DNA from: Candidatus Nitrotoga fabula
GTDB lineage: Bacteria > Pseudomonadota > Gammaproteobacteria > Burkholderiales > Gallionellaceae
Direction: 5' to 3'
DNA length: 64,000 bases
NCBI RefSeq assembly: GCF_905221025.1
Contig: NZ_CAJNBL010000002.1
Location: 1-64,000, forward strand
Under the pieces are notes generated by a model that was not told the origin of the DNA, ran no database searches, and saw only the letters and a program-made list of their open reading frames with translations. Numbering within the stretch: position 1 is the first letter of the stretch; each line of letters starts with the position of its first letter. The position numbers and the translations under genes were made by a program. Positions 1-64,000 of the stretch are shown piece by piece.

Positions 1-721
1 ATTCTTCTCCAGGCCACGGTAACGGACCTTGGTAAAACCAAACTGGCACTTCAGCACGCGGAACACATGTTCCACCTTGGCGCGCACCTTCGATTTGGTT
101 CGGTTTTTCCGTTTGTCCTCTTCGGTCAGGGGTGCGTTGCGATATGCTCGGGCATGAGTGAAGTCCTGTGCCTGTGGCGCATATTCCGCAAGTACTTCAC
201 CCTGACCACTATAGGCAGAATCTCCCCTGGTTCCTGGTCGAGGACGGGGCGCTGATGATGGTCGCATCGACAATTGTGCCCCGCGATACTTTCAGTCCTT
301 TATCCGCCATATGTGCATTCACCAGCCGCAACAGTTCGGCTCCAAAGTCACAAGCTTCCATCCGATGACGAAACTGAAGGATAGTGCTCTCGTCAGGCGC
401 CGCTTCGTTACCCAGATCGATTCCCGCAAACTCGCGCATCGCCCGCGAATCATACAGCGCATCTTCCATTGCAGGGTCAGACAGGTTGTACCAGTGCTGC
501 ATGAAATAGATGCGTAGCATCCGCTCCAATCCAATGGGTCTTCGCCCTGCGCCCTGCGGGTTGGGATAGTGCGGCTCCAAAGCCTGACTCAGCTTTTTCC
601 AGGGGATGACCTGATCCATCTCCCCCAGAAATCGTTCCTTTCGGGTCTTCTTGCTGTGCTTCTCAAATCCGCTGCTGAAGGTACTCTGGCGCATGGATGC
701 CCTTTCCAAATGACTGCTCAA
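1..721 (-). pseudogene. IS5-family transposase remnant, internally deleted and frameshifted
   Basis: On the minus strand the first about 165 codons (from 721) read as the N-terminal half of an IS5-type DDE transposase, including PDESTILQFRHRME and the first catalytic Asp region IVDATIISAPSS. After SSTRNQ the frame is lost and a stop follows at about 209. In another frame the rest continues to the left window edge as GDSAYSG (second Asp region) and later KVRAKVEHVFRVLKCQFG and TKVRYRGL, the usual C-terminal part. The stretch normally lying between these blocks is missing, so an internal deletion of several dozen codons plus a frameshift has killed the gene. The 3' end is cut by the window edge, so the element's far terminus cannot be judged. 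Confidence 0.85.
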
Positions 722-1162
722 ATTATCTCATGACCAGAAATTAATCAGACCCTGCTTAAGTAGTTCAAGAAAAAAGTTATCACAGTTGGTTTGAGTTATA
801 TGCAGTATTATAGTATTCAGATATGATAATATGTATTTGTACGCAGTTTAATATTGCCAACCTGATTTTGCATATCTCAAGAATTACTCAGTACCATTAA
901 TATGCGATCTACATTCGCAAATTCACTTTCTCCATAATCCAATCCAAAATATTTATCAAAGTTAATTTCAACCATGTCAACATATTCATCCAGTGGTCCG
1001 AATGGATATTGATAGCCAGCCATTCCCTTTGTTGATGTTGTTGATGCCTTGCAGCGTAGCTTTGGATTAGTTCTGGTCTATCTAAAAAATTCAAAGGGAA
1101 TACGTAAACTAATAGCGCCTAGTAATATAAACATATTAAAAAACCAAATTGATTTCTATCGG
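722..1162. other. AT-rich intergenic region next to IS remnant
   Basis: About 440 bases with low GC and no ORF with family resemblance on either strand. The right-hand end of the IS5-like element should lie close to 730-760, but I could not define a terminal inverted repeat without the other end. It is downstream of both flanking minus-strand features' neighbours, so it may simply be decayed DNA. Confidence 0.4.
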
Positions 1163-2980
1163 TTAATCCTTCATTGCCATTACTTTCATTCCCAAATATA
1201 TCCCAGAAAACTTTTTCTTGCTATCCAGACGGATTTCAAGATCGCTACAAGATGAATTTAACCTAAACTCTATAAAAACCTCATCATTAGAAACAACACA
1301 CGAATCAGAGTAAACAGTCTTACCCCCGTTACTGCATACATCTAAAAATGGAACTCCATTTATAGAACCTGTTAAAAAATGCATAACTGCCTTATATTTA
1401 CCCGCTTTCAAAAATATATATGGTCCATACAACTGGTATCCAGTATATTCCTTAATTATTTGGATACCAGCCGGCATGCGATTTTTTTCTATACATCGGA
1501 TGGCTACATCGGTGTAAGACCATATCATTTCAAAGTCACCGTAAATCTGTTTACGGCGCCACAAATCAGTATAATCATTGGTACCGGCAAAACCTAGATA
1601 ATAGCCAACTTTTGGTTTTTTTACCCAAGCAACCATATTTCCATCAGGATCGATAAAGCTCGGATATTTTTCCGGAAAATCTGATACCAAATAACGCACT
1701 TCCCCACAATAATAAGACTCTGCACGGTACAACATGGCAAATACCCGACCTAACAATACAGGACCAGTTGGACAAAGGCTGTTAATTCCATAGTGCCTAT
1801 TCTTAAAATTGGAAACAACGAGATCAATCGCCAGTTTGAATTCTTCACAGTTTGGTTGCGCATAAAGAATTCCGTTACTAACAGCCCATGAAACATTGCT
1901 GGATGTCACAAGATCCCGAAAATATATTATTTTTCTGTTAACCGGAATCTGAAGTTTCTGAAGCAGATAAATTCCAATATCAACATAAAGACCACCGTAG
2001 AAATATAACAAACAATATCTTGCCAAATCTGCTTTGTACGCATAAGGAGTTAATGCATCATACGTATCCAATACATCAGGAGAAAAGTTTTCTCGGATAA
2101 AACCGCGTATCTCATTTCCACTGAACAATCTATGACGGGACTTAGGATACAATGCTTTTATTGAAGCAATATTTGATTGAATCTGGGGCGGGATCTCATT
2201 CGGAATCTTACCGTCATCTACTATTAAAATCTGAAATATCTCTTCGACATTCTCGATATCCTCACTTTCCATTTGATACTCATCCTCATTCAATAATAAA
2301 AAATAATCTTCATCAACTGGCTCCCAATCATCAGCCCATGTCCAGCAATTATTTTCCTGGTATAGCTTTTTCAATTCCAGAATATTTTCCCTATCAATAC
2401 ATTTAGTAAATATTTGTAGATTCGTAACATTACAATTTTTTGACCGTAAGACCAAAGTTTTTTCGCTATATATCTCCGGAACCAACATCTTTGCTCCATA
2501 GCCAGCAACAATGGTTCTAACAGCATGATTTACCTGAACATGATCCTCATGTCCATATTCTCCCCATGGGTTATGGCTAAAAACCAGATCAATATTTTCT
2601 AAATGCGGGGATAATTTTTCGACTAATACATTAAAATTATTCTTGTAACGTAGAAGTACCTCTGAATCAAGGGGGGCAATTCCAGCAAATATTTCTTCCG
2701 GTTTTTCCCAGTTTGCTGTATTAAAAAAATCACCTTCTGGTAGATCAAGTGAAATAACATTTAAATAGGGATACTGAGAAAGGACAGCTCGTCGCGCACT
2801 ACCAAGAGATTTTTCAGTTGCAACATCGCAGTAACAAAATATTATTTTCTGCGCCCCTTCAAGCACTGACCCAAACCACAGGATTTCGTCATCCGGATGA
2901 GCAACAACAACCACATAGGATTTGTGGGTAATATAATTTGCGATCGGCAAACAGAATTGACCTGACTCAGTGTAAATCAT
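1163..2980 (-). CDS. PIG-L family deacetylase fused to a DXD-type glycosyltransferase
   Basis: Two-domain protein, up to 616 residues. Counting from a TTG at 3013, residues about 33-200 are a PIG-L/LmbE-type zinc deacetylase with AHPDDE at 38-43 and a downstream GHEDH at 154-158. Residues about 258-460 resemble capsular polysaccharide or Och1-like glycosyltransferases, with YKADLARYCLLYFYGGLYVD and the DXD-like GGLYVDIG at 340-347. The last 110 residues look like a beta-rich accessory domain I do not recognise. The likely role is sugar N-deacetylation plus sugar transfer on a surface glycan (inference from the families and the neighbouring locus). The start is unclear: the TTG at 3013 lies inside an IS30 remnant, and the first ATG is at 2980; neither has a good ribosome binding site. 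The native 5' end and promoter may have been replaced by the insertion. Confidence 0.75.
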   Translation of the reverse strand: MIYTESGQFCLPIANYITHKSYVVVVAHPDDEILWFGSVLEGAQKIIFCYCDVATEKSLGSARRAVLSQYPYLNVISLDLPEGDFFNTANWEKPEEIFAGIAPLDSEVLLRYKNNFNVLVEKLSPHLENIDLVFSHNPWGEYGHEDHVQVNHAVRTIVAGYGAKMLVPEIYSEKTLVLRSKNCNVTNLQIFTKCIDRENILELKKLYQENNCWTWADDWEPVDEDYFLLLNEDEYQMESEDIENVEEIFQILIVDDGKIPNEIPPQIQSNIASIKALYPKSRHRLFSGNEIRGFIRENFSPDVLDTYDALTPYAYKADLARYCLLYFYGGLYVDIGIYLLQKLQIPVNRKIIYFRDLVTSSNVSWAVSNGILYAQPNCEEFKLAIDLVVSNFKNRHYGINSLCPTGPVLLGRVFAMLYRAESYYCGEVRYLVSDFPEKYPSFIDPDGNMVAWVKKPKVGYYLGFAGTNDYTDLWRRKQIYGDFEMIWSYTDVAIRCIEKNRMPAGIQIIKEYTGYQLYGPYIFLKAGKYKAVMHFLTGSINGVPFLDVCSNGGKTVYSDSCVVSNDEVFIEFRLNSSCSDLEIRLDSKKKFSGIYLGMKVMAMKD

Positions 2981-3009
2981 AAAACTGCAGCAGCTAGTAA
3001 CACGCCGAT

Positions 3010-3195
3010 TCAAATATGAAGTGCAACGCCTGACTTGAAGAATACCTGATTAGGTGTTTTGTATCCAAGTCGTTTTCTGGGTCGGCTGTTCAATTTTTCC
3101 ATTGCTATATCCATTTCCTGCTGTGTAATCGTGGTGAAGTCCCGCTTTTTGGGGAAATACTGCCGAATCAGTCCATTCGTATTCTTGTTCGTCAG
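3010..3195 (-). pseudogene. IS30-family transposase C-terminal remnant
   Basis: Minus-strand translation gives NTNGLIRQYFPKKRDF, then a segment with EKLNSRPRKRLGYKTPN, the highly typical C-terminal signature of IS30 transposases, ending at a stop at 3010-3012. No N-terminal part or helix-turn-helix region is present and the upstream border at about 3195 is abrupt. The stop of this remnant overlaps the first possible start of the deacetylase/glycosyltransferase gene downstream. Confidence 0.85.
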
Positions 3196-3271
3196 CTAAA
3201 AGTAGAGGTTATGCAACTACCAACTTTTCAAAGGACTGATGGTGTTTGCAGAGGATGTGCTGGTTCTGGTT

Positions 3272-3396
3272 GCTATTTACAGACCGAACCGAGATTTCGA
3301 TCAACTTAGCCGTATTAGTAGCAGTAAGATTGAGTGTAAAACATTTCACAAGTTTCCTGAATTTAGCCTCGCTGATTCGTGAACGAGCATAATATC
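3272..3396 (-). pseudogene. IS1595-like transposase N-terminal remnant
   Basis: Minus strand reads YYARSRISEAKFRKLVKCF followed by LNLTATNTAKLIEISVRSVN, matching the start of IS1595-group transposases (a short region of N-terminal helices before the zinc-ribbon). After VNS the similarity stops and a stop codon follows near 3210. Only about 40 codons survive. No start codon is in frame immediately upstream, so this is a fossil rather than a gene. Confidence 0.65.
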
Positions 3397-3451
3397 TGTT
3401 TTTTATTAACCATATTAGGAGGTTAGAATACTTTATAATGCGCTTAACTTC

Positions 3452-4261
3452 TTAAGACCCTTTTAAAATTACATCGCAGGTTGATGTTGCAATTGCATCC
3501 GCAAGTGTAAGAGTGCTAAGAGTTGAATCGGGCTCTATTCTATACATCTTAAAACCCAATCTGGTCCATTCATTGTAGAAAATCTCAACCGACATATTTA
3601 AAATGAAACATTTTGGAGAAAACTCAAACATAATTATCACGTGTGGATTTTCGCTCAAAATACGCGATGCTCCTTTAAGGATATAAGGTTCCGCTCCTTC
3701 TGCATCAATCTTAATAAAATCTATCCTTGTACCTGGCTTAAAATGACTATCTAAACGTACACCGTCGACTTGAATCCTTTTTATTTTGTCTCGATAATTT
3801 TTGGCTTGCTCATCATTGCCCCACAGACTACTCCCACCTAGGAATTTCTCGTAAATTTTAAACGTTAGTATAGTGTCTTCTGAGTAGACGGCTTTATTAA
3901 CAACTTCAGAGCGAGAACCAAATCCGTTGATAGCAAGATTGTAAAAAATTAAATCTGATAATTCAGGATTCGCCTCAAAACAAATCAGCTTTCCACTTGC
4001 GCCAATTTTATCTGCTGCGAGCAAAGAGTAGTATCCGACATTGGCTCCAATTTCAAGAACCACCATTCCGGGCAGAATTAATTCTGAAAAAACATTGGTT
4101 ATCCATCTTTCCCAATATCCATCTATTAAAATATGAGGCGCCAAACTGAGATCTCTTGTGTCGACGATTATTTTATGACCATAAATCGTTTTGGTAAGAG
4201 CACGATTACCTCCCAAGTACACCATTGGCCGCTCGTTTCTACTGTCAATCAAGTCGTTCAT
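3452..4261 (-). CDS. FkbM family methyltransferase
   Basis: 269 residues. An SAM-binding Rossmann motif is visible as VVLEIGANVGYYSLLAADK, followed by the acidic loop of LICFEANPE and the FkbM-typical IKIDAEGAEPYILKGA near residue 185-200. FkbM-family enzymes O-methylate sugars or other small acceptors. Beside glycosyltransferase genes the likely substrate is a polysaccharide sugar (inference). The start at 4261 is the first ATG and the length is normal for the family. GC content is low compared with the operon that follows, as for the neighbouring deacetylase gene, which suggests both came in by transfer. Confidence 0.85.
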   Translation of the reverse strand: MNDLIDSRNERPMVYLGGNRALTKTIYGHKIIVDTRDLSLAPHILIDGYWERWITNVFSELILPGMVVLEIGANVGYYSLLAADKIGASGKLICFEANPELSDLIFYNLAINGFGSRSEVVNKAVYSEDTILTFKIYEKFLGGSSLWGNDEQAKNYRDKIKRIQVDGVRLDSHFKPGTRIDFIKIDAEGAEPYILKGASRILSENPHVIIMFEFSPKCFILNMSVEIFYNEWTRLGFKMYRIEPDSTLSTLTLADAIATSTCDVILKGS

Positions 4262-4909
4262 GTGGTCATTTAATATTTCGAAATGTCGTTAGATCACCGG
4301 ACAAATCTAAGCAGCGATAATATGTAATACTGCTCGCTGCCTAACTATGATTGATAGCAAAGGTCAGTCGCAGCTAAAGCCGGTAGTTTAAACTTTGTGA
4401 TTATTATTAATTATGGGGTCACTAATTATTTAACGCAACACTTTTGAATCGTACCTGGTTTTGAGGGGACTCCAACTCCAAACCGAATCCTTTGGCAAGT
4501 TCCTACTGTCAGATCAGACCGAAACTACTGCATTGCAGCCGTTGTAGATGTGGTAGCGAAACGTGGCAAGGTTGTACTTGCCCGGTTTTCGGTACCCGCA
4601 ATGAAGAGCCCAATGCTGCTCAGAAATGAGACAATGCATGTCCCTGATGGAATCCTTGATCTGGAAGTGCGGTTGTGCCTAAGCGGCCAGGATGATCTGG
4701 AAGCTGCGGGTTACGAGCTGTTGCCTGATGGGAATTAGGCTTGTGATCTCCGGATCCCCGCTGGCGGGGTAGGATGGAGCTGGAGAAAGGGAAATAGACG
4801 CGGTCTTCCGGGAAGGAGCCTCGGGTCTGTCGCCAAATGATCAATGCAGATACAAGTGTCGTCAGGAATGAGGAATTCCTTTAATGGTTGGTTTACCGGA
4901 TAGGTCAAT
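4262..4909. other. intergenic region, nothing recognised
   Basis: 648 bases between the FkbM gene and the GT2-GtrA gene. The left third is AT-rich, the right half has normal GC. A 62-codon ORF (4550-4738, plus) has no family resemblance and no ribosome binding site. Promoters for both divergent flanking genes should lie here, but I could not pin down a convincing -35/-10 pair. Confidence 0.4.
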
Positions 4910-6010
4910 ATGAGCAGAATCATCGCGCCGCAGTCGGTTACTTTGGTCCTGCCGGTATATAACGAAATCGATAATGTCGGTTCGCTGCTGTCGGAGCTGT
5001 ATCTGGCGGATTCCAGCCGGTTTGTCAAAAGGGTGATTTATGTCGATGACGATAGCCCGGATGGTACCAGTGAACACATTAAAAATACCAGATTTCCGCT
5101 GGAAGTCCTTTGCCTGCACCGGATCGGAAGACAAGGGCTGGGCTCTGCGGTTGTCGAAGGAATGTTGCTGGCGGATACAGAATACGTGGCTGTAATGGAT
5201 GCGGACGGCCAGCATTCTCCGGTTGATTTGGTCAGGATGATCCAGATGCTCCAGGAAACGGGGGCAAATATCCTGATTGGCTCGCGTTTCAAGGATAAGG
5301 TTTTACAGGAATCGCATACGGGTTTCAGGAACGGGTTAAGCCGGTTTGGAAACCGGATATCCCGGTTTTTGTTGAACCAGACCCTGACAGATCCTTTGAC
5401 CGGTTTCTTTTTGATGGAAAGGAAGTTGTTCCTGCAAGTGGCGAGAATAATCCGGCCATCCGGTTTCAAGATACTGCTCGAAATTTTGTACTCGCTTCGC
5501 TCCAGAAATCTGCTGATCCGGGAAATGCAGATCAGTTTCAGGCCGCGCAATGCGGGTGAATCAAAGTTGGATTCGGCGGTGGTGCTTGATTTTGTCGGGC
5601 AGGTACTGAGCCGGATGAGCAATGGTGTCATCCCGGAGAAGTTCCCCGGCTTTGCCATCATAGGTGGTTCCGGTGTTGTGATTCACTTTGCGGTTTTATA
5701 TTGTCTGCTCTTTGTGTACGGACAGACGTTTTTGGCATCGCAGGGCATGGCGATCCTGATGGCAATTGTCTGGAATTACACGCTGAACAACATGCTGACT
5801 TTCAGGAGAAATCGCAGGCTTGGCGCAAAATGGTTCAGAGGTCTGGCTTTGTTTATGGTGGTTTGCAGTGCCGGTGCGCTGGCTAACTTAGGCGTTGCGG
5901 GCATGCTGAACAGCAGCGGACTGGCCTGGTGGATTTCGGGACTGGCAGGGATTCTGGCAGGAGTGGGATGGAATTATTCTATGTCTAGATTCCTGGTGTG
6001 GAAAGCGTAG
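4910..6010 (+). CDS. GT2 glycosyltransferase fused to GtrA-like membrane domain
   Basis: 366 residues. Residues about 10-225 form a family 2 (dolichyl-phosphate-mannose-synthase-like) glycosyltransferase: LVLPVYNEIDNVGSL, the UDP/GDP-binding YVDDDSPDGT and the metal-binding DADGQHSP. From about residue 240 a GtrA-like region begins (FAIIGGSGVVIHFAVLYCLL) with four predicted membrane segments and the motif IVWNYTLNNMLTFR. Proteins of this build transfer a sugar from a nucleotide donor to undecaprenyl or polyprenyl phosphate and present or flip it for periplasmic sugar transferases. The polytopic genes at 6103-7578 and 10957-12357 could be such acceptor enzymes (inference). It is the only plus-strand gene in this part of the locus. 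Confidence 0.85.
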   Translation: MSRIIAPQSVTLVLPVYNEIDNVGSLLSELYLADSSRFVKRVIYVDDDSPDGTSEHIKNTRFPLEVLCLHRIGRQGLGSAVVEGMLLADTEYVAVMDADGQHSPVDLVRMIQMLQETGANILIGSRFKDKVLQESHTGFRNGLSRFGNRISRFLLNQTLTDPLTGFFLMERKLFLQVARIIRPSGFKILLEILYSLRSRNLLIREMQISFRPRNAGESKLDSAVVLDFVGQVLSRMSNGVIPEKFPGFAIIGGSGVVIHFAVLYCLLFVYGQTFLASQGMAILMAIVWNYTLNNMLTFRRNRRLGAKWFRGLALFMVVCSAGALANLGVAGMLNSSGLAWWISGLAGILAGVGWNYSMSRFLVWKA

Positions 6011-6102
6011 CCGGGCGATTGCAGCGGTTTTTTCAATATTCGGGATGAGTGCGAGCTGTTGCAGTTGATGCGCAGTCCATGGTTTTTTGCGCTGCCGGTG
6101 GG

Positions 6103-7578
6103 TCAGGGCTTTTCGGTATCATTTTTGGACCAGTGCTCTGCATTTCCAGAGCGGGAGCGCAGAATAAAGCCGGTTTTCGTGGCCTGTGATCTAAGGGTAT
6201 CGTAGTCCATGTCGCCGTGCAGCAGGAGTATCTGCCTGCATGATTTCAGGCTGCTTTCAGCGGTGATAAACTGCTTCGGGTTCAGTGCATCGGGTATCAG
6301 TGCGGCAATTCCGATCGACGCGCATATCTCATCCTTTTTCTCTTGGCTGGGCGGGTGGACTAGAGGTTGGAGGAAAGCAATCATGCTCCGGATGTCGCCC
6401 CGTTCTGCCTTGACTGCCTGTATGGGAATCCTGGAGTGGTTTTCCTGCATGTGGAGAAGATGCTGCACTGGAGAAGAAAGGGATAGCGCGAGTCCAAGGA
6501 TCAGTAGACATTCCATGGTTGTCGGGGGATTTTTTCCCCTTCCACGGGAAACGAAAACCGCAACCCAATTCAGGCAAATCAGCAGCCAGGGGAGGCCGTA
6601 ATACAGCGTAAATTGTCCTAGTTCATCCCGCACGGCGAGCAGGTAAATGGCGATGAGCGGTGAAAGCAGCACCAGTCCGGACAAATATCGACGGTCGTAA
6701 CTGCTCAGGGTAACGGTTCCTGTAATGATGATCAGAAAATTGTTCTGAGAAACCAGGTTTGCCAGCCGTTCTACCATGAAATGAGCAGACAGGTGGCTCC
6801 AGCCATCTCCGGAAAAATTCGACCCGAAGGTATCGGCTCCTGGGAAGAGTTTGCTCTTGATTAAAAAACAGAGTGCTGCAATCAGTACTCCGGCCAGTGC
6901 AAGAATGATTAGCTTTGTCTGTTCCCGGTTCCAGCCATCCTGGCGCCTGAAGTTCAGTGTCAGGATGAGTAAACAGATGAGCGCGGCATAAAATCCGCCG
7001 TCTTCCCGGATGAGCGGAAGCATGAGCAATGAAAGGACAAAAAGAAAGTTTCTGTTACGCAGATATGTGGCAAGGGCCAGCGATGTGGTTGCAATCATTG
7101 AAATTTCAAAATGGGGATACCCTGCTGCCTGGAACAGCAGGACGTTTGAACTTCCGATCAGGAGCGCAAGCATCATTGCGATCAGCCGGTGCGGCTGGGG
7201 AAGCCCGTTGGGTGGGGCCGCAATCAGATACAAAGCGAGATAGAAAAGTCCGAAAAACAGCCCTTGGTGGATGGCAAAGATTTCTACCCCATTCAGGCCG
7301 AAACCGATCGCAAGCGGTGCACCAAAAAGAAATAAATAGGGTGACAGATGGGTAGAGTAATAGCTTAGTTCGTCGATGATTCTGGGATTTTTCAGTAATG
7401 GATCGGCGGACTCGAATAAATGGGCAAACCAGCCGCTGTCGAAGAGATATCCGTGTGATGTGAAGTGGACCAGTATCCACCGGCCATGTAAAAATGCGAC
7501 CGCGCCCAGAACAATCCAGAAAATGAATAATTCGAATTTCCTGGAAGAGAATAATCTGTATATCCAGTTGCGTTTCAT
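6103..7578 (-). CDS. polytopic membrane protein, DUF2079-like
   Basis: About 491 residues from the ATG at 7578 (a longer form starts at the ATG at 7710 with a hydrophilic 44-residue extension). At least nine to ten hydrophobic segments are visible, starting with LFIFWIVLGAVAFLHG. The motifs THLSPYLF, AGYPHFEISM and LIREDGGFYAAL resemble the HFSP / HFE / RED signatures of DUF2079 proteins, thought to be related to GT-C glycosyltransferases. I infer a lipid-linked-sugar transferase or a polymer-modification role. I prefer 7578 because the first membrane segment then sits at the usual distance from the N-terminus, but no clear ribosome binding site supports either start. Confidence 0.65.
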   Translation of the reverse strand: MKRNWIYRLFSSRKFELFIFWIVLGAVAFLHGRWILVHFTSHGYLFDSGWFAHLFESADPLLKNPRIIDELSYYSTHLSPYLFLFGAPLAIGFGLNGVEIFAIHQGLFFGLFYLALYLIAAPPNGLPQPHRLIAMMLALLIGSSNVLLFQAAGYPHFEISMIATTSLALATYLRNRNFLFVLSLLMLPLIREDGGFYAALICLLILTLNFRRQDGWNREQTKLIILALAGVLIAALCFLIKSKLFPGADTFGSNFSGDGWSHLSAHFMVERLANLVSQNNFLIIITGTVTLSSYDRRYLSGLVLLSPLIAIYLLAVRDELGQFTLYYGLPWLLICLNWVAVFVSRGRGKNPPTTMECLLILGLALSLSSPVQHLLHMQENHSRIPIQAVKAERGDIRSMIAFLQPLVHPPSQEKKDEICASIGIAALIPDALNPKQFITAESSLKSCRQILLLHGDMDYDTLRSQATKTGFILRSRSGNAEHWSKNDTEKP

Positions 7579-7747
7579 TTTTTCAATTGACTGGATATAG
7601 GAATATGCCTGAAATAAGCATTGCGTAGCTCGGGTTTCTTGTCTGTTATTTTGAATACGCCCGAATTCGTCTGTTGTTTTCGTTGTTTTACCGAAATATT
7701 TGGTTCTCATTTTTTCAGCATGATATCATACTGCCATGGAGTAGCAA

Positions 7748-9241
7748 TTAGAGCGCTTCTTCGTGGAACACGCGATGCAGATGTATTGCTGATGTTTTCC
7801 AGGAAAAACCCTGCACATGGTTAAGGGCTCTGGACTGGATGGATTGTTTGAGTTCGGCATCGGAACGCAGATTTTCGATTGCGCTGGCCCATTCCTCGGG
7901 TGAATCGGGTTCGGCGAATACCGTCACTCCATCGAGCAACTCTGTCATTGCGGGTCTTCTGCTGCAAATGGTGGCCGTACCAAGTAAAGCGGCTTCCATG
8001 GGAGGCATCCCGAAACCTTCGTACAGGCTGGGGAAAACGAGTGCCAGTGAATTGCTGATTACATAACCCGTGTCCTCGTCGCTTAATCTGCCCAGGAAAT
8101 GAATCCGATCCTCCAGACCCAATTCTTTGACCCGGTCTTTGCATCCCGTGTTGTCCCCGATCATGACCAGATGAATGTCCTGGAGATGAAGCAGGGTTAA
8201 TGCCTGTAATACCACATGTACGTTTTTGTGGTGGTCATGTGAACCGAGAAATACCAGATAGGGGGTTTCCGGCAGGGGAGCAGGAGGGTTTCTGGAAACC
8301 GGCAGTTCTGTGATGCCGTTATAAATAAGGCTGATTTTGTCTTTTGGGATCTCCAGGGTGGAGGAAATATCCTCCGCGCTGGACTGGCTGATCGTGACGA
8401 TTCGGGTAGCTTGGGAAGCTATGATTTTATAGCGGGTTTCCCAGGTGTGCCGGATTGCTTCGGGAAATTCGCTGGGAAAAAGCAGCGGAATAACGTCATG
8501 GATCATGACTACGCAAGGCGCTGGCAAGGTATCCGGGCACCAATGAATAGAGGCGTAAAAATAAATTTTGCGTATGGTCTGGGAAGATGCATGATTTTCC
8601 GCTTGAACCGAATTTTCGGCAAGGGATTTCAGCTGGATCAACAGTTCCCTGGACACCCGACCGATTCCTCTTCGGTCCTCAAGGGGGCCATTGGCAAAAT
8701 ATATTGCCACCCCATCAAATGGGATCAGGGTAAAGCCTGCTTCCTTGTCCTCCTTATCTTGCGGTATTTCTTCGCTGAGAAATATCCTGTCCGTGATTCT
8801 TTGCCATAACCTGCACGTGAATTGCGAATTCAGGGTATGGTTAAATACGACTTCGCGCTTGATTTTCTCCCAAAGCCAGGGATGGGCCTTGAGGTGTGGC
8901 TTGATTGCATCAACCAGTTGCGGATGCCGCAGTATCTGACGTCCTATGCCGCGAAGTGTGAAGAGAAAAATTCGTTTGGGATTGTAGGCGCGCAAGGGAT
9001 GAGTCAGAAGCCATGAATAGCTTTGGCGTATGCCGTGCAGTTCATTTTCCAGTTGTTTTGCCCGCTCTTCTGCGATGCTGGCGCGGAGTTCGGCTTTGCG
9101 CAACCGGGTTTCCAGTTCATGGAGCTGGTCTGATGCCTGCGGTTGCACTGTGGGCGTCATGATTTCAGAAGAACCTGATGCATGTCCCAACGTGTTTGTC
9201 AGGAGGGGATCAACAACATGACAGGTGGAATCGTTACCCAT
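7748..9241 (-). CDS. GT4-type glycosyltransferase with N-terminal coiled coil
   Basis: About 497 residues from ATG 9241, which has AGGCAGG just upstream; a TTG 21 bases further up is also possible. Residues about 35-70 (ETRLRKAELRASIAEERA and on) form a coiled coil. The C-terminal half is a GT-B glycosyltransferase of family 4: YLVFLGSHDHHKNVHV, then RIHFLGRLSDEDTGYVI, and the donor-site FPSLYEGFGMPPMEA. It should be cytoplasmic or membrane-associated and extend a lipid-linked glycan. It lies directly downstream of the Wzt-like ATPase gene, consistent with an ABC-exported polymer. The coiled coil could tether it to partner enzymes (inference). Confidence 0.85.
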   Translation of the reverse strand: MGNDSTCHVVDPLLTNTLGHASGSSEIMTPTVQPQASDQLHELETRLRKAELRASIAEERAKQLENELHGIRQSYSWLLTHPLRAYNPKRIFLFTLRGIGRQILRHPQLVDAIKPHLKAHPWLWEKIKREVVFNHTLNSQFTCRLWQRITDRIFLSEEIPQDKEDKEAGFTLIPFDGVAIYFANGPLEDRRGIGRVSRELLIQLKSLAENSVQAENHASSQTIRKIYFYASIHWCPDTLPAPCVVMIHDVIPLLFPSEFPEAIRHTWETRYKIIASQATRIVTISQSSAEDISSTLEIPKDKISLIYNGITELPVSRNPPAPLPETPYLVFLGSHDHHKNVHVVLQALTLLHLQDIHLVMIGDNTGCKDRVKELGLEDRIHFLGRLSDEDTGYVISNSLALVFPSLYEGFGMPPMEAALLGTATICSRRPAMTELLDGVTVFAEPDSPEEWASAIENLRSDAELKQSIQSRALNHVQGFSWKTSAIHLHRVFHEEAL

Positions 9242-9310
9242 GGCCTGCCTTTTCGGGAGCAATAGGAATATCCAGACAAGGCCCGGCTACAGGAACAAGG
9301 CGGATCGGTA

Positions 9311-10051
9311 TCAAATTATAAAATCCTTTTCTTGGCTGATGACTGGGGAATCATTTTCTACTTTGCCGTGGGAAAGGGTAACGATTCTGTCGCAGATACG
9401 CATTGCCAGTTTTTCCGAGTGTGTGGCAATCACCAGGATGGAGGCCTTCCCCAGATAATCGATCAGGCGCAGGGTGGCTTTTTCTGAAAAGGAGGCGTCA
9501 CCTGTGGACAGCCATTCATCCATCAGGACAATATTCCGCGGGCTGGAGGTCGAAACCGAGAAGGCCAGACGTAATTTCATGCCGCTGGAGTATGTCCGGA
9601 CCGGGATATTCAGAAAATCGCCAAGCTCGGAGAATTCTGCAATTTCGTTTTTCCGGCCGTTGATTTCGGCGCGTGACATGCCCATCGCCAGGCCACGCAG
9701 GATAATGTTGTCCCATCCTGTTGCTTCTGCATCCATCCCCTGGTGAAGGTCGATCAGGGTTGATATGGACCCTTCCACTTCCAGGCTGCCGCCAGTTGGA
9801 TAATATACTCCTGCAATCGCGCGTAACAACGTAGATTTTCCGGAGCCGTTGTGCCCCAGCAAAGCAACTCTTTCTCCATTCTGGATATTCAGGTTGATTT
9901 GATCCAGGGCATTGATATAGACATGGTTGGTCACGTCGGAAGAGAACCTTCCGCCCGTGGCAACTTTGATGAAATTCCCCCGGAACGAGCGATGCGCTGC
10001 GTTGTACACAGGAAACTGTATGCTCAGGTTATGTGCCTTGATGGAAACCAT
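9311..10051 (-). CDS. ABC transporter ATP-binding protein, Wzt-like (polysaccharide export)
   Basis: 246 residues from the ATG at 10051, one base after the stop of the permease gene; an in-frame ATG at 10090 would overlap the permease by 38 bases. It has Walker A GHNGSGKST, the ABC signature YSSGMKLRLAF, and Walker B IVLMDEWLS. Sequence type (FPVYNAAHRSFR at the N-terminus) is that of the TagH/Wzt/KpsT group that energises export of undecaprenyl-linked polysaccharides. It lacks the C-terminal carbohydrate-binding extension of O9a-type Wzt, so export probably does not depend on recognition of a terminal cap (inference from known Wzt types). It is translationally coupled to its permease. Confidence 0.87.
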   Translation of the reverse strand: MVSIKAHNLSIQFPVYNAAHRSFRGNFIKVATGGRFSSDVTNHVYINALDQINLNIQNGERVALLGHNGSGKSTLLRAIAGVYYPTGGSLEVEGSISTLIDLHQGMDAEATGWDNIILRGLAMGMSRAEINGRKNEIAEFSELGDFLNIPVRTYSSGMKLRLAFSVSTSSPRNIVLMDEWLSTGDASFSEKATLRLIDYLGKASILVIATHSEKLAMRICDRIVTLSHGKVENDSPVISQEKDFII

Positions 10052-10052
10052 G

Positions 10053-10871
10053 TCAGAGCCAGTAAGCGATTCTTCGGCGGTATTTGCCAAGCAGCCCGGC
10101 CGTGGCCAGAGTACTGATTGCGATCAGGATAAAGATCATTAAAAAATCCCATGCTGCAGGAAGTTCTCCGAGCAGGGGTTTTCTGATGATTGAAACCATT
10201 GCATGGAATGGGTTCCAGTCTGAAACAAACTGGAATCGCCCGATTTGTTTGGCTTCCCATATGATAGGGGTTAGGTAAAAGATCACCTGGAGCAGATTGT
10301 TGATAATCTGGGGCATGTCTCTGAAACGCGTGCAGAATATGGCAACCGGAGCGCCGATCATCAGCATCAGCAGGGATAGGATGGCTAATCCAGGAATGGC
10401 AGCCAGGGCTTCGAAAGAAACCCCCGGCCCGGCAAACAAAAAAACGATTGCCACGACCAGAAAATTATGGGCGAGTATTAAAAGATGCCGGATATATATC
10501 CTGAGCACGAACTGGAAAAAATGGGTGTGCTGCTGCTTGATGAAACCTTCAAATTGCGTAATGGAAGTTGCAGATTCTGTTATGAAACCTGAAATGAATG
10601 TCCAGGTGACGATACCTGCTGCGAAATAGGACATGTAATAGCCGGTTGGCTGATTGAAAACCTGGGACCATAATAAACCCAGGGTCAGCACAAGAATTCC
10701 GGTGGATAGGGTATACCACCATGGGCCAAGGACTGAACGCCGGTATTTCATCTTGATATCCTGCCGCCCCAGATAAAGCCACATGTCCCGGGTACGAACC
10801 GAGTGGGTGATGTCTTCAAATCCCCAGCGTAGTAGGTTTGGCAATTTTTCAGACATCAGAAAACCAGTCAT
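10053..10871 (-). CDS. ABC transporter permease, Wzm-like (polysaccharide export)
   Basis: 272 residues with about six hydrophobic segments and the ABC-2 permease layout of Wzm/TagG: an N-terminal amphipathic part (RDIKMKYRRSVLGPWWYTLS resembles the family's first block) and LLQVIFYLTPIIWEAK near the C-terminus. With the ATPase downstream it forms the inner-membrane exporter of a lipid-linked glycan. Upstream (10872-10956) is a short gap before the membrane protein gene, so these can be in one transcript. Confidence 0.87.
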   Translation of the reverse strand: MTGFLMSEKLPNLLRWGFEDITHSVRTRDMWLYLGRQDIKMKYRRSVLGPWWYTLSTGILVLTLGLLWSQVFNQPTGYYMSYFAAGIVTWTFISGFITESATSITQFEGFIKQQHTHFFQFVLRIYIRHLLILAHNFLVVAIVFLFAGPGVSFEALAAIPGLAILSLLMLMIGAPVAIFCTRFRDMPQIINNLLQVIFYLTPIIWEAKQIGRFQFVSDWNPFHAMVSIIRKPLLGELPAAWDFLMIFILIAISTLATAGLLGKYRRRIAYWL

Positions 10872-10956
10872 AATACATGGCTGTATTTTATCTTAATTTT
10901 GTTCATGAAATATCATTTATCCAATAGTGGTTTTCCCGAAAAACTCAGGTTCTAGC

Positions 10957-12357
10957 TTAAGTATCACCAGGGCTTTTCCATTCGTATTGCCTTTCGCCCA
11001 TAATGAAAGCAGGCAGGCGGGCGGTTTCCCTGAACAGAATCATGATATAAAAAACAAGCATGGGAACCATGTGCAGGAACGCCCGGTTAATCAGGGTAAA
11101 ATCTTCCGCCCATTTCTGGGCATGGGTAAAATAAAAAACGACCAGAAGAAATGAAATTGCAGCAAATACCAGTGTGGTCATACTGCGATAAGGCAGGGAA
11201 TAAAGTCTCGGGATAGACAGCAGAAGTGCCGTCAGTACCAGATACCAAAGCAGATGCCAGTTGTCCATGGCCATCATGTTCTCCCGGAAAGGCTGCCACG
11301 CCGGGGTAAATTTCAGGTGCAGATGATAGCCAAGCAGGTAAAAATCCTTTCCTTCAAACAACAGCAAAGTCACCAGCACAGCTGCTGCCAGTAAGAATGT
11401 TCCTGCCAGCGTGGCACGTGGCAGGAAAATAATGAGCAGCGCGGGAAGGAAGGTGATTGCCCATGCAATTCCGGGCTGTTTGATCAGGATGCAGCCCATG
11501 GCAAACAGCAGTGCCATGCTTCCCTGCCAGAAATCGCGATTCCTGACCCAGTGGAAAAAGGCAATTGCAGCCAGCCCGTAAAATGCTCCCATAAACAAGT
11601 CGGCATATCCCGCCAGGGCGATGTGTACATTGAGCATAGGCAGAGAGAGCAGGAAATACGTGAACAGCAGCGAGAACAGTGGAGGGATTTGCCATTGCCT
11701 GGCCTGTCCGTAAAATGCCAGCCCAAGAGCGCCTGCGCAAAACAGCCAGGGAAGATTCATTAACGTGTCGTTCCATGCACCCTGGCCATAGTTCATCCAT
11801 GCCTGGATTAAAGGTATCGTGGGCGGATAGTGAGGAGCAGCATCCGTGTATGCCCATGGAAATTTGCCTTCCAGCCAGATATCGTCCTGTACGAAGGGTA
11901 GGATCTGTCCGGTCTCATACCATACCCGGGCTTTGGTCGCCCACTGCGACCAGGCGTCCCAGGGAAACAGCGGACGCCATAGGATCTCCAGCCCCAGCCC
12001 TGCCAGTCTTGTAACGATCAGGAATAGCAGCAGGGCGTAAATGAATTTTTTCCATCCGCTGAGGCTCAGCCAGTCTGCTCCGGGACGCCGGATACGCCAG
12101 GACTGTTTTCGGCTGAAAAATATCCCGGCGGCGATCAGCAAGGCCAGTGCCACTGCAATGCTTGAAAATCCAAGGCGGATGCCGGATGCGTCCAGAAGAC
12201 GCATCACTAGCGTGGTGAAAAGCAATCCGGCCAGATAGCCATATCCCAGCAGGATGGGCCAGGTAGTACTGGCCGGTTTGAGCCATGAAGCACGCAACCA
12301 GACAATTCCCAGAAGCCAGGGTAATATCAGACTGGCTGCCAATGCGAAATTTTCCAT
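10957..12357 (-). CDS. polytopic membrane protein, GT-C/ArnT-like (putative)
   Basis: 466 residues with about eleven hydrophobic segments. A periplasmic loop after the second to third segment carries LFPWDAWSQWATKARVWYE and AAPHYPPTIPLIQAW, an arrangement seen in GT39/GT83-like transferases, where an acidic residue in the first loop is catalytic. No exact family could be named. Its ATG starts one base after the stop of the preceding gene (12358), so translation is coupled. Likely role: transfer from a polyprenyl-linked sugar donor in the periplasm, or another step of polymer assembly (inference). Confidence 0.6.
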   Translation of the reverse strand: MENFALAASLILPWLLGIVWLRASWLKPASTTWPILLGYGYLAGLLFTTLVMRLLDASGIRLGFSSIAVALALLIAAGIFFSRKQSWRIRRPGADWLSLSGWKKFIYALLLFLIVTRLAGLGLEILWRPLFPWDAWSQWATKARVWYETGQILPFVQDDIWLEGKFPWAYTDAAPHYPPTIPLIQAWMNYGQGAWNDTLMNLPWLFCAGALGLAFYGQARQWQIPPLFSLLFTYFLLSLPMLNVHIALAGYADLFMGAFYGLAAIAFFHWVRNRDFWQGSMALLFAMGCILIKQPGIAWAITFLPALLIIFLPRATLAGTFLLAAAVLVTLLLFEGKDFYLLGYHLHLKFTPAWQPFRENMMAMDNWHLLWYLVLTALLLSIPRLYSLPYRSMTTLVFAAISFLLVVFYFTHAQKWAEDFTLINRAFLHMVPMLVFYIMILFRETARLPAFIMGERQYEWKSPGDT

Positions 12358-13107
12358 TTAGTTTACCTGGAATAGTGCGTTGCCATTAGAGACGAGCAGC
12401 ATGTCAGCTTTAAGGGATTGCCCGTCTCCCCAGGTCAATAGTTTTTTCGCGGGATCGTATTTCACCCTTTGCTTGAGGAACAGGGCTATATAGTCACCCG
12501 AATGAAAACGGGATGCATCGGGTAAATCCTTGCGGGCCAGAACGTTATGGGGATACAGGTGGTAGGCTCCCCTTCCGCGGATATAGTCCACGTCGGAAAA
12601 AAGCAGGATGCGGGTCGCGCCGGGAGGTAACCTGGATTTTATTTGCCTCGTGAAGTCGAACAGCCCTTGATCTTCGGCTGCAAGATGTTTTTCTTCCCAG
12701 CTTTTTCCGGCATATTCATTGGAGGTGATTCCCAGCTGGCGGAACAGGTTCAGCTGCCAGCGGACATCCAGCAGAAGCCATCCAAGAAGAACGATGCCCC
12801 ATATTATGGCGGCATTGAGTGGATTTTTCTTTGTAACACACAGGATGATATATATTGCCATGGCAACGAGAGTGATGACCAGGGCAGCAAAGGTAGGGGT
12901 GAATTTTTTTCCGTATGAGTCCATGTCCACAAAGTTGATGGAGGTTTGCTGCCATTTACTGAAGGCAAACCACTTCCCTGCAAGCTCCCGCAGGGTTCCG
13001 GATAAAGAAAGTGGATCGAGACTCACATTGTTGACGGAAATGGGTGCATCCGTCATTCCTTTAAAGATGATGGCCAGGTCAGTAACCTGACCATGCCAGA
13101 TTTTCAT
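12358..13107 (-). CDS. membrane protein of polysaccharide locus, possibly the C-terminal part of a split gene
   Basis: 249 residues. After an N-terminal beta-type segment (HGQVTDLAIIFKGMTDAPIS) come two membrane helices (TFAALVITLVAMAIYIILCV and AAIIWGIVLLGWLLL), then a soluble C-terminal domain with TRILLFSDVDYIRGRGAYHL and RVKYDPAKKLLT. I do not recognise the family. The start at 13107 overlaps the end of the upstream gene by 29 bases. The text at the junction (LRMTED in one frame, KIWHGQVTDL in the next) reads like a continuous protein, so a one-base frameshift in the GATGAAAATC stretch may have divided one gene of about 420 codons into two ORFs. Confidence 0.55.
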   Translation of the reverse strand: MKIWHGQVTDLAIIFKGMTDAPISVNNVSLDPLSLSGTLRELAGKWFAFSKWQQTSINFVDMDSYGKKFTPTFAALVITLVAMAIYIILCVTKKNPLNAAIIWGIVLLGWLLLDVRWQLNLFRQLGITSNEYAGKSWEEKHLAAEDQGLFDFTRQIKSRLPPGATRILLFSDVDYIRGRGAYHLYPHNVLARKDLPDASRFHSGDYIALFLKQRVKYDPAKKLLTWGDGQSLKADMLLVSNGNALFQVN

Positions 13108-13546
13108 CTTCAGTCATTCTTAATGGCTGAATGACATTATCTTCCCAGACAAGGGGCCGCACAAAAACACGATTTTCTGCTGTACGCCACATAAATTCCA
13201 TTTCCATGCCAGGGCGGATACCTGAGACAGACCAGTTTACGGTAGCGTAATCATCCGCCTGGAAAACCGGCGGAGTGAGCGCGGCAATTGCAATCCCCTG
13301 GTCTGTCAGTCTGCGGATCAGAAGCTTACCCTGTGTTGGGTGGCCCTGACCTTTGCTCAAGGTCAGGGTTGCGCCGTCCCAGCGTAAAATTCCGGCAGTG
13401 CTCATCCATTTTTCCGGCCAGTTGTAATACAGGTACACCATCAGAAAAAGGAGAAGGCTCGCTAGAAATACCAGCGGTGACGCCAGCCATTCCCGGCGTA
13501 ATGAAATTCGGCTGGATGGGGGCAGGGGTTTGGTTTCAATGGACAT
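13079..13546 (-). CDS. single-pass membrane protein, possibly the N-terminal part of a split gene
   Basis: About 155 residues from the ATG at 13546 (a TTG at 13630 would add 28 residues without hydrophobic character). One membrane anchor at about residues 19-40 (SPLVFLASLLLFLMVYLYY) is followed by a periplasmic, probably beta-sandwich domain of about 110 residues. No family recognised. It overlaps the next gene by 29 bases; the two may be a single frameshifted gene, since the C-terminal beta segment seems to continue in the second frame. It lies just downstream of the WcaJ-like gene and is likely to take part in exopolysaccharide assembly (inference). Confidence 0.5.
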   Translation of the reverse strand: MSIETKPLPPSSRISLRREWLASPLVFLASLLLFLMVYLYYNWPEKWMSTAGILRWDGATLTLSKGQGHPTQGKLLIRRLTDQGIAIAALTPPVFQADDYATVNWSVSGIRPGMEMEFMWRTAENRVFVRPLVWEDNVIQPLRMTEDENLAWSGY

Positions 13547-13635
13547 TCTGCAATAATATATTATTGGTTTGTTCTGATCACTATTGTAGGCTGCAATGAT
13601 GATTTCTATCGATGATGCTTGATCAGGCAACAGGC

Positions 13636-15045
13636 TTAATGCGCATTTTTGCCAGTGAGGATAATAAAAACCGTCTTGACAATGATACGCAGGTCAAACC
13701 ATAACGACCAGTTGTTAATATAATATATGTCGTGCCGGATCCGGTTTTCCATTTTCCTGATTTCTCCGGTTTCTCCTCTCCAGCCGTTCACCTGCGCCCA
13801 GCCTGTAAGGCCCGGCTTGACCTGGTGGCGTAATATGTAAGTGTCAATTTGCTGCTGGTAGAAATGATCATGTTCCACTGCATGGGGGCGGGGTCCGACT
13901 ATCGACATATCCCCTTTCAGTACATTAAGGAATTGCGGCAGCTCGTCCAGACTGGTGCGTCGAAGAAATGTTCCGAAAGGGGTGATGCGCGCATCGCCGG
14001 GAACCGCCTGGAATATTTTTTCAGGGGGTTCGGAATGATGCTTCATGGTGCGGAATTTCCATACCCAGATGCGCTCACCATGCATGCCCCCGCGCAGCTG
14101 TTTGTAGAACACCGGCCCCGGTGAACTGAGTTTGATGCCAAGAATGATAAGCAGCATGAGAGGACTGGCTGCCAGCAGTATGGAAATTGCCAAAATTTTG
14201 TCTTCGAGTTCCTTGATGAATCCGTTGATCCCTGACAACGGGGTTTCCATGATGTGGATCACGGGGAGGCCGGCAATCTCGCCGATAGAATGGTTAAGGA
14301 GATGTACTCCGTATATGTCTGGAACAAAGGTGATTTGCACGGGCAGTCGATTCAATTGTGCCACCATGGATTTCACCTGGGTATCTTGATTCAGCGGCAA
14401 GGCGATCCATACCTGGTTGACGCCGAGTCCTGTCGCTTCCTTGGGCAGAAGTTGCAGGCTGCCACGAACAGGGACGCCTTCGATTAACTGCCCTTGAAAA
14501 TGAGGTGCGTCGTCATAAAAACCTATAATTTTCAGACCCGTCCAGTGGGAAGCGGTAATTCGTTGAGCTACTTCCCGTCCCAGTTCACCAGCACCGGCAA
14601 TCACGATATTGCGGGTGTTGATTCCCCTGCGACGCAGAAAACGCAGGCTGCTTCGCAGAATCAGCCTGAACAGCGTCATGGATGAAAGCCCGCCTATCAT
14701 TAATCCGGTAATCCATACTCTCGAATACTCGGTGCTGGTTTTGGTTGCGAACATGATGCCGACCAATACGGCGTATACGATGAACCAGGCTTTTGTTAAT
14801 GTCTGGATTTCTGACCACAGGCTTTCGTCGCGGCGTGGGCGATACAAATCGAAGAATGGAAAAATTGCCAGGCAGATCAGGCATATTCCAATCAGGATAA
14901 CGATATATTCCTCGGGGATTTCAAACGACCCGAAGCGTATTGCATACACCACCGTGCCGGTGATCAGTACGAGCAGAGGATCCACCAGACGCTGAATCAT
15001 ACTGATGGTGTCAGCGTTCTTTTTAAGCAGACTGCGAAAAGTCAT
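13636..15045 (-). CDS. wcaJ: undecaprenyl-phosphate sugar phosphotransferase, WcaJ-like
   Basis: 469 residues. It has four to five N-terminal membrane helices, a Rossmann-type CoA-binding-like domain (NIVIAGAGELGREVAQRI at about 145-165), and the C-terminal catalytic bacterial sugar transferase domain with KRLS-like LGIKLSSPGPVFYKQLRGG, WKFRTM and the conserved LDELPQFLNVLKGDMSIVGP. The architecture and length (about 465) match polyisoprenyl-phosphate hexose-1-phosphate transferases such as WcaJ, which start exopolysaccharide repeat units on undecaprenyl phosphate, usually with glucose-1-phosphate. The sugar specificity is inferred from architecture. It is eight bases downstream of the GT4 gene at 15053 and most likely cotranscribed. 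Confidence 0.9.
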   Translation of the reverse strand: MTFRSLLKKNADTISMIQRLVDPLLVLITGTVVYAIRFGSFEIPEEYIVILIGICLICLAIFPFFDLYRPRRDESLWSEIQTLTKAWFIVYAVLVGIMFATKTSTEYSRVWITGLMIGGLSSMTLFRLILRSSLRFLRRRGINTRNIVIAGAGELGREVAQRITASHWTGLKIIGFYDDAPHFQGQLIEGVPVRGSLQLLPKEATGLGVNQVWIALPLNQDTQVKSMVAQLNRLPVQITFVPDIYGVHLLNHSIGEIAGLPVIHIMETPLSGINGFIKELEDKILAISILLAASPLMLLIILGIKLSSPGPVFYKQLRGGMHGERIWVWKFRTMKHHSEPPEKIFQAVPGDARITPFGTFLRRTSLDELPQFLNVLKGDMSIVGPRPHAVEHDHFYQQQIDTYILRHQVKPGLTGWAQVNGWRGETGEIRKMENRIRHDIYYINNWSLWFDLRIIVKTVFIILTGKNAH

Positions 15046-15052
15046 GGCAGGT

Positions 15053-16204
15053 TCATTTTGTCTGGTGCGTTTTTTTCAGGGACAGTTGGAATTGCCGCCA
15101 TTTGGCGTGCACCAGTTCCCTGAATTTTGTTCCGAAAATGGCAGATGCGAATCGGCTTGCGTTTTCGCGACAGGCTGCTGGCAGGATGCGGGCGGATTCC
15201 AGCTCGAAACGGGTGATGCCAGTTTGTATCGACTGGGCAGTCTGTTCCAGGAAAAACACTCCGGTAGGGTGCTCGTCATCCAGCCCGCGGATGGTTTCCA
15301 GTGCGGCTCCTTTGCCAAACGCTATCACCGGCGTGCCGCAAGCCTGGGCCTCCAGTGGCGCGATGCCGAAATCCTCTTCTGCAGCCAGTATGTATGCCTT
15401 GGCTCGTTGCATGTAATCGCATATCACGTCACATGGCTGGTATCCCATTACGGTTACATTGGCCCCTGAATTTTTTTTCACTTTTTGCATTTCCGGTCCG
15501 TCGCCGATGATGATTAGACGCCGTTCTGGCATGGCTGCAAATGCCTCGGCGATCAGATGCATTTTTTTATATGGCACCAGACGGGAGGCAGCAAGATAAA
15601 AATCATCTTTGTTTTCATGCAGAGAAAATTTCAGAATATCCACCGGGGGATAAATGACGGTTGCCTTGCGACGGTAGGTTTTCCATATCCGGCGGGCGAT
15701 AAAATGGGAATTGGAAATGAAATGGTCCACATTGTTTGCCGTGCGTACATCCCATATCCGCATATAGTGCAGAATCAGTCTGGCGATCCATCCCTTGATT
15801 CCCTGGTTCAATCCGGTTTCTGCCAGATACTGATGCTGAAGATCCCACGCATAGCGTATCGGGGAATGCACATAACAGATGTGGAGCTGATCGGGGCCGG
15901 TAATGACACCTTTAGCTACTGCATGGTTGCTGGACAGGACGATTTCATAGCTGGAAAGGTCGAATTGCTCCACTGCCAACGGCATCAGGGCGAGATATTT
16001 TCGGAACCGGGTACGTGCAAAAGGCAACCTTTGAATAAATGAGGTATGGGACGGTTTCCCCTGTAGAAATTCCCGTTTTTCGGCTGGCATGAAATCAACC
16101 ACGCTGTATAGGTCGGCTTGCGGGTAGCATGACAGGATTTGTTCCAGCACCCGTTCGGCACCTGCATATTCTGTCAGCCAGTCATGTATTATCGCAACCC
16201 GCAT
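15053..16204 (-). CDS. GT4 glycosyltransferase (exopolysaccharide locus)
   Basis: 383 residues from the ATG at 16204; a GTG at 16261 would add a 19-residue extension of atypical composition. The start MRVAIIHDWLTEYAGAERV is typical for this subgroup of family 4 transferases, followed by CYVHSPIRYAWDL, YLAASRLVPYKKMHLIAEAF and the donor-binding EEDFGIAPLEAQACGTPVIA. It probably adds a sugar to the lipid-linked repeat unit begun by the WcaJ-like enzyme downstream. It is the first gene of the minus-strand run that may extend as one operon to 6103 or beyond. Confidence 0.87.
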   Translation of the reverse strand: MRVAIIHDWLTEYAGAERVLEQILSCYPQADLYSVVDFMPAEKREFLQGKPSHTSFIQRLPFARTRFRKYLALMPLAVEQFDLSSYEIVLSSNHAVAKGVITGPDQLHICYVHSPIRYAWDLQHQYLAETGLNQGIKGWIARLILHYMRIWDVRTANNVDHFISNSHFIARRIWKTYRRKATVIYPPVDILKFSLHENKDDFYLAASRLVPYKKMHLIAEAFAAMPERRLIIIGDGPEMQKVKKNSGANVTVMGYQPCDVICDYMQRAKAYILAAEEDFGIAPLEAQACGTPVIAFGKGAALETIRGLDDEHPTGVFFLEQTAQSIQTGITRFELESARILPAACRENASRFASAIFGTKFRELVHAKWRQFQLSLKKTHQTK

Positions 16205-16781
16205 AGCCTGTTTTCTCAAAATTTCATTTTGCCGGAATGATGTGATTTTGTTCGGGTACACCCTGTAATATAATTTACTTGCAGATTCCTGTTTTTCTCA
16301 GTAACTGATCGGAAAACCAGGTTTTACAAAAGTCAAATTGTTCTGTGTAATTAAGTTGCGATGCAGCAAGTATGCATCAGGCAAGCAGTTCCGGGATACC
16401 TGATGGTTCATGAGGTTTGATGCTGGAAATCTTTTTCAGTGTACTCAGCGCATATGGGAACCTTATTCCCGGTGTTTGAAGTACATAATTTGTAATTATA
16501 ATTTAATCCGCATCCAGCGGGATTGCTTTTGCCCTTTAATTTTGCTTGCGATGCCAGTCAAGATTGGTTGAAAGCAGGTCGATTAAACCGGATGGTTACT
16601 GGCTCATCCTGCCCCGCATGATTTCCAGCAGAAGATGAGGTGTTGTTTATCAACCCGGGACGACCTTTATTTTCCCTGAAGGGTGGAACACAAGATTTCG
16701 AAAATGGGCAGCACTGGTGCAGTTTCCGGGTAATTTTTATGGATTTTCTGTTTTGGCAATATTGTTTGGGAATTGAAGCAT
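16205..16781. other. divergent promoter region, no gene seen
   Basis: 577 bases between the divergent GT4 operon and the methyltransferase gene. No ORF with family resemblance on either strand. The promoter of the minus-strand polysaccharide run must lie towards the left part, but no convincing consensus boxes were found. Confidence 0.4.
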
Positions 16782-17444
16782 ATGGATGCTGATTTTTGGC
16801 TTGACCGATGGCTTAAAAGTGAGATTGGTTTTCATCAGAATGAAATCAATCTGCATTTGCAGAAATTCTGGCCTTTGCTGAATCTGCCTTCAGGAAGCCG
16901 TGTGTTTGTTCCACTCTGTGGCAAGAGCCGCGATATGGTCTGGCTACATGAACAAGGGCATGATGTGATAGGCGTGGAAATGAGCCCTGTTGCAGTGGAG
17001 GCATTTTTTTCTGAAAATTCCATACCCTTTTTTGTAACAAAATATAGAGATTTCAGCAAGTATCAGGCAGATGGATTTGCACTGTATTGTGGTGATTTCT
17101 TTCATCTGCTCCCTGAGGATATGCGGGGTGTGAACGCGGTCTTTGATCGAGGGTCACTCATTGCGCTTCCGCCGTCCATGCGGTGTGCTTATGCCAGCCA
17201 GATGCACGCTATTCTGCCGCATGGCTGCAAAATTCTTCTTGTTACTCTGGATTATCCGCAACATGAAATGAATGGACCGCCTTTTAGCGTCGGGGAATTG
17301 GAAGCCAGCGCGACTTATGCGAAAACAGGCAATGTTCAATTGCTGCATAGTGCAGATATCCTGGACAGGGAAACACGATTTCGCGAAAAGGGATTAACCC
17401 GTCTATTTGAGAAAGTATATCTGGTTACGCACAATCCTGACTAA
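16782..17444 (+). CDS. tpm: thiopurine S-methyltransferase family protein
   Basis: About 220 residues from the ATG at 16782 (a TTG three codons upstream is in frame). It begins MDADFWLDRWLKSEIGFHQN and carries VFVPLCGKSRDMVWLHEQGH, GVEMSPVAVEAFF, and FDRGSLIALPPSMR, all characteristic of bacterial TPMT proteins. In bacteria these SAM-dependent cytoplasmic enzymes methylate soft nucleophiles; several confer tellurite or selenite resistance by forming volatile methyl derivatives. The ArsC gene 147 bases downstream makes a small metalloid-detoxification pair plausible, though that is inference. Confidence 0.9.
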   Translation: MDADFWLDRWLKSEIGFHQNEINLHLQKFWPLLNLPSGSRVFVPLCGKSRDMVWLHEQGHDVIGVEMSPVAVEAFFSENSIPFFVTKYRDFSKYQADGFALYCGDFFHLLPEDMRGVNAVFDRGSLIALPPSMRCAYASQMHAILPHGCKILLVTLDYPQHEMNGPPFSVGELEASATYAKTGNVQLLHSADILDRETRFREKGLTRLFEKVYLVTHNPD

Positions 17445-17591
17445 TCCTGGGAAGCCTTCCGGAGGCAGGGAGAGTGGCGACAGGCAGAAATTACCCTAGG
17501 GCCAATGATTTTTCCGGTCGTTCCGGGTCGTCAGCTAAGCCGATTCTTGCTATGATTAATTTAGTTACAGTACACATTTCCTGGTTTGTTC

Positions 17592-17945
17592 ATGAACAAC
17601 ATTACGATCTATCATAATCCGGGTTGCAGCACCTCACGCAATACGCTGGAACTGATCCGCAACCGCGGACTGGTGCCCCATATCGTTGAATACCTGAAAA
17701 CGCCACCCACCCACGCTGAACTGGCATCTTTGATCTCAGCCATGGGTAAGTCAGTCCGGGATGTGCTGCGCAGTAAGGAAAAACTGTACGCTGAACTGGA
17801 TCTGGGCAACCCGAAATGGAGCCATGACGAGTTGATTGAATTCATGATTGCGCATCCAGTTCTGATCAACCGCCCGATTGTTGTAACCCCGCGTGGAGTG
17901 CGCTTATGCCGTCCTTCTGAAACGGTTCTGGAGATTCTGCCTTGA
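17592..17945 (+). CDS. arsC: arsenate reductase, glutaredoxin-coupled ArsC
   Basis: 117 residues from ATG 17592 (a TTG two codons upstream is possible). The catalytic loop HNPGCSTSRNTLELIRN contains the single active-site Cys. The C-terminal segment LINRPIVVTPRGVRLCRPSE matches E. coli-plasmid-type ArsC almost word for word, and the arginines of the active-site triad are in place (VRDVLR, NRP, GVR). The reaction is reduction of arsenate to arsenite with glutathione/glutaredoxin. No arsB/acr3 or arsR gene accompanies it here, so export would have to be encoded elsewhere. A housekeeping reductase (Spx/ArsC family) is the alternative. Confidence 0.85.
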   Translation: MNNITIYHNPGCSTSRNTLELIRNRGLVPHIVEYLKTPPTHAELASLISAMGKSVRDVLRSKEKLYAELDLGNPKWSHDELIEFMIAHPVLINRPIVVTPRGVRLCRPSETVLEILP

Positions 17946-18037
17946 GCGGTTGACGCTATGAATGGTCTGGAAGGGCGGAGGAGGAGAGCGTTATGATTTC
18001 AGACATCATCATTTGACGTCTGGTTATTTCAAGTAAT

Positions 18038-18724
18038 TCATTTATATTCATTTTTTCGCATCCATTTGGTTGCGATCCATTTTTCACCAGATTTAACCGG
18101 TGCCCCTCCATGGAGCGTCAAAGGGTCCGTCTGGTTGAGTGAATTCAGGTAGGAGAAATAAAGGGCAGAACCTTTTCTGGGTATCACGCTGAGATGGATG
18201 TCAGGAAAAATGGTTTCTCCCCCGTCCTCTACTTCGTTGAGGTACAGGATCAGTGTAGATATTCTTTGTCCTCCCTGACTTAAATAAGTGGCACTTCCGG
18301 GTTCCTGTTCCGGGAAAAAATCAAAATGTGGTCGATATTCCTCCCCGATTTTATACCGCAGTATCTGAATTCCCTCTCCATTCTCGATCGGAAAATTCAA
18401 TAGCTCAGAAATTCGAAGCTCCAGCTGCTGGATCAAGGTATTTTCGTTTCGATGAAAATAGGTGCCTTCACTGGTTCTGCCTTCGTGCAGGATTTTGCCC
18501 CCGGACTGCAGGTCAACGACTGTTGATGGAGACAATTTATGTTGCGCTATTCCGATCAGTTCGTTACATTCGCTATCCGTCATAAAACCGTCAACGAGGA
18601 CTATTTCCGGGCGGGATAGGCGCAGCCTGACATTGACCAGACGATCAGAAAGCTGGATAAGGTTTCCCGGAGCAATCCGGCTGGGTTCGTAACTATACGA
18701 TTCGTTCGACAAATTGGTTTCCAT
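18038..18724 (-). CDS. prolyl 4-hydroxylase-like 2-oxoglutarate/Fe(II) oxygenase (RiPP locus)
   Basis: 228 residues with a double-stranded beta-helix of the P4H alpha-subunit type. Iron ligands are H133 and D135 in RPHFDFFPE and H205 in LTLHGGAPVKSGEKWIATKW; K215 should bind the 2-oxoglutarate carboxylate. GGETIFPD (168-175) is typical of bacterial P4H-like proteins, which hydroxylate proline in proteins or peptides. It lies 283 bases downstream of the ATP-grasp gene on the same strand. The only proline-rich targets in sight are the C-terminal tails of two of the three short peptides encoded at 22586-23239, so I infer a peptide-tailoring role. There is no signal peptide, so it acts in the cytoplasm. 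Confidence 0.85.
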   Translation of the reverse strand: METNLSNESYSYEPSRIAPGNLIQLSDRLVNVRLRLSRPEIVLVDGFMTDSECNELIGIAQHKLSPSTVVDLQSGGKILHEGRTSEGTYFHRNENTLIQQLELRISELLNFPIENGEGIQILRYKIGEEYRPHFDFFPEQEPGSATYLSQGGQRISTLILYLNEVEDGGETIFPDIHLSVIPRKGSALYFSYLNSLNQTDPLTLHGGAPVKSGEKWIATKWMRKNEYK

Positions 18725-18892
18725 CGTTTAACTTTCCTGCCAGTGGCAGTCATGTTTGAAAGATAATGTTTGCAAACTTATGAGTAAAGCGGTTCCGGAT
18801 TATGTCATTACATCATGAAGAGGGTGTATATAGAATATATTTCTGATTGCTGACGATCCAGGCATGTCAGCCTGGATGGTACATTTTTCCAT

Positions 18893-18915
18893 TTTTTCAA
18901 CTGATTATTGAAAAA
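18893..18915. promoter_or_regulatory. inverted-repeat box TTCAACTG...TTGAA upstream of the oxygenase gene
   Basis: Arms TTTTTCAA (18893-18900) and TTGAAAAA (18908-18915) pair perfectly over 8 bases around a 7-base centre. The inner sequence TTCAACTGATTATT closely matches boxes found at the start of the HExxH gene (21083-21117). It sits in the gap between the ATP-grasp gene and the oxygenase gene, 169 bases before the oxygenase start. It may be an operator of a locus regulator; a weak AT-rich hairpin is the alternative. Confidence 0.4.
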
Positions 18916-19007
18916 TCCCAGTCAAGAACCGGATTGCCGCCATGATATGTTTGTGCCACGAATTCAATGTGTTTTGTTCATCCTGATCTTGGTTTCGGGC
19001 TACAATA

Positions 19008-20879
19008 TCATTTCGGCTTGTTAGTCAAATATTGTTGCAATGTGGCCATCAGAATTTTGAACGCCTGATCTTCAATTTTATGCCCAGGCTGATTCCATTT
19101 GGTTAAATTTGCATTGAGTAAGTTGATTTTACTGATCGAGTCTACAGGAAGACCGGTGTATGCAAATTCATCTGTCTGAATCACCAGGATAATTCCGGAA
19201 ACTTCAGGCTTCATCAGTAATGCCTTGCATCGAAGAAACAGGCTGTCTGCCTCCAGTTCCAGATGGGTTTCTTCCGTTGCATGGAAGCTTGCCTGATGAG
19301 TAGTCAGATGCGCCCGAATTCCTTTCTCAAGCAGGAATTTTTGTCTTGCGAGGCCCTGATGCATGGCCTCTTGGTCTCCAACAAATACCTCGACGGGAAT
19401 TCTTCCCTTGTATGGCAAAAGATCTTTGAGATATTCCGATATAACTTTTTTTGATTCTTCTGAGCTCCCGCTTAGATAAGGGACACAATTAATCTCATTG
19501 AGGGCGGCACCATTTTGGTGCCAGGGTATCCGGACATCCGTGGACATCAAGTCTACACCTGCAACATTCAGTCTGAGCAGTCGGGTGGCTTGTATAGCCA
19601 ACTGAATATTATCCGGGTGAATCGTGTCGGTCATTTTTTCGGCAGATCCTCCCCATTCCGTGGATTCAATTTTTCTGAGGGGAACCAGAACGTCTTTTTC
19701 CGGAATGGAGTTAAGCCGATAGCCGGCGGATGTAATGGATTCGATAGCCAGTTCGTCCAAAGGAAAGGGTTTCAGGCGTTTATGCTTCGGTTTTTTTGCT
19801 TCATCTGCATTGGCTTTGCCGATGAGTTCCTCAACCGTCAGAACCCCGTCTCCTTTGACTGATTTGGGTGTGCGCTTCACGGTAAACAGGTGTTTGTCAT
19901 TCGCGATGAAAATTCTATGGCAAACCCCCTGGATTTGTTTTTCGACCAGAATGTTCCCGGAAAATCCAGCCGCCTTTTGATAACCTTCTGTGACCAGTGC
20001 GTCACTGTCGATATTGATGGTGACGCCTTCTCCGCGGTCCTTGTCGGCTGGCTTGATTACAACCGGAAACTGGATCCGGTGCGCCGCATGGATGGCATCT
20101 TCGGCATTTTTTACCAGAATGCCTTGAGGGACCGGGAATCCGGATTCTTTGAGGATCTGGCTGGCATGGTGTTTCCTTTGGCTGATTTTTGATCCAATGG
20201 CTGAATCCAGTTCGGTAGAGCTTCTGTCCATTAATCGTGACTGAGCTCCCCATCCCAGCTGATATATTCCAAGTCCCAGATAGCTGAAGGGAATGTTTTC
20301 CCGGAATGCGGATTTCAGGATGGATATGGTGCAGGATTCGCTGCCCAGGGAGAGTTCCCTGTCAGAAGAAAACTGTTTCTGCAGGTCAGCAAAAATCTGG
20401 TCTGAATCTGGATTTTCCAGATTTCCATTCTGGAATTGCAATAATGCCTGTGTGGCTTTTTCAAATGAGGTTGTGACTGTGCTGAATGGCACGTGATTGA
20501 TGTATGGTATGAGCAGGGTGGTTTTGAACATGGGGGGGATGCTTGCTTCAGGTTCTATGCTTAAGATGCATCCTGGATCAAAACTGGGTACGCGAAGAGC
20601 CTGAAGCAATGAGTTTGCCAGGTGGTTCACCCGCCAGACAAATTGAGCCAGATGGACGATATCCTGGCTGCTTTTTGAGAAATCGAAACCATGGTAAGGA
20701 GCTACATCAATTTCAAAATTTTCTCGGAGCCAGTCATCCATTTTTCCTGTATCGATGGCCGGAATGATCGCGAATGTAAAACTGACTACCTGGGAAGGCT
20801 GACTTAAACCATGCCGAAAGCCATTGAGTGTCAGGTTTTTAGGGATTTGTGCTAAAGTCGAATCTGTAGTATTTTTCAT
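19008..20879 (-). CDS. cyanophycin-synthetase-like ATP-grasp ligase with truncated, P-loop-less Mur-ligase half (RiPP locus)
   Basis: 623 residues. Residues about 1-200 resemble the N domain of cyanophycin synthetase. Residues about 203-490 are an ATP-grasp domain close to the CphA one: GIYQLGWGAQSRLMDRS at 204-220, IKPADKDRGEGVTINID at 275-291, AGVDLMSTD at 440-448, and metal-binding NEINCVPYL at 461-469. Residues about 494-600 align by eye with the start of the CphA Mur-ligase-like domain (IPVEVFVGDQEAMHQG, HLTTHQASFH, GLPVDSISKINLLNANL), but the ATP-binding GTNGKTTT is replaced by GDQEAMHQ (501-508) and the rest is missing. It should therefore activate a carboxylate as acyl-phosphate and join it to an amine with only one active centre. 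Given its neighbours, a peptide substrate is likelier than cyanophycin (inference). It is divergent from the HExxH gene. Confidence 0.85.
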   Translation of the reverse strand: MKNTTDSTLAQIPKNLTLNGFRHGLSQPSQVVSFTFAIIPAIDTGKMDDWLRENFEIDVAPYHGFDFSKSSQDIVHLAQFVWRVNHLANSLLQALRVPSFDPGCILSIEPEASIPPMFKTTLLIPYINHVPFSTVTTSFEKATQALLQFQNGNLENPDSDQIFADLQKQFSSDRELSLGSESCTISILKSAFRENIPFSYLGLGIYQLGWGAQSRLMDRSSTELDSAIGSKISQRKHHASQILKESGFPVPQGILVKNAEDAIHAAHRIQFPVVIKPADKDRGEGVTINIDSDALVTEGYQKAAGFSGNILVEKQIQGVCHRIFIANDKHLFTVKRTPKSVKGDGVLTVEELIGKANADEAKKPKHKRLKPFPLDELAIESITSAGYRLNSIPEKDVLVPLRKIESTEWGGSAEKMTDTIHPDNIQLAIQATRLLRLNVAGVDLMSTDVRIPWHQNGAALNEINCVPYLSGSSEESKKVISEYLKDLLPYKGRIPVEVFVGDQEAMHQGLARQKFLLEKGIRAHLTTHQASFHATEETHLELEADSLFLRCKALLMKPEVSGIILVIQTDEFAYTGLPVDSISKINLLNANLTKWNQPGHKIEDQAFKILMATLQQYLTNKPK

Positions 20880-21035
20880 TATGGAAAGCAGCTGTATTTA
20901 ATGCGGGAAGAACCCTTTGCAGGTTGCATTGTTATGGTTCAATGGGTTTCAGAATGATTCCGCTGGCTATTTGGGGTTGGTGATAAGTCTGTATCCAGTT
21001 TGCGGTATGGTATGCGGTAATTTCACTATGGTCTG

Positions 21036-21117
21036 ACCAGTTGGATTATATTTTATGTAATTTAACTGGTTATCGTTATTTATTCAACTGGTTATTTTCA
21101 TGAATTCAACTGGTTAT
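21036..21117. repeat. iteron-like AACTGGTTAT repeats at 22-bp steps, with one inverted half-copy
   Basis: AACTGGTTAT occurs at 21064-21073, 21086-21095 and 21108-21117, spaced exactly 22 bases apart, two helical turns. The second and third copies are longer (TTCAACTGGTTATTTT). An inverted partial copy ACCAGTT lies at 21036-21042 on the side of the ATP-grasp gene. The third copy is inside the first codons of the HExxH gene as annotated. The arrangement suits cooperative binding of a regulator between the divergent modification genes. A recent tandem duplication is an alternative. Confidence 0.6.
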
Positions 21118-22143
21118 TTTTATCCGTCACGGGATCGCGGTTTGGAACTGGACTGTCAGATCAGAGCATCTCTATCCGGGAGCCTGAAATGGTGTCTCAG
21201 CAATCCTAATCTGCCTGGGAAAAAGAATTTATTGATCAAAGACAACTGGTTTGCCAGGCCGGTTGATTTTGGTATCTATTATGATCTGGTCCAGGCTCTC
21301 ATGCTTATTGAAGAGCAGGGAAAGGATGTCATCCCGGTTGAGGACATTGAACTGCTTGTCAATCAGCTTGAATGCTCCATGAATCAAACTGGCTCTCCGG
21401 AATTGCAGCGATCCGGGTATCCCGAGATCGGCACGTTGAGATCGCCGTTTTTTACTGATAAAGAACTGGAATGCATGGTTCGCTGGCTGGATCTGGAACC
21501 AGAAAATTCGATGGGTCTGACTTCTCTGGAAGAAGGTGAACTGAGTCAGTCCGGGAAAAATCTTGCACGGGCATTCGATGCGTTGGAGCGCCTGGTTCCT
21601 GATTTTCACGCTGAGTTTTTTGCAATTACCAGGCAGGTTATCCTGGCGAAACCCAATGGCTCTCAAAAATTAACTTTCGGTGGGGCATCTTCTTTCGCAC
21701 TGTGGGGGGCGTTGACCCTTAACGTTGATGCACACCGCGACTGGTGGCTTTATTTACCTTCCCTGGTTCATGAATATTCTCATAACCTTTTATTTGGCAT
21801 TGCCAGAAATGAACCGCTGGTATTGAATGATCCTGAAGAACTCTATCATTCTCCCTTGAGGCAGGAAGCCCGCCCTATGGACGGGATATACCATGCAACA
21901 TTTGTTTCAGCCAGAGAGGCAGTTGCCATGTCCCGGGCATTGCAGGTTTTGAGGAGTCCGAATATTCCAGAATCTCTTACAGAGATTCTGGAATATTGTG
22001 AATCGGTTCAGCAGTCTTCAACCCGTGCTTTCTGGGATTGTCTGGGGGTACTGGAAAAAGAGGGGCGGCTTTCAGATCTGGGTGCCCAGGTGATGAAAGA
22101 TACCCGGGTGGCTATGCTTGAAAATGGGCTTGAACTGGTTTGA
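21100..22143 (+). CDS. HExxH-motif putative peptide-modification protein (RiPP locus)
   Basis: 347 residues. The zinc/iron-type motif HEYSH is at 224-228 (LPSLVHEYSHNLLFGIARNE), followed by RPMDGIYHATFV at 258-269. This arrangement, with H265 as likely third ligand, is that of the HExxH-motif proteins annotated beside natural-product peptide genes (mod_HExxH type). Some members of that group act as 2-oxoglutarate-dependent hydroxylases rather than peptidases; which chemistry applies here cannot be read from sequence. There is no signal peptide. The start at 21100 lies within the 22-bp repeats and has no clear ribosome binding site. It is followed 442 bases later on the same strand by the three precursor-like peptides. 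Confidence 0.8.
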   Translation: MNSTGYFYPSRDRGLELDCQIRASLSGSLKWCLSNPNLPGKKNLLIKDNWFARPVDFGIYYDLVQALMLIEEQGKDVIPVEDIELLVNQLECSMNQTGSPELQRSGYPEIGTLRSPFFTDKELECMVRWLDLEPENSMGLTSLEEGELSQSGKNLARAFDALERLVPDFHAEFFAITRQVILAKPNGSQKLTFGGASSFALWGALTLNVDAHRDWWLYLPSLVHEYSHNLLFGIARNEPLVLNDPEELYHSPLRQEARPMDGIYHATFVSAREAVAMSRALQVLRSPNIPESLTEILEYCESVQQSSTRAFWDCLGVLEKEGRLSDLGAQVMKDTRVAMLENGLELV

Positions 22144-22585
22144 GGAGTATGCTAGTGTTCTGAAAGAAGTTTCGGGGCGTAAGTCCGGGTTGACTACGTA
22201 AGGTTGGTGGTTTCCCGTTTTGGATGATTCCGGATTTCGCAGAATTTGATGGCTCTGGTCATGGATCATTATAGAGGATAACCATGATTACAGCTTAAGA
22301 TCGGACGGAAAAACACGTTTCATACAGACCATGGACGTTGGTTCCGTTGGTTGCCCAGGTTGAAGACAAGATGTTTTTGTAAAGTCGGTGGATACTGAGT
22401 CCTGGGTAAGTTTTCGAATCTTATACAGATTACTTGTTTTCAGATTCATAAAGCCTGTTTTGAATAGGCAGGAAAACACAGCTGCCACTAGATAAAAGTG
22501 CATGAACTGCATGTCAGGATGTTGTATTTTTTTGTTAGAGTGTTGTTTGGTATGTTTGATTTTAATTTTTTTCGAGGAGATTACA
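22144..22585. other. leader region of the short-peptide array
   Basis: 442 bases with no credible gene. A minus-strand ORF (22288-22599) has no family resemblance and runs antisense to the first peptide's start. The promoter of the peptide genes probably lies here, in the T-rich stretch at 22515-22570, but no clean -35/-10 pair at 16-18 spacing was found. None of the TTCAACTG boxes is present. Confidence 0.4.
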
Positions 22586-22723
22586 ATGAAAAAGAACAAG
22601 AATATAACTTTGTTGGCCCCTTATGGTTCCATGAAATTTGCTTCGCTGGCGGTTAAAGTAGGGAAGGTTCCGCCTCCACCAGTAGCTCCTGCGAACAAAA
22701 TCCCCGGGAAAATCCCCGGTTAA
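22586..22723 (+). CDS. short peptide 1, candidate RiPP precursor (LAPYGSM motif, proline-rich tail)
   Basis: 45 residues. The start is fixed by the ribosome binding site CGAGGAGA at 22573-22580, five bases before the ATG. After MKKNKNITL comes the shared block LAPYGSMKFASLAVKVG (residues 10-26), then a tail with four consecutive prolines and a tandem KIPG-KIPG end. Peptides 2 and 3 carry the same block at the same distance from the N-terminus. The location next to an ATP-grasp ligase, a HExxH protein and a P4H-like oxygenase is what marks these as modification substrates (inference). The block could be the recognition sequence or the core; the proline tail is a possible hydroxylation target. 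No signal peptide. Family not recognised. Confidence 0.85.
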   Translation: MKKNKNITLLAPYGSMKFASLAVKVGKVPPPPVAPANKIPGKIPG

Positions 22724-22803
22724 AAATTTTTTACTGAACCTGATGCCCGGAGTAGCTAAGAGCTTTCTATTTTGGGCGGGCGGTTCGATTCAGGAAAAAA
22801 TTC

Positions 22804-22815
22804 AACTGTACAGTT
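22804..22815. promoter_or_regulatory. perfect 12-bp palindrome AACTGTACAGTT upstream of peptide 2
   Basis: AACTGTACAGTT is a perfect palindrome lying 28 bases before the peptide 2 start, preceded by TTC, so the left half again reads TTCAACTG as in the other boxes of the locus. The position between peptide 1 and peptide 2 suggests a control point inside the array. It could be an operator or chance, since 12-bp palindromes occur by chance at low frequency. Confidence 0.35.
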
Positions 22816-22843
22816 TTGAATATTTTCCACTATGGAGGATGCG

Positions 22844-23032
22844 ATGCTAACTCAAAATACCAGGTTTGTCCTGGCTCCTTATGGTTCGATGGAATTTGCT
22901 TCATTGGTCACTAAGGTTGGCGAGGGAAAAAATTTTTCCATTCTGGCTCCTTACGGGAGCATGAAACTTGCTGCTCTGGCCACCAAAGTGAGTGGCAAGG
23001 CTACGGCACCAGTTGGCCAGGTTTCAGTTTAG
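22844..23032 (+). CDS. short peptide 2, candidate RiPP precursor with two LAPYGSM blocks
   Basis: 62 residues from the ATG at 22844, chosen over the ATG at 22832 because the earlier one overlaps the ribosome binding site GGAGG (22834-22838). The first block is LAPYGSMEFASLVTKVG (residues 10-26), and after a short linker GKNFSI the second is LAPYGSMKLAALATKVS (34-50). The tail, GKATAPVGQVSV, lacks the polyproline stretch of peptides 1 and 3. Duplication of the block within one peptide favours the view that the block itself, not only the tail, is processed (multi-core precursor), by analogy with other RiPP families. The duplicate copies differ in codons as well as residues, so the duplication is not recent. 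Confidence 0.85.
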   Translation: MLTQNTRFVLAPYGSMEFASLVTKVGEGKNFSILAPYGSMKLAALATKVSGKATAPVGQVSV

Positions 23033-23083
23033 GGAGCCTGCGGGTGAGAGCCTGATTAACTTGTTTCATTGAGGAGAATAATT

Positions 23084-23239
23084 ATGTCGAATATCAATAG
23101 CGTTATTTTATTGGCACCATATGGTTCGATGAAGTTCAAGGCAATGGCGACCAAGGTAGGATTAAGAAAGATGCCGCCGCCTCCACCTTCTCCTTCGCCT
23201 TCACCGCCACCTACTGTGACTTCTGCTGTTCAGAGTTAA
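23084..23239 (+). CDS. short peptide 3, candidate RiPP precursor (LAPYGSM motif, polyproline-serine tail)
   Basis: 51 residues, with ribosome binding site GAGGAG at 23071-23076 before the ATG. After MSNINSVIL comes LAPYGSMKFKAMATKVG (residues 10-26), then LRKM and a tail of five prolines followed by Ser-Pro repeats (PPPPPSPSPSPPP), ending TVTSAVQS. It follows peptide 2 after 51 bases on the same strand and is closed by a strong terminator, so the three peptides form one array. The proline-rich tail is the best visible substrate for the P4H-like enzyme of the locus (inference). Its short length means automatic annotation may have missed it. Confidence 0.85.
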   Translation: MSNINSVILLAPYGSMKFKAMATKVGLRKMPPPPPSPSPSPPPTVTSAVQS

Positions 23240-23265
23240 TATATTTGGTTCAGGCGAAATATCAG

Positions 23266-23297
23266 TCAGGCCGTTCGCAGAACGGCCTGATTTTTTT
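23266..23297 (+). terminator. rho-independent terminator of the peptide array
   Basis: Perfect 11-bp stem TCAGGCCGTTC / GAACGGCCTGA with a GCA loop (23266-23290) followed directly by seven T residues. It is 26 bases after the stop of peptide 3 and separates the array from the convergent ybiT gene. It is the clearest intrinsic terminator in the window and implies a dedicated, probably abundant, short transcript. Confidence 0.93.
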
Positions 23298-23390
23298 CAT
23301 TGGGAAGAAATGTTTTTAGGGAGGTAGTGGGCATTTTTTGCGGATCGATTTTGGTTGAAAATGCTTGCTGGTAATATTCGAACTGGGTTC

Positions 23391-24989
23391 TCAGGCAGTG
23401 ACCCCCTGATCCCGCAGATACTCCTCATACGTGCCATGATAATCGGATACCCCGTGTGAGGAGAGTTCGATGATGCGGGTGGCGAGTGATGACACAAATT
23501 CGCGGTCGTGGCTGACAAATATCAAGGTACCCTTGTATTCATTCAGCGCAGTATTCAGCGACTCAATCGATTCCATGTCCAGGTGGTTGGTTGGTTCATC
23601 CATCAGTAATACGTTCGGTCTTTGCAGTATTAATTTTCCGAAAATCATGCGACCTTTTTCGCCACCGGACAGAATTCTTACGCTTTTCTTGACCTCATCC
23701 CCGGAAAACAGCAGGCGTCCAAGAACGCTGCGCACTTTTTGATCGTCGTCTCCTTCTCGTCTCCAGTTGCTCATCCAGTCGGTCAGGCTGATGTCCATAT
23801 CAAAATCATGGGCATGGTCTTGCGCGAAGTAGCCGCGATTGGCTTTGTCTGTCCATTTGATTGTACCGTAATCCGCATCAAGGTCGCCTGCGAGGCAGCG
23901 CAACAGTGTAGTTTTTCCAATTCCGTTCGGGCCGATGATAGCAATGCGTTCCCCTGCATCAACCCGGAAATTCAGGTTGGAAAATATCGGCCGGTCAAAC
24001 CCCTTGCTCATGTTTTCGACTTCAACGGCAACGCGATGCAGCTTTTCGCGTTCATCGTATTCAAAACGTATGAAGGGATATTGACGGCTGGATGGCTTGA
24101 TTTCCTCAATTTTGATCTTGTCGATCAGCTTGGCTCTGGATTGAGCCTGGCTTGATTTGGATGCGTTTGCTGAAAACCGCGCCACGAAGGCTTTTAGTTC
24201 TGCGACTTTTTCCTTGGCTCGTGCGTTCTCTGCGGCAAGTTGCGTGCGGGCAGTCAGGGAGGCGAGCATGTAATTGTCATAGTTACCCGGGTACGTGGTA
24301 ATTTTTCCATAATCCAGGTCGGACATGTGGGTGCAGACGCTATTCAGGAAATGACGGTCATGGGAGATGATGATCATGGTGCTTTTGCGGCTATTCAGCA
24401 AATTTTCCAGCCATCGTATGGTGTTAATGTCGAGATTGTTGGTTGGCTCATCCAGCAGCAGAATTTCCGGGTCGGCAAACAATGCCTGTGCCAGAAGCAC
24501 GCGCAACTTATATCCGGGTGCGATCGCACGCATGGAGCCATTATGTTGTTCCTGGGGTATGCCAACTCCGTTCAGTAGTTCGCCTGCTCGCGCCTCAGCA
24601 GTGTAGCCATCCATTTCGGCGAATTTTGCCTCAAGATTGGCTGCATGCATGTAATCCTCTTCGCTGGCATCGGGATTGGCATAAATGGCATCGCGCTCTC
24701 GCATGACTTCCCACATTTCAGCGTGACCCATCAATACTACCTCCAGTACGGTATAGTCCTCGAATGCGAACTGGTCCTGGCGCAATTTGCCAAGTCGCTC
24801 CCCTTTGTCCAGCATTACTGTGCCGGATGTCGGGGCGAGGTCTCCACCCAGGATTTTCATGAAGGTGGATTTTCCACAACCATTTGCGCCGATCAGGCCG
24901 TAACGATTGCCATCTCCAAATTTGACGGAAACATTTTCGAATAGTGGCTTGGAGCCGAACTGCATAGTGATATTAGCGGTAGATAACAT
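23391..24989 (-). CDS. ybiT: ABC-F family ATPase, YbiT
   Basis: 532 residues with two ABC domains in one chain and no membrane segments. Domain 1 has [20 protein letters not shown] and [12 protein letters not shown]; the linker is about 80 residues ([20 protein letters not shown]); domain 2 has [35 protein letters not shown] and [11 protein letters not shown]. Length and sequence fit E. coli YbiT closely (about 530). ABC-F proteins bind the ribosomal E site and act in translation under particular conditions; the exact role of YbiT is less clear than that of EttA. It is convergent with the peptide array and not part of it. Confidence 0.93.
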
Positions 24990-25114
24990 GGCATGCCTGT
25001 AATATTAAGATGTGCATTCTACCATGTGCAAGGTTTACACCGGTTCGGTTGGCTGGGCTACAATGACCCCCTTGCTATTATGTTCTTTAATTGCCCGTAT
25101 TTTTGAAGGAAACC

Positions 25115-26386
25115 ATGATCCCACATCTCACTACTGCCCTGAATGGTCCCCTGCTTGACCTTGAGCAGCGCATGTTGGATGCGCAACCTGCAATCGAGCA
25201 TTGGTTTCGCTTACAATGGATTGAACGCACTGTCCCTTTTTATGCTTCGGTAGATTTGCGCAACAGTGGATTCAAGCTGGCACCGGTGGATACCAATTTG
25301 TTCCCGGGCGGCTTTAACAACCTGAACCCGGATTTTTTGCCTTTGTGTGTGCACGCAGCGCAAAGTGCCATAGAAAAAATCTGCCCGGAAGCGCGTGGTG
25401 TATTGCTGATTCCCGAAAATCATACGCGTAATCTGTTTTACTTGCAGAATGTAGCCCAACTAGCCCTGATTCTCAAACGGGCAGGGTTGAATGTGCGCAT
25501 TGGCAGCCTGTTGCCTGAAATTTCCCAGCCGACCAGGCTTGCCCTGCCCAATGGCAGCACGCTGACTTTGGAGCCTCTGCAGCGCAGGAATAATCGTCTT
25601 GTCCTGGAAAATTTTGATCCCTGCGTAGTATTGTTGAACAATGATCTTTCTGCAGGGGTGCCGGAAATACTGAAAAATCTGGAACAGACCACGCTACCGC
25701 CCCTGGCAGCGGGCTGGACATCACGACGGAAATCTCAGCATTTTCGGGCCTACGATCAGGTTGCTGCCGAGTTTTGCCAGTTGCTCGATATCGATCCCTG
25801 GCTGATCAATCCTTATTTTGCAAGTTGCGGCCAGGTTGATTTCAAGCAGAGCGAAAGTGAGGAGTGCCTGGCTTATCATGTGGAGACTATTTTGCAAAAA
25901 ATGCGGGTGAAATATGCAGAATACAATGTCAAGGATACACCATTTGTGATCGTCAAGGCCGATGCGGGTACGTACGGCATGGGTATTATGACGGTAAAAG
26001 ATGCCAGCGAAATTCGCGGACTGAACCGCAAACAACGCAACAAGATGGCGGTCGTAAAGGAAGGTATGCACGTCTCCGACGTGCTGGTGCAAGAGGGAGT
26101 GTACACCTTTGAGAGCATTAACGATGCCGTAGCGGAACCGGTTGTGTATATGATGGATCATTTCGTGGTAGGTGGTTTTTATCGCGTGCATACCGGGCGT
26201 GCGGTGGATGAAAACCTGAATGCTCCAGGGATGCATTTTGTCCCGCTTGCGTTCGATACCAGTTGTATCTTGCCTAACCCGGATTGTGCGCCAGATGACA
26301 CGCCGAACCGCTTCTATGCTTATGCTGTGGTGGCCAGGATTGCGTTGCTGGCGGCGGCACTGGAACTTGAAGCAATGGAAGCGTGA
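25115..26386 (+). CDS. gshA: glutamate-cysteine ligase, proteobacterial type 3
   Basis: 423 residues from the ATG at 25115, which has GAAGGA four bases upstream. The sequence belongs to the GshA group found in betaproteobacteria (FPGGFNNLNPDF near residue 55, FVIVKADAGTYGMGIMTVKD near 275 and VYMMDHFVVGGFYRVH near 340). It catalyses the ATP-dependent formation of gamma-glutamylcysteine, the first step of glutathione synthesis. Its usual partner gshB, often directly downstream in related genomes, is absent from the 350 bases before the PTS genes. ArsC earlier in the window would depend on the glutathione pool. Confidence 0.92.
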   Translation: MIPHLTTALNGPLLDLEQRMLDAQPAIEHWFRLQWIERTVPFYASVDLRNSGFKLAPVDTNLFPGGFNNLNPDFLPLCVHAAQSAIEKICPEARGVLLIPENHTRNLFYLQNVAQLALILKRAGLNVRIGSLLPEISQPTRLALPNGSTLTLEPLQRRNNRLVLENFDPCVVLLNNDLSAGVPEILKNLEQTTLPPLAAGWTSRRKSQHFRAYDQVAAEFCQLLDIDPWLINPYFASCGQVDFKQSESEECLAYHVETILQKMRVKYAEYNVKDTPFVIVKADAGTYGMGIMTVKDASEIRGLNRKQRNKMAVVKEGMHVSDVLVQEGVYTFESINDAVAEPVVYMMDHFVVGGFYRVHTGRAVDENLNAPGMHFVPLAFDTSCILPNPDCAPDDTPNRFYAYAVVARIALLAAALELEAMEA

Positions 26387-26739
26387 ATCGGCCTGTTTTA
26401 TTCAGGAGGTGGTATCGGAAGGAACACAATAAACCAATATTCAGTGATTGGTTGCTGGGCGAAAAAATGGCTGTATAGATATTTCCTGAAAAAACGGGCT
26501 GTCACTTGCTTTACGCAGGCAAGCGATGTTTTGCCGCAATTTCCCTGGGTAATGCCATTTTCAGGGCAGGACTTCCATATTACAAGCATGGATCGATCTG
26601 GCATTCATAAGGGGATCAATCTGGAATGGCCGTGCTGAGGCAGGGCAGGGAATCCGTGTGGTTGATGCTTCATCTGATTTCTGCTGGCAGGCATTCAGGT
26701 ATTGTGCTTCTGATAATTACTGTTATGGAGTGTTTTTAA
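26387..26739. other. intergenic region after gshA, no gene seen
   Basis: 353 bases. A 64-codon plus-strand ORF (26444-26638) and a 68-codon minus-strand ORF have no recognisable similarity. No remnant of gshB (no ATP-grasp motif) is visible on either strand, so that gene has either moved or was never here. Confidence 0.4.
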
Positions 26740-27165
26740 GTGATCGGGATTCTATTGATAACCCACAATGCTCTTGGGGATAGCCTGGTGGATTGTGTTC
26801 GACATGTCATGGGAAGTGTGCCAGGAAATCTGAAAGTGTTGTCCGTTCTTGCAGAGGATGATCTGCAGTGCAAGGAAGAAGAAGGCCGTGACCTGATGGA
26901 GCAGTTGGATACGGGTCAGGGGGTGCTGGTGCTATCTGATTTGTGTGGGGCAACTCCATATAATATTGGCCAGCGGCTGATCCAGCCTGGGCATGCAGAA
27001 GGTATAACCGGAGTCAATTTGCCAATGCTGTTGCGTGCAATCTCTTACAGCCATATGCCTTTGGTCGAGGTTACCCGGAAAGCCCTTGATGGTGGCCGTG
27101 ATTGTATAGTTTTGATGAATAACGATGAGGGAAAAAATGCTGAATCAGGATGCTGTGATCATTAA
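26740..27165 (+). CDS. PTS EIIA component, mannose/fructose family
   Basis: 141 residues starting at a GTG. Domain EIIA-Man: IGILLITHNALGDSLVDCV with the phospho-accepting His 9, then LVLSDLCGATPYNIGQRL and the NLPMLLRAI segment typical of the family. No EIIB or EIIC accompanies it, so the set EIIA-HPr-EI most likely has a regulatory, not a sugar-uptake, function, as known in other betaproteobacteria. It overlaps the HPr gene by 29 bases, showing tight coupling. Confidence 0.9.
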   Translation: MIGILLITHNALGDSLVDCVRHVMGSVPGNLKVLSVLAEDDLQCKEEEGRDLMEQLDTGQGVLVLSDLCGATPYNIGQRLIQPGHAEGITGVNLPMLLRAISYSHMPLVEVTRKALDGGRDCIVLMNNDEGKNAESGCCDH

Positions 27166-27406
27166 CAGATTGGGTTTGCATGCCCGTGCTTCATCCAAAC
27201 TTACGCAACTCGCTTCAACTTTTCCATGCGAGATCTGGATGTCCCGTGGCAACAGACGTGTAAATGCAAAAAGTATCATGGGGGTAATGATGCTGGCTGC
27301 AGCCAAGGGAAGCACAGTTCACATCGAAACAAATGGCGAAAAAGAGCAGGAAGCGATGGATGCGATTGTTGGACTGATCAGCAGTTATTTTGGAGAAACA
27401 GAGTGA
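27137..27406 (+). CDS. ptsH: phosphocarrier protein HPr
   Basis: 89 residues from the ATG at 27137 (GAGGG at 27127-27131 is its ribosome binding site, so the in-frame ATG at 27125 is less likely). The active His is in RLGLHARASSKL; the regulatory-serine region is KSIMGVMMLAA. HPr passes phosphate from EI to EIIA. The presence of the Ser-46-type region allows control by HPr kinase if one is encoded elsewhere. The stop overlaps the GTG start of ptsI. Confidence 0.93.
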   Translation: MLNQDAVIINRLGLHARASSKLTQLASTFPCEIWMSRGNRRVNAKSIMGVMMLAAAKGSTVHIETNGEKEQEAMDAIVGLISSYFGETE

Positions 27407-29133
27407 GTTTCACAATGCATGGCATACCGGTTTCCAGTGGTATTGCAATTGGTTATGCACATCTTCTTTCTCATACCGCGCTCGAAGTCGTGCACTATGT
27501 GTTACCCAGGAATCTGGTGCATGAAGAAATTGCGCGGTTTGATGCCGCTCTGGAAAGCACTCGCAATGAACTTGAGGGATTGCGCAGTAACCGCCCGGTA
27601 TATGCTGCTGCCGAGTTTGATGCTTTTCTTGACCTGCATCTGATGATTCTGGCGGATGAGCATATCACCCTTACGTCCCGGAAAATGATCGAGCATGAGC
27701 AGTGCAATGCAGAGTGGGCTCTCAAGGTGCAGATGGATGCCCTGGTTGCAGAATTCGAAGCCTTTGAGGATGCTTACCTGAGCGAGCGAAAAACGGATGT
27801 TGTGCAGGTGGTGGAGCGAGTGCTTAAAAAACTTACAGGCCAGCCGGGGTATGTACCCCCCGTTGATAATCAGGGCGTAAAAATGATCCTGGTTGCTCAT
27901 GATGTCAGCCCGGCTGATTTAATCCAGCTCAAACCGCATCAATTTGCAGCTATCCTGACGGACCTGGGTGGTGCCACTTCGCACACAGCCATTATTGCCC
28001 GTGGGTTGAGCACGCCTTGTGTTGTGGGATTGCATCATGCGCGCCAGCTACTGCGAGAAAATGATCTGGTGATTGTGGATGGCACGCAGGGTGTCATCAT
28101 GGTTAACCCAGAGGAACCTGTTCTGGTTGAATACAGGTTGCTCCAGAGCCAATGGGAAGAGGAGCGGAAAAAACTCAGGCGCCTGAAAACCACTCCTGCC
28201 CAGACTCTGGATGGAACAGCCATTGAGTTGCATGCCAACATTGAGCTGCCAGATGATTTGCCTGAAGTTTTTGAGAATGGTGCCACCGGTATCGGTTTGT
28301 TTCGCAGCGAATTTTTGTTTCTTAATCGCGATGTGCTGCCGGATGAAGAAGAGCAGTTTACAGCTTACCGGAGGGTGGCAGAGTCAATGAAGGGAATGCC
28401 TGTAACGATTCGTACCTTTGATCTTGGCGCTGACAAACAGCTTAACGGTGCACAGCGAGTCGCCAGTAATCCTGCGCTGGGACTGCGCGCCATACGTTTT
28501 TGCCTTGCCGAGCCACAATTATTCCGCACTCAATTACGCGCATTGTTGCGCGCGTCTCTTTACGGTAATGTAAAAATCCTGATCCCCATGCTTTCCGGCG
28601 CATCTGAAATTAACCAGACTCTGCAATTTATCACGGATACCCGTAAACGCCTGGATGAAGAAGGGATTCCCTATGATCGTCAGATAAAAATTGGGGGTAT
28701 GATCGAAATCCCCGCTGCAGCATTGTCGATGGATACGTTTGTAAAAAAACTGGATTTCTTGTCTATCGGGACTAATGATTTAATACAGTATACATTAGCA
28801 GTGGATCGCACGGATGAAGAAGTCGCGCATCTGTATGACCCGTTGCATCCTGCAGTATTATTTTTGCTGTCCCACATAATCGGGAGCGCTATCAAGGCTG
28901 CCGTTCCTATTTCAGTTTGTGGGGAAATGGCCGGTAATGTTTCGTATACGCGCTTGCTGCTTGGCTTTGGCTTGCGTAATTTTTCCATGAACCCGTCACA
29001 ATTGCTTCCTGTCAAACAGTGCGTGCTGGGGACAGACCTGTCAGAAATTTCAACATTGATGCAAAGAATGTTGCGAGCCAACGATCCTAATAAAATACGC
29101 GAGTTGCTGGAGAAACTGAACTGTAATCTGTGA
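27403..29133 (+). CDS. ptsI: PTS enzyme I (phosphoenolpyruvate-protein phosphotransferase)
   Basis: 576 residues from the GTG at 27403, which overlaps the HPr stop and has TGGAG upstream; an ATG four codons later is the alternative. The phospho-His is in GGATSHTAIIARGLSTPCVV; PEP-binding domain motifs include TGIGLFRSEFLF, RTFDLGADKQ and the C-terminal FLSIGTNDLIQYTLA. Length fits E. coli EI (575). It uses PEP to phosphorylate HPr. The longer upstream reading in the same frame runs through ptsH and is not coding. Confidence 0.94.
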   Translation: MSFTMHGIPVSSGIAIGYAHLLSHTALEVVHYVLPRNLVHEEIARFDAALESTRNELEGLRSNRPVYAAAEFDAFLDLHLMILADEHITLTSRKMIEHEQCNAEWALKVQMDALVAEFEAFEDAYLSERKTDVVQVVERVLKKLTGQPGYVPPVDNQGVKMILVAHDVSPADLIQLKPHQFAAILTDLGGATSHTAIIARGLSTPCVVGLHHARQLLRENDLVIVDGTQGVIMVNPEEPVLVEYRLLQSQWEEERKKLRRLKTTPAQTLDGTAIELHANIELPDDLPEVFENGATGIGLFRSEFLFLNRDVLPDEEEQFTAYRRVAESMKGMPVTIRTFDLGADKQLNGAQRVASNPALGLRAIRFCLAEPQLFRTQLRALLRASLYGNVKILIPMLSGASEINQTLQFITDTRKRLDEEGIPYDRQIKIGGMIEIPAAALSMDTFVKKLDFLSIGTNDLIQYTLAVDRTDEEVAHLYDPLHPAVLFLLSHIIGSAIKAAVPISVCGEMAGNVSYTRLLLGFGLRNFSMNPSQLLPVKQCVLGTDLSEISTLMQRMLRANDPNKIRELLEKLNCNL

Positions 29134-29161
29134 TCCGGGAACAGGGCGGTGAATGGTTAGA

Positions 29162-30094
29162 TTATTGCTCCTGGTGTGGCGCTATGCCGGCACGGATTAT
29201 TTTTTCTTCCAGACTGGGGGAGCATAGTTCGATAAAACGGTACGCAAAGTCACGTAGAAAGTGCCCGTGGCGCAAGGCGATATAAGTGGTGTTTTTGCCA
29301 AACAGATGTGCGCTGTCAAGCATGCGGAGATCTGTGTCCTTTGCAGGGTTGAATGCCATTGAGGCAATGATCCCGATACCTAGCCCCAGTTCAACATATG
29401 TTTTGATTACGTCTGCATCCAGTGCGGACATGGCGATATCCGGCTCCAGCCCTGCAGCGGCAAAGGCCTGATCTATTGAGGCTCGCCCTGTCAGGCCATC
29501 GTGGTAAGTAATAATGGGATATTCTGCAGCTGCTTCCAGTGATACAGGATGGATGCATTCCAGGGGATGTCCGGTTGGAACAATCACCGCATGATGCCAT
29601 GAATAATAAGGGAATATATTCAGGCCGGTGACGTCCGAGACGGCTTCAGTGGCCACGCCGATGTCTGCATCGCCGTCCAGTAGCATGGAAACAATTTCAT
29701 TCGGGCTGGCCTGGTCCAATTTCAGATGGACCTTGGGAAAAGCTTTCTTGAATTCAGCAACCACTCTGGGGAGTGCGTAACGAGCCTGGGTATGAGTGGC
29801 AGCCAGGGTCAGTCGGCCTTCATCACGACCGCTGTAATGATTGGCCAGGGTTTTGATGTTGTTCGCGTCCAACAGGATACGATTGACAATGGTTACCAGT
29901 TCACGTCCGGGTTCGGTTAGCCCCAGAAGCCGCTTTCCTTTGCGTACGAATAATTCTATACCCAGCTCGTCTTCCAGATCCTTAATGTGTTTGGAGACGC
30001 CGGACTGAGAAGTGAACAGTGCATTTGCTGCTTCGGTGAGGTTGAAGTTGTTTGCTACGGTTTCGCGAATGATGCGCAATTGCTGAAAATTCAT
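29162..30094 (-). CDS. cysB: LysR-family regulator, CysB type
   Basis: 310 residues. The N-terminal helix-turn-helix (FNLTEAANALFTSQSGVSKH) and the effector domain (LTLAATHTQARYALPRVV at about 95-112 and HHAVIVPTGHPLE) are those of the CysB/Cbl subgroup, which senses O- or N-acetylserine and controls sulfate assimilation or alternative sulfur sources. It could be Cbl rather than CysB; no cys gene lies beside it to decide. It is convergent with ptsI and separated from it by only 28 bases. Confidence 0.88.
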   Translation of the reverse strand: MNFQQLRIIRETVANNFNLTEAANALFTSQSGVSKHIKDLEDELGIELFVRKGKRLLGLTEPGRELVTIVNRILLDANNIKTLANHYSGRDEGRLTLAATHTQARYALPRVVAEFKKAFPKVHLKLDQASPNEIVSMLLDGDADIGVATEAVSDVTGLNIFPYYSWHHAVIVPTGHPLECIHPVSLEAAAEYPIITYHDGLTGRASIDQAFAAAGLEPDIAMSALDADVIKTYVELGLGIGIIASMAFNPAKDTDLRMLDSAHLFGKNTTYIALRHGHFLRDFAYRFIELCSPSLEEKIIRAGIAPHQEQ

Positions 30095-30653
30095 GATTCC
30101 CCTTTTTGTCCATCAAAAACAGCCTGATCTGGCGAGGATAGTTGATGACTGTATCTCCTGCGCATACGGGCACTGCATTAAAATGCTTGCAACGCAGCGG
30201 GATTTCTACTATTTCTCCATCGTGCAGACAGCCACATTTCTCGGGTAGTGTAACGATTCCATGCAGCTTTCAGAAATCATTTATTTGGCTAACCTTATCT
30301 GGTTTTCGTATTAGCAAGGTTGGGATAAGGCTAGGTTTATTTAAACTGACCGAAACAGATCTTGACTGGGTTGGAGCAGGCTTTTTTTGTGAATTGGCTT
30401 TTGTCTAAATGGGAAATTTCATCCAAATCGAAATTATTTCTGAGATGGGCGTAACCGGTGACCTGACAAAATCCCTTTGTATAGATGCGAGGCTGATGCA
30501 AAATTTTTCAAGAAGGGAAGAAGGGTATCTTTAGATGCTATTTCTGGGAAAAAAATGCATGTGGCAATTAATGCAATAATCTGAGTAATTTTCCAGGTGT
30601 TACCCTAATAAATGTCAAGCAATGAGAACATGTTCTTTTCTGGAAAATCAGTG
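30095..30653. other. intergenic region upstream of cysB, no gene seen
   Basis: 559 bases; ORFs are short and without resemblance to known families. The cysB promoter should lie close to 30095-30200 but no clear boxes were found. There is no obvious structured RNA. Confidence 0.35.
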
Positions 30654-31106
30654 TCAGTGACTGCCTGTGCTGCCAAAACCTGCGTTTCCGCGCTGGCTCG
30701 TAGGGAAATCCTGCACGACATTGAGCTCCATTTGCTGTACTGGAACAATTACCAGTTGCGCGATGCGTTCCAGGGGCATCAGGGTAAAAGGGTGTTGTCC
30801 TCGGTTCCAGGTTGAAATGAATATTTGGCCTTGATAATCTGAGTCGATTAGTCCGACCAAGTTGCCTAGCACGATGCCATGCTTATGGCCCAGTCCGGAG
30901 CGAGGCAGGATCATGGCTGCGAAATGAGGGTCGGCCAGATGAATTGCAATCCCACTTGGGATAAGTTCGGACTGGCCGGGATAAATAGTCAGGCTTTGGT
31001 TTATGCATGCGCGCAAATCTATCCCCGCTGACCCCGGAGTGGCGTATGCAGGCGGATGTTCATGTAGGCGAGGATCAAGTATTTTTATATCCACTCTTTT
31101 TTTCAT
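30654..31106 (-). CDS. dut: dUTP diphosphatase
   Basis: 150 residues with all five trimeric dUTPase motifs: [10 protein letters not shown] (1), [13 protein letters not shown] (2, 3), [11 protein letters not shown], and the C-terminal GNAGFGSTG (5). It hydrolyses dUTP to dUMP and PPi, limiting uracil in DNA and feeding thymidylate synthesis. Its ATG overlaps the coaBC stop by 4 bases, the common proteobacterial coaBC-dut arrangement. Confidence 0.96.
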
Positions 31107-32305
31107 GTCTGGGTTCCTTGCCGGTAAAGTTGGATTATGCGCTGCAATAAAGCGCGCGCTTGTGTAAGTTTATCAGCACGCGGCAATATTGTTTCCCCTA
31201 CAGCATCGAGTAACACCATTTCATTGTCGTCGGCCCCAATTGCTTCTTGAACTAGGTTTGCAGCAATTAACTGGATATTCTTTGCCTTTCGCTTGGTTTC
31301 AGCATATTCCCGGAGATTTTGGCTCTCAGCTGCAAAACCAACACAGAAGGGGGGGCTGGGTAATCCGGCGACATATCCAAGGATATCAGGGTTGGGTATC
31401 AGTTCCAGAGTAAGTGTGCTGGCACTTTTCTTGATTTTATGTTCAACTGGCTGGGCTACCCGATAATCCGCCACAGCTGCTACTCCGATAAAGATATCGG
31501 CATCCGCAACAAGCTCTTGAACTGCAGAGAACATTTCCGCTGCACTGGTTACATTCTTCAATGCAATCCCATGCGGACACAATAATGTGGTAGGACCGGA
31601 AATCATGGTAACTACTGCACCAAGTTCAAGCGCTGCCTTTGCGACGGCATATCCCATTTTCCCAGAACTGCGGTTTGTAATGCCGCGTACTGCATCAATT
31701 TGTTCATAGGTTGGCCCGGCGGTAATCAGGATTTTGATGCCGGAAAGCAATTTTGGCCAAAAAAAAGAGAATACAGCATCAGCCAGTTCCCCGGGCTCCA
31801 GCATCCGCCCCATGCCTTCTTCCCCACATGCCTGGATGCCACTGGCCGGCCCCAGGATGGTAATGCCATCCGTTTCAAGTTGTTTGAGATTTCGCTGCAT
31901 TGCGGGGTTCTCCCACATTTTCCGGTTCATTGCAGGCGCAACTATCAAGGGACAATCGCGGGCGAGACAAACCGTGGAAAGCAGATCATCGGCCAGCCCA
32001 TGAGCCAATTTTGCGATGAAATCTGCAGATGCAGGTGCAATCAGGATAGCATTGGTTGTACGGCCCAAATTAATGTGGTCCATCTGATTGGTGGCATGAT
32101 TATCCTGCCAAAGTTCGGTGAATACTGGCTTGCCTGATAATGCCTGCATTGTGGCAGGAGTAATAAAGCGGCAGGCCGCATCGGTCATTACGACTTGTAC
32201 TTGTATTCCTTGGTCTAGCAATAAGCGGGTTAATTCGGCGCTTTTGTAGACGGCAATGCTACCTGTCAGGCCAAGGATAATATTTTTGTTCTGGATTTGA
32301 TTCAT
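31103..32305 (-). CDS. coaBC: bifunctional phosphopantothenoylcysteine decarboxylase / phosphopantothenate-cysteine ligase
   Basis: About 400 residues from the ATG at 32305; other in-frame starts are at 32317 (ATG) and 32326 (TTG). The N-terminal flavoprotein decarboxylase part shows [17 protein letters not shown], the catalytic His region NHINLG-like [20 protein letters not shown], and [12 protein letters not shown] with the substrate-clamp. The C-terminal ligase part has [32 protein letters not shown] and ADYR. It makes 4'-phosphopantetheine precursor for coenzyme A. It is the upstream partner of dut. Confidence 0.95.
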
Positions 32306-32376
32306 AATGCGCTGCATATATTGCAAATATTTGCCATTATATTAGTTTAGTTTATGAGCCGCTGCAGGGAGAAATA

Positions 32377-33051
32377 ATGGGTATCAATGATTGGCCCGAA
32401 GGGGAGCGGCCACGCGAGAAATTAATTATGCGCGGGGCCTCTGCACTTTCAGATGCAGAACTGTTGGCAATTTTTCTACGTACTGGAGTGACCGGGAAAA
32501 GTGCGGTGGATTTGTCACGCGATATTCTTGCCAGGTTTGGCAATCTGACCGGCCTGTTTTCAGCCAGTCAGGATGAGTTTTGCTTGATTCATGGTATGGG
32601 GCAGGCTAAATACGTTCAGCTGCAAGCTGTGCTAGAAATGTCAAAACGAGCCTTGCAGGAGGTAATGCATGTTGGGGATGCACTGAATTCTCCAGGTGCG
32701 GTACGGGATTATTTGCGGTTGCTTTTGCGTGATCGGGAACAGGAGGTATTTATGGTGGTTTTCCTTTCTGCCCAAAATCGTGTAATTGCATCAGAGGAAT
32801 TATTTTACGGTACGCTCATTCAAACCAGTGTATATCCGCGCGAAGTGTTGAAAAGAGCCTTGTACCATAATGCTGCCGCGGTCATATTGGCTCATAATCA
32901 TCCCTCAGGCATTGCAGAACCCAGCCGGTCCGACCGTTTGCTTACCGAATCGCTAAAACAGGCGCTGGCGCTAATCGATGTAAATGTGCTGGATCACTTC
33001 ATTGTGGCTGGTTCTGGGTCTTTGTCATTTGCAGAACAAGGTATGATGTAA
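32377..33051 (+). CDS. radC: RadC/JAB-domain protein
   Basis: 224 residues. The N-terminal helix-hairpin-helix-like part ([20 protein letters not shown]) is followed by the JAB metallo-motif [15 protein letters not shown] (HxHP...D). Despite its name RadC has no proven role in recombinational repair; the JAB fold suggests metal-dependent hydrolysis, function unknown. It is divergent from coaBC, as in many proteobacteria. Confidence 0.95.
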
Positions 33052-33646
33052 CGGTATTAGATTAGACACAATGGGTTGCTTGTGTGTTTCACGACAGCCT
33101 GGTGAATGGCACTTAATGTTCGTCTGCCAATTCTGACTACGAAAAAAATTTGTCGCAGCAAGCGGTAACCGCAAATCTGGTGATTTTTTAATTGAATGTC
33201 TGGAAAATAAAAGGCTGGGTGTGGAATTTCTTAAAAATTAGTGTATTCAGATCGTTACTATAATACTCCTGGTGTTTGAAGCATGCATGGGGGTTGATTG
33301 GAAAATATTTTAGATGAGGATTGATCAAGAAAAGAGGATAATCAAAAAATTTCCAGGAATATCCATATGTTAATAATGCTCGCGCATGGATCATGTGTGG
33401 CTACTACAGGAACCCCAGTGTATTAAATTAGATCGTGGCTGTGAATGAACTACTTATCAGAATACGATTCAAATATTTGGCTGTTGCAGGTTGGTTTTGC
33501 GAAATCTTATGACGAAAGGCATATGGTGTTTGGACTGACTGTGAAAGATGCCGATTTAAATTATAACACTGTGATTTTATATTGATATATTTTCCAATTA
33601 CTTAGGGAAATTTATGAATATGCCCAATTTTTAAAACGGAGCTTTC
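33052..33646. other. AT-rich intergenic region, no gene seen
   Basis: 595 bases without a credible ORF. The last 15 bases hold ACGGAG, the ribosome binding site of the first SUMF1-like gene. An almost identical ACGGAG-N5-ATG leader stands before its paralogue, showing the duplication unit included the translation start. Confidence 0.4.
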
Positions 33647-34639
33647 ATGAAATTGATTTATGTTTTTTTACTGTTGACGCTGTCTCTTGCGGCTTCCGCC
33701 AGCACATATGCGGCGGGTTCTGTGTTGATCATCAATTGCGGGGGGGCAGATGTAGGTGCAGAGGTATTGGTAAATGGTGAGTTTAAAGGGGAGTGTCCAC
33801 TAGATATCAATGTACCTGCCGGAAAACTGAGGTTAATGGTTCAAAAAAAGGTGGATGACTACAATGACCGGATTTATGAACAGGAAATTCGTCTGGGAGA
33901 GGATGTTGTAAAAAAAATCGACGTTGTATTGGGAGTCCCTCAGTTGAATGCGGAGGGGAAAAAACTGACATTAAAATCCTCAGGTACAGAATTGGCCAAC
34001 ACAGATAAATTGCAGGAAGAAAAAAAGATATGTGTTCATTGTCCTGAAATGGTTCCAATTCCCAATACAAATTTTGCCATTGCCAAGTATACCGTAACAT
34101 TCCAGGACTGGGATGCCTGTGTGGTTGATGGCGGCTGCAATGGATACCGGCCTTCGGATAAGGAATGGGGACGCGCAACACGCCCGGTGATTAATGTGAG
34201 CTGGAACGATGCTCAGGCTTATATCAAATGGCTGTCAAATAAAACGGGCAACACCTACCGTCTGCCTACTGAGGAGGAATGGGAAATTGCTGCGCGGGCT
34301 GGCACTACCACAGATTATTATTGGGGTATTTTCCCGTTCGGAGACTCAACCGAAAGCGTAAATGCGAATTGTAATGGCTGTGGAAGCAAGTGGGATAACA
34401 GAACAACCGCGCCGGTCGGAAGCTTTAAGCCGAACGGATATGGCCTGTATGACATGTCTGGCAATGTCTGGCAGTGGACTGATAGTTGCTGGGGAGATGA
34501 CTGTAGTTACCGGGTGCTTCGCGGTGGATCATGGAATGACACTGGAACAAATATCCGGATTTCCGCCCGGTTTAAGGATGCTGTGAATGAACGTTACCAT
34601 ATCAGTGGATTCAGACTGGCAATGACCCTGAAAAAATAA
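33647..34639 (+). CDS. secreted SUMF1/formylglycine-generating-enzyme-fold protein with PEGA-like N-domain, copy 1
   Basis: 330 residues. A signal peptide (MKLIYVFLLLTLSLAASAST, cleaved near AYAAG) is followed by a PEGA-like beta domain at about 25-95 (DVGAEVLVNGEFKGECPLDI), a linker, and an FGE-sulfatase fold at about 125-330: MVPIPNTNFAIAKYTVTFQD, the RLPTEEEWEIAARAG block, NGYGLYDMSGNVWQWTDSCW and LRGGSWND. The active-site cysteine pair of true formylglycine enzymes is not evident, so it is more likely a structural or ligand-binding SUMF1 fold. It resides in the periplasm or outer surface. Paralogous to the next gene; no sulfatase gene is nearby. Confidence 0.85.
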   Translation: MKLIYVFLLLTLSLAASASTYAAGSVLIINCGGADVGAEVLVNGEFKGECPLDINVPAGKLRLMVQKKVDDYNDRIYEQEIRLGEDVVKKIDVVLGVPQLNAEGKKLTLKSSGTELANTDKLQEEKKICVHCPEMVPIPNTNFAIAKYTVTFQDWDACVVDGGCNGYRPSDKEWGRATRPVINVSWNDAQAYIKWLSNKTGNTYRLPTEEEWEIAARAGTTTDYYWGIFPFGDSTESVNANCNGCGSKWDNRTTAPVGSFKPNGYGLYDMSGNVWQWTDSCWGDDCSYRVLRGGSWNDTGTNIRISARFKDAVNERYHISGFRLAMTLKK

Positions 34640-34690
34640 TACCAGCCCAGATTTGTTCTGTGGTCGTGTCGATAGAAGAAAGGGCTGGTA
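34640..34690 (+). repeat. 9-bp inverted repeat between the two SUMF1-like genes
   Basis: TACCAGCCC at 34640-34648 pairs exactly with GGGCTGGTA at 34682-34690 over a 33-base spacer. The left arm starts at the stop codon of copy 1. It lacks a T-run, so it is not an intrinsic terminator; it could stabilise or separate the transcript of copy 1. Confidence 0.45.
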
Positions 34691-34866
34691 CAGCAAGCGA
34701 TGTCCCAAAGACCGATGGTGCAGCTGAGGTCAGTCTCAGTCTGCGTTTTAATCAGCCATTTCCAGGAATGAATCTATTCTTGGATTTATAATAAGCAAGA
34801 TTTTGTTTGGATAGACTTAAGTACCTTTATATTCGTCCTGATTTTTATTTTATTAACGGAGATTTC

Positions 34867-35829
34867 ATGAAGTCCATATATTTTCTGAGCATCCTTATGT
34901 TGAGTGCATTCACCACAAATGTTTATGCTGTCAGTTCCAAATTGAATGTGGTCTGTAAAGGTGATGATGTGGGCGCAGAAGTTTCAGTTAACGGAAAATT
35001 TAAAGGTGAATGCCCGCTCGAAATTAAAGTGCCCATGGGTAAATTGAAATTGAAGGTGCAAAAAAACGAACGTATATTCGAGCAAGAAATTAACGTAGGA
35101 AATAACACCACTAAAACAGTGGAAGCAAACTTGATTACTCCAGTATTCCATACAGCAGGTAAAGAATCGCAGCCTGAGCAATCGAAATCTGCCAAGAGGG
35201 ATAATAAAGGGAATGTAGTATCCAATAAGCCTTGCAGTTTCTGCCCTGAAATGGTGCCGATACCAGGTGCAGATTTCGAGATCGGGAAATATACGGTTAC
35301 ATTTGAAGAATGGGATGCATGCGTCGCAGATGGTGGATGCAACGGTTATGTACCTTTGGATGAAGAATGGGGGCGTGGTAAGCAACCTGTGGTCAATGTG
35401 AGCTGGAACGACATACAATATTACCTTGAATGGTTATCTGCAAAAACCGGAAAAACCTACCGGTTACCCAGTGAACATGAAATGGAAATCGCGACGCGGG
35501 CTGGCACCCTGACCCAATATTATTGGGGGGATGACCTTGGGTTCCATAATGCCAATTGTCGTGGTTGTGGCAACCGGTATGAGAAAAAGAGAAATATTCC
35601 TATGCCGGTTGGAAGTTTCAAACCCAACCCGTATGGTTTGTATGACATGATGGGTAATGTCTGGCAATGGACGGATGGCTGCCGGGAAGGGGACTGTTCA
35701 AGACTGGTACTTCGTGGTGGTTCATTCGAATACGAGCCTGAATATATGACGTTAGGCTATCGCGAGGGTATCGAGGCCAGTGAGCGGGTCAATAATCTTG
35801 GATTCCGCGTAGCCAGAACTTTGCCGTAA
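34867..35829 (+). CDS. secreted SUMF1-fold protein with PEGA-like N-domain, copy 2
   Basis: 320 residues from the ATG at 34867 (ribosome binding site ACGGAG just upstream; the preceding 20 in-frame codons are not signal-peptide-like). Signal peptide MKSIYFLSILMLSAFTTNVYA, PEGA-like domain (DVGAEVSVNGKFKGECPLEI), linker, then an SUMF1 domain with MVPIPGADFEIGKYTVTFEE, RLPSEHEMEIATRAG, NPYGLYDMMGNVWQWTDGCR and LRGGSFEY. It clearly arose with copy 1 by tandem duplication, but residue differences are many, so the event is old. Function unknown; a cell-envelope binding role is possible. Confidence 0.85.
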   Translation: MKSIYFLSILMLSAFTTNVYAVSSKLNVVCKGDDVGAEVSVNGKFKGECPLEIKVPMGKLKLKVQKNERIFEQEINVGNNTTKTVEANLITPVFHTAGKESQPEQSKSAKRDNKGNVVSNKPCSFCPEMVPIPGADFEIGKYTVTFEEWDACVADGGCNGYVPLDEEWGRGKQPVVNVSWNDIQYYLEWLSAKTGKTYRLPSEHEMEIATRAGTLTQYYWGDDLGFHNANCRGCGNRYEKKRNIPMPVGSFKPNPYGLYDMMGNVWQWTDGCREGDCSRLVLRGGSFEYEPEYMTLGYREGIEASERVNNLGFRVARTLP

Positions 35830-36048
35830 TTTCTGGCAGATTTTGGGGATTCCGTGCTCATATGTCCATGCAAGCCTGCACGGGCATTCAGGCCTGCTTA
35901 TTTCTAAAGGAATGGCCTGTCTGTCAAAGATTCTCCAGTGTTGCCTGATTATGTTTTGCAAGCGACAATGCGCAATATTTATCCTGAAAATTCAGGTTAA
36001 TTTCTAATAAAAAATAAGTTCGTGAAACTGGAATCGAAGAATTAAAGT

Positions 36049-36312
36049 ATGGCAGCAAAATCTCAAAAGATACCTAGTTTTGAATTGGCGCTGGCAGAAT
36101 TAGAACAGGTGGTCGCGGATATGGAGATGGGCAAGCTGTCTCTGGAAGAAACTTTGACAGCGTACCGTCGCGGAACCGAACTGTTGAAAATCTGCCGCAG
36201 TCGTTTAGAAGACGTGCAGCAGCAGGTACGTATCCTGGAAGGCGGCACATTACAAACCTTCTCTAACGGTCCGGTTTTTCCAAGCGATTTGCCGATGCGA
36301 GAAAATGAATAG
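36049..36312 (+). CDS. xseB: exodeoxyribonuclease VII small subunit
   Basis: 87 residues with the XseB core SFELALAELEQVVADMEMGK and SLEETLTAYRRGTELLKICR, a helical hairpin. It binds the large subunit XseA in the single-strand-specific exonuclease VII. It overlaps ispA by 8 bases, the standard xseB-ispA-dxs operon. Confidence 0.94.
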   Translation: MAAKSQKIPSFELALAELEQVVADMEMGKLSLEETLTAYRRGTELLKICRSRLEDVQQQVRILEGGTLQTFSNGPVFPSDLPMRENE

Positions 36313-37216
36313 ATATAAATCGCTTAGCATTGATTTCCAGATATGGGCTCGTTCTCATCAGAGTAGTTTTGAAGAACTGCTAAAAAATATTCTTCCGCAA
36401 TCGGGTGTTGCGCCACAACGTTTGCATTCAGCCATGCGTTATAGTGTATTGGATGGCGGTAAGCGAGTGCGGCCGCTTCTGGCGTTTGCCGCTGGAGAAC
36501 TGGCAAGGGCGGATATCACGCGTGTCAATATTGTTGCTACAGCCGTAGAATTAATTCACGCGTATTCTCTGGTACACGATGATATGCCGTGCATGGACAA
36601 TGATGTTCTTAGGCGTGGCAAACCAACTTGTCACGTTGAATATGATGAGGCGACTGCACTTCTGGTTGGAGACAGTTTGCAAAGCCTGGCATTTCAGTTG
36701 CTGGCTGAAAACAAGCTTAGTGATGATGCCGGGCATCAACTGGATATGATCAGGCTGTTGGCGACCGCTTCTGGTTCTCGTGGCATGGCAGGGGGGCAGG
36801 CAATTGATTTGGCAAGCGTGGGTAGTCAGCTAAGCTTGCCTGAACTTGAATTCATGCATATTCATAAAACTGGCGCGCTCATCCGAGCCGCAGTATTGCT
36901 TGGAGCCAGGTGCGGGGGGGTATTAACGGGATCAGAACTGGCTGCCCTTGATCATTATGGCAAATGCATTGGTCTGGCTTTTCAGGTTATGGACGATATT
37001 CTTGACAGCGAGGCGGACACTATTACCTTGGGAAAAACTGCAGGAAAAGATGCTGAACAGGATAAGCCTACCTACGTCACTTTACGCGGCTTGCAGGCTG
37101 CCCGGAAAATGGCAGCGGAATTTCATGATGAAGCACTAGATACTCTAAAAATTTTTGGGGAGTCGGCGCTCCGTCTGAATGAAATGGCAGATTTTATCTT
37201 GTTTAGAAAGTATTGA
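36305..37216 (+). CDS. ispA: farnesyl diphosphate synthase
   Basis: 303 residues. First aspartate-rich motif in [20 protein letters not shown], second in [20 protein letters not shown], plus [16 protein letters not shown] near residue 50. Polyprenyl synthetase of the short-chain type; it condenses IPP with DMAPP/GPP to farnesyl diphosphate. It stands between xseB and dxs, linking it to the MEP pathway. Confidence 0.95.
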
Positions 37217-37226
37217 TGGTTTTGTG

Positions 37227-39092
37227 ATGGTTTTGCTGCTAAATACGATTAATACCCCTGAATATTTACGTCAGTTGGATCGAAAACAATTGCCGCAGTT
37301 GGCAGAGGAATTACGCCAGTTTCTGGTGAAATCGGTGAGCAAAACTGGTGGCCACCTGTCTTCGAACCTTGGAACCATAGAATTAACCATAGCATTACAT
37401 TACGTATTCAATACTCCGTACGACAGATTAGTGTGGGATGTCGGCCACCAGACTTATTCACATAAAATTCTTACGGGACGGCGGGAATTAATGAAAACCC
37501 TGCGAATGGCAGGCGGAATATCAGGTTTTCCCAGTCGAACTGAAAGCATTTATGATGCCTTTGGTACTGCTCATTCCAGCACATCGATCAGCGCAGCATT
37601 GGGGATGTCAGTGGCAGCGAAAATTGACGGCAGCGATCGGCGTGCTGTTGCCATCATCGGGGATGGTGCAATGAGTGGTGGTATGGCATTCGAGGCTTTG
37701 AATAATGCTGGAGCCATGGACACCAATCTGCTGGTTGTTCTTAATGATAATGACATGTCCATTTCGAGGCCTGTGGGTGCACTAAACAATTATTTTGCCA
37801 AGCTGATGTCGGGTCGGTTTTATTCAGCAATGCGGCGCAGCAGTGAAAAAATGCTGAAAGGAATTCCACCTGTACTCGAATTTGCCAAGAGAGCGGAAGA
37901 GCATGTCAAGGGGATGGTCACCCCGGGAACATTATTTGAAGAATTCGGGTTCAACTATATTGGTCCTATCGATGGGCATGATCTGGATACCCTGGTCACG
38001 ACTCTCGGCAATATTCGACAGCTCCACGGTCCGCAATTCCTGCATGTTGTTACTCGAAAGGGGAAAGGTTATCTGCATGCTGAGGAAAATTGTCTGCTCT
38101 ATCATGGGGTTGGGAAGTTTGATCCTGAGCAGGGTATTCTGCCGAAAACTGCTCTTGAAGATGGGAAAGGGCAAGCCCGCAAGCAAACCTATGCTGAAAT
38201 TTTTGGCGGATGGCTGTGCGATATGGCGAGGCAGGATAAACGCCTGGTTGGCATTACTCCCGCTATGTGCGAAGGTTCTGGCATGGGTGATTTTGCAAAA
38301 AATTTCCCGCAACGTTATTTTGATGTGGGCATTGCCGAACAGCATGCGCTGACTTTTGCTGCTGGATTGGCTTGTGAGGGTTATAAACCGGTAGTCGCCA
38401 TTTATTCCACTTTTCTGCAGCGCGCTTATGATCAACTCATACATGACATTGCGATTCAGAATCTGCCTGTTGTGTTTGCAATCGATCGTGCTGGACTGGT
38501 GGGTGCGGATGGTGCAACGCATGCCGGGAGTTTTGATCTGAGTTTCTTGCGTTGTATTCCGAATATGACAGTAATGGCTCCGTCTGATGAAAATGAGTGC
38601 CGTCAACTTTTATATACGGCATTTCTGCTGGATACTCCTGCTGCCGTGAGATATCCGCGTGGTTATGGACCGGGTAGTGTTCCTCTCAAGGCAATGAAGG
38701 GATTGCCAATAGGCAAAGGCGAGATTCGCCGTCTAGGTCAAAAAGTGGCCATTCTTTCATTTGGTTCGATGCTCCATCAGGCTATTGATGCCGCTGATGT
38801 TCTGGATGCTACCGTAGCCAACATGCGTTTTGTGAAGCCTCTTGATACTGGACTGATTTTGCAATTGGCCAAGGAGCATGTGTTACTGGTTACGGTTGAA
38901 GAAAATACTGTTCTGGGAGGTGCGGGCAGTGCGGTTACAGAATGTTTGCAGCAACACGGCATGTCAGTTGCAGTGCTGCAACTTGGCTTGCCTGATAAAT
39001 TTTTGGAGCAGGGAGAGCCAGAAAAAATGCTGGCTACATGCGGTTTGGATGCGGCTGGAATTATAGCTTCAATTCGTTCGCGAATGTCCTGA
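37227..39092 (+). CDS. dxs: 1-deoxy-D-xylulose-5-phosphate synthase
   Basis: 621 residues from the ATG at 37227 (a GTG lies one codon upstream), matching the usual length of about 620. Thiamine-diphosphate motif [18 protein letters not shown] with the following NDNDMS; catalytic region [18 protein letters not shown]-terminal [15 protein letters not shown] and [15 protein letters not shown]. It joins pyruvate and glyceraldehyde 3-phosphate, the first step of the MEP isoprenoid pathway. It starts 10 bases after the ispA stop. Confidence 0.96.
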
Positions 39093-39340
39093 TGAAATTG
39101 CATATTCCGGGACACTAACGAGCTGGAAGCTGACGCAATAATCGTTTAAGCGGCCTATTCTGGATAACTTGTGTTCATTCAGGTTGGACCATTTGGTTCA
39201 TAGGAATTCTTTAGGAGTATACTGGTCTTAATGCAAGCATATGATGCATTCCAGATGTGAAATTTTGAAATGGTTTGTAATCGATATGTGGTTGTAAGTG
39301 GCGTCTTGACGGAATTTTAATTATAAACGGAGGATGGATC

Positions 39341-40000
39341 ATGTCATTACGAATCAATGATGAAGCACCAAATTTTACTGCCCCGACAACTCAGGGTATC
39401 ATTAATTTTCATGAGTGGATTGGAAATGGTTGGGCAATCCTTTTTTCCCACCCTAAGGACTTTACTCCAGTATGTACTACTGAACTGGGATATATGGCCA
39501 AACTGGAGCCAGAATTCAGAAAGCGGAATTGCAAGATTGTCGGCTTAAGTGTGGATCCGGTGGAAAATCATGAAAAATGGGCCAAAGATATCGAAGAAAC
39601 ACAGGGGTATGCTGTTAATTATCCGATGATTGGCGACGGGGATTTGAAGGTGGCCAAGCTGTACAACATGCTTCCGGCCGAAGAGACAGGTACTTCGGAG
39701 GGGAGAACTGCAGCCACCAATGCAACGGTGCGCTCTGTGTTTATCATTGGCCCTGACAAGAAAATTAAACTGACGCTTACGTATCCAATGTCTACCGGAC
39801 GCAATTTTGATGAGATATTGCGTGTGCTGGATTCAATACAGTTGACTGCCAATTATAAAGTGGCTACCCCTGTGAACTGGAAAAATGGCGAGGATGTAAT
39901 CATTGTTCCTGCAGTGTCAGATGATGATGCAAGAAAGATGTTTCCCGATGGCTGGAAAACCGTTAAGCCATACCTTCGTATAGTTAAGCAGCCTCATTAA
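39341..40000 (+). CDS. 1-Cys peroxiredoxin (Prx6 type)
   Basis: 219 residues. The peroxidatic cysteine C45 is in HPKDFTPVCTTELGYMAKLE, the Prx6/AhpC-TSA class signature, and the long C-terminal region (YPMSTGRNFDEILRVLDSIQ, VSDDDARKMFPDGW) is that of 1-Cys Prx6 proteins. It reduces hydrogen peroxide and alkyl peroxides; the reductant in bacteria is not fixed by the sequence. A good ribosome binding site (GGAGG) precedes the ATG at 39341. It is inserted between dxs and folE2. Confidence 0.93.
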   Translation: MSLRINDEAPNFTAPTTQGIINFHEWIGNGWAILFSHPKDFTPVCTTELGYMAKLEPEFRKRNCKIVGLSVDPVENHEKWAKDIEETQGYAVNYPMIGDGDLKVAKLYNMLPAEETGTSEGRTAATNATVRSVFIIGPDKKIKLTLTYPMSTGRNFDEILRVLDSIQLTANYKVATPVNWKNGEDVIIVPAVSDDDARKMFPDGWKTVKPYLRIVKQPH

Positions 40001-40348
40001 AAACACTTGGATTAAATTAGTGCAGCAACAGTAGCCTGAAGCGAAACAATGGCTTTTCAATTTTCAGACATTTGTTCCAGTAATCGTAAACATGATCTTT
40101 AGCTTCTTTAGCATGTCATATGCAAATTAAAAAGCTAGGGGAGTGGTGGGTATTGTTGTTGCACCTAAAAATTTTCTGCACGTCCCTTTCCGCATGAAGG
40201 CGACTATTTAGAGTTTGCAACCCAAATCTCTTGTCAATGGATACTGCATGATTTTTTGTTCAGTATTGATTGCAGATCTTTTCTTATGATGATTTAACAG
40301 ACGAAATTTTTAGATACACTGATTTTTGAGATTTTAAATTCTGCGAAC
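40001..40348. other. AT-rich upstream region of folE2
   Basis: 348 bases with no ORF of note. No Zur-type palindrome such as those upstream of some folE2 genes could be found by eye. Promoter elements are probably within the last 100 bases but are not distinct. Confidence 0.35.
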
Positions 40349-41155
40349 ATGATTCCTTTGAATGCCACTTCAATCCCTGATGTACAAAACATGATCGACA
40401 CGCGTCATCTTGCAATCAACAAGGTTGGCATTAAAAGCATTCGTCATCCTGTCCAGGTTAAAGATAAAAATGAAGGTGTGCAACATACTATCGCTACATT
40501 CAATATGTATGTGTATTTGCCCCATAATTTCAAGGGTACTCATATGTCACGTTTTGTTGAGATACTGAACTGCCATGGGCGAGAGATTTCTGTTGAATCA
40601 TTTGAGAGTATTCTCAGGGAGATGGTGGAAAAACTGGAAGCTCGTTCCGGTCATATTGAAATGAGTTTTCCGTATTTCATAAATAAGTTGGCTCCGGTAT
40701 CTGGAGTGCAAAGTTTGCTAGACTATGATGTCACTTTTGTCGGGGAAATAAATAAAGGTCAATATAGTTTTGTCATGAAAGTTCTAGTGCCAGTTACTAG
40801 TTTGTGCCCATGTTCTAAAAAAATTTCCGATCGGGGAGCGCATAATCAACGTTCGCATGTAACCATCACTGTCCGTACTAATCGTTCTGTGTGGATAGAA
40901 GAGATTGTGAATTATGCCGAGAAGCAGGCATCATGTGAATTGTATGGCCTGCTTAAGCGTCCAGATGAGAAATTTGTCACGGAACGGGCTTATGACAACC
41001 CCAAATTTGTAGAAGACATGGTTCGTGATGTTGCATCTGCGCTCAATCGGGATGAGCGCATTGATGCTTATGTAGTGGAATCCGAAAATTTTGAATCAAT
41101 ACATAATCATTCTGCATATGCATTGATTGAGTGGGATAAAACGTCCATGAAATAA
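40349..41155 (+). CDS. folE2: GTP cyclohydrolase FolE2 (type IB)
   Basis: 268 residues of the COG1469 family. The active-site cysteine is in [20 protein letters not shown], followed by [13 protein letters not shown]; the N-terminal half has [14 protein letters not shown]. It converts GTP to 7,8-dihydroneopterin triphosphate for folate. Type IB enzymes use several metals and replace zinc-dependent FolE when zinc is scarce. The chromosomal position downstream of xseB-ispA-dxs is common in betaproteobacteria. Confidence 0.93.
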
Positions 41156-41395
41156 GGTAGGGCAACATTTTGAATATTGGTGAATTACTAAAAATACGCT
41201 GCATATTCATTCGCGCAGTTATTTTTTACATGATTGTGCTTGAGCCGTTTGGTTAATCTAATGAATAAACTGGTGGCTTTATAAACTCTTCTCTGCCATA
41301 AAATTCAGTAGTTTTTTGAATAATCAGGTCGTCATAGCTGACACTGGCCTGTATTTTGTTTAAAATGGCATCTATTTCATTAGGAGTTTGGACAC

Positions 41396-41818
41396 ATGGC
41401 CTATGTAGTTACCGAAGCATGCATCAAATGTAAGTATACGGATTGTGTTGAAGTATGCCCCGTGGATTGTTTTTACGAAGGACCGAACTGTCTGGTGATT
41501 GATCCGGATGAGTGTATTGATTGCACTTTATGTGTTGCAGAATGTCCAGTCAATGCAATTTATGCAGAAGATGATTTGCCAGAAGATCAGCGTCAGTTCA
41601 GCGCGTTGAATGCGGAGCTATGCAAGGTATTCAAATGTATCGTTGAGAAGAAAGATCCGCCCGCAGATGCAGATGACTGGAAAGAAGTAAAGAACAAGCT
41701 TCATTTATTGGAAAAAGAATTTCCTCCTGGCGAAGATGAACGTAATTATCCAGGTGGATCACGGGATGAAAAAGATGAAGATGGCTTGACTGGCCTGGAC
41801 AAGCTATTGATGCGATGA
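41396..41818 (+). CDS. fdxA: ferredoxin FdxA, 3Fe-4S/4Fe-4S, with acidic C-terminal extension
   Basis: 140 residues. The seven-iron pattern is clear: C9, C17 and the cysteine of AECPVNAI for the 3Fe-4S cluster, and C21, C40, C43 and C46 for the 4Fe-4S cluster ([13 protein letters not shown]). The family is usually about 107 residues; here about 30 extra charged residues ([20 protein letters not shown] and on) follow. Cytoplasmic electron carrier; partner unknown. A good ribosome binding site (TTAGGAG) precedes it. The extension is hydrophilic and low-complexity; its role is not evident. Confidence 0.92.
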
Positions 41819-42725
41819 AGTATTGTGTGTATTTCATTTTGAATACCCCTCTTGAATGAATTGTTGCATGTTGGACAGCATGGACATGCGGTTTTGCTTG
41901 GTATTGATCAAACAGAATAAAGGCAGAAATTCTGTCTGACAGGTAACTTCAACGGGAAATGTCATTCTAAATAACACATATTTTCGATAGCTTGCCGTTA
42001 ATGCTGCACAATGTCATGCTCTGAAGTTTTTAAAGATTGCATTCAGCAGGTTGTCTCATGCGCTGCCTGCCTGGACAGGCCTGCTGGATTGCTGTCTGTA
42101 AAACTGGATTAGTTGCTTGCATTGAAAAAGCTTACCTGTCTTTCTTCTTGCGTATAAATTAATATTGGAACGAAACAGGAAGATTTTTTCTGAATGAACT
42201 GTCTAGTTGTGTTCCCAGATTCTGAATTTTTAGTATATTTATTCGGTTATTCTGGTGCAGCAGCATTAACACAGATTCCGCATAAAAATCTGGGCCGAGA
42301 AATGACTTTAGCTTGAAAATATTGTCATATCCTCTCCGGCGATAGCGTTCTTTTCTCGGAAATTATTTATATGTATCTGATTTTTAATAAACGTTTTAAA
42401 CGTCCTGCATCCTCAGATTAAAGTCTGGCATGTTTATGCCTGTGTGACTGCCATTAAGTTCCTCCTGACCGTGTTAGCATGATGCAATTCTGGACAAACG
42501 GCATGATTCCATTCATTGCTTGCTTCGTCGCTTTGGCCAGCGTACAGTATCAAATGATATTGTTCATTGCATTTCTCTGAAACAGAAAATTGATTATTTA
42601 GCTGCTTATGCTTGGAATGTTGAACGTTCAATTTCTGTTGTGTATGCGATTTGTAGTGGGAATACATGGTTACACAACTATAGGTTCCCATCGGCTCTCG
42701 TTTTATCTTCAGGGGGAGATTTGCC
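41819..42725. other. long AT-rich intergenic region with a possible structured RNA
   Basis: 907 bases, the longest stretch without a gene in the window. ORFs in it (for example 42520-42777, plus) lack family resemblance and ribosome binding sites. Within it, 42295-42359 could fold into a hairpin with an 8-bp closing stem and an inner 5-bp stem. The promoter of the histidine-kinase operon should lie near the right end. Confidence 0.4.
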
Positions 42726-44222
42726 ATGCAGTCAGAAAACTGTCCAGTTATTTCGTCCGGATTATGTCAAAAATTAAAAAAGGTGCTGGAAGCCTGTCTT
42801 GCACCGTTATATAAACATACCATCCTGGTTTTAAGTACCATCTTCGTTGGCGGTGCGCTGTTGGCGTTCTGGTACCTGTCTCATGCGACTACTACCTTGG
42901 TGCAATCCGCAGCTCTGCAAGGAATTACAATGTATTCGGAGTCTCTGACTGAACTGCGAAATTATTACACTTCTGAAGTGGTGGATCGCCTGAGAAGCAG
43001 TAATATTGAAGTAACACATGATTATCAACTCAAGCCGGGGGCAATTCCGCTGCCTGCCATTTTCACCATGGAACTTGGAAGAAGGATCAGCCTGCATGGA
43101 ACCGGCATGAGGGTGCGGTTATATAGCAATTATCCTTTCCCCTGGCGCAAGGATGGGGGGGCACGTGATGATTTCGAGAGACAGGCCTTGGTTGCGTTAC
43201 AGGCAGATCCAAAGCAACCCTATTACCGGTTTGAGGAACTCGATGGACGTGCATCGTTGCGCTACGCTACTGCAGATGTGATGCATGAAGATTGCATCGG
43301 TTGTCATAATGCTCACCCGGATAGCCCTAAACGTGACTGGAAAGTGGGCGATGTTCGAGGAGTGCTGGAGATTGTTCGGCCTCTGGATGTTGTGGTATCT
43401 CAAAGTCGGGCTGATCTGAGAGATATTTTCATTCTGTTTGGGGTGTTGCTAACACTGGGCTTGGGTGCCCTTGCTCTTGTAATTACCCGTTTACGCCGGG
43501 TATCCGTGGAACTGGAAGATCAGGTTACACGGCGCACAACCCAACTGGCTGCAGCCAATAAGGAACTGGAGGCTTTCAGCTATTCGGTATCACATGATCT
43601 GCGCGCTCCGCTCCGTAGCATTGATGGCTTTAGCCGTGCTTTGCTGGATGATTATGCCCCCCAGCTGGATGATACAGGAAAGGATTATTTGAACCGGGTC
43701 CGTGCATCTACCCAGCGTATGGGGCAGCTAATTGATGATATGTTGATGCTGTCGCGCGTTACGCGCAGTGAAATGAATGTAGATACGGTAAATCTGAGCG
43801 CACTGGCGCAGACAGTGGTTGATGAGCTGCAGCAGGAATATCCTGAACGTTTTGTGGAATTTGTATGCACGCCTGGCATGATGGTTCGGGGCGATGCTAG
43901 GTTGCTAAAAATTGTTCTGGAAAATTTATTGGGGAACGCATGGAAATTTACTTCTAAACGCGAGCATGCTCACATAGAGTTTGGGGTCATGCATCAAGTT
44001 GGTGCGTCAGTGTATTTTGTTCGTGACAATGGTGCCGGATTTGACATGGCATACGTGGGGAAATTATTTTCTGCCTTTCAGCGGCTGCATGCCATGACTG
44101 AATTTCCAGGAACCGGGGTTGGTCTGGCTACCGTGCAGCGTATTATTCACCGTCATGGTGGGGAAGCATGGGCAGAAGGAGAAATTGACAAGGGCGCAAC
44201 ATTTTATTTTACATTGCCATAG
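42726..44222 (+). CDS. sensor histidine kinase with periplasmic haem-binding (CxxCH, DUF3365-like) domain
   Basis: 498 residues. Membrane segments at about 30-52 and 237-258 enclose a periplasmic Tll0287-like (DUF3365) domain with a c-type haem motif CIGCH at 190-194 ([20 protein letters not shown]). The cytoplasmic part has a HisKA box [20 protein letters not shown] with phospho-His at 290, and a HATPase domain with [22 protein letters not shown] and [10 protein letters not shown]. The kinase half is of the phytochrome/Rcp-partner type. It should sense redox state, gas or another haem ligand and signal to the response regulator 62 bases downstream (inference). GGGGAGA before the ATG supports this start. 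Confidence 0.9.
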
Positions 44223-44283
44223 CGCCGCTCATTTCATAGCATGAGCTTAAAATTGAGAAAGATGCAAAACTTTGGAAAACAGC

Positions 44284-44739
44284 ATGGATAGGAAAAAATT
44301 TATTTTGCTTGTTGAAGACAATCCTGATGATGAAGCACTTACCATGCGTGCCCTCAAGCAAAATCATATCGAAAATAACGTGGTTGTTGCGCGGGATGGG
44401 GCAGAGGCGCTTGATTACCTGTTCGGCAGAGGAAAGTACGCAGGCCGAGATTTGAATGAAATGCCAGCGTTAATTTTGCTTGATTTGAAACTTCCGAAAA
44501 TAAATGGTCTGGAAGTTTTGAAACAACTGCGAGCCAATACGCTCACTGCACTGTTACCTGTGGCCATTTTAACTTCCTCAAGCGAAGAGCACGATCTGTT
44601 GACCGGCTATAAACTTGGCCTGAACAGCTATATCATCAAACCTGTGGATTTTGACCAGTTTATTGATGCAGTTTGCAACCTTGGGAAATATTGGCTCTCC
44701 ATTAATGTAACTCCTCCAGGAAGTGGGCTGTTGAAATGA
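44284..44739 (+). CDS. single-domain response regulator, Rcp1-like
   Basis: About 151 residues from ATG 44284 (a TTG four codons upstream is in frame). Receiver domain only: acidic pocket in LLVEDNPDDEALTMRALKQN, phospho-Asp in ALILLDLKLPKINGLEVLKQ, Thr/Ser in LTSSSEEHD, and Lys in IKPVDFDQF. The DNPDDE and KLPK-type sequence are characteristic of Rcp-like regulators that pair with phytochrome-type kinases. No output domain, so it must act by protein contact or phosphotransfer. It overlaps the next gene by 4 bases (ATGA). Confidence 0.92.
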   Translation: MDRKKFILLVEDNPDDEALTMRALKQNHIENNVVVARDGAEALDYLFGRGKYAGRDLNEMPALILLDLKLPKINGLEVLKQLRANTLTALLPVAILTSSSEEHDLLTGYKLGLNSYIIKPVDFDQFIDAVCNLGKYWLSINVTPPGSGLLK

Positions 44740-47186
44740 GCAAGCCAGTATTGCGTACGCTGATTATTGAAGATTCGGAAGATGATGCTTTCCTGTTAGT
44801 ACGATTCTTGCAACAGACCTATGAACTCAAACATATACGGGTAGATAGTGCCGATGGGTTAAAAAAGGCCCTGCAAGATGGCGAGTGGGACCTGGTGCTT
44901 TCCGATCATGCCATGCCTGGATTTGATTCATTTTCTGCATTAAAAATTGTTCAGCAAAGCAGGCATGATTTGCCATTTATTATTGTTTCCGGAGCGATAG
45001 GGGAAGATCTTGCAGTGGCTGCTATCAAGGCCGGAGCGCATGACTACCTGTTGAAGAGTAATCTGAAACGTCTGATTCCCGCCATAGAGCGTGAACTTCA
45101 GGCAGCTGAAGCAAGACGCCTCCAGTTTCAGACTGAGCAACGTTTCCGCGCAACATTTGAGCAGGCAGCTGTAGGTATTGCGCATGTCGGGCTAGATGGA
45201 CGCTGGTTGCGGGTTAATCACAAACTTTGCGTGATTTCCGGCTACTCTGAAGATGAGTTGTTAGCTCGAGACCATTCCAGTATTACTTATCCTAACGATT
45301 TGAACGAAGAACTTGCCAGCATAAAACAAATTCTGACAGGTGAAGTCCCGAGTTCCACCAAAGAAATACGCTATGTCCGTAAGGATGGTTCACTGGTATG
45401 GGTGAATTTAACATGGTCCCTTACTCGTACCAGTATGGGCGAACCGGATTACATTATTGAGGTGATCGAGGATATTACAGAACGGAAGGAGGCCACGGAA
45501 CGGCTTCGCTTGTTCGCCCGAATATTTGACACCATCAATGAAGGGGTTGTCGTGACGGATGCAAGCAACCATATCCTGTTTGTTAATCCGGCATTTTCCG
45601 AAATTACTGGGTATAGTCCGGCCGAAGCGATCGGAAAAGATCCTAATATGCTGCACTCTGGTTTGATGGACCAGATTTTTTACGACAAGATGTGGCAGAG
45701 TATCAGGAAAACAGGACGATGGCAGGGTGAAATAAGCGATCGGCGCAAAAATGGAGAGAGTTATGTAGAGTGGCTGAGTATTAGTGCCCTGAAGGACAAG
45801 CAAGGAGAGCACAGTCACTATATTGCTGTAATTTCAGACATTAGCGAGCGTAAGGCTGCAGAAGAACGCATGGTTTATATTGCGCAGCACGATTTTCTCA
45901 CTGGTCTTCCCAATCGGATGGTGCTGCATGACCGTCTCACGCAGGCAATAGCCCATGCTGAACGTGAGCAGCGCAAGGTAGCAGTTATGTTTCTGGACCT
46001 GGATCGTTTTAAAGTAATAAATGATACATTGGGTCATCTTGTCGGGGATAAACTGTTGAAAATTGTTGCCGACCGCATCAGCAGTGTTGCTCGCATTACG
46101 GATACCGTAAGTCGGTTAGGCGGCGATGAATTTGCCGTATTGTTGACATACGTAGATCATGCCGATGATCTCGGGGCCATTGCATTGAAAATTCTGAAAT
46201 GTGTTTCTGGACCTTGCGTGATAGATGGTAATGAAATAGAAGTCACAACCAGCGTGGGAATCAGCGTATTTCCTGAAGATGGGAATGATAGTGAATCCCT
46301 GCTTGCGCATGCCGATGCGGCAATGTATCAAGCCAAGCTAAATGGAAGAAATAATTATCAGTTTTTCACTCATGACATGAACAGACGTTCTCTCGAACGC
46401 ATGTCGATGAAAAACAAATTGAGTCATGCTTTAGAACGGGACGAGCTCTATCTGCTTTACCAGCCCCAAGTGGATTTGCAAAGTGGCCATGTTGTCGGCG
46501 CAGAGGCGTTGGTGCGTTGGGATCACCCCATGTATCAAAATGTATTGCCATCGCAGTTCATTCCTATCGCGGAAGAAAACGGCCTGATTCCCCAAATCGG
46601 GGAGTGGGTTTTACGTGAGGCATGCCGTCAGAATCAAGTTTGGCGTATGCAAGGTTTGAAAGAGATCACCATGGCGGTCAATCTTTCAACCATACAATTC
46701 CGGCAAAAAAATCTTGGTGAAACGATCAAGTTGATTTTACGTGAAAGTGGTTTGCCTCCTTCTGGCCTGGAACTTGAAATTACCGAAGGTAGCGTTATGC
46801 ATGATGCGGAAGCTGCAATTTTGCTTCTGGAAGATATGAAATCCATGGGATTAAAATTGTCAGTCGATGATTTTGGCACAGGTTATTCCAGTTTAAGCTA
46901 CCTCAAGCGGTTCCCAATTGATAAATTCAAGATTGATCAATCCTTTGTGCACGATCTGGCCACTGACAGGGATAGCGCAGTGATTGTAAGCGCGATTATC
47001 ACCCTGGCACATGGGCTTCATTTAAAAGTAATTGCCGAAGGGGTTGAAACCGCAGAGCAGGTGGCCTTCCTGAAAAAACAAGGATGTGACGAAGTTCAGG
47101 GATATTACTTTGGAAAGCCAATGAGCGCGGAGCAATTCACCCTGCTTCTGGTTTCAGGGAAAGAGTTGCCGAGGTTGCAAGGTTGA
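44736..47186 (+). CDS. REC-PAS-PAS-GGDEF-EAL cyclic-di-GMP signalling protein
   Basis: 816 residues. Order: receiver domain at about 5-125 (IIEDSEDDAFLLVRFLQQ, phospho-Asp in LVLSDHAMPGFDSFS), PAS at about 140-255, PAS at about 265-380, GGDEF at about 395-550 with intact RLGGDEFAVLL, and EAL at about 565-810 with GAEALVRWDHP and DDFGTGYSSLSYLKRFPIDK. Both the cyclase and phosphodiesterase motifs look intact, so it could make or break c-di-GMP; in such hybrids phosphodiesterase activity often dominates. The receiver is of the histidine-kinase partner type. With the two upstream genes it forms a three-gene pathway from haem sensor to c-di-GMP (inference), which could control exopolysaccharide or motility. 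Confidence 0.93.
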   Translation: MSKPVLRTLIIEDSEDDAFLLVRFLQQTYELKHIRVDSADGLKKALQDGEWDLVLSDHAMPGFDSFSALKIVQQSRHDLPFIIVSGAIGEDLAVAAIKAGAHDYLLKSNLKRLIPAIERELQAAEARRLQFQTEQRFRATFEQAAVGIAHVGLDGRWLRVNHKLCVISGYSEDELLARDHSSITYPNDLNEELASIKQILTGEVPSSTKEIRYVRKDGSLVWVNLTWSLTRTSMGEPDYIIEVIEDITERKEATERLRLFARIFDTINEGVVVTDASNHILFVNPAFSEITGYSPAEAIGKDPNMLHSGLMDQIFYDKMWQSIRKTGRWQGEISDRRKNGESYVEWLSISALKDKQGEHSHYIAVISDISERKAAEERMVYIAQHDFLTGLPNRMVLHDRLTQAIAHAEREQRKVAVMFLDLDRFKVINDTLGHLVGDKLLKIVADRISSVARITDTVSRLGGDEFAVLLTYVDHADDLGAIALKILKCVSGPCVIDGNEIEVTTSVGISVFPEDGNDSESLLAHADAAMYQAKLNGRNNYQFFTHDMNRRSLERMSMKNKLSHALERDELYLLYQPQVDLQSGHVVGAEALVRWDHPMYQNVLPSQFIPIAEENGLIPQIGEWVLREACRQNQVWRMQGLKEITMAVNLSTIQFRQKNLGETIKLILRESGLPPSGLELEITEGSVMHDAEAAILLLEDMKSMGLKLSVDDFGTGYSSLSYLKRFPIDKFKIDQSFVHDLATDRDSAVIVSAIITLAHGLHLKVIAEGVETAEQVAFLKKQGCDEVQGYYFGKPMSAEQFTLLLVSGKELPRLQG

Positions 47187-47346
47187 ACTTTTTGAGGTCA
47201 TTTCAATTAGTGTGCGGATGAGCGACAGCGGCTTTTGCTATTTATTTCTCCGCCAGGGAAATCAGGGATGCGATCTATCGGTTTCGGGTGTTATTATCCG
47301 TTAATTGTGAAGAGCAAAAATAATTGTTTGATAAATTGGTGAACAG

Positions 47347-50073
47347 ATGAATAGCAGTGAAATACGTCTGAAATTTCTAGAATACTTTGCTTCCCAAGGA
47401 CACACCGTCGTACCTTCAAGCCCGCTGGTTCCAGGCAATGACCCCACGTTATTGTTCACCAATTCCGGTATGGTGCAGTTCAAAGACTGTTTTCTGGGTC
47501 ATGACATGCGTCCCTATATCCGCGCTGCCTCCTCGCAGCGGTGTGTACGCGCAGGTGGAAAGCATAACGATCTGGAGAATGTAGGTTATACCGCGCGTCA
47601 TCATACTTTTTTTGAGATGCTTGGTAATTTCAGTTTTGGAGATTATTTTAAGCATAGTGCCATAAAGTATGCATGGGAATTGCTTACTCAGGTTTACAAG
47701 CTGCCTGCCGAAAAACTCTGGGTAACGGTTTACGAAGAAGATGATGAAGCTTATGGCATATGGGCTAACGAGATTGGGGTTCCTACAGCACGCATTGTAC
47801 GTATCGGGGATAAGCCGGGTATGCGGTATGTCTCTGATAATTTTTGGCAAATGGCAGATACAGGCCCTTGTGGCCCCTGCTCAGAAATTTTCTATGACCA
47901 TGGGCCTGAGGTATGGGGGGGGCCGCCGGGTAGCGCAGAGGCAGATGGCGATCGCTATATCGAGATATGGAATCTGGTGTTCATGCAGTACAACCGTGAC
48001 GAAAATGGTGTGATGCATTCCTTGCCCAAACCATCCGTGGATACGGGAATGGGGCTTGAAAGAATTGCTGCAGTATTGCAGCAAGTACATTCCAATTATG
48101 ATATCGACCTGTTTCAGAACCTGATTTGTGCTGCTGCCCGTGAAACTAATACCAGTGACCTTACGAATAACTCACTGAAGGTAATTGCCGACCACATTCG
48201 TGCCTGTTCTTTTTTAATCGTGGATGGGGTGATTCCTGGAAATGAAGGACGCGGCTATGTATTACGTCGCATTATTCGCCGTGCAATCAGACATGGTTAT
48301 AAACTGGGTTGTCGTGCAGCGTTTTTTCACGGAATGGTAAAAGATCTTGCCAAGGAGATGGGGGGGGCGTACCCTGAACTGGTCGATGTGCAGGCAAATG
48401 TAACCGAGATTTTGCGCGTCGAAGAAGAAAGGTTTTTTGAGACAATCGAGCATGGCATGAAAATTCTTGAGGCAGAACTTGGGAATATTACATCCGACCG
48501 GCGCGATGAAGCGGCAACTGGAGGTGCGAAGGTAAGAGAAAGCATACTTTATCACGCTCCTGTTCTTTCTGGCCAGGTTGCTTTTACATTACATGATACT
48601 TATGGCTTCCCGCTTGACCTGACCCAGGATGTTTGTCGTGAGCATGGAGTGATTGTTGATGATGCCGGTTTTGAGCATGCCATGACGCGACAACGTGAAC
48701 AGGCAAGAGCTGCAGGGAAATTCAAATTGACGACAGGCCTTGAATACGAGGGAGTCAAAACGCAATTTCATGGTTATGAACAACTGATTGCACACGGCAA
48801 AATAGTGGCGCTATATAAAAATAACGTGGCAGTACAGGAATTGTCAGCTTCTGAATCTGGGATTGTAGTTCTGGACAATACCCCGTTTTATGCAGAATCT
48901 GGTGGACAGGTGGGAGATATCGGCGTATTGAAAACTGCTTTTAGCAGCTCTGTTTTTCAGGACAAGGGCACCAGAGACGAATCAAGGTCTGCGTTTTTTG
49001 TTGTGGAAGACACTCAGAAGATTCAAGCCGACGTTTTTGGTCACCATGGGCAGGTAAAAAGCGGTACGTTGAAGCTGGGTGATATGGTTGATGCAATAGT
49101 TGATCAGGCTGCGCGCGCACGCATCATGCGCAATCACTCAGTTACGCACCTAATGCACAGGGCACTGCGAGATGTCTTGGGAAGCCATGTGCAACAGAAA
49201 GGGTCACTGGTTGACCAGACAAAAACCCGTTTTGACTTTTGCCATCATGCACCAATGACTGAGATGCAGATTTGCGCGGTGGAAAATCGGGTAAATCAGG
49301 CTATTCAGGCCAATACCGAAGTGTGCGCAAAGGTTCTCCCATATGATGCAGCAATCAAGTTGGGAGCCATGGCGTTATTTGGTGAAAAGTATGGAGATGA
49401 AGTGCGAGTGCTGAGCATGGGGGAATATTCCACGGAATTATGCGGTGGTACCCATGTGCAGCGTACTGGCGATATTGGCTTGTTCAAAATTGTCATGGAG
49501 GCTGGCGTGGCAGCTGGCATCCGGCGTATTGAGGCAATCAGTGGAGAGAATGCCGTGAAATGGGCTCAACAGCTGGATGCAACCATAAAGGAGACTGCAG
49601 CCGCATTAAAGGTGCAGCCTAACGAGCTGACTCAGCGCATCGACCAGTTACAGAACTCGATGAAAATGCTGGAAAAGGAACTTGTCAGCCTGAAGTCAAA
49701 AATGGCATCTTCGCAGGGTGAAGAACTATTCAATCAGGCAATAGAAATTGGAAATGCGAAAGTGCTGGCTGCAATCCTGCAGGGAGCAGATAACAGAATG
49801 CTGCGTGAAACAATGGACAAGCTGAAAGATAAACTTAAATCGGCGGCTATAGTGCTGGCTTCCGTAGCCGACGGGAAAGTGATGCTTATTGCTGGTGTAA
49901 CTCCCGATCTTACTGGCAGAGTTAAAGCCGGAGAGTTGGTAAATATGGTAGCGCAACAGGTTGGTGGAAAGGGTGGCGGTCGCGCAGATATGGCGCAGGC
50001 AGGAGGAACACAGCCAGAATCCCTGCCAGCAGCGCTTGCTTCTGTATCAGACTGGGTAAAAGGAAAGCTATAG
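47347..50073 (+). CDS. alaS: alanyl-tRNA synthetase
   Basis: 908 residues, slightly longer than the usual about 875. The class II core has [20 protein letters not shown] and [14 protein letters not shown]; the editing domain has the zinc-type [16 protein letters not shown] and [13 protein letters not shown]; the C-Ala domain ends with [15 protein letters not shown]. Extra residues relative to E. coli fall around 380-400 (after TSDRRDEAA) and 530-560 ([17 protein letters not shown]). These insertions are in loops and no frame break is seen. It charges tRNA-Ala and edits Ser/Gly mischarging. Confidence 0.96.
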
Positions 50074-50166
50074 CTTTGTTGCTGCCAGCAGAAATGGACA
50101 ATCATTGCGTATGTCCCGTTCCTGCTGGATAGCTTCCTGATGGCAGAAACTTGCTTTGGAAACAAG

Positions 50167-50715
50167 CTAATACCAGTAAGGCCACCTCCATCCATACCGT
50201 CCATCCCAAGTATTCCACGGATTATACCAGTAGGGACCATAATAGCCGTTAAAGTAGGGGTATGGTGGACCATAATAATAGGGGGAAAGCTGCGCCCATA
50301 AATAGACGGTTTCTGCCTTGATCTGCGGGTAGCGATATTCATATTCCCCGAGTTTGCGTGTGCTGATACCCTGAATGGTTCCGATAACTGTTATTTCCCG
50401 GCCTTTTGCATAGACGACAGGATCATAAAAGAGAGGAGTGCATGCGAGGAATCGTCCCGACGTAGCATCTGTTTCCAGAGGTCTTGCGCTTGAACCTAAT
50501 GGATAACTGACGACTTCAAAGCAAGTTTCGTCTTTTCCCGGCTCTGTATTGACTATCGTGCCACCCCAGCGCACACGCTGACCTTCAAGATTTTGGTTCT
50601 GGGCTGCAAGTGGAGTAACTTCTGCAAATGTGCCCACCAATAATTGATTCGGGACGGTGGAACACCCTGTTACCGCAATGGGAAGCATTATTAAAACAAA
50701 TGTCCGGAAATTCAT
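50167..50715 (-). CDS. Slp-family outer membrane lipoprotein, copy 1
   Basis: 182 residues from the ATG at 50715, which has AGGAGG six bases upstream; longer in-frame starts have none. Lipobox LPIAVTGCS puts the lipidated Cys at about residue 18, and Ser at +2 fits outer-membrane sorting. The body has QRVRWGGTIVNTEPGKDETC, GRFLACTPLFYDPVVYAKGR and EYEYRYPQIKAETVYLW, typical of Slp/YeaY proteins. The C-terminal 40 residues are very rich in Tyr, Trp, Gly and Pro. Slp proteins appear in starvation or acid stress; role in the outer membrane unclear. It is paralogous to the next gene. Confidence 0.9.
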   Translation of the reverse strand: MNFRTFVLIMLPIAVTGCSTVPNQLLVGTFAEVTPLAAQNQNLEGQRVRWGGTIVNTEPGKDETCFEVVSYPLGSSARPLETDATSGRFLACTPLFYDPVVYAKGREITVIGTIQGISTRKLGEYEYRYPQIKAETVYLWAQLSPYYYGPPYPYFNGYYGPYWYNPWNTWDGRYGWRWPYWY

Positions 50716-50807
50716 GGTAACCTCCTGATAGTTATTTATCATAATTCCACCAGACAAATCAGTATCTGGTTCCCTCTACTATATCAATCTAGGACCTTCA
50801 GTCCGGG

Positions 50808-51266
50808 TTATCCGGAATTTCGATTGCTGGAAAAATCGGAAATCCCATAATATGGAGCGGGTTTTGGCCATAGATAAACGGATTCTGCATTAATTTTCGG
50901 ATAAAGATATTCATATTCACCCACCCTGCGCGTGGTAGTGCCCTGGAGGATGCCGACAATGGTGACCTCTCGGCCTCTTGCATATACTTCCGGCTCGTAA
51001 AAACCGGGGACGCATGCAATGAAACGACCTGATCGCATGTCTGTTTCAGGAGATCTGACGCTAAAACCCAATGGATAGCTTATTACCTCAAAACAGGTTT
51101 CATTTCTGCCGGGTTCGGTATGTACGATGCTACCCCCCCACCGTACCCGCTGGCCGGAAAATTTTTCGATTTGAGCGGTATGGGGAGTAATGTCAGCAAT
51201 GGTTGGATCGGTAATGCATCCCGCGATTGCGAAAGGGAGTATAAATAGCAAAATCCGGTATTGCAT
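50808..51266 (-). CDS. Slp-family outer membrane lipoprotein, copy 2
   Basis: 152 residues from ATG 51266, with GGAGGG a few bases upstream. Lipobox FAIAGCI with Cys at about 17. The body matches copy 1 over most of its length (QRVRWGGSIVHTEPGRNETC, SYPLGFSVRSPETDMRSGRF, EYEYLYPKINAESVYLWPKP) but the aromatic-rich tail is missing and the protein ends at NRNSG. The two genes lie in tandem, 93 bases apart, on the same strand. Likely an operon from an old duplication. Confidence 0.9.
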   Translation of the reverse strand: MQYRILLFILPFAIAGCITDPTIADITPHTAQIEKFSGQRVRWGGSIVHTEPGRNETCFEVISYPLGFSVRSPETDMRSGRFIACVPGFYEPEVYARGREVTIVGILQGTTTRRVGEYEYLYPKINAESVYLWPKPAPYYGISDFSSNRNSG

Positions 51267-51402
51267 GACGCCCTCCTTATTATTATGCAGGCTAATTGTA
51301 ATCAAACTGCCTAGGATTGGGACTGTTTTTATATGATTGCTAAAATGAACAATTAGGTTAAAATCTCATGCTACGGTATTTTAAATATAAAGGAATTGAA
51401 TC

Positions 51403-51840
51403 GTGAAAATGAAATTTGCATTACCGATGTTTCTGCTAAGCGCATCCATTGGCTATGCGCATACTGCGATGGCAAGCTATTATGATGTCAAACCACTTGC
51501 GGTACAACGTGTTTATTTTATCGAACCCATGGATGGTGCGGTAGTTGAAAGCGAATTCAAAGTGGGAATGGGCGTGCAGGGAATGGAAGTCATGCCTGCT
51601 GGCACCATAGCAGAAAATACCGGACATCATCATCTTCTGATTGATGCCACGCAGCAGATCAATGCCGGGGAAACCATTCCAGCAGGGAGTGACAAGCATC
51701 TTCACTTCGGGAAAGGCCAAACGGAAACCAAGATAAAACTGGCTCCAGGCCCGCATACTCTGACATTACAATTCGCTAATGGCGCCCATGTTTCATATGG
51801 TGAAAAAATGCGAAGCACAATTCATGTGACTGTAAAATAA
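51403..51840 (+). CDS. secreted DUF4399 protein
   Basis: 145 residues from a GTG at 51403 (AAGGA at the right distance; the ATG two codons later is further from it). Signal peptide about residues 1-25 (FALPMFLLSASIGYAHTAMA). The mature part has RVYFIEPMDGAVVESEFKVG, the histidine cluster AENTGHHHLLIDA and HLHFGKGQTE, typical of DUF4399 proteins. Predicted periplasmic, function unknown; the HHH motif suggests metal binding (inference). It is divergent from the slp pair and followed by a hairpin terminator. Confidence 0.88.
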   Translation: MKMKFALPMFLLSASIGYAHTAMASYYDVKPLAVQRVYFIEPMDGAVVESEFKVGMGVQGMEVMPAGTIAENTGHHHLLIDATQQINAGETIPAGSDKHLHFGKGQTETKIKLAPGPHTLTLQFANGAHVSYGEKMRSTIHVTVK

Positions 51841-51859
51841 GACTTGGCCAGCCAGATCG

Positions 51860-51885
51860 AACGGCGGATTCATGTCCGCCGTTTT
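51860..51885 (+). terminator. hairpin terminator after the DUF4399 gene
   Basis: Stem AACGGCGGA (51860-51868) / TCCGCCGTT (51875-51883) with loop TTCATG and a short T-tract (TTTT from 51882). It is 20 bases after the stop codon. The T-run is short, so termination may be partial. Confidence 0.7.
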
Positions 51886-53310
<1,425 letters not shown>

Positions 53311-53314
53311 CAAT

Positions 53315-53878
53315 ATGGCGGAAAAAAAGGGGGCGACGTCACCCGATAGTGATCTGCTATTCCAGCAGGCAATGGAAGGAGTGACTCCTCTACCGTCCCT
53401 CAATAGGGTGGCTGCCATAAAACCTGTTCATCAGGCTCCGGCAAGAAATAACCCTCAAGTTACCCGGTCTTTGATTCCAGATAACCTTTCGGACAGTTTT
53501 GCTGAAGAAGAGGTTGCGCCAACCGAATTTTTACGTTCTGGAATGCCGAAAATGATTCTTCGTAAATTACGGCGAGGTCACTGGCAAATACAGGATATTC
53601 TTGATTTGCATGGCTATAACAAGGATGCCGCACGCAAAAGGCTGCTTGAATTTTTGTATGACGCAGTCGGGCGCAAACTGCGCTTCGTGTGCGTCATACA
53701 TGGCAAAGGTTGGCAAATGAATGGAAGGGAAGGCTTGCTGAAAAGTCATGTTCGGCACTGGTTGCCTCAACATCCGGATGTACTGGCATTTTCTGAAGCG
53801 CCAAGGAATGCCGGAGGGAGCGGTGCGGTTTGGGTACTGCTCAGAACAGGAGACAAGACCAGGAAAGTTTCAGGGTAA
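53315..53878 (+). CDS. Smr-domain protein (MutS2-type C-domain, YdaL-like)
   Basis: 187 residues from the ATG at 53315; the longer in-frame start at 53288 overlaps trxB. N-terminal about 90 residues are charged and probably disordered. The Smr domain is at about 105-185 with ILDLHGYNKDAARKRLLEFL (LDLHG) and VIHGKGWQMNGREGLLKSHV (HGKG). Smr domains bind or cleave nucleic acids; E. coli SmrA/SmrB are comparable, SmrB being the ribosome-rescue nuclease. The exact type is not decided here. Confidence 0.9.
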   Translation: MAEKKGATSPDSDLLFQQAMEGVTPLPSLNRVAAIKPVHQAPARNNPQVTRSLIPDNLSDSFAEEEVAPTEFLRSGMPKMILRKLRRGHWQIQDILDLHGYNKDAARKRLLEFLYDAVGRKLRFVCVIHGKGWQMNGREGLLKSHVRHWLPQHPDVLAFSEAPRNAGGSGAVWVLLRTGDKTRKVSG

Positions 53879-54130
53879 TTTAAAGCTGCAACGTGCTGAA
53901 TAAATGGAATGATTCTAGGCGCAATTTTTATCATGACAGACCCTGGACTTATCCACATTGCGCATCAGTTGATTACTGAGTTTTCCGTCGGTACATTGTC
54001 TTGACGGAAGAATGTAGTTTACATAGACTCCCTTCAATACAACCTACCTGTTGTCAGTTTCCCCAGGGAAAATGGTTGATGATCGTTTTATAATTTTTTA
54101 CAATTTTTATTTTGCTGAACAGGAAAACAA

Positions 54131-54484
54131 ATGCCTACCATAGAAGTCAATGGCAAGAACTATGAAACCGACAATGAAGGTTACCTTATCAATTTTAACG
54201 ATTGGGATCTGGATTTTGCAAAATTTGTTGCAAAGAAAGAGGAACTGGAATTAACGGACAATCACTGGGAGATACTCAATTTCTTGCGTATGTATTACCA
54301 ATACCATCAGACTCCCCCAAATATTCGTGAATTGACCCAGGCGGTCAGTGAAGAAATAGGAGAAGAAAAAGGCAAGAGCCCGTATCTCTATGACCTGTTC
54401 CCTGAAGGTCCTGCACAGCAGGGAAGTAAAATTGCCGGACTGCCACAGCTTTTTGTAGATCCGAATGAATATACCGTAATCTGA
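54131..54484 (+). CDS. TusE/DsrC-family protein lacking the C-terminal cysteines
   Basis: 117 residues. It has the whole DsrC fold signature: MPTIEVNGKNYETDNEGYLI, then WEILNFLRMYYQYHQTPPNI, IRELTQAV and the arm SKIAGLPQLFVDPNEYTVI. True DsrC has two conserved Cys in the C-terminal arm (CxxxAGLPKPTGCV) and TusE the last one; both are absent here. It cannot therefore carry persulfide in the usual way, and a regulatory or structural role as described for Cys-less DsrC homologues is more likely (inference). No dsr or tus genes are nearby. It lies upstream of a convergent terminator. Confidence 0.88.
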   Translation: MPTIEVNGKNYETDNEGYLINFNDWDLDFAKFVAKKEELELTDNHWEILNFLRMYYQYHQTPPNIRELTQAVSEEIGEEKGKSPYLYDLFPEGPAQQGSKIAGLPQLFVDPNEYTVI

Positions 54485-54544
54485 TCTCCAGCTGTCATAT
54501 TGGATTGAAACGGATTTTTCCGGAGTATGGTTTCTGGAATATGA

Positions 54545-54582
54545 AATGAACAATCCCGCAGCTTGTTGCGGGATTGTTCATT
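54545..54582. terminator. long bidirectional hairpin between convergent genes
   Basis: 16-bp perfect stem AATGAACAATCCCGCA (54545-54560) and TGCGGGATTGTTCATT (54567-54582) around loop GCTTGT. It lies 61 bases after the DsrC-like stop and 105 bases before the stop of the convergent Clp N-domain gene. There is no T-run on the plus side, so it may work as a bidirectional termination or mRNA-stabilising element. Confidence 0.65.
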
Positions 54583-54686
54583 GAGCCTGGTTGCTTGCCG
54601 TCATATGTGCTTTATGCACCCGGGATATACCAGGAATTTGCGCCAGGTTACCCCAACGTAAATTCCGTCCATTCTACAATTTGCGA

Positions 54687-55352
54687 TCAGCGTGCAGCCT
54701 TGGCTAGTGCAGCCAAGGTATCCGCTCCCAGATCTGGACTGTAAAAACCCAGATTTTCTCCGGTCTCATCGATGCTTACCATTGGCATTAATCCTGCAGC
54801 CAGAAGCGATTCGTTCTTGGCTACACGATGCGGGTCATGAGGGTCAGTGGTACCTTCATTGGTGTATATATCAGAACCTGCTGATTTTTCAGCTTTCTTT
54901 TCCATGAGATCTTCCAGCGAATATAACGCCCGCTGGTTCAGCAAGGATACTGCATAGGTGTCATATTCCCGCAGAAGGTAGGAAAGCACAAGGTTACCCT
55001 GGACACCCTTCTGGCCGGTCGATTTTACTTGAAGAATTGCACTTTGAATGACACGATGGAACGCGAGGGTAGGTTTTGCTGCAACCGCAGGCTGTTCGTC
55101 GGATCCACTGCTTTCCGGGACGAGAGGGGTATTCTGGTTTATGTGATCCACCAGCAGCTTGCGCAGCTCTTCAATGTCTTTGATTCCATGGGCTTGCAAC
55201 GTTTCTACCGCTGATACGTTATCAAGCATGGATAGCAGCAGGTGTTCCACGGAAAGGATTTTATGCCGGTTGTTGCGGGCATCTGTAATAATCTGGCGAA
55301 GACTGGTTTCCAGATCTTTTCCGAGCAAATCAGCCCGATAGAGTTTCCACAT
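54687..55352 (-). CDS. stand-alone Clp N-domain (ClpA/ClpC-like) protein without ATPase
   Basis: 221 residues. Residues about 8-150 form two helical Clp_N repeats (TDARNNRHKILSVEHLLLSM, then HRVIQSAILQVKSTGQKGVQ and LLREYDTYAVSLLNQ). The remaining 70 residues (SAGSDIYTNEGTTDPHDPHR and on) are acidic and flexible. No Walker motif, so not a complete ClpA. It could act as a substrate adaptor or competitor for a Clp machine, like ClpS-type partners or plant ClpT proteins (inference). Monocistronic, with its own region upstream. Confidence 0.82.
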   Translation of the reverse strand: MWKLYRADLLGKDLETSLRQIITDARNNRHKILSVEHLLLSMLDNVSAVETLQAHGIKDIEELRKLLVDHINQNTPLVPESSGSDEQPAVAAKPTLAFHRVIQSAILQVKSTGQKGVQGNLVLSYLLREYDTYAVSLLNQRALYSLEDLMEKKAEKSAGSDIYTNEGTTDPHDPHRVAKNESLLAAGLMPMVSIDETGENLGFYSPDLGADTLAALAKAAR

Positions 55353-55843
55353 GAACGATTCCTCCGGTTTGAATTATAGCGAATGACATTATGGTCATAG
55401 ACCTATGCCGTAGCCAGTTTACTGGCGGCCGGGTTAATTCCTGACCATTTGATTAAGTATATTATGAAAAGATATACCTAGCAAATGCAAGGACTTTCTG
55501 CGTGTGACCCGACTTGGACTTTCATGCATTCCCTTTGTGGATCATTGCATTTTTTTATCAAGTTTTTCAGATTTCAGGCAGGGTCGCCATACAAGGATAT
55601 TTGCGCAATCTTATCGTGTGATATCCAGATTGCTAAGAATTTGGTAAAAATTATTCGGGCAGGATAGAATCCATACTGTTAACAAAAATTTTCTATCGGA
55701 TTTTTTGCGGCAATTTCCCGGGATTATGTTTGTTTGCCAGCTTATATCTCTGAGACCTTGTCAATTTAGTGATTGAGTCAACCCACGAGTTGGCGCAATC
55801 CGAACGGATCTGTAACCGAAAGTTTATTTAGAGGTAAAACACT
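55353..55843. other. intergenic region, no gene seen
   Basis: 491 bases between divergent genes. No credible ORF or RNA. A ribosome binding site-like AGAGGTAA lies just before the ATG at 55844. Promoters of both flanking genes should be here. Confidence 0.35.
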
Positions 55844-56356
55844 ATGTCAATTTCCATGTATCAGGCCTTTGTTCCGCCCGTCGTTCATTCGCTTCGCAAC
55901 CTGAAGGGAATGCTTGAAAAAGCGATGGTATATACCGAAGCTAAAAACATCAACCCGTCAGTCCTGGTCAACGCAAGGCTTTATCCAGATATGTTTCCGC
56001 TGTCGCGCCAGGTTCAAATTGCAGCGGATATCGCTAAAAATGGTTCCTGTCGTCTTGCAGGCATCGAACCGCCTAAATTTGAAGACAACGAATCCACTTT
56101 TCCTGAGTTGATGGCGCGGCTGGAAAAATCGATTGCATTGATCGAGACTTTTCGGCCCGAACAGATTGATGGTACGGAAGGGAAAGTCATTCATTTGCCA
56201 ATGCATGACAAAACAACCCTTACATTTAACGGCTTGTCATACTTGCTTAATTTTGTAATACCTAATGTTTATTTTCATGTCAGCACCGCCTATGCGATCC
56301 TGCGTCATAATGGGGTGGAAATTGGAAAACAGGATTTTTTAGGTAAAATTTCCTGA
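55844..56356 (+). CDS. DUF1993 family protein
   Basis: 170 residues. The sequence opens MSISMYQAFVPPVVHSLRNL and contains VLVNARLYPDMFPLSRQVQI and LLNFVIPNVYFHVSTAYAIL, the conserved segments of DUF1993, a helical family related to the DinB/YfiT fold. Function unknown; a small-molecule or metal-dependent enzyme has been suggested for the fold. Soluble, monocistronic. GAGGTAA precedes the ATG. Confidence 0.9.
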   Translation: MSISMYQAFVPPVVHSLRNLKGMLEKAMVYTEAKNINPSVLVNARLYPDMFPLSRQVQIAADIAKNGSCRLAGIEPPKFEDNESTFPELMARLEKSIALIETFRPEQIDGTEGKVIHLPMHDKTTLTFNGLSYLLNFVIPNVYFHVSTAYAILRHNGVEIGKQDFLGKIS

Positions 56357-56591
56357 TTTTTATCCGATAAAACAGTAAAAATGATGCATACGCCAGCAAA
56401 CGGAGGGTAAATCCAAATTACATATCTGTCATTTTTTGATTTTCGGTGCCAATAAATTTGAAAACAGCAGATGTTTCTGGAAACCGGATGGAATGGGAGA
56501 TTGAATGATTTTTTGTTTTTGTGCCTTATACCTAAAGCTGCATGTCAGATTGCCGCTGTAAATGCGTTCGACTGGCTAGACTGGAGAAGCA

Positions 56592-57896
56592 ATGATGAAA
56601 ATATTTAGGGGGAATCCTATTCGGCAGTGGGTCTGGATTGCTGTCCATGCAATCATTTTCTTGTCTGCAAGCTCATCTGCAAGCGCCGAACCGGCCACGG
56701 CAGCAAGCTGCCCTGATAAAGATCTCAAATTGCCTACGGTGATGTCCGTTAAATCAGACCGGCCTGCTACAGATGCAAAGCAGGCTGCCATGGGAGAAAA
56801 AATTATCGTTGAACTGCAGGGGCTTACAGAAGCAATGCGTAGCCCATGCTTTGACCCTAAGCAGCTGGTTCTGTATTTCGACGGGTATCCCCTGGATGGA
56901 GTTTTTCCCGATACTATCGATCCAACGCGGAATGAATTGACTTTCACGCCAAGACGTAATGAAAAAAATAATGGAAAGTGGTCTTCTCTGATAGGAAGTC
57001 CTGGACAATTTCTCCGTCCGGTCAAAGTCAGTGTCGGACTGCCAGATCAGTTTGCCTTTCCTGTTGATCCATCCTCCAGAATTGATGCAAATTTTAATAA
57101 CTTTGAATTTATTGTTTTACGAAAAGACTGGTTTACCGGCCTGGTAATCACTTTCATAGTGCTGATCAGCCTGTTTATCTGGCTGGCAAAAAACAGCAAC
57201 ATCATACGTGATTCAAAACCACCCTATCCTGATCCGGGAAGAGAGAAACCTTACAGCCTTGCAAAATTCCAGGCTTCATTCTGGTTTATTCTGGTAGTTG
57301 CATCCTTTCTTTTTATCTGGGCAGTGACCGGTGATCATACCAGCATACTTACGGAGCAGACCCTGATTCTGATTGGAATAGGTATTGGCACTTCTCTAGG
57401 ATCCGCCATGATAGACAGCAGCAAACAGGAAGGAACCGACAATGAACTGGTCGGATTGCTTCCACAGGAAAGCAAAATTGCTGCCGAGCTGGATATCAAC
57501 AGATCTGAGATCGCAAAACTGGAAGCGTCCACCCATGCACCTGCTGCAACAGGCAGTGTCGAATCAATGGATTTGTTGCGCAAGCTGAAAATTGATACAG
57601 CGCAGAAAGCAGCAGAACTGGAGGAAATCCGAAAAAAAATTGCAAATGTCCGCTTAGAGTTAAGTAATCCGATTTCCCGGGGGTTTATCAAAGATTTGCT
57701 CTCGGATGCAAGTGGCGTAAATTTCCATCGGTTTCAGATGCTGGTCTGGACACTGGTTATGGGTTTCATTTTTTGCGTAGAAGTTTACAAGACCTTGCGC
57801 ATGCCCGAATTTAGCACCACATTGCTGGCCTTGATGGGAATTAGCGCCGGCACCTATCTTGGTTTTAAAATTCCGGAAGTGCAAGTTCAAAAATAA
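56592..57896 (+). CDS. membrane protein of unknown function, signal peptide plus C-terminal helices
   Basis: 434 residues. A signal peptide (about 1-35, ending SASSSASAEPA) is followed by a periplasmic domain to about residue 175, a membrane helix (WFTGLVITFIVLISLFIWLA), a second at about 218-240 (FWFILVVASFLFIWAV), a third (LTEQTLILIGIGIGTSLGSA), a cytoplasmic coiled-coil segment of about 90 residues, and two last helices (FHRFQMLVWTLVMGFIFCVE and LLALMGISAGTYLGFKIPE). I do not recognise the family. The arrangement, with a helix bundle and an amphipathic coiled coil, could suit an envelope sensor or a small channel (inference). Confidence 0.75.
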   Translation: MMKIFRGNPIRQWVWIAVHAIIFLSASSSASAEPATAASCPDKDLKLPTVMSVKSDRPATDAKQAAMGEKIIVELQGLTEAMRSPCFDPKQLVLYFDGYPLDGVFPDTIDPTRNELTFTPRRNEKNNGKWSSLIGSPGQFLRPVKVSVGLPDQFAFPVDPSSRIDANFNNFEFIVLRKDWFTGLVITFIVLISLFIWLAKNSNIIRDSKPPYPDPGREKPYSLAKFQASFWFILVVASFLFIWAVTGDHTSILTEQTLILIGIGIGTSLGSAMIDSSKQEGTDNELVGLLPQESKIAAELDINRSEIAKLEASTHAPAATGSVESMDLLRKLKIDTAQKAAELEEIRKKIANVRLELSNPISRGFIKDLLSDASGVNFHRFQMLVWTLVMGFIFCVEVYKTLRMPEFSTTLLALMGISAGTYLGFKIPEVQVQK

Positions 57897-58222
57897 GAGA
57901 CTGCACTGGTAATCCGATTCATGAAGGCATGCATGACGAATGGACTGAAGTCAGGTTCTGCCTGTGTTCGGAGCGTCTGATACGAGTACCTAAAAATGGG
58001 TCTGTTGTGAGAGTTAGCAGGCGCTTGTGGGCGAAACATCTGTACAAATCGAAGAATGGGGCACAAGACAGGGAAGTTCATGGAATTTCTTCCGTGGAGA
58101 AACCGACCCGGGCTTGCTTTCATCTGTTAAAGATGTACAATATATTCATCTTTGTGAGATCATTTTTTATCGCAAAGTTGCAACATTGCTATTTTTCATA
58201 ACTCCTTGTGCGTTACTTTATT
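57897..58222. other. intergenic region upstream of a terminator, possible small transcript
   Basis: About 326 bases with no credible ORF between the membrane protein gene and a strong plus-strand terminator. Since the terminator is 327 bases from that gene's stop, an independent short RNA ending at it is possible, but no promoter or known RNA family could be recognised. Confidence 0.35.
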
Positions 58223-58254
58223 ATAGGCGCTGCTTCCCTGGCGCCTATTTTTTT
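58223..58254 (+). terminator. rho-independent terminator
   Basis: Stem ATAGGCGC (58223-58230) / GCGCCTAT (58241-58248) with a 10-base loop, followed by TTTTTTT (58248-58254). It faces the convergent P-type ATPase gene. Confidence 0.8.
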
Positions 58255-58322
58255 AATTCTGATGCCAAGGGTCACCCTGCTGACTCATTCCATTTACCGG
58301 TACGCCTCCATAACAATCAAGC

Positions 58323-61055
58323 TTACCGCATGTGCTGAATTCTCGCGGGTGCTATACCGGCACGTAAAGCCATTTTTTCCAGTTCGGCAATAAAAAATAT
58401 CAAGAGGCCGGCGCACAGCACCTTGAGCCATTCGAGTATAGACAGGCTGGTAGATTGAAATATTGCCTGCAACAAAGGAATTTCGGTATAAGCGAATTGC
58501 AGCGCGATACAAATGACGATGGAAATCAGCACATAATAATTTCCGGTCAATCCTTCGCGGTTCATTACTGAAGCAAAAATGTAGCGACTATTCACCAAGT
58601 AGAAAATTTCTGCCATGACGATGGTGCTGACGGCTATCGTGCGCGCCGATTCGATACTGGTTCCGTGATTCAGTTCCCACAGAAACAGGAAAAGCGTACA
58701 CCCCATCATCAGCATGGAGACCATCAGTACGCGCCAGATGAAAAATCCAGACAAGAGAGGTTCTTCAGGTGGTCTAGGACGACGACTCATAATGTTCCGC
58801 TCGGCAGGTTCAAAGGCCAGTGCCAGTCCCAGCGTGCTGGATGTGACCATATTGATCCACAACACCTGCGCCGGTGTCAGCGGTAAGGTCAGTTCAAACA
58901 GGATCGCCGCGATAACCACCAGCGCTTCTCCGCCATTTGTGGGCAGCATGAACAGGATGAATTTCTTTATGTTGTCATAGACTGTCCGACCCTCGCGAAC
59001 CGCATTGACAATCGTGGCGAAATTGTCATCGGCGAGAACGATATCCGAGGCTTCCTTGGCTGCCTCGGTGCCTTTCATGCCCATAGCCACGCCTACATTG
59101 GCCTTTTTTAACGCAGGGGCGTCATTGACTCCATCACCAGTCATTGCTACGACCTGGCTATCTTCCTGTAACGCTTGAACCAGACGCAGCTTATGTTCCG
59201 GGCTGGCACGGGCAAAAACATCGACTTGCAGTACTATCCGGCGTAATTGAGCATCATCCACCAAGGCAATGTCCGCGCCACTCATTGCCTTTTTGCCAAT
59301 ACCGATATTCAGTTGCGCACCGATTGTGCGGGCGGTTTCTTCATGATCCCCGGTAATCATTTTTACCTGTATTCCCGCACGATGACATTCGGCAATTGCC
59401 TGAACGGCTTCCTCGCGTGGTGGATCTATGATGCCGACCAGGGCCAGCAGGGTATATCCGCTTTCCACATCAGAGAAATCAAGATGCTCTTTTGCCGGAG
59501 TGGCGCGTTTGCACGCCAGGCCGAGCAGACGCAATCCACTGGCAGCGGTGCGGCTGGCCTTGCGGTGCCAGTAATCAGCAACGAGTGGCCTTTCACCATC
59601 GTCATCCAGTTGCATGGAACATATCTCCAGTATCCGTTCCGGCGCCCCTTTGACGAAGATCCAGGGTTCGCCATCGGAATCGCGATGATAGGTAGCCATG
59701 AAGCGGTGCCGCGAATCGAACGGAATGGAGCCAACCCTGGGCCATGCCGCGTCTGCAATATGTTGGTGAAATCCTGCCTTATTGCCCGCTACCAGCAGAG
59801 CTCCTTCCGTGGGGTCTCCTTCCACGCTCCATTGTCCATTTTCTTCACACAGGCGCGCTTCATTGCATAACACCCCTGTGCGAATGGCCATGGATAGCGC
59901 CGGGTAGTGGTCCGGGTCGATGATACGGCCTTCTTTGCTAAAGTCCCCAACGGGGGAATACCCCGTACCCCCGACATCGAAAATGTGGCCGGCGCAGATT
60001 ATGCGCTGTACAGTCATTTCATTACGTGTAAGGGTTCCTGTCTTGTCCGAGCAGATCACCGTAACCGACCCAAGAGCTTCAACTGCTGGCAGGCGGCGGA
60101 TGATGGCGTTGCGCCGGGCCATACGCTGCACCCCAATTGCCAGAGTGACGGTCATGATCGCAGGCAACCCTTCAGGAATCGCCGATGCAGCCAGCGCAAC
60201 AACCATCAAGAACATTTCTGCAGGTGCAATATTTCGCCACATCGTGCCAAGAATGAAGGTTATGACGCACAGGGCAATGATGACGATGGCCAGTACCCGG
60301 CCAAAACCGTCGATCTGACGCAGAAGAGGGGTGGTCAAACTCTGGATGCCTGTGAGTAACTGGTTGATTTTCCCCAGCTCAGTCATGCTTCCAGTAGCAA
60401 TGACTATGCCCGTTCCCATACCATATACCACTACAGTCCCGGAATAGGCCATTCCGTAACGGTCGCCCAGTGGCGTTGCGGCTTGTGCTGTATCCGTGTT
60501 TTTCTCAACGGATACGGATTCGCCTGTGAGCGCGGCCTCGTCGATGCGCAGCTCTGTAGTTGAAACCAGACGCAAATCTGCTGGAACGCGATCCCCCGCT
60601 ACGAGGATAACCCAATCGCCGGGCACCAGGTTTTCTGCATTTACTTCGTGTTTTTTACCGTTCCGGATTACCGTGGCACGCGGGGAAAGCATTGCTCGGA
60701 TTGCATCCAGAGCTGCTTCAGCCTTGCCTTCCTGGATAAAGCCGATAATGGCATTGATCACCACTGCCGCAAGCAACACCCCGGTATCGATCCAGTGTCC
60801 GAGCAATGCTGTAATGACAGCTGCTCCCAGCATCACATAAAGCAGGATATTGTGGAACTGCATGAACAGTCGGAATAGCACACCCCGGCGTTTTTGCGTA
60901 GACAGCCGATTGGGGCCATATTGTTTGATACGCTGGGATACCTCGGCCGCATTCAGGCCGGCGGACCCGGTTTTCAGGGTCTGTTCGATCTCTGCCTGGG
61001 TCAACGTATGCCAAAGAAATGTTGGACAAGGATCAGTTCGATCAACAGCTTTCAA
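58323..61055 (-). CDS. P2-type cation-transporting ATPase
   Basis: About 910 residues from a TTG at 61055, which is preceded by GGAGG at the proper distance; a GTG at 61145 in frame would add 30 residues without such a site. It has the N-terminal cation ATPase domain (GLNAAEVSQRIKQYGPNRLS), TGES in ALTGESVSVEKN, the phosphorylation site CSDKTGTLTRNEM, MTGDGVNDAPALKKANVGVA and ten predicted membrane helices with PEGLPAIMTV in helix 4 and WINMVTSSTLGLALAFEPAE in helix 6. This is the P2A/P2-like group of Ca2+ or monovalent-cation pumps; the ion is not decided. Inner membrane. Alone, with no regulator nearby. Confidence 0.92.
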   Translation of the reverse strand: MKAVDRTDPCPTFLWHTLTQAEIEQTLKTGSAGLNAAEVSQRIKQYGPNRLSTQKRRGVLFRLFMQFHNILLYVMLGAAVITALLGHWIDTGVLLAAVVINAIIGFIQEGKAEAALDAIRAMLSPRATVIRNGKKHEVNAENLVPGDWVILVAGDRVPADLRLVSTTELRIDEAALTGESVSVEKNTDTAQAATPLGDRYGMAYSGTVVVYGMGTGIVIATGSMTELGKINQLLTGIQSLTTPLLRQIDGFGRVLAIVIIALCVITFILGTMWRNIAPAEMFLMVVALAASAIPEGLPAIMTVTLAIGVQRMARRNAIIRRLPAVEALGSVTVICSDKTGTLTRNEMTVQRIICAGHIFDVGGTGYSPVGDFSKEGRIIDPDHYPALSMAIRTGVLCNEARLCEENGQWSVEGDPTEGALLVAGNKAGFHQHIADAAWPRVGSIPFDSRHRFMATYHRDSDGEPWIFVKGAPERILEICSMQLDDDGERPLVADYWHRKASRTAASGLRLLGLACKRATPAKEHLDFSDVESGYTLLALVGIIDPPREEAVQAIAECHRAGIQVKMITGDHEETARTIGAQLNIGIGKKAMSGADIALVDDAQLRRIVLQVDVFARASPEHKLRLVQALQEDSQVVAMTGDGVNDAPALKKANVGVAMGMKGTEAAKEASDIVLADDNFATIVNAVREGRTVYDNIKKFILFMLPTNGGEALVVIAAILFELTLPLTPAQVLWINMVTSSTLGLALAFEPAERNIMSRRPRPPEEPLLSGFFIWRVLMVSMLMMGCTLFLFLWELNHGTSIESARTIAVSTIVMAEIFYLVNSRYIFASVMNREGLTGNYYVLISIVICIALQFAYTEIPLLQAIFQSTSLSILEWLKVLCAGLLIFFIAELEKMALRAGIAPARIQHMR

Positions 61056-61403
61056 TTGAATGCCTCCATATGGCGGGTGATGTTGCGGTTCAATCTCCTG
61101 CTTGCTGCATGATAGATAAGTATGCGCCAGAACTATATAGCACACTGGGAAAAGTCATCCGGTTCATTTGGCGGCTTCCGGGTTCAGGAAGACCGGTCTC
61201 GAGTTCCTGAGCAGGACATGATGAGGATGGCCTGCCATAGGGTCTCACTTCTTTTCTTCTGATGCAACCTGGGATGCAACGCGACATTCAGAGTATGAAT
61301 TGAAATCAAAAAACAGATCGGGATAATTAAACTTATGATCTGCAGGATTGGCTTGGCAAGCCTGGGGCGGGGAAAAAAATGATTGTATTCAGGCTAAAGC
61401 AGT
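61056..61403. other. intergenic region between P-type ATPase and mltD
   Basis: About 350 bases. No credible gene; it holds the ATPase promoter on the minus strand and the end of mltD. No terminator with a T-run was found for mltD. Confidence 0.35.
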
Positions 61404-62882
61404 TTAAATTTGGCTTGTACCCTTTCTTTTGTTCTTGTCTTTAATGTTCTTTTGTTTTAACGAGACCTTGCGATGATTTCTGCCTGTTCTGGTTGCGAGC
61501 AGTGGTTTTTCTTCCGGAGCGACGATAAGTCGCTGACCTGGCTTGAGTATGCTCAGGTTGCCATTCCATTGTCTGAGTTGTGCAACACTTACCTTATAAT
61601 CCCTGGAAATCTTACTGAGCGTGTCTCCTCTGCTCACCGTATATCGGGTATCTTTTACAGGTTCCTGTTTGCCGGAAAGGGCAGAAAGCGTTTCAAATAC
61701 CCTGGAATCATTTTTCGCGATTTCCTCATTTGCAGGAACCAGCAGCATCTGCCCCTGGGTAAGCCTGGTTTTGGGTGAAAGACCATTCACGGATTGCAGC
61801 GTTTCTACGGATGTGCCGTAGCGTGCTGCTAGTTTGTCTAGCCTGTCACCTTTCTTGCTGTTGTATGTTTTCCAGGAAACCAGCGGTTGACTGTTATTCG
61901 CCAGATTTGTCTGAAAAGTTTCCGCCTTGTCCACAGGCAGTAACAATGCTTCGGAATTTTCCTGAAGGATCACGGGTCGGTTATGAGCCGGATTTAGTGC
62001 ACGAAACTCGTCCAGGGTAACATTTGCCAATCTTGCGGCAAGCTTTACGTCCATATTTTTTTCGGTATTGACTGCAACAAAATAGGGACGGTCAGGGACA
62101 GGCTGCAACTCCAGTCCATAGCTGGCTGGATTGTCGACAATGTTTTTTATTGCTTGAAGCTTGGGAATATAATTCCGTGTTTCGGATGGCATATTCAGGC
62201 TGGCATAATTGGTGGGCAGTCCGATTCTGCGGTTATGATCCAAAGCGCGCTTTACTGCACCTTCCCCCCAGTTGTAGGCTGCAAGTGCCAGTTCCCAGTC
62301 GCCGAACATGCCATGCAATTTCTGCAGGTAATCAAGCGCACCAATGGTTGCACTGACAATATTGCGTCGCCCGTCATACCACCAGTTCTGCTTCATGCCA
62401 AAGTTTTTTCCAGTGGAAGGAATAAACTGCCAGATGCCGGCTGCATTGGCGGAAGAAAAACCACCCGGATTGAAAGCGCTTTCGATCATCGGCAACAGCG
62501 CGATTTCTGATGGCATTCCTCTTCGTTCCACTTCTTCCACAATGAAATGCAGATAGCGTTTGGCGCGTTCCGTCATCCGCCGCACATAGTCCGGCCGGTT
62601 GGCATACCACTGTTCATGATTTTCAACTAGCTGGTTATCCGTATTCTGTAATGCGTAGCCATTGCGGATACGTTGCCATAAATCATTGTGCAAGTGAACG
62701 GGGGTGGCATTGGAAATCGGTTCAGGACTGGTAGAAAAGGAAGGAGGCTGTAACAGCGATTCCTCTGGCCTGACAGCGGAATCGCTGTTCGTCAAGACAT
62801 CTCCTTCTGCGAGTGCTGATCGTATTTCGACAGTCGAAATACAGGTAACACAAACAAAAATAAGAAGATTCTTTAATTTCAC
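61404..62882 (-). CDS. mltD: membrane-bound lytic murein transglycosylase D with LysM domains
   Basis: 492 residues. A signal peptide at about 1-25 (LIFVCVTCISTVEIRSALAE) lacks a clear lipobox. The SLT catalytic domain at about 105-250 contains the catalytic Glu in LLPMIESAFNPGGFSSANAA and GIWQFIPSTGKNFGMKQ. Two LysM repeats follow at about 325-375 (YNSKKGDRLDKLAARYGTSV) and 400-450 (YTVSRGDTLSKISRDYKVSV), binding peptidoglycan. It cleaves the glycan strand to 1,6-anhydro products. The length and order fit MltD (about 450). Confidence 0.92.
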   Translation of the reverse strand: MKLKNLLIFVCVTCISTVEIRSALAEGDVLTNSDSAVRPEESLLQPPSFSTSPEPISNATPVHLHNDLWQRIRNGYALQNTDNQLVENHEQWYANRPDYVRRMTERAKRYLHFIVEEVERRGMPSEIALLPMIESAFNPGGFSSANAAGIWQFIPSTGKNFGMKQNWWYDGRRNIVSATIGALDYLQKLHGMFGDWELALAAYNWGEGAVKRALDHNRRIGLPTNYASLNMPSETRNYIPKLQAIKNIVDNPASYGLELQPVPDRPYFVAVNTEKNMDVKLAARLANVTLDEFRALNPAHNRPVILQENSEALLLPVDKAETFQTNLANNSQPLVSWKTYNSKKGDRLDKLAARYGTSVETLQSVNGLSPKTRLTQGQMLLVPANEEIAKNDSRVFETLSALSGKQEPVKDTRYTVSRGDTLSKISRDYKVSVAQLRQWNGNLSILKPGQRLIVAPEEKPLLATRTGRNHRKVSLKQKNIKDKNKRKGTSQI

Positions 62883-63005
62883 TTATAGTGATCCGTAAAA
62901 AAACATCAGTAAGTATTTGATAAAAAATTGATTAAATCCAAAATCCAGCCTGGCGGAACCCAAGCCATGTGAAACATGGGCTGCTAAAAATAAATGGCAC
63001 GTCTG

Positions 63006-63914
63006 TTAGTGTGTGTCAGCTGAATTTTCTTCCGTTTTTCCAGCCTCAGCCAACACATGGCTGAGTAACATGTTGTTTCGGCTAACAGGAGTTTCCAGGC
63101 TGATACGTCCTAACGCTCCGGTGCGATAATCCTGCAATAGCATGAAAGCAGCCCTTTCCCTGTCCGGCACGCCTCCCTTAAGCAGATAACCGCGTTTTTT
63201 TGCAATCGAATCCACTACGCCTTCCCCATCCAGTGCTTCCAGAGAAAATCCATAGCGTTTTCCCAGCAGGGCAGGGTAGCGGTCTAACAGGATTTCTCCC
63301 AGAAAACTGGCTACTTCTTCATCTATTATGGCATTTCTGCCAATTGCATGACTTGCAGCCAGCATAAAGCCGTCGCAATCATATTCAATTTTTGGCCACA
63401 TTAACCCCGGGGTGTCGATCACAGTCATCTGCTCATTCAGCTCGAATCCCTGCTGGTTTTTGGTTATCGCGGGCTCATCGCCCACGGCCGCTACTCTGCG
63501 TTTCAGCAATGCATTGATTAACGTGGATTTCCCGACATTGGGGATACCCATAACCATCATGCGCAAGGGTTTCAGCCTGCTGTCACGATGGGGGGCGAGC
63601 TTTCCGCATATGGCGGGAATCCTGGCTACATCACCGGGTTTCTTGCAGGATAATGCAATCGCCTTGACGTTTTTCTGCCTGTTATAAAAATCCAGCCATT
63701 CTGCTGTAGTTGCAGGATCTGCCAGATCAGCCTTGTTCAGGATTTTGAGGCAAGGCTTCTGACGAAACAGGCGCAGCTCTTTTATGACGGGATTGCTTCC
63801 GGCTTCCGGCAAGCGTGCGTCATGCACTTCAATAATTATATCAACATGCTCCATGGTTTCTGCAGCTTTTTTGCGGGCAGAGACCATGTGACCAGGGAAC
63901 CACTGAATGGACAT
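63006..63914 (-). CDS. rbgA: ribosome-biogenesis GTPase YlqF/RbgA
   Basis: 302 residues. A circularly permuted GTPase: G4 LNKADL comes first (about residue 60), then G1 GIPNVGKSTLIN at about 125, G2 region AITKNQQGFELN, and G3 IDTPGLMWPK. The N-terminus MSIQWFPGHMVSARKKAAET is typical of YlqF. It assists assembly of the large ribosomal subunit. The upstream 85 bases to the window edge hold its promoter region but nothing else visible. Confidence 0.93.
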   Translation of the reverse strand: MSIQWFPGHMVSARKKAAETMEHVDIIIEVHDARLPEAGSNPVIKELRLFRQKPCLKILNKADLADPATTAEWLDFYNRQKNVKAIALSCKKPGDVARIPAICGKLAPHRDSRLKPLRMMVMGIPNVGKSTLINALLKRRVAAVGDEPAITKNQQGFELNEQMTVIDTPGLMWPKIEYDCDGFMLAASHAIGRNAIIDEEVASFLGEILLDRYPALLGKRYGFSLEALDGEGVVDSIAKKRGYLLKGGVPDRERAAFMLLQDYRTGALGRISLETPVSRNNMLLSHVLAEAGKTEENSADTH

Positions 63915-64000
63915 TCGAAATCAACGGGTGAATCACCCGATCTATTTTACCTGTTTCGGGAGGATGCGTCTTGTTTGTTTCGTATTCCCGGATCATCCGC

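Follow-up and report, generated by a model that had tools for sequence, protein, structure and literature searches.

A candidate RiPP-type locus in Candidatus Nitrotoga fabula: two predicted hydroxylases, a cyanophycin-synthetase-like ATP-grasp protein and scattered LAPYGS peptides

Organization of the locus

The locus studied here raises the question of whether the enzymes and the short peptides that it encodes work together as a RiPP-type system and, if so, how far this system extends in the genome of Candidatus Nitrotoga fabula. We analyzed a stretch of 64,000 nucleotides (hereafter, the window), in which a P4H, a cyanophycin-synthetase-like ATP-grasp protein, an alphaKG-HExxH enzyme and three LAPYGS peptides are all encoded between positions 18038 and 23297. 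The initial annotation had described three modification-type enzymes and three conserved short open reading frames, and all the features that it named were present on re-analysis. The reverse strand carries the genes for the P4H, a prolyl-4-hydroxylase-like Fe(II)/2OG oxygenase of 228 aa (18038-18724), and for the ATP-grasp protein of 623 aa (19008-20879). On the forward strand are located the gene for the alphaKG-HExxH-type peptide beta-hydroxylase (347 aa, 21100-22143) and those for LAPYGS peptide 1 (45 aa, 22586-22723, profile E-value 7.8e-18), peptide 2 (62 aa, 22844-23032, with the block in tandem, 1.6e-15 and 3.8e-14) and peptide 3 (51 aa, 23084-23239, 4.7e-17). Peptides 1 and 3 end in Pro-rich tails. 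As annotated, each of the three open reading frames has a good ribosome binding site upstream (GAGGAG, GGAGGA and GAGGAG, respectively), and the peptide genes are closed by a strong intrinsic terminator on the forward strand (23264-23292, with a 13-pair stem, a loop of 3 and a T-run).

The two halves of the locus have a 14-bp repeat in common, and nothing else in the 64 kb is marked by it. The repeat search, read on the forward strand, placed one copy, TTCAACTGATTATT, in the gap that separates the ATP-grasp gene from the P4H gene (18896-18909), and three copies of TTCAACTGGTTATT, with 22-bp spacing, in the divergent promoter region (21061-21118), the last of them overlapping the start of the HExxH gene. 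All four matches of the window fall inside the locus, and none of 100 shuffles gave four matches; these copies are candidate operators. The repeat was not found near the scattered precursor genes described below, and the search for a shared upstream element among them yielded no more than short words, most of them rich in A/T. The surroundings of the locus contain no transporter, leader peptidase or regulator, which counts against a RiPP system.

The three enzymes and their relatives

The HExxH protein had been recognized by its motif, to which the family can now be added: it matches TIGR04267 ('aKG-HExxH-type peptide beta-hydroxylase') at 1.3e-21, with 77.4 bits against a cut-off of 40, and ChlH (8s5f) at 7.7e-5. 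H224, E225 and H228, the stretches S251-P-L-R and R258-P-M, H265 and R272 are invariant across six relatives. Judging from its sequence, the protein is by family an alphaKG-HExxH peptide hydroxylase with an intact active site. The characterized alphaKG-HExxH enzymes work on RiPP precursors (PMC12636437, PMC13060819). The HExxH motif is also that of the zincins, and the family members PflC and PosC can cleave the peptide backbone oxidatively (PMC12636437), so that a zinc protease removing the leader or destroying the peptides has to be considered. This is improbable, and a plain protease was rejected, given the family match above the cut-off and the invariant SPLR, RPM, distal His and Arg. The systems of ChlH, BpmH, PflC/PosC and PesO resemble the present one in the enzyme family and in a gene located beside short peptides; however, here there is neither a radical SAM fusion nor an MNIO, the enzyme is partnered by a P4H and a cyanophycin-synthetase-like ATP-grasp protein, and the precursors belong to another family and are scattered. 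A tblastn search of plasmids with the HExxH protein gave only relatives of 22-26%.

The description of the second enzyme as a truncated cyanophycin-synthetase-like ATP-grasp protein also held, since it matches cyanophycin synthetase in the N-terminal part and in the ATP-grasp part (NF010623, 1.2e-73, residues 158-580; CphA 7lgm, 9e-47). Its scores lie far under the CphA1 cut-offs (249 vs 877 bits for NF010623 and 226 vs 850 bits for TIGR02068), and VFVGDQEAMHQ stands where the Mur-ligase P-loop would be, in comparison with what we take to be the P-loop sequence of CphA. By these scores and by the lack of a functional Mur-ligase P-loop, the protein does not qualify as a CphA1. CphA2 is, like the protein described here, a shortened relative of cyanophycin synthetase. 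The likeness to both CphA1 and CphA2 consists in the N domain and the ATP-grasp part, whereas the M-domain P-loop is lost here, the gene adjoins peptides and oxygenases, and the loss of the P-loop is common to two full-length relatives (34% identity) in other genomes, G213 and G220. The truncated protein of G213 was not found at full length in any of the G213 relatives searched. In plasmids, tblastn with the ATP-grasp protein retrieved mostly full cyanophycin synthetases. Protein scans of the genome contigs with the HExxH and ATP-grasp proteins gave no relatives, and the few patterns that are specific extend no further than close relatives. The AlphaFold model (pLDDT 56) was too poor for a fold search.

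The P4H belongs to Pfam PF13640 (2OG-FeII_Oxy_3, 3.6e-15) and in phmmer searches against the PDB it matched Bacillus P4H structures at 7e-52 (5hv0, residues 19-228), with HxD...H...K kept in the alignment, and the algal P4H at 3e-41. The homology to the B. anthracis P4H extends over the full length, with the motif retained; the difference is that the gene here lies within a peptide locus and shares its repeat. The initial annotation had regarded enzyme homologues without such peptides nearby as evidence against a common system. This was found in part for the P4H, which has homologues in 7 of 99 relatives, all without the block, and weakly for the ATP-grasp protein, of which a full-length relative exists in G220 with no candidate peptide next to it. 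Because P4H relatives occur without such peptides, the membership of the P4H in the system rests on its position and on the shared repeat.

In four unrelated genomes (G213, G397, G330 and G325), a short peptide is encoded directly upstream of the HExxH relative. LDxxK(L/M) is common to the four peptides, with a chance of about 0.2-0.3% per locus; the peptides of the window, unlike these other HExxH-associated ones, do not contain it. In G213, the ATP-grasp protein (34% identical), a 43-aa peptide with a ribosome binding site and the HExxH protein (29% identical) follow one another in this order on one strand, and the G397 peptide presents a tandem repeat, LGRLFSKRG. An ATP-grasp or AMP-forming enzyme adjoins the HExxH gene and its LDxxK(L/M) peptide in three of the four cases. 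No further copies of peptides of the G213 type were found elsewhere in these four genomes, and the scattering of precursors is therefore seen only in the genome of the window. As a separate observation, some HExxH relatives adjoin AMP-ligases.

The LAPYGS block and its carriers

The peptides share a block with the consensus LAPYGS(M/F)KFxxLATKVG. Three peptides had been annotated, which is correct for the locus and an undercount for the genome: searching the 2.3-Mb genome with the profile gave nine genes with 11 copies altogether (E<=4e-13; the next match had an E-value of 0.2). Four of these blocks are in the three genes of the window and seven in six genes of other contigs. The LAPYGSM-coding pattern has four exact copies in the window, a number reached in none of 100 shuffles even when 2 mismatches were allowed. 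LAPYGS is unchanged in all 11 copies and, over 55 pairs, mean pS is 0.78 and mean pN 0.03, with synonymous sites saturated; the block is under strong amino-acid constraint, far beyond chance. Apart from three homologous S74 genes, the DNA similarity of the dispersed copies is limited to short stretches at the block, so that a young mobile repeat is excluded. In related genomes, where the initial annotation had suggested looking for co-occurrence, the block was absent from all 148 relatives searched; tblastn of plasmids with a peptide gave no match, a scan of viral sequences with the block confirmed nothing, and the literature searched contained no mention of LAPYGS strings. Among the genomes searched, the block is confined to one.

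Short encoded precursors with conserved and variable regions adjoin modifying enzymes, as is expected of a RiPP. The alignment of the 11 blocks shows invariant Ser, Tyr and Lys, and these small peptides next to an ATP-grasp gene could recall graspetides, in which the ATP-grasp enzyme forms side-chain lactam or lactone rings. We consider such rings very improbable, since the block has no invariant Asp or Glu as ring donor and the enzyme belongs to the cyanophycin synthetase family.

In three of the six genes outside the window, the block forms the N-terminal end of an S74 domain (endosialidase chaperone/autoprotease). The Pfam Peptidase_S74 matches are 1.4e-6, 1.2e-5 and 7.8e-4; two score above the cut-off of 22 bits (28.9 and 26.0) and the third, with 20.1, slightly below. 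All three fusions present a Ser-Lys dyad with spacing 5 and an Asp after the Ser (SDIRFK, SDARCK and SDIRCK, that is, S-D-x-R-x-K). The spacing is identical to that of the dyad S578/K583 of MYRF, where D579 is the following Asp (PMC3742443). The likeness to endosialidase tail spikes and MYRF lies in this dyad, at the beginning of the domain; in those systems a long fibre or a DNA-binding protein precedes the domain, whereas here there is only a peptide of 31-32 residues. Cleavage at the dyad is predicted to release this peptide, which would be as long as one of the stand-alone ones. The AlphaFold model of an S74 precursor (pLDDT 50) was too poor for a fold search.

In another reading, the block would act as a tag for localisation or cargo, like those of encapsulin cargo or a secretion signal, and the enzymes would be unrelated to it and make or modify something else. 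A short N-terminal block on different, genome-scattered proteins, folded S74 domains included, would fit a tag; moreover, no relative of the block was found with the enzymes elsewhere, and the AMP-ligases beside HExxH relatives agree with it. Nevertheless, we judge it unlikely: most carriers consist of the block and a short tail and hence have no cargo, of the nine genes with the block, three follow directly after the HExxH gene, and four other genomes again show peptides next to HExxH relatives.

A minor but real possibility is that the block serves only as a leader for recognition, the core being the variable, often Pro-rich tail, which the P4H would hydroxylate on proline and the ATP-grasp enzyme would extend, with S74 as other cargo. 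A conserved N-terminal block before varying tails is the usual RiPP layout, and the motif shared by the G213, G397 and G330 peptides is also N-terminal. In addition, three tails have 37-40% Pro, and a Pro follows shortly after the block in every precursor. On the other hand, two precursors, peptide 2 among them, carry the block in tandem, and cores rather than leaders multiply in this way; in the 32-aa stand-alone precursor of contig 22, just a few residues follow the block; and the strongest constraint falls on LAPYGS itself.

A proposed modification system

We propose that the locus is probably part of a RiPP-type system in which enzymes encoded once modify nine LAPYGS precursors, three beside them and six scattered ones in trans. 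The RiPP locus put forward initially remains the best reading, considering the family of the HExxH protein and the peptides beside its relatives in four genomes, although P4H relatives occur without peptides; it is well supported in kind, and its exact chemistry is inferred. Hydroxylation is likely. The HExxH enzyme would hydroxylate a residue in or beside the block with Fe(II) and 2-oxoglutarate, the step in which we have most confidence; with less confidence, the P4H may hydroxylate proline, its target being the invariant one of LAPYGS or those of the tails. By analogy with the ATP-grasp half of CphA, it is plausible that the ATP-grasp enzyme, which appears to have lost the Arg-adding half of cyanophycin synthetase, activates the C-terminus of the peptide and adds an amino acid. 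This is the least confident of the three steps, and the precursors share no C-terminal residue, which is awkward for a C-terminal ligase.

The arrangement resembles that of the prochlorosins and synechococsins, in which one enzyme set has many precursor genes, some adjoining and others alone elsewhere; for prochlorosins, scattered precursors are served by one enzyme (PMC10783134). Here, in contrast, the enzymes and the chemistry are others, a short block takes the place of a Nif11-type leader, and some precursors are S74 fusions. In three precursors of the proposed system, the S74 domain comes after the block, with its Ser-Lys dyad placed to cut the domain off and free a peptide of 31-32 residues. 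More speculatively, the S74 chaperone/autoprotease might trimerise these precursors and release the modified peptide by self-cleavage, while the truncated cyanophycin synthetase would extend the C-terminus without a template; we consider this combination doubtful. To our knowledge, neither self-release by S74 nor template-free C-terminal extension is known in RiPP biosynthesis.

If the proposed system is correct, it would be a case of scattered substrates in a peptide family other than the lanthipeptides, and a ligase resembling cyanophycin synthetase would take part in the maturation of peptides. The fusions to S74 domains suggest a new route by which a RiPP could leave its precursor without a separate protease. 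Finally, the LDxxK(L/M) peptides encoded immediately upstream of alphaKG-HExxH genes point to a broader group that is apparently unrecorded and already open to mining.

Organization of the locus and its enzymes

The locus at 18038-23297 contains all the elements that the initial annotation had proposed: a prolyl-4-hydroxylase (P4H)-like oxygenase (18038-18724) and a truncated cyanophycin-synthetase-like ATP-grasp protein (19008-20879) on the minus strand, and, on the plus strand, a HExxH protein (21100-22143) and three short peptide genes (22586-22723, 22844-23032 and 23084-23239), 3' of which lies a 13-pair terminator (23264-23292). The conservation claimed for the peptides was also confirmed, since LAPYGSM..F..LATKVG is common to the three short genes; this block is present twice in the second. 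Its exact coding pattern occurs four times in the 64-kb window, and four matches were reached in 0 of 100 shuffles with two mismatches allowed.

The HExxH protein was assigned to the 'aKG-HExxH-type peptide beta-hydroxylase' family (77 bits vs a cut-off of 40). It matches ChlH in sequence, and H224-E225-x-x-H228 is retained along with the SPLR and RPM motifs, H265 and R272. Among characterised members, hydroxylation of His, Asp, Gln, Phe and Pro has been described, as has oxidative backbone cleavage (PMC12636437, PMC13060819). The match of the ATP-grasp protein to cyanophycin synthetase spans the N domain and the ATP-grasp, far below the cut-off. Full-length relatives were found in genomes G213 and G220 (34% each), and the M-domain P-loop is lost in the three proteins alike, a loss that, as judged from sequence, marks them as a subfamily. 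Because the ATP-grasp of cyanophycin synthetase attaches Asp to the backbone C-terminus (PMC9262961), we infer by analogy a C-terminal amino-acid addition. In G220 the truncated ATP-grasp adjoins a 2OG-FeII_Oxy_3 oxygenase (L033:8616-11267, minus), and no peptide candidate was found near it. G527 encodes an AMP-binding enzyme with a match to the truncated ATP-grasp in its C-terminal part and, beside it, a second ATP-grasp protein (L035:9261-14761, minus).

The P4H is homologous over its full length to Bacillus P4H (7e-52). Three copies of a 14-bp repeat, TTCAACTGGTTATT, with 22-bp spacing, lie in the divergent region ahead of the HExxH gene, and a further one, with one mismatch, between the ATP-grasp and P4H genes. 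These are the only four matches in 64 kb, and no shuffle reached four; no copy was detected close to the scattered precursors described below. Since P4H homologues also occur elsewhere without such peptides, the repeat links the P4H to the rest of the locus better than position alone. Elsewhere in the window, two adjacent, mutually similar proteins (33647-35829, plus) both appear by eye PEGA-like plus sulfatase-modifying-factor-like.

Peptides beside HExxH relatives

In G213, an ATP-grasp gene, a 43-aa peptide with a ribosome binding site and a HExxH gene share one strand, and in G397, G330 and G325 a short peptide lies directly upstream of the HExxH relative. The four peptides (L034:8575-8706, minus; L103:8297-8506, minus; L102, ~7280-7465, plus; L101:7440-7538, plus) share an N-terminal LDxxK(L/M), extended to xG(F/Y) in three of them; in the G397 peptide, LGRLFSKRG is repeated. 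LDxxK(L/M) was derived from two loci and then found in 2 of seven others, with a chance of about 0.3% or less per upstream region; it is absent at five HExxH loci. Neighbouring genes encode a cyanophycin-type ATP-grasp in G213, AMP-binding, carrier and thioesterase proteins in G397, and in G330 a protein whose C-terminus we read as ATP-grasp-like (no Pfam hit); nothing similar was noted in G325. Apparently, these peptides form an unrecorded precursor family. The window peptides lack LDxxK(L/M) and therefore belong to another family of putative precursors, on which a related pair of enzymes would act.

In G140 (L037:574-7024), a HExxH gene occurs with what by eye are a cupin/JmjC-like protein, an MFS-like transporter and a YcaO-like protein, together with a 48-aa candidate precursor. 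In G402, one run (L104:6012-11074) holds a radical-SAM-like protein, HExxH, a secretion-like protein and a transporter resembling the C39-peptidase ABC type, possibly a ChlBH-like cluster, all calls except HExxH being by eye. A second HExxH gene of G325 (L100:6409-8590) lies close behind ORFs, one resembling a nitrile-hydratase-type leader peptide.

The block family and its S74 fusions

A profile of the four window copies matched at seven more sites elsewhere in this genome, all on other contigs; in 148 relatives it found no copy. With an eleven-copy profile, all 11 copies gave E<=4e-13 and the next match 0.2; among 368 further genomes of the class, three showed weak noise only (E 0.003-0.007). 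Among roughly 500 genomes searched with block profiles, a single one has the block. It occurs there in nine genes, three in the window and six on contigs C3 (9371-9757 and ~30102-30231, both minus), C26 (10166-10336, plus) and C22 (4434-4826, plus; 5093-5467, minus; 30917-31009, plus). About 0.7 kb upstream of one scattered gene, on the same strand, lies a LodA-like (Pfam LodA_N/LodA_C) and FAD-binding LodB-like pair (L052:10919-13649, minus). The contig with two of the S74 fusions considered below also encodes a protein in which a long Gly-His-His repeat occurs together with EF-hand-like stretches (L054:820-1440, plus).

LAPYGS is unchanged in 11/11 copies, as is a later Lys. Codon choice varies freely among the copies: mean pS was 0.78 vs a pN of 0.03 over LAPYGS, and 0.76 vs 0.19 over 17 codons. 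Except for three homologous S74 genes, DNA-level similarity of the dispersed copies is confined to short stretches at the block. This looks like an old duplication kept by protein-level selection rather than a recent repeat. The block has no invariant acidic residue, which makes graspetide chemistry unlikely. The modified region, or core, may consist of the block or include it, as its tandem arrangement would favor, or the block may be a leader with a modified tail behind, as its N-terminal position and the Pro-rich tails would favor.

Three dispersed genes run on into a Peptidase_S74 (chaperone of endosialidase) domain (1.4e-6 and 1.2e-5; the third, 7.8e-4, just under the cut-off). For the two longer ones, the start was set at the Met nearest the block, behind a better ribosome binding site. 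All three carry S-D-x-R-x-K at the domain start, spaced like the Ser-Lys dyad found in MYRF and phage endosialidases (PMC3742443). Predicted cleavage before this Ser would free 31-32 residues. The stand-alone contig 22 peptide MNNTKNIPLLAPYGSMKFLALSTKIAGKVPSG is 32 residues long, and its C-terminus falls close to where the S74 linkers stop (GKTVP|S); this match is suggestive of peptide release by S74 cleavage. The structure model of the S74 precursor was poor.

A probable RiPP system acting in trans

It is possible that the block is a tag unrelated to the enzymes, but this would leave unexplained both the adjacency of block genes to the enzymes and the recurring peptides beside HExxH relatives. 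The best account is a RiPP system whose enzymes would act in trans on scattered precursors, as is the case for prochlorosins (PMC10783134). Since no exporter is present at the locus, the peptides may have an intracellular role.
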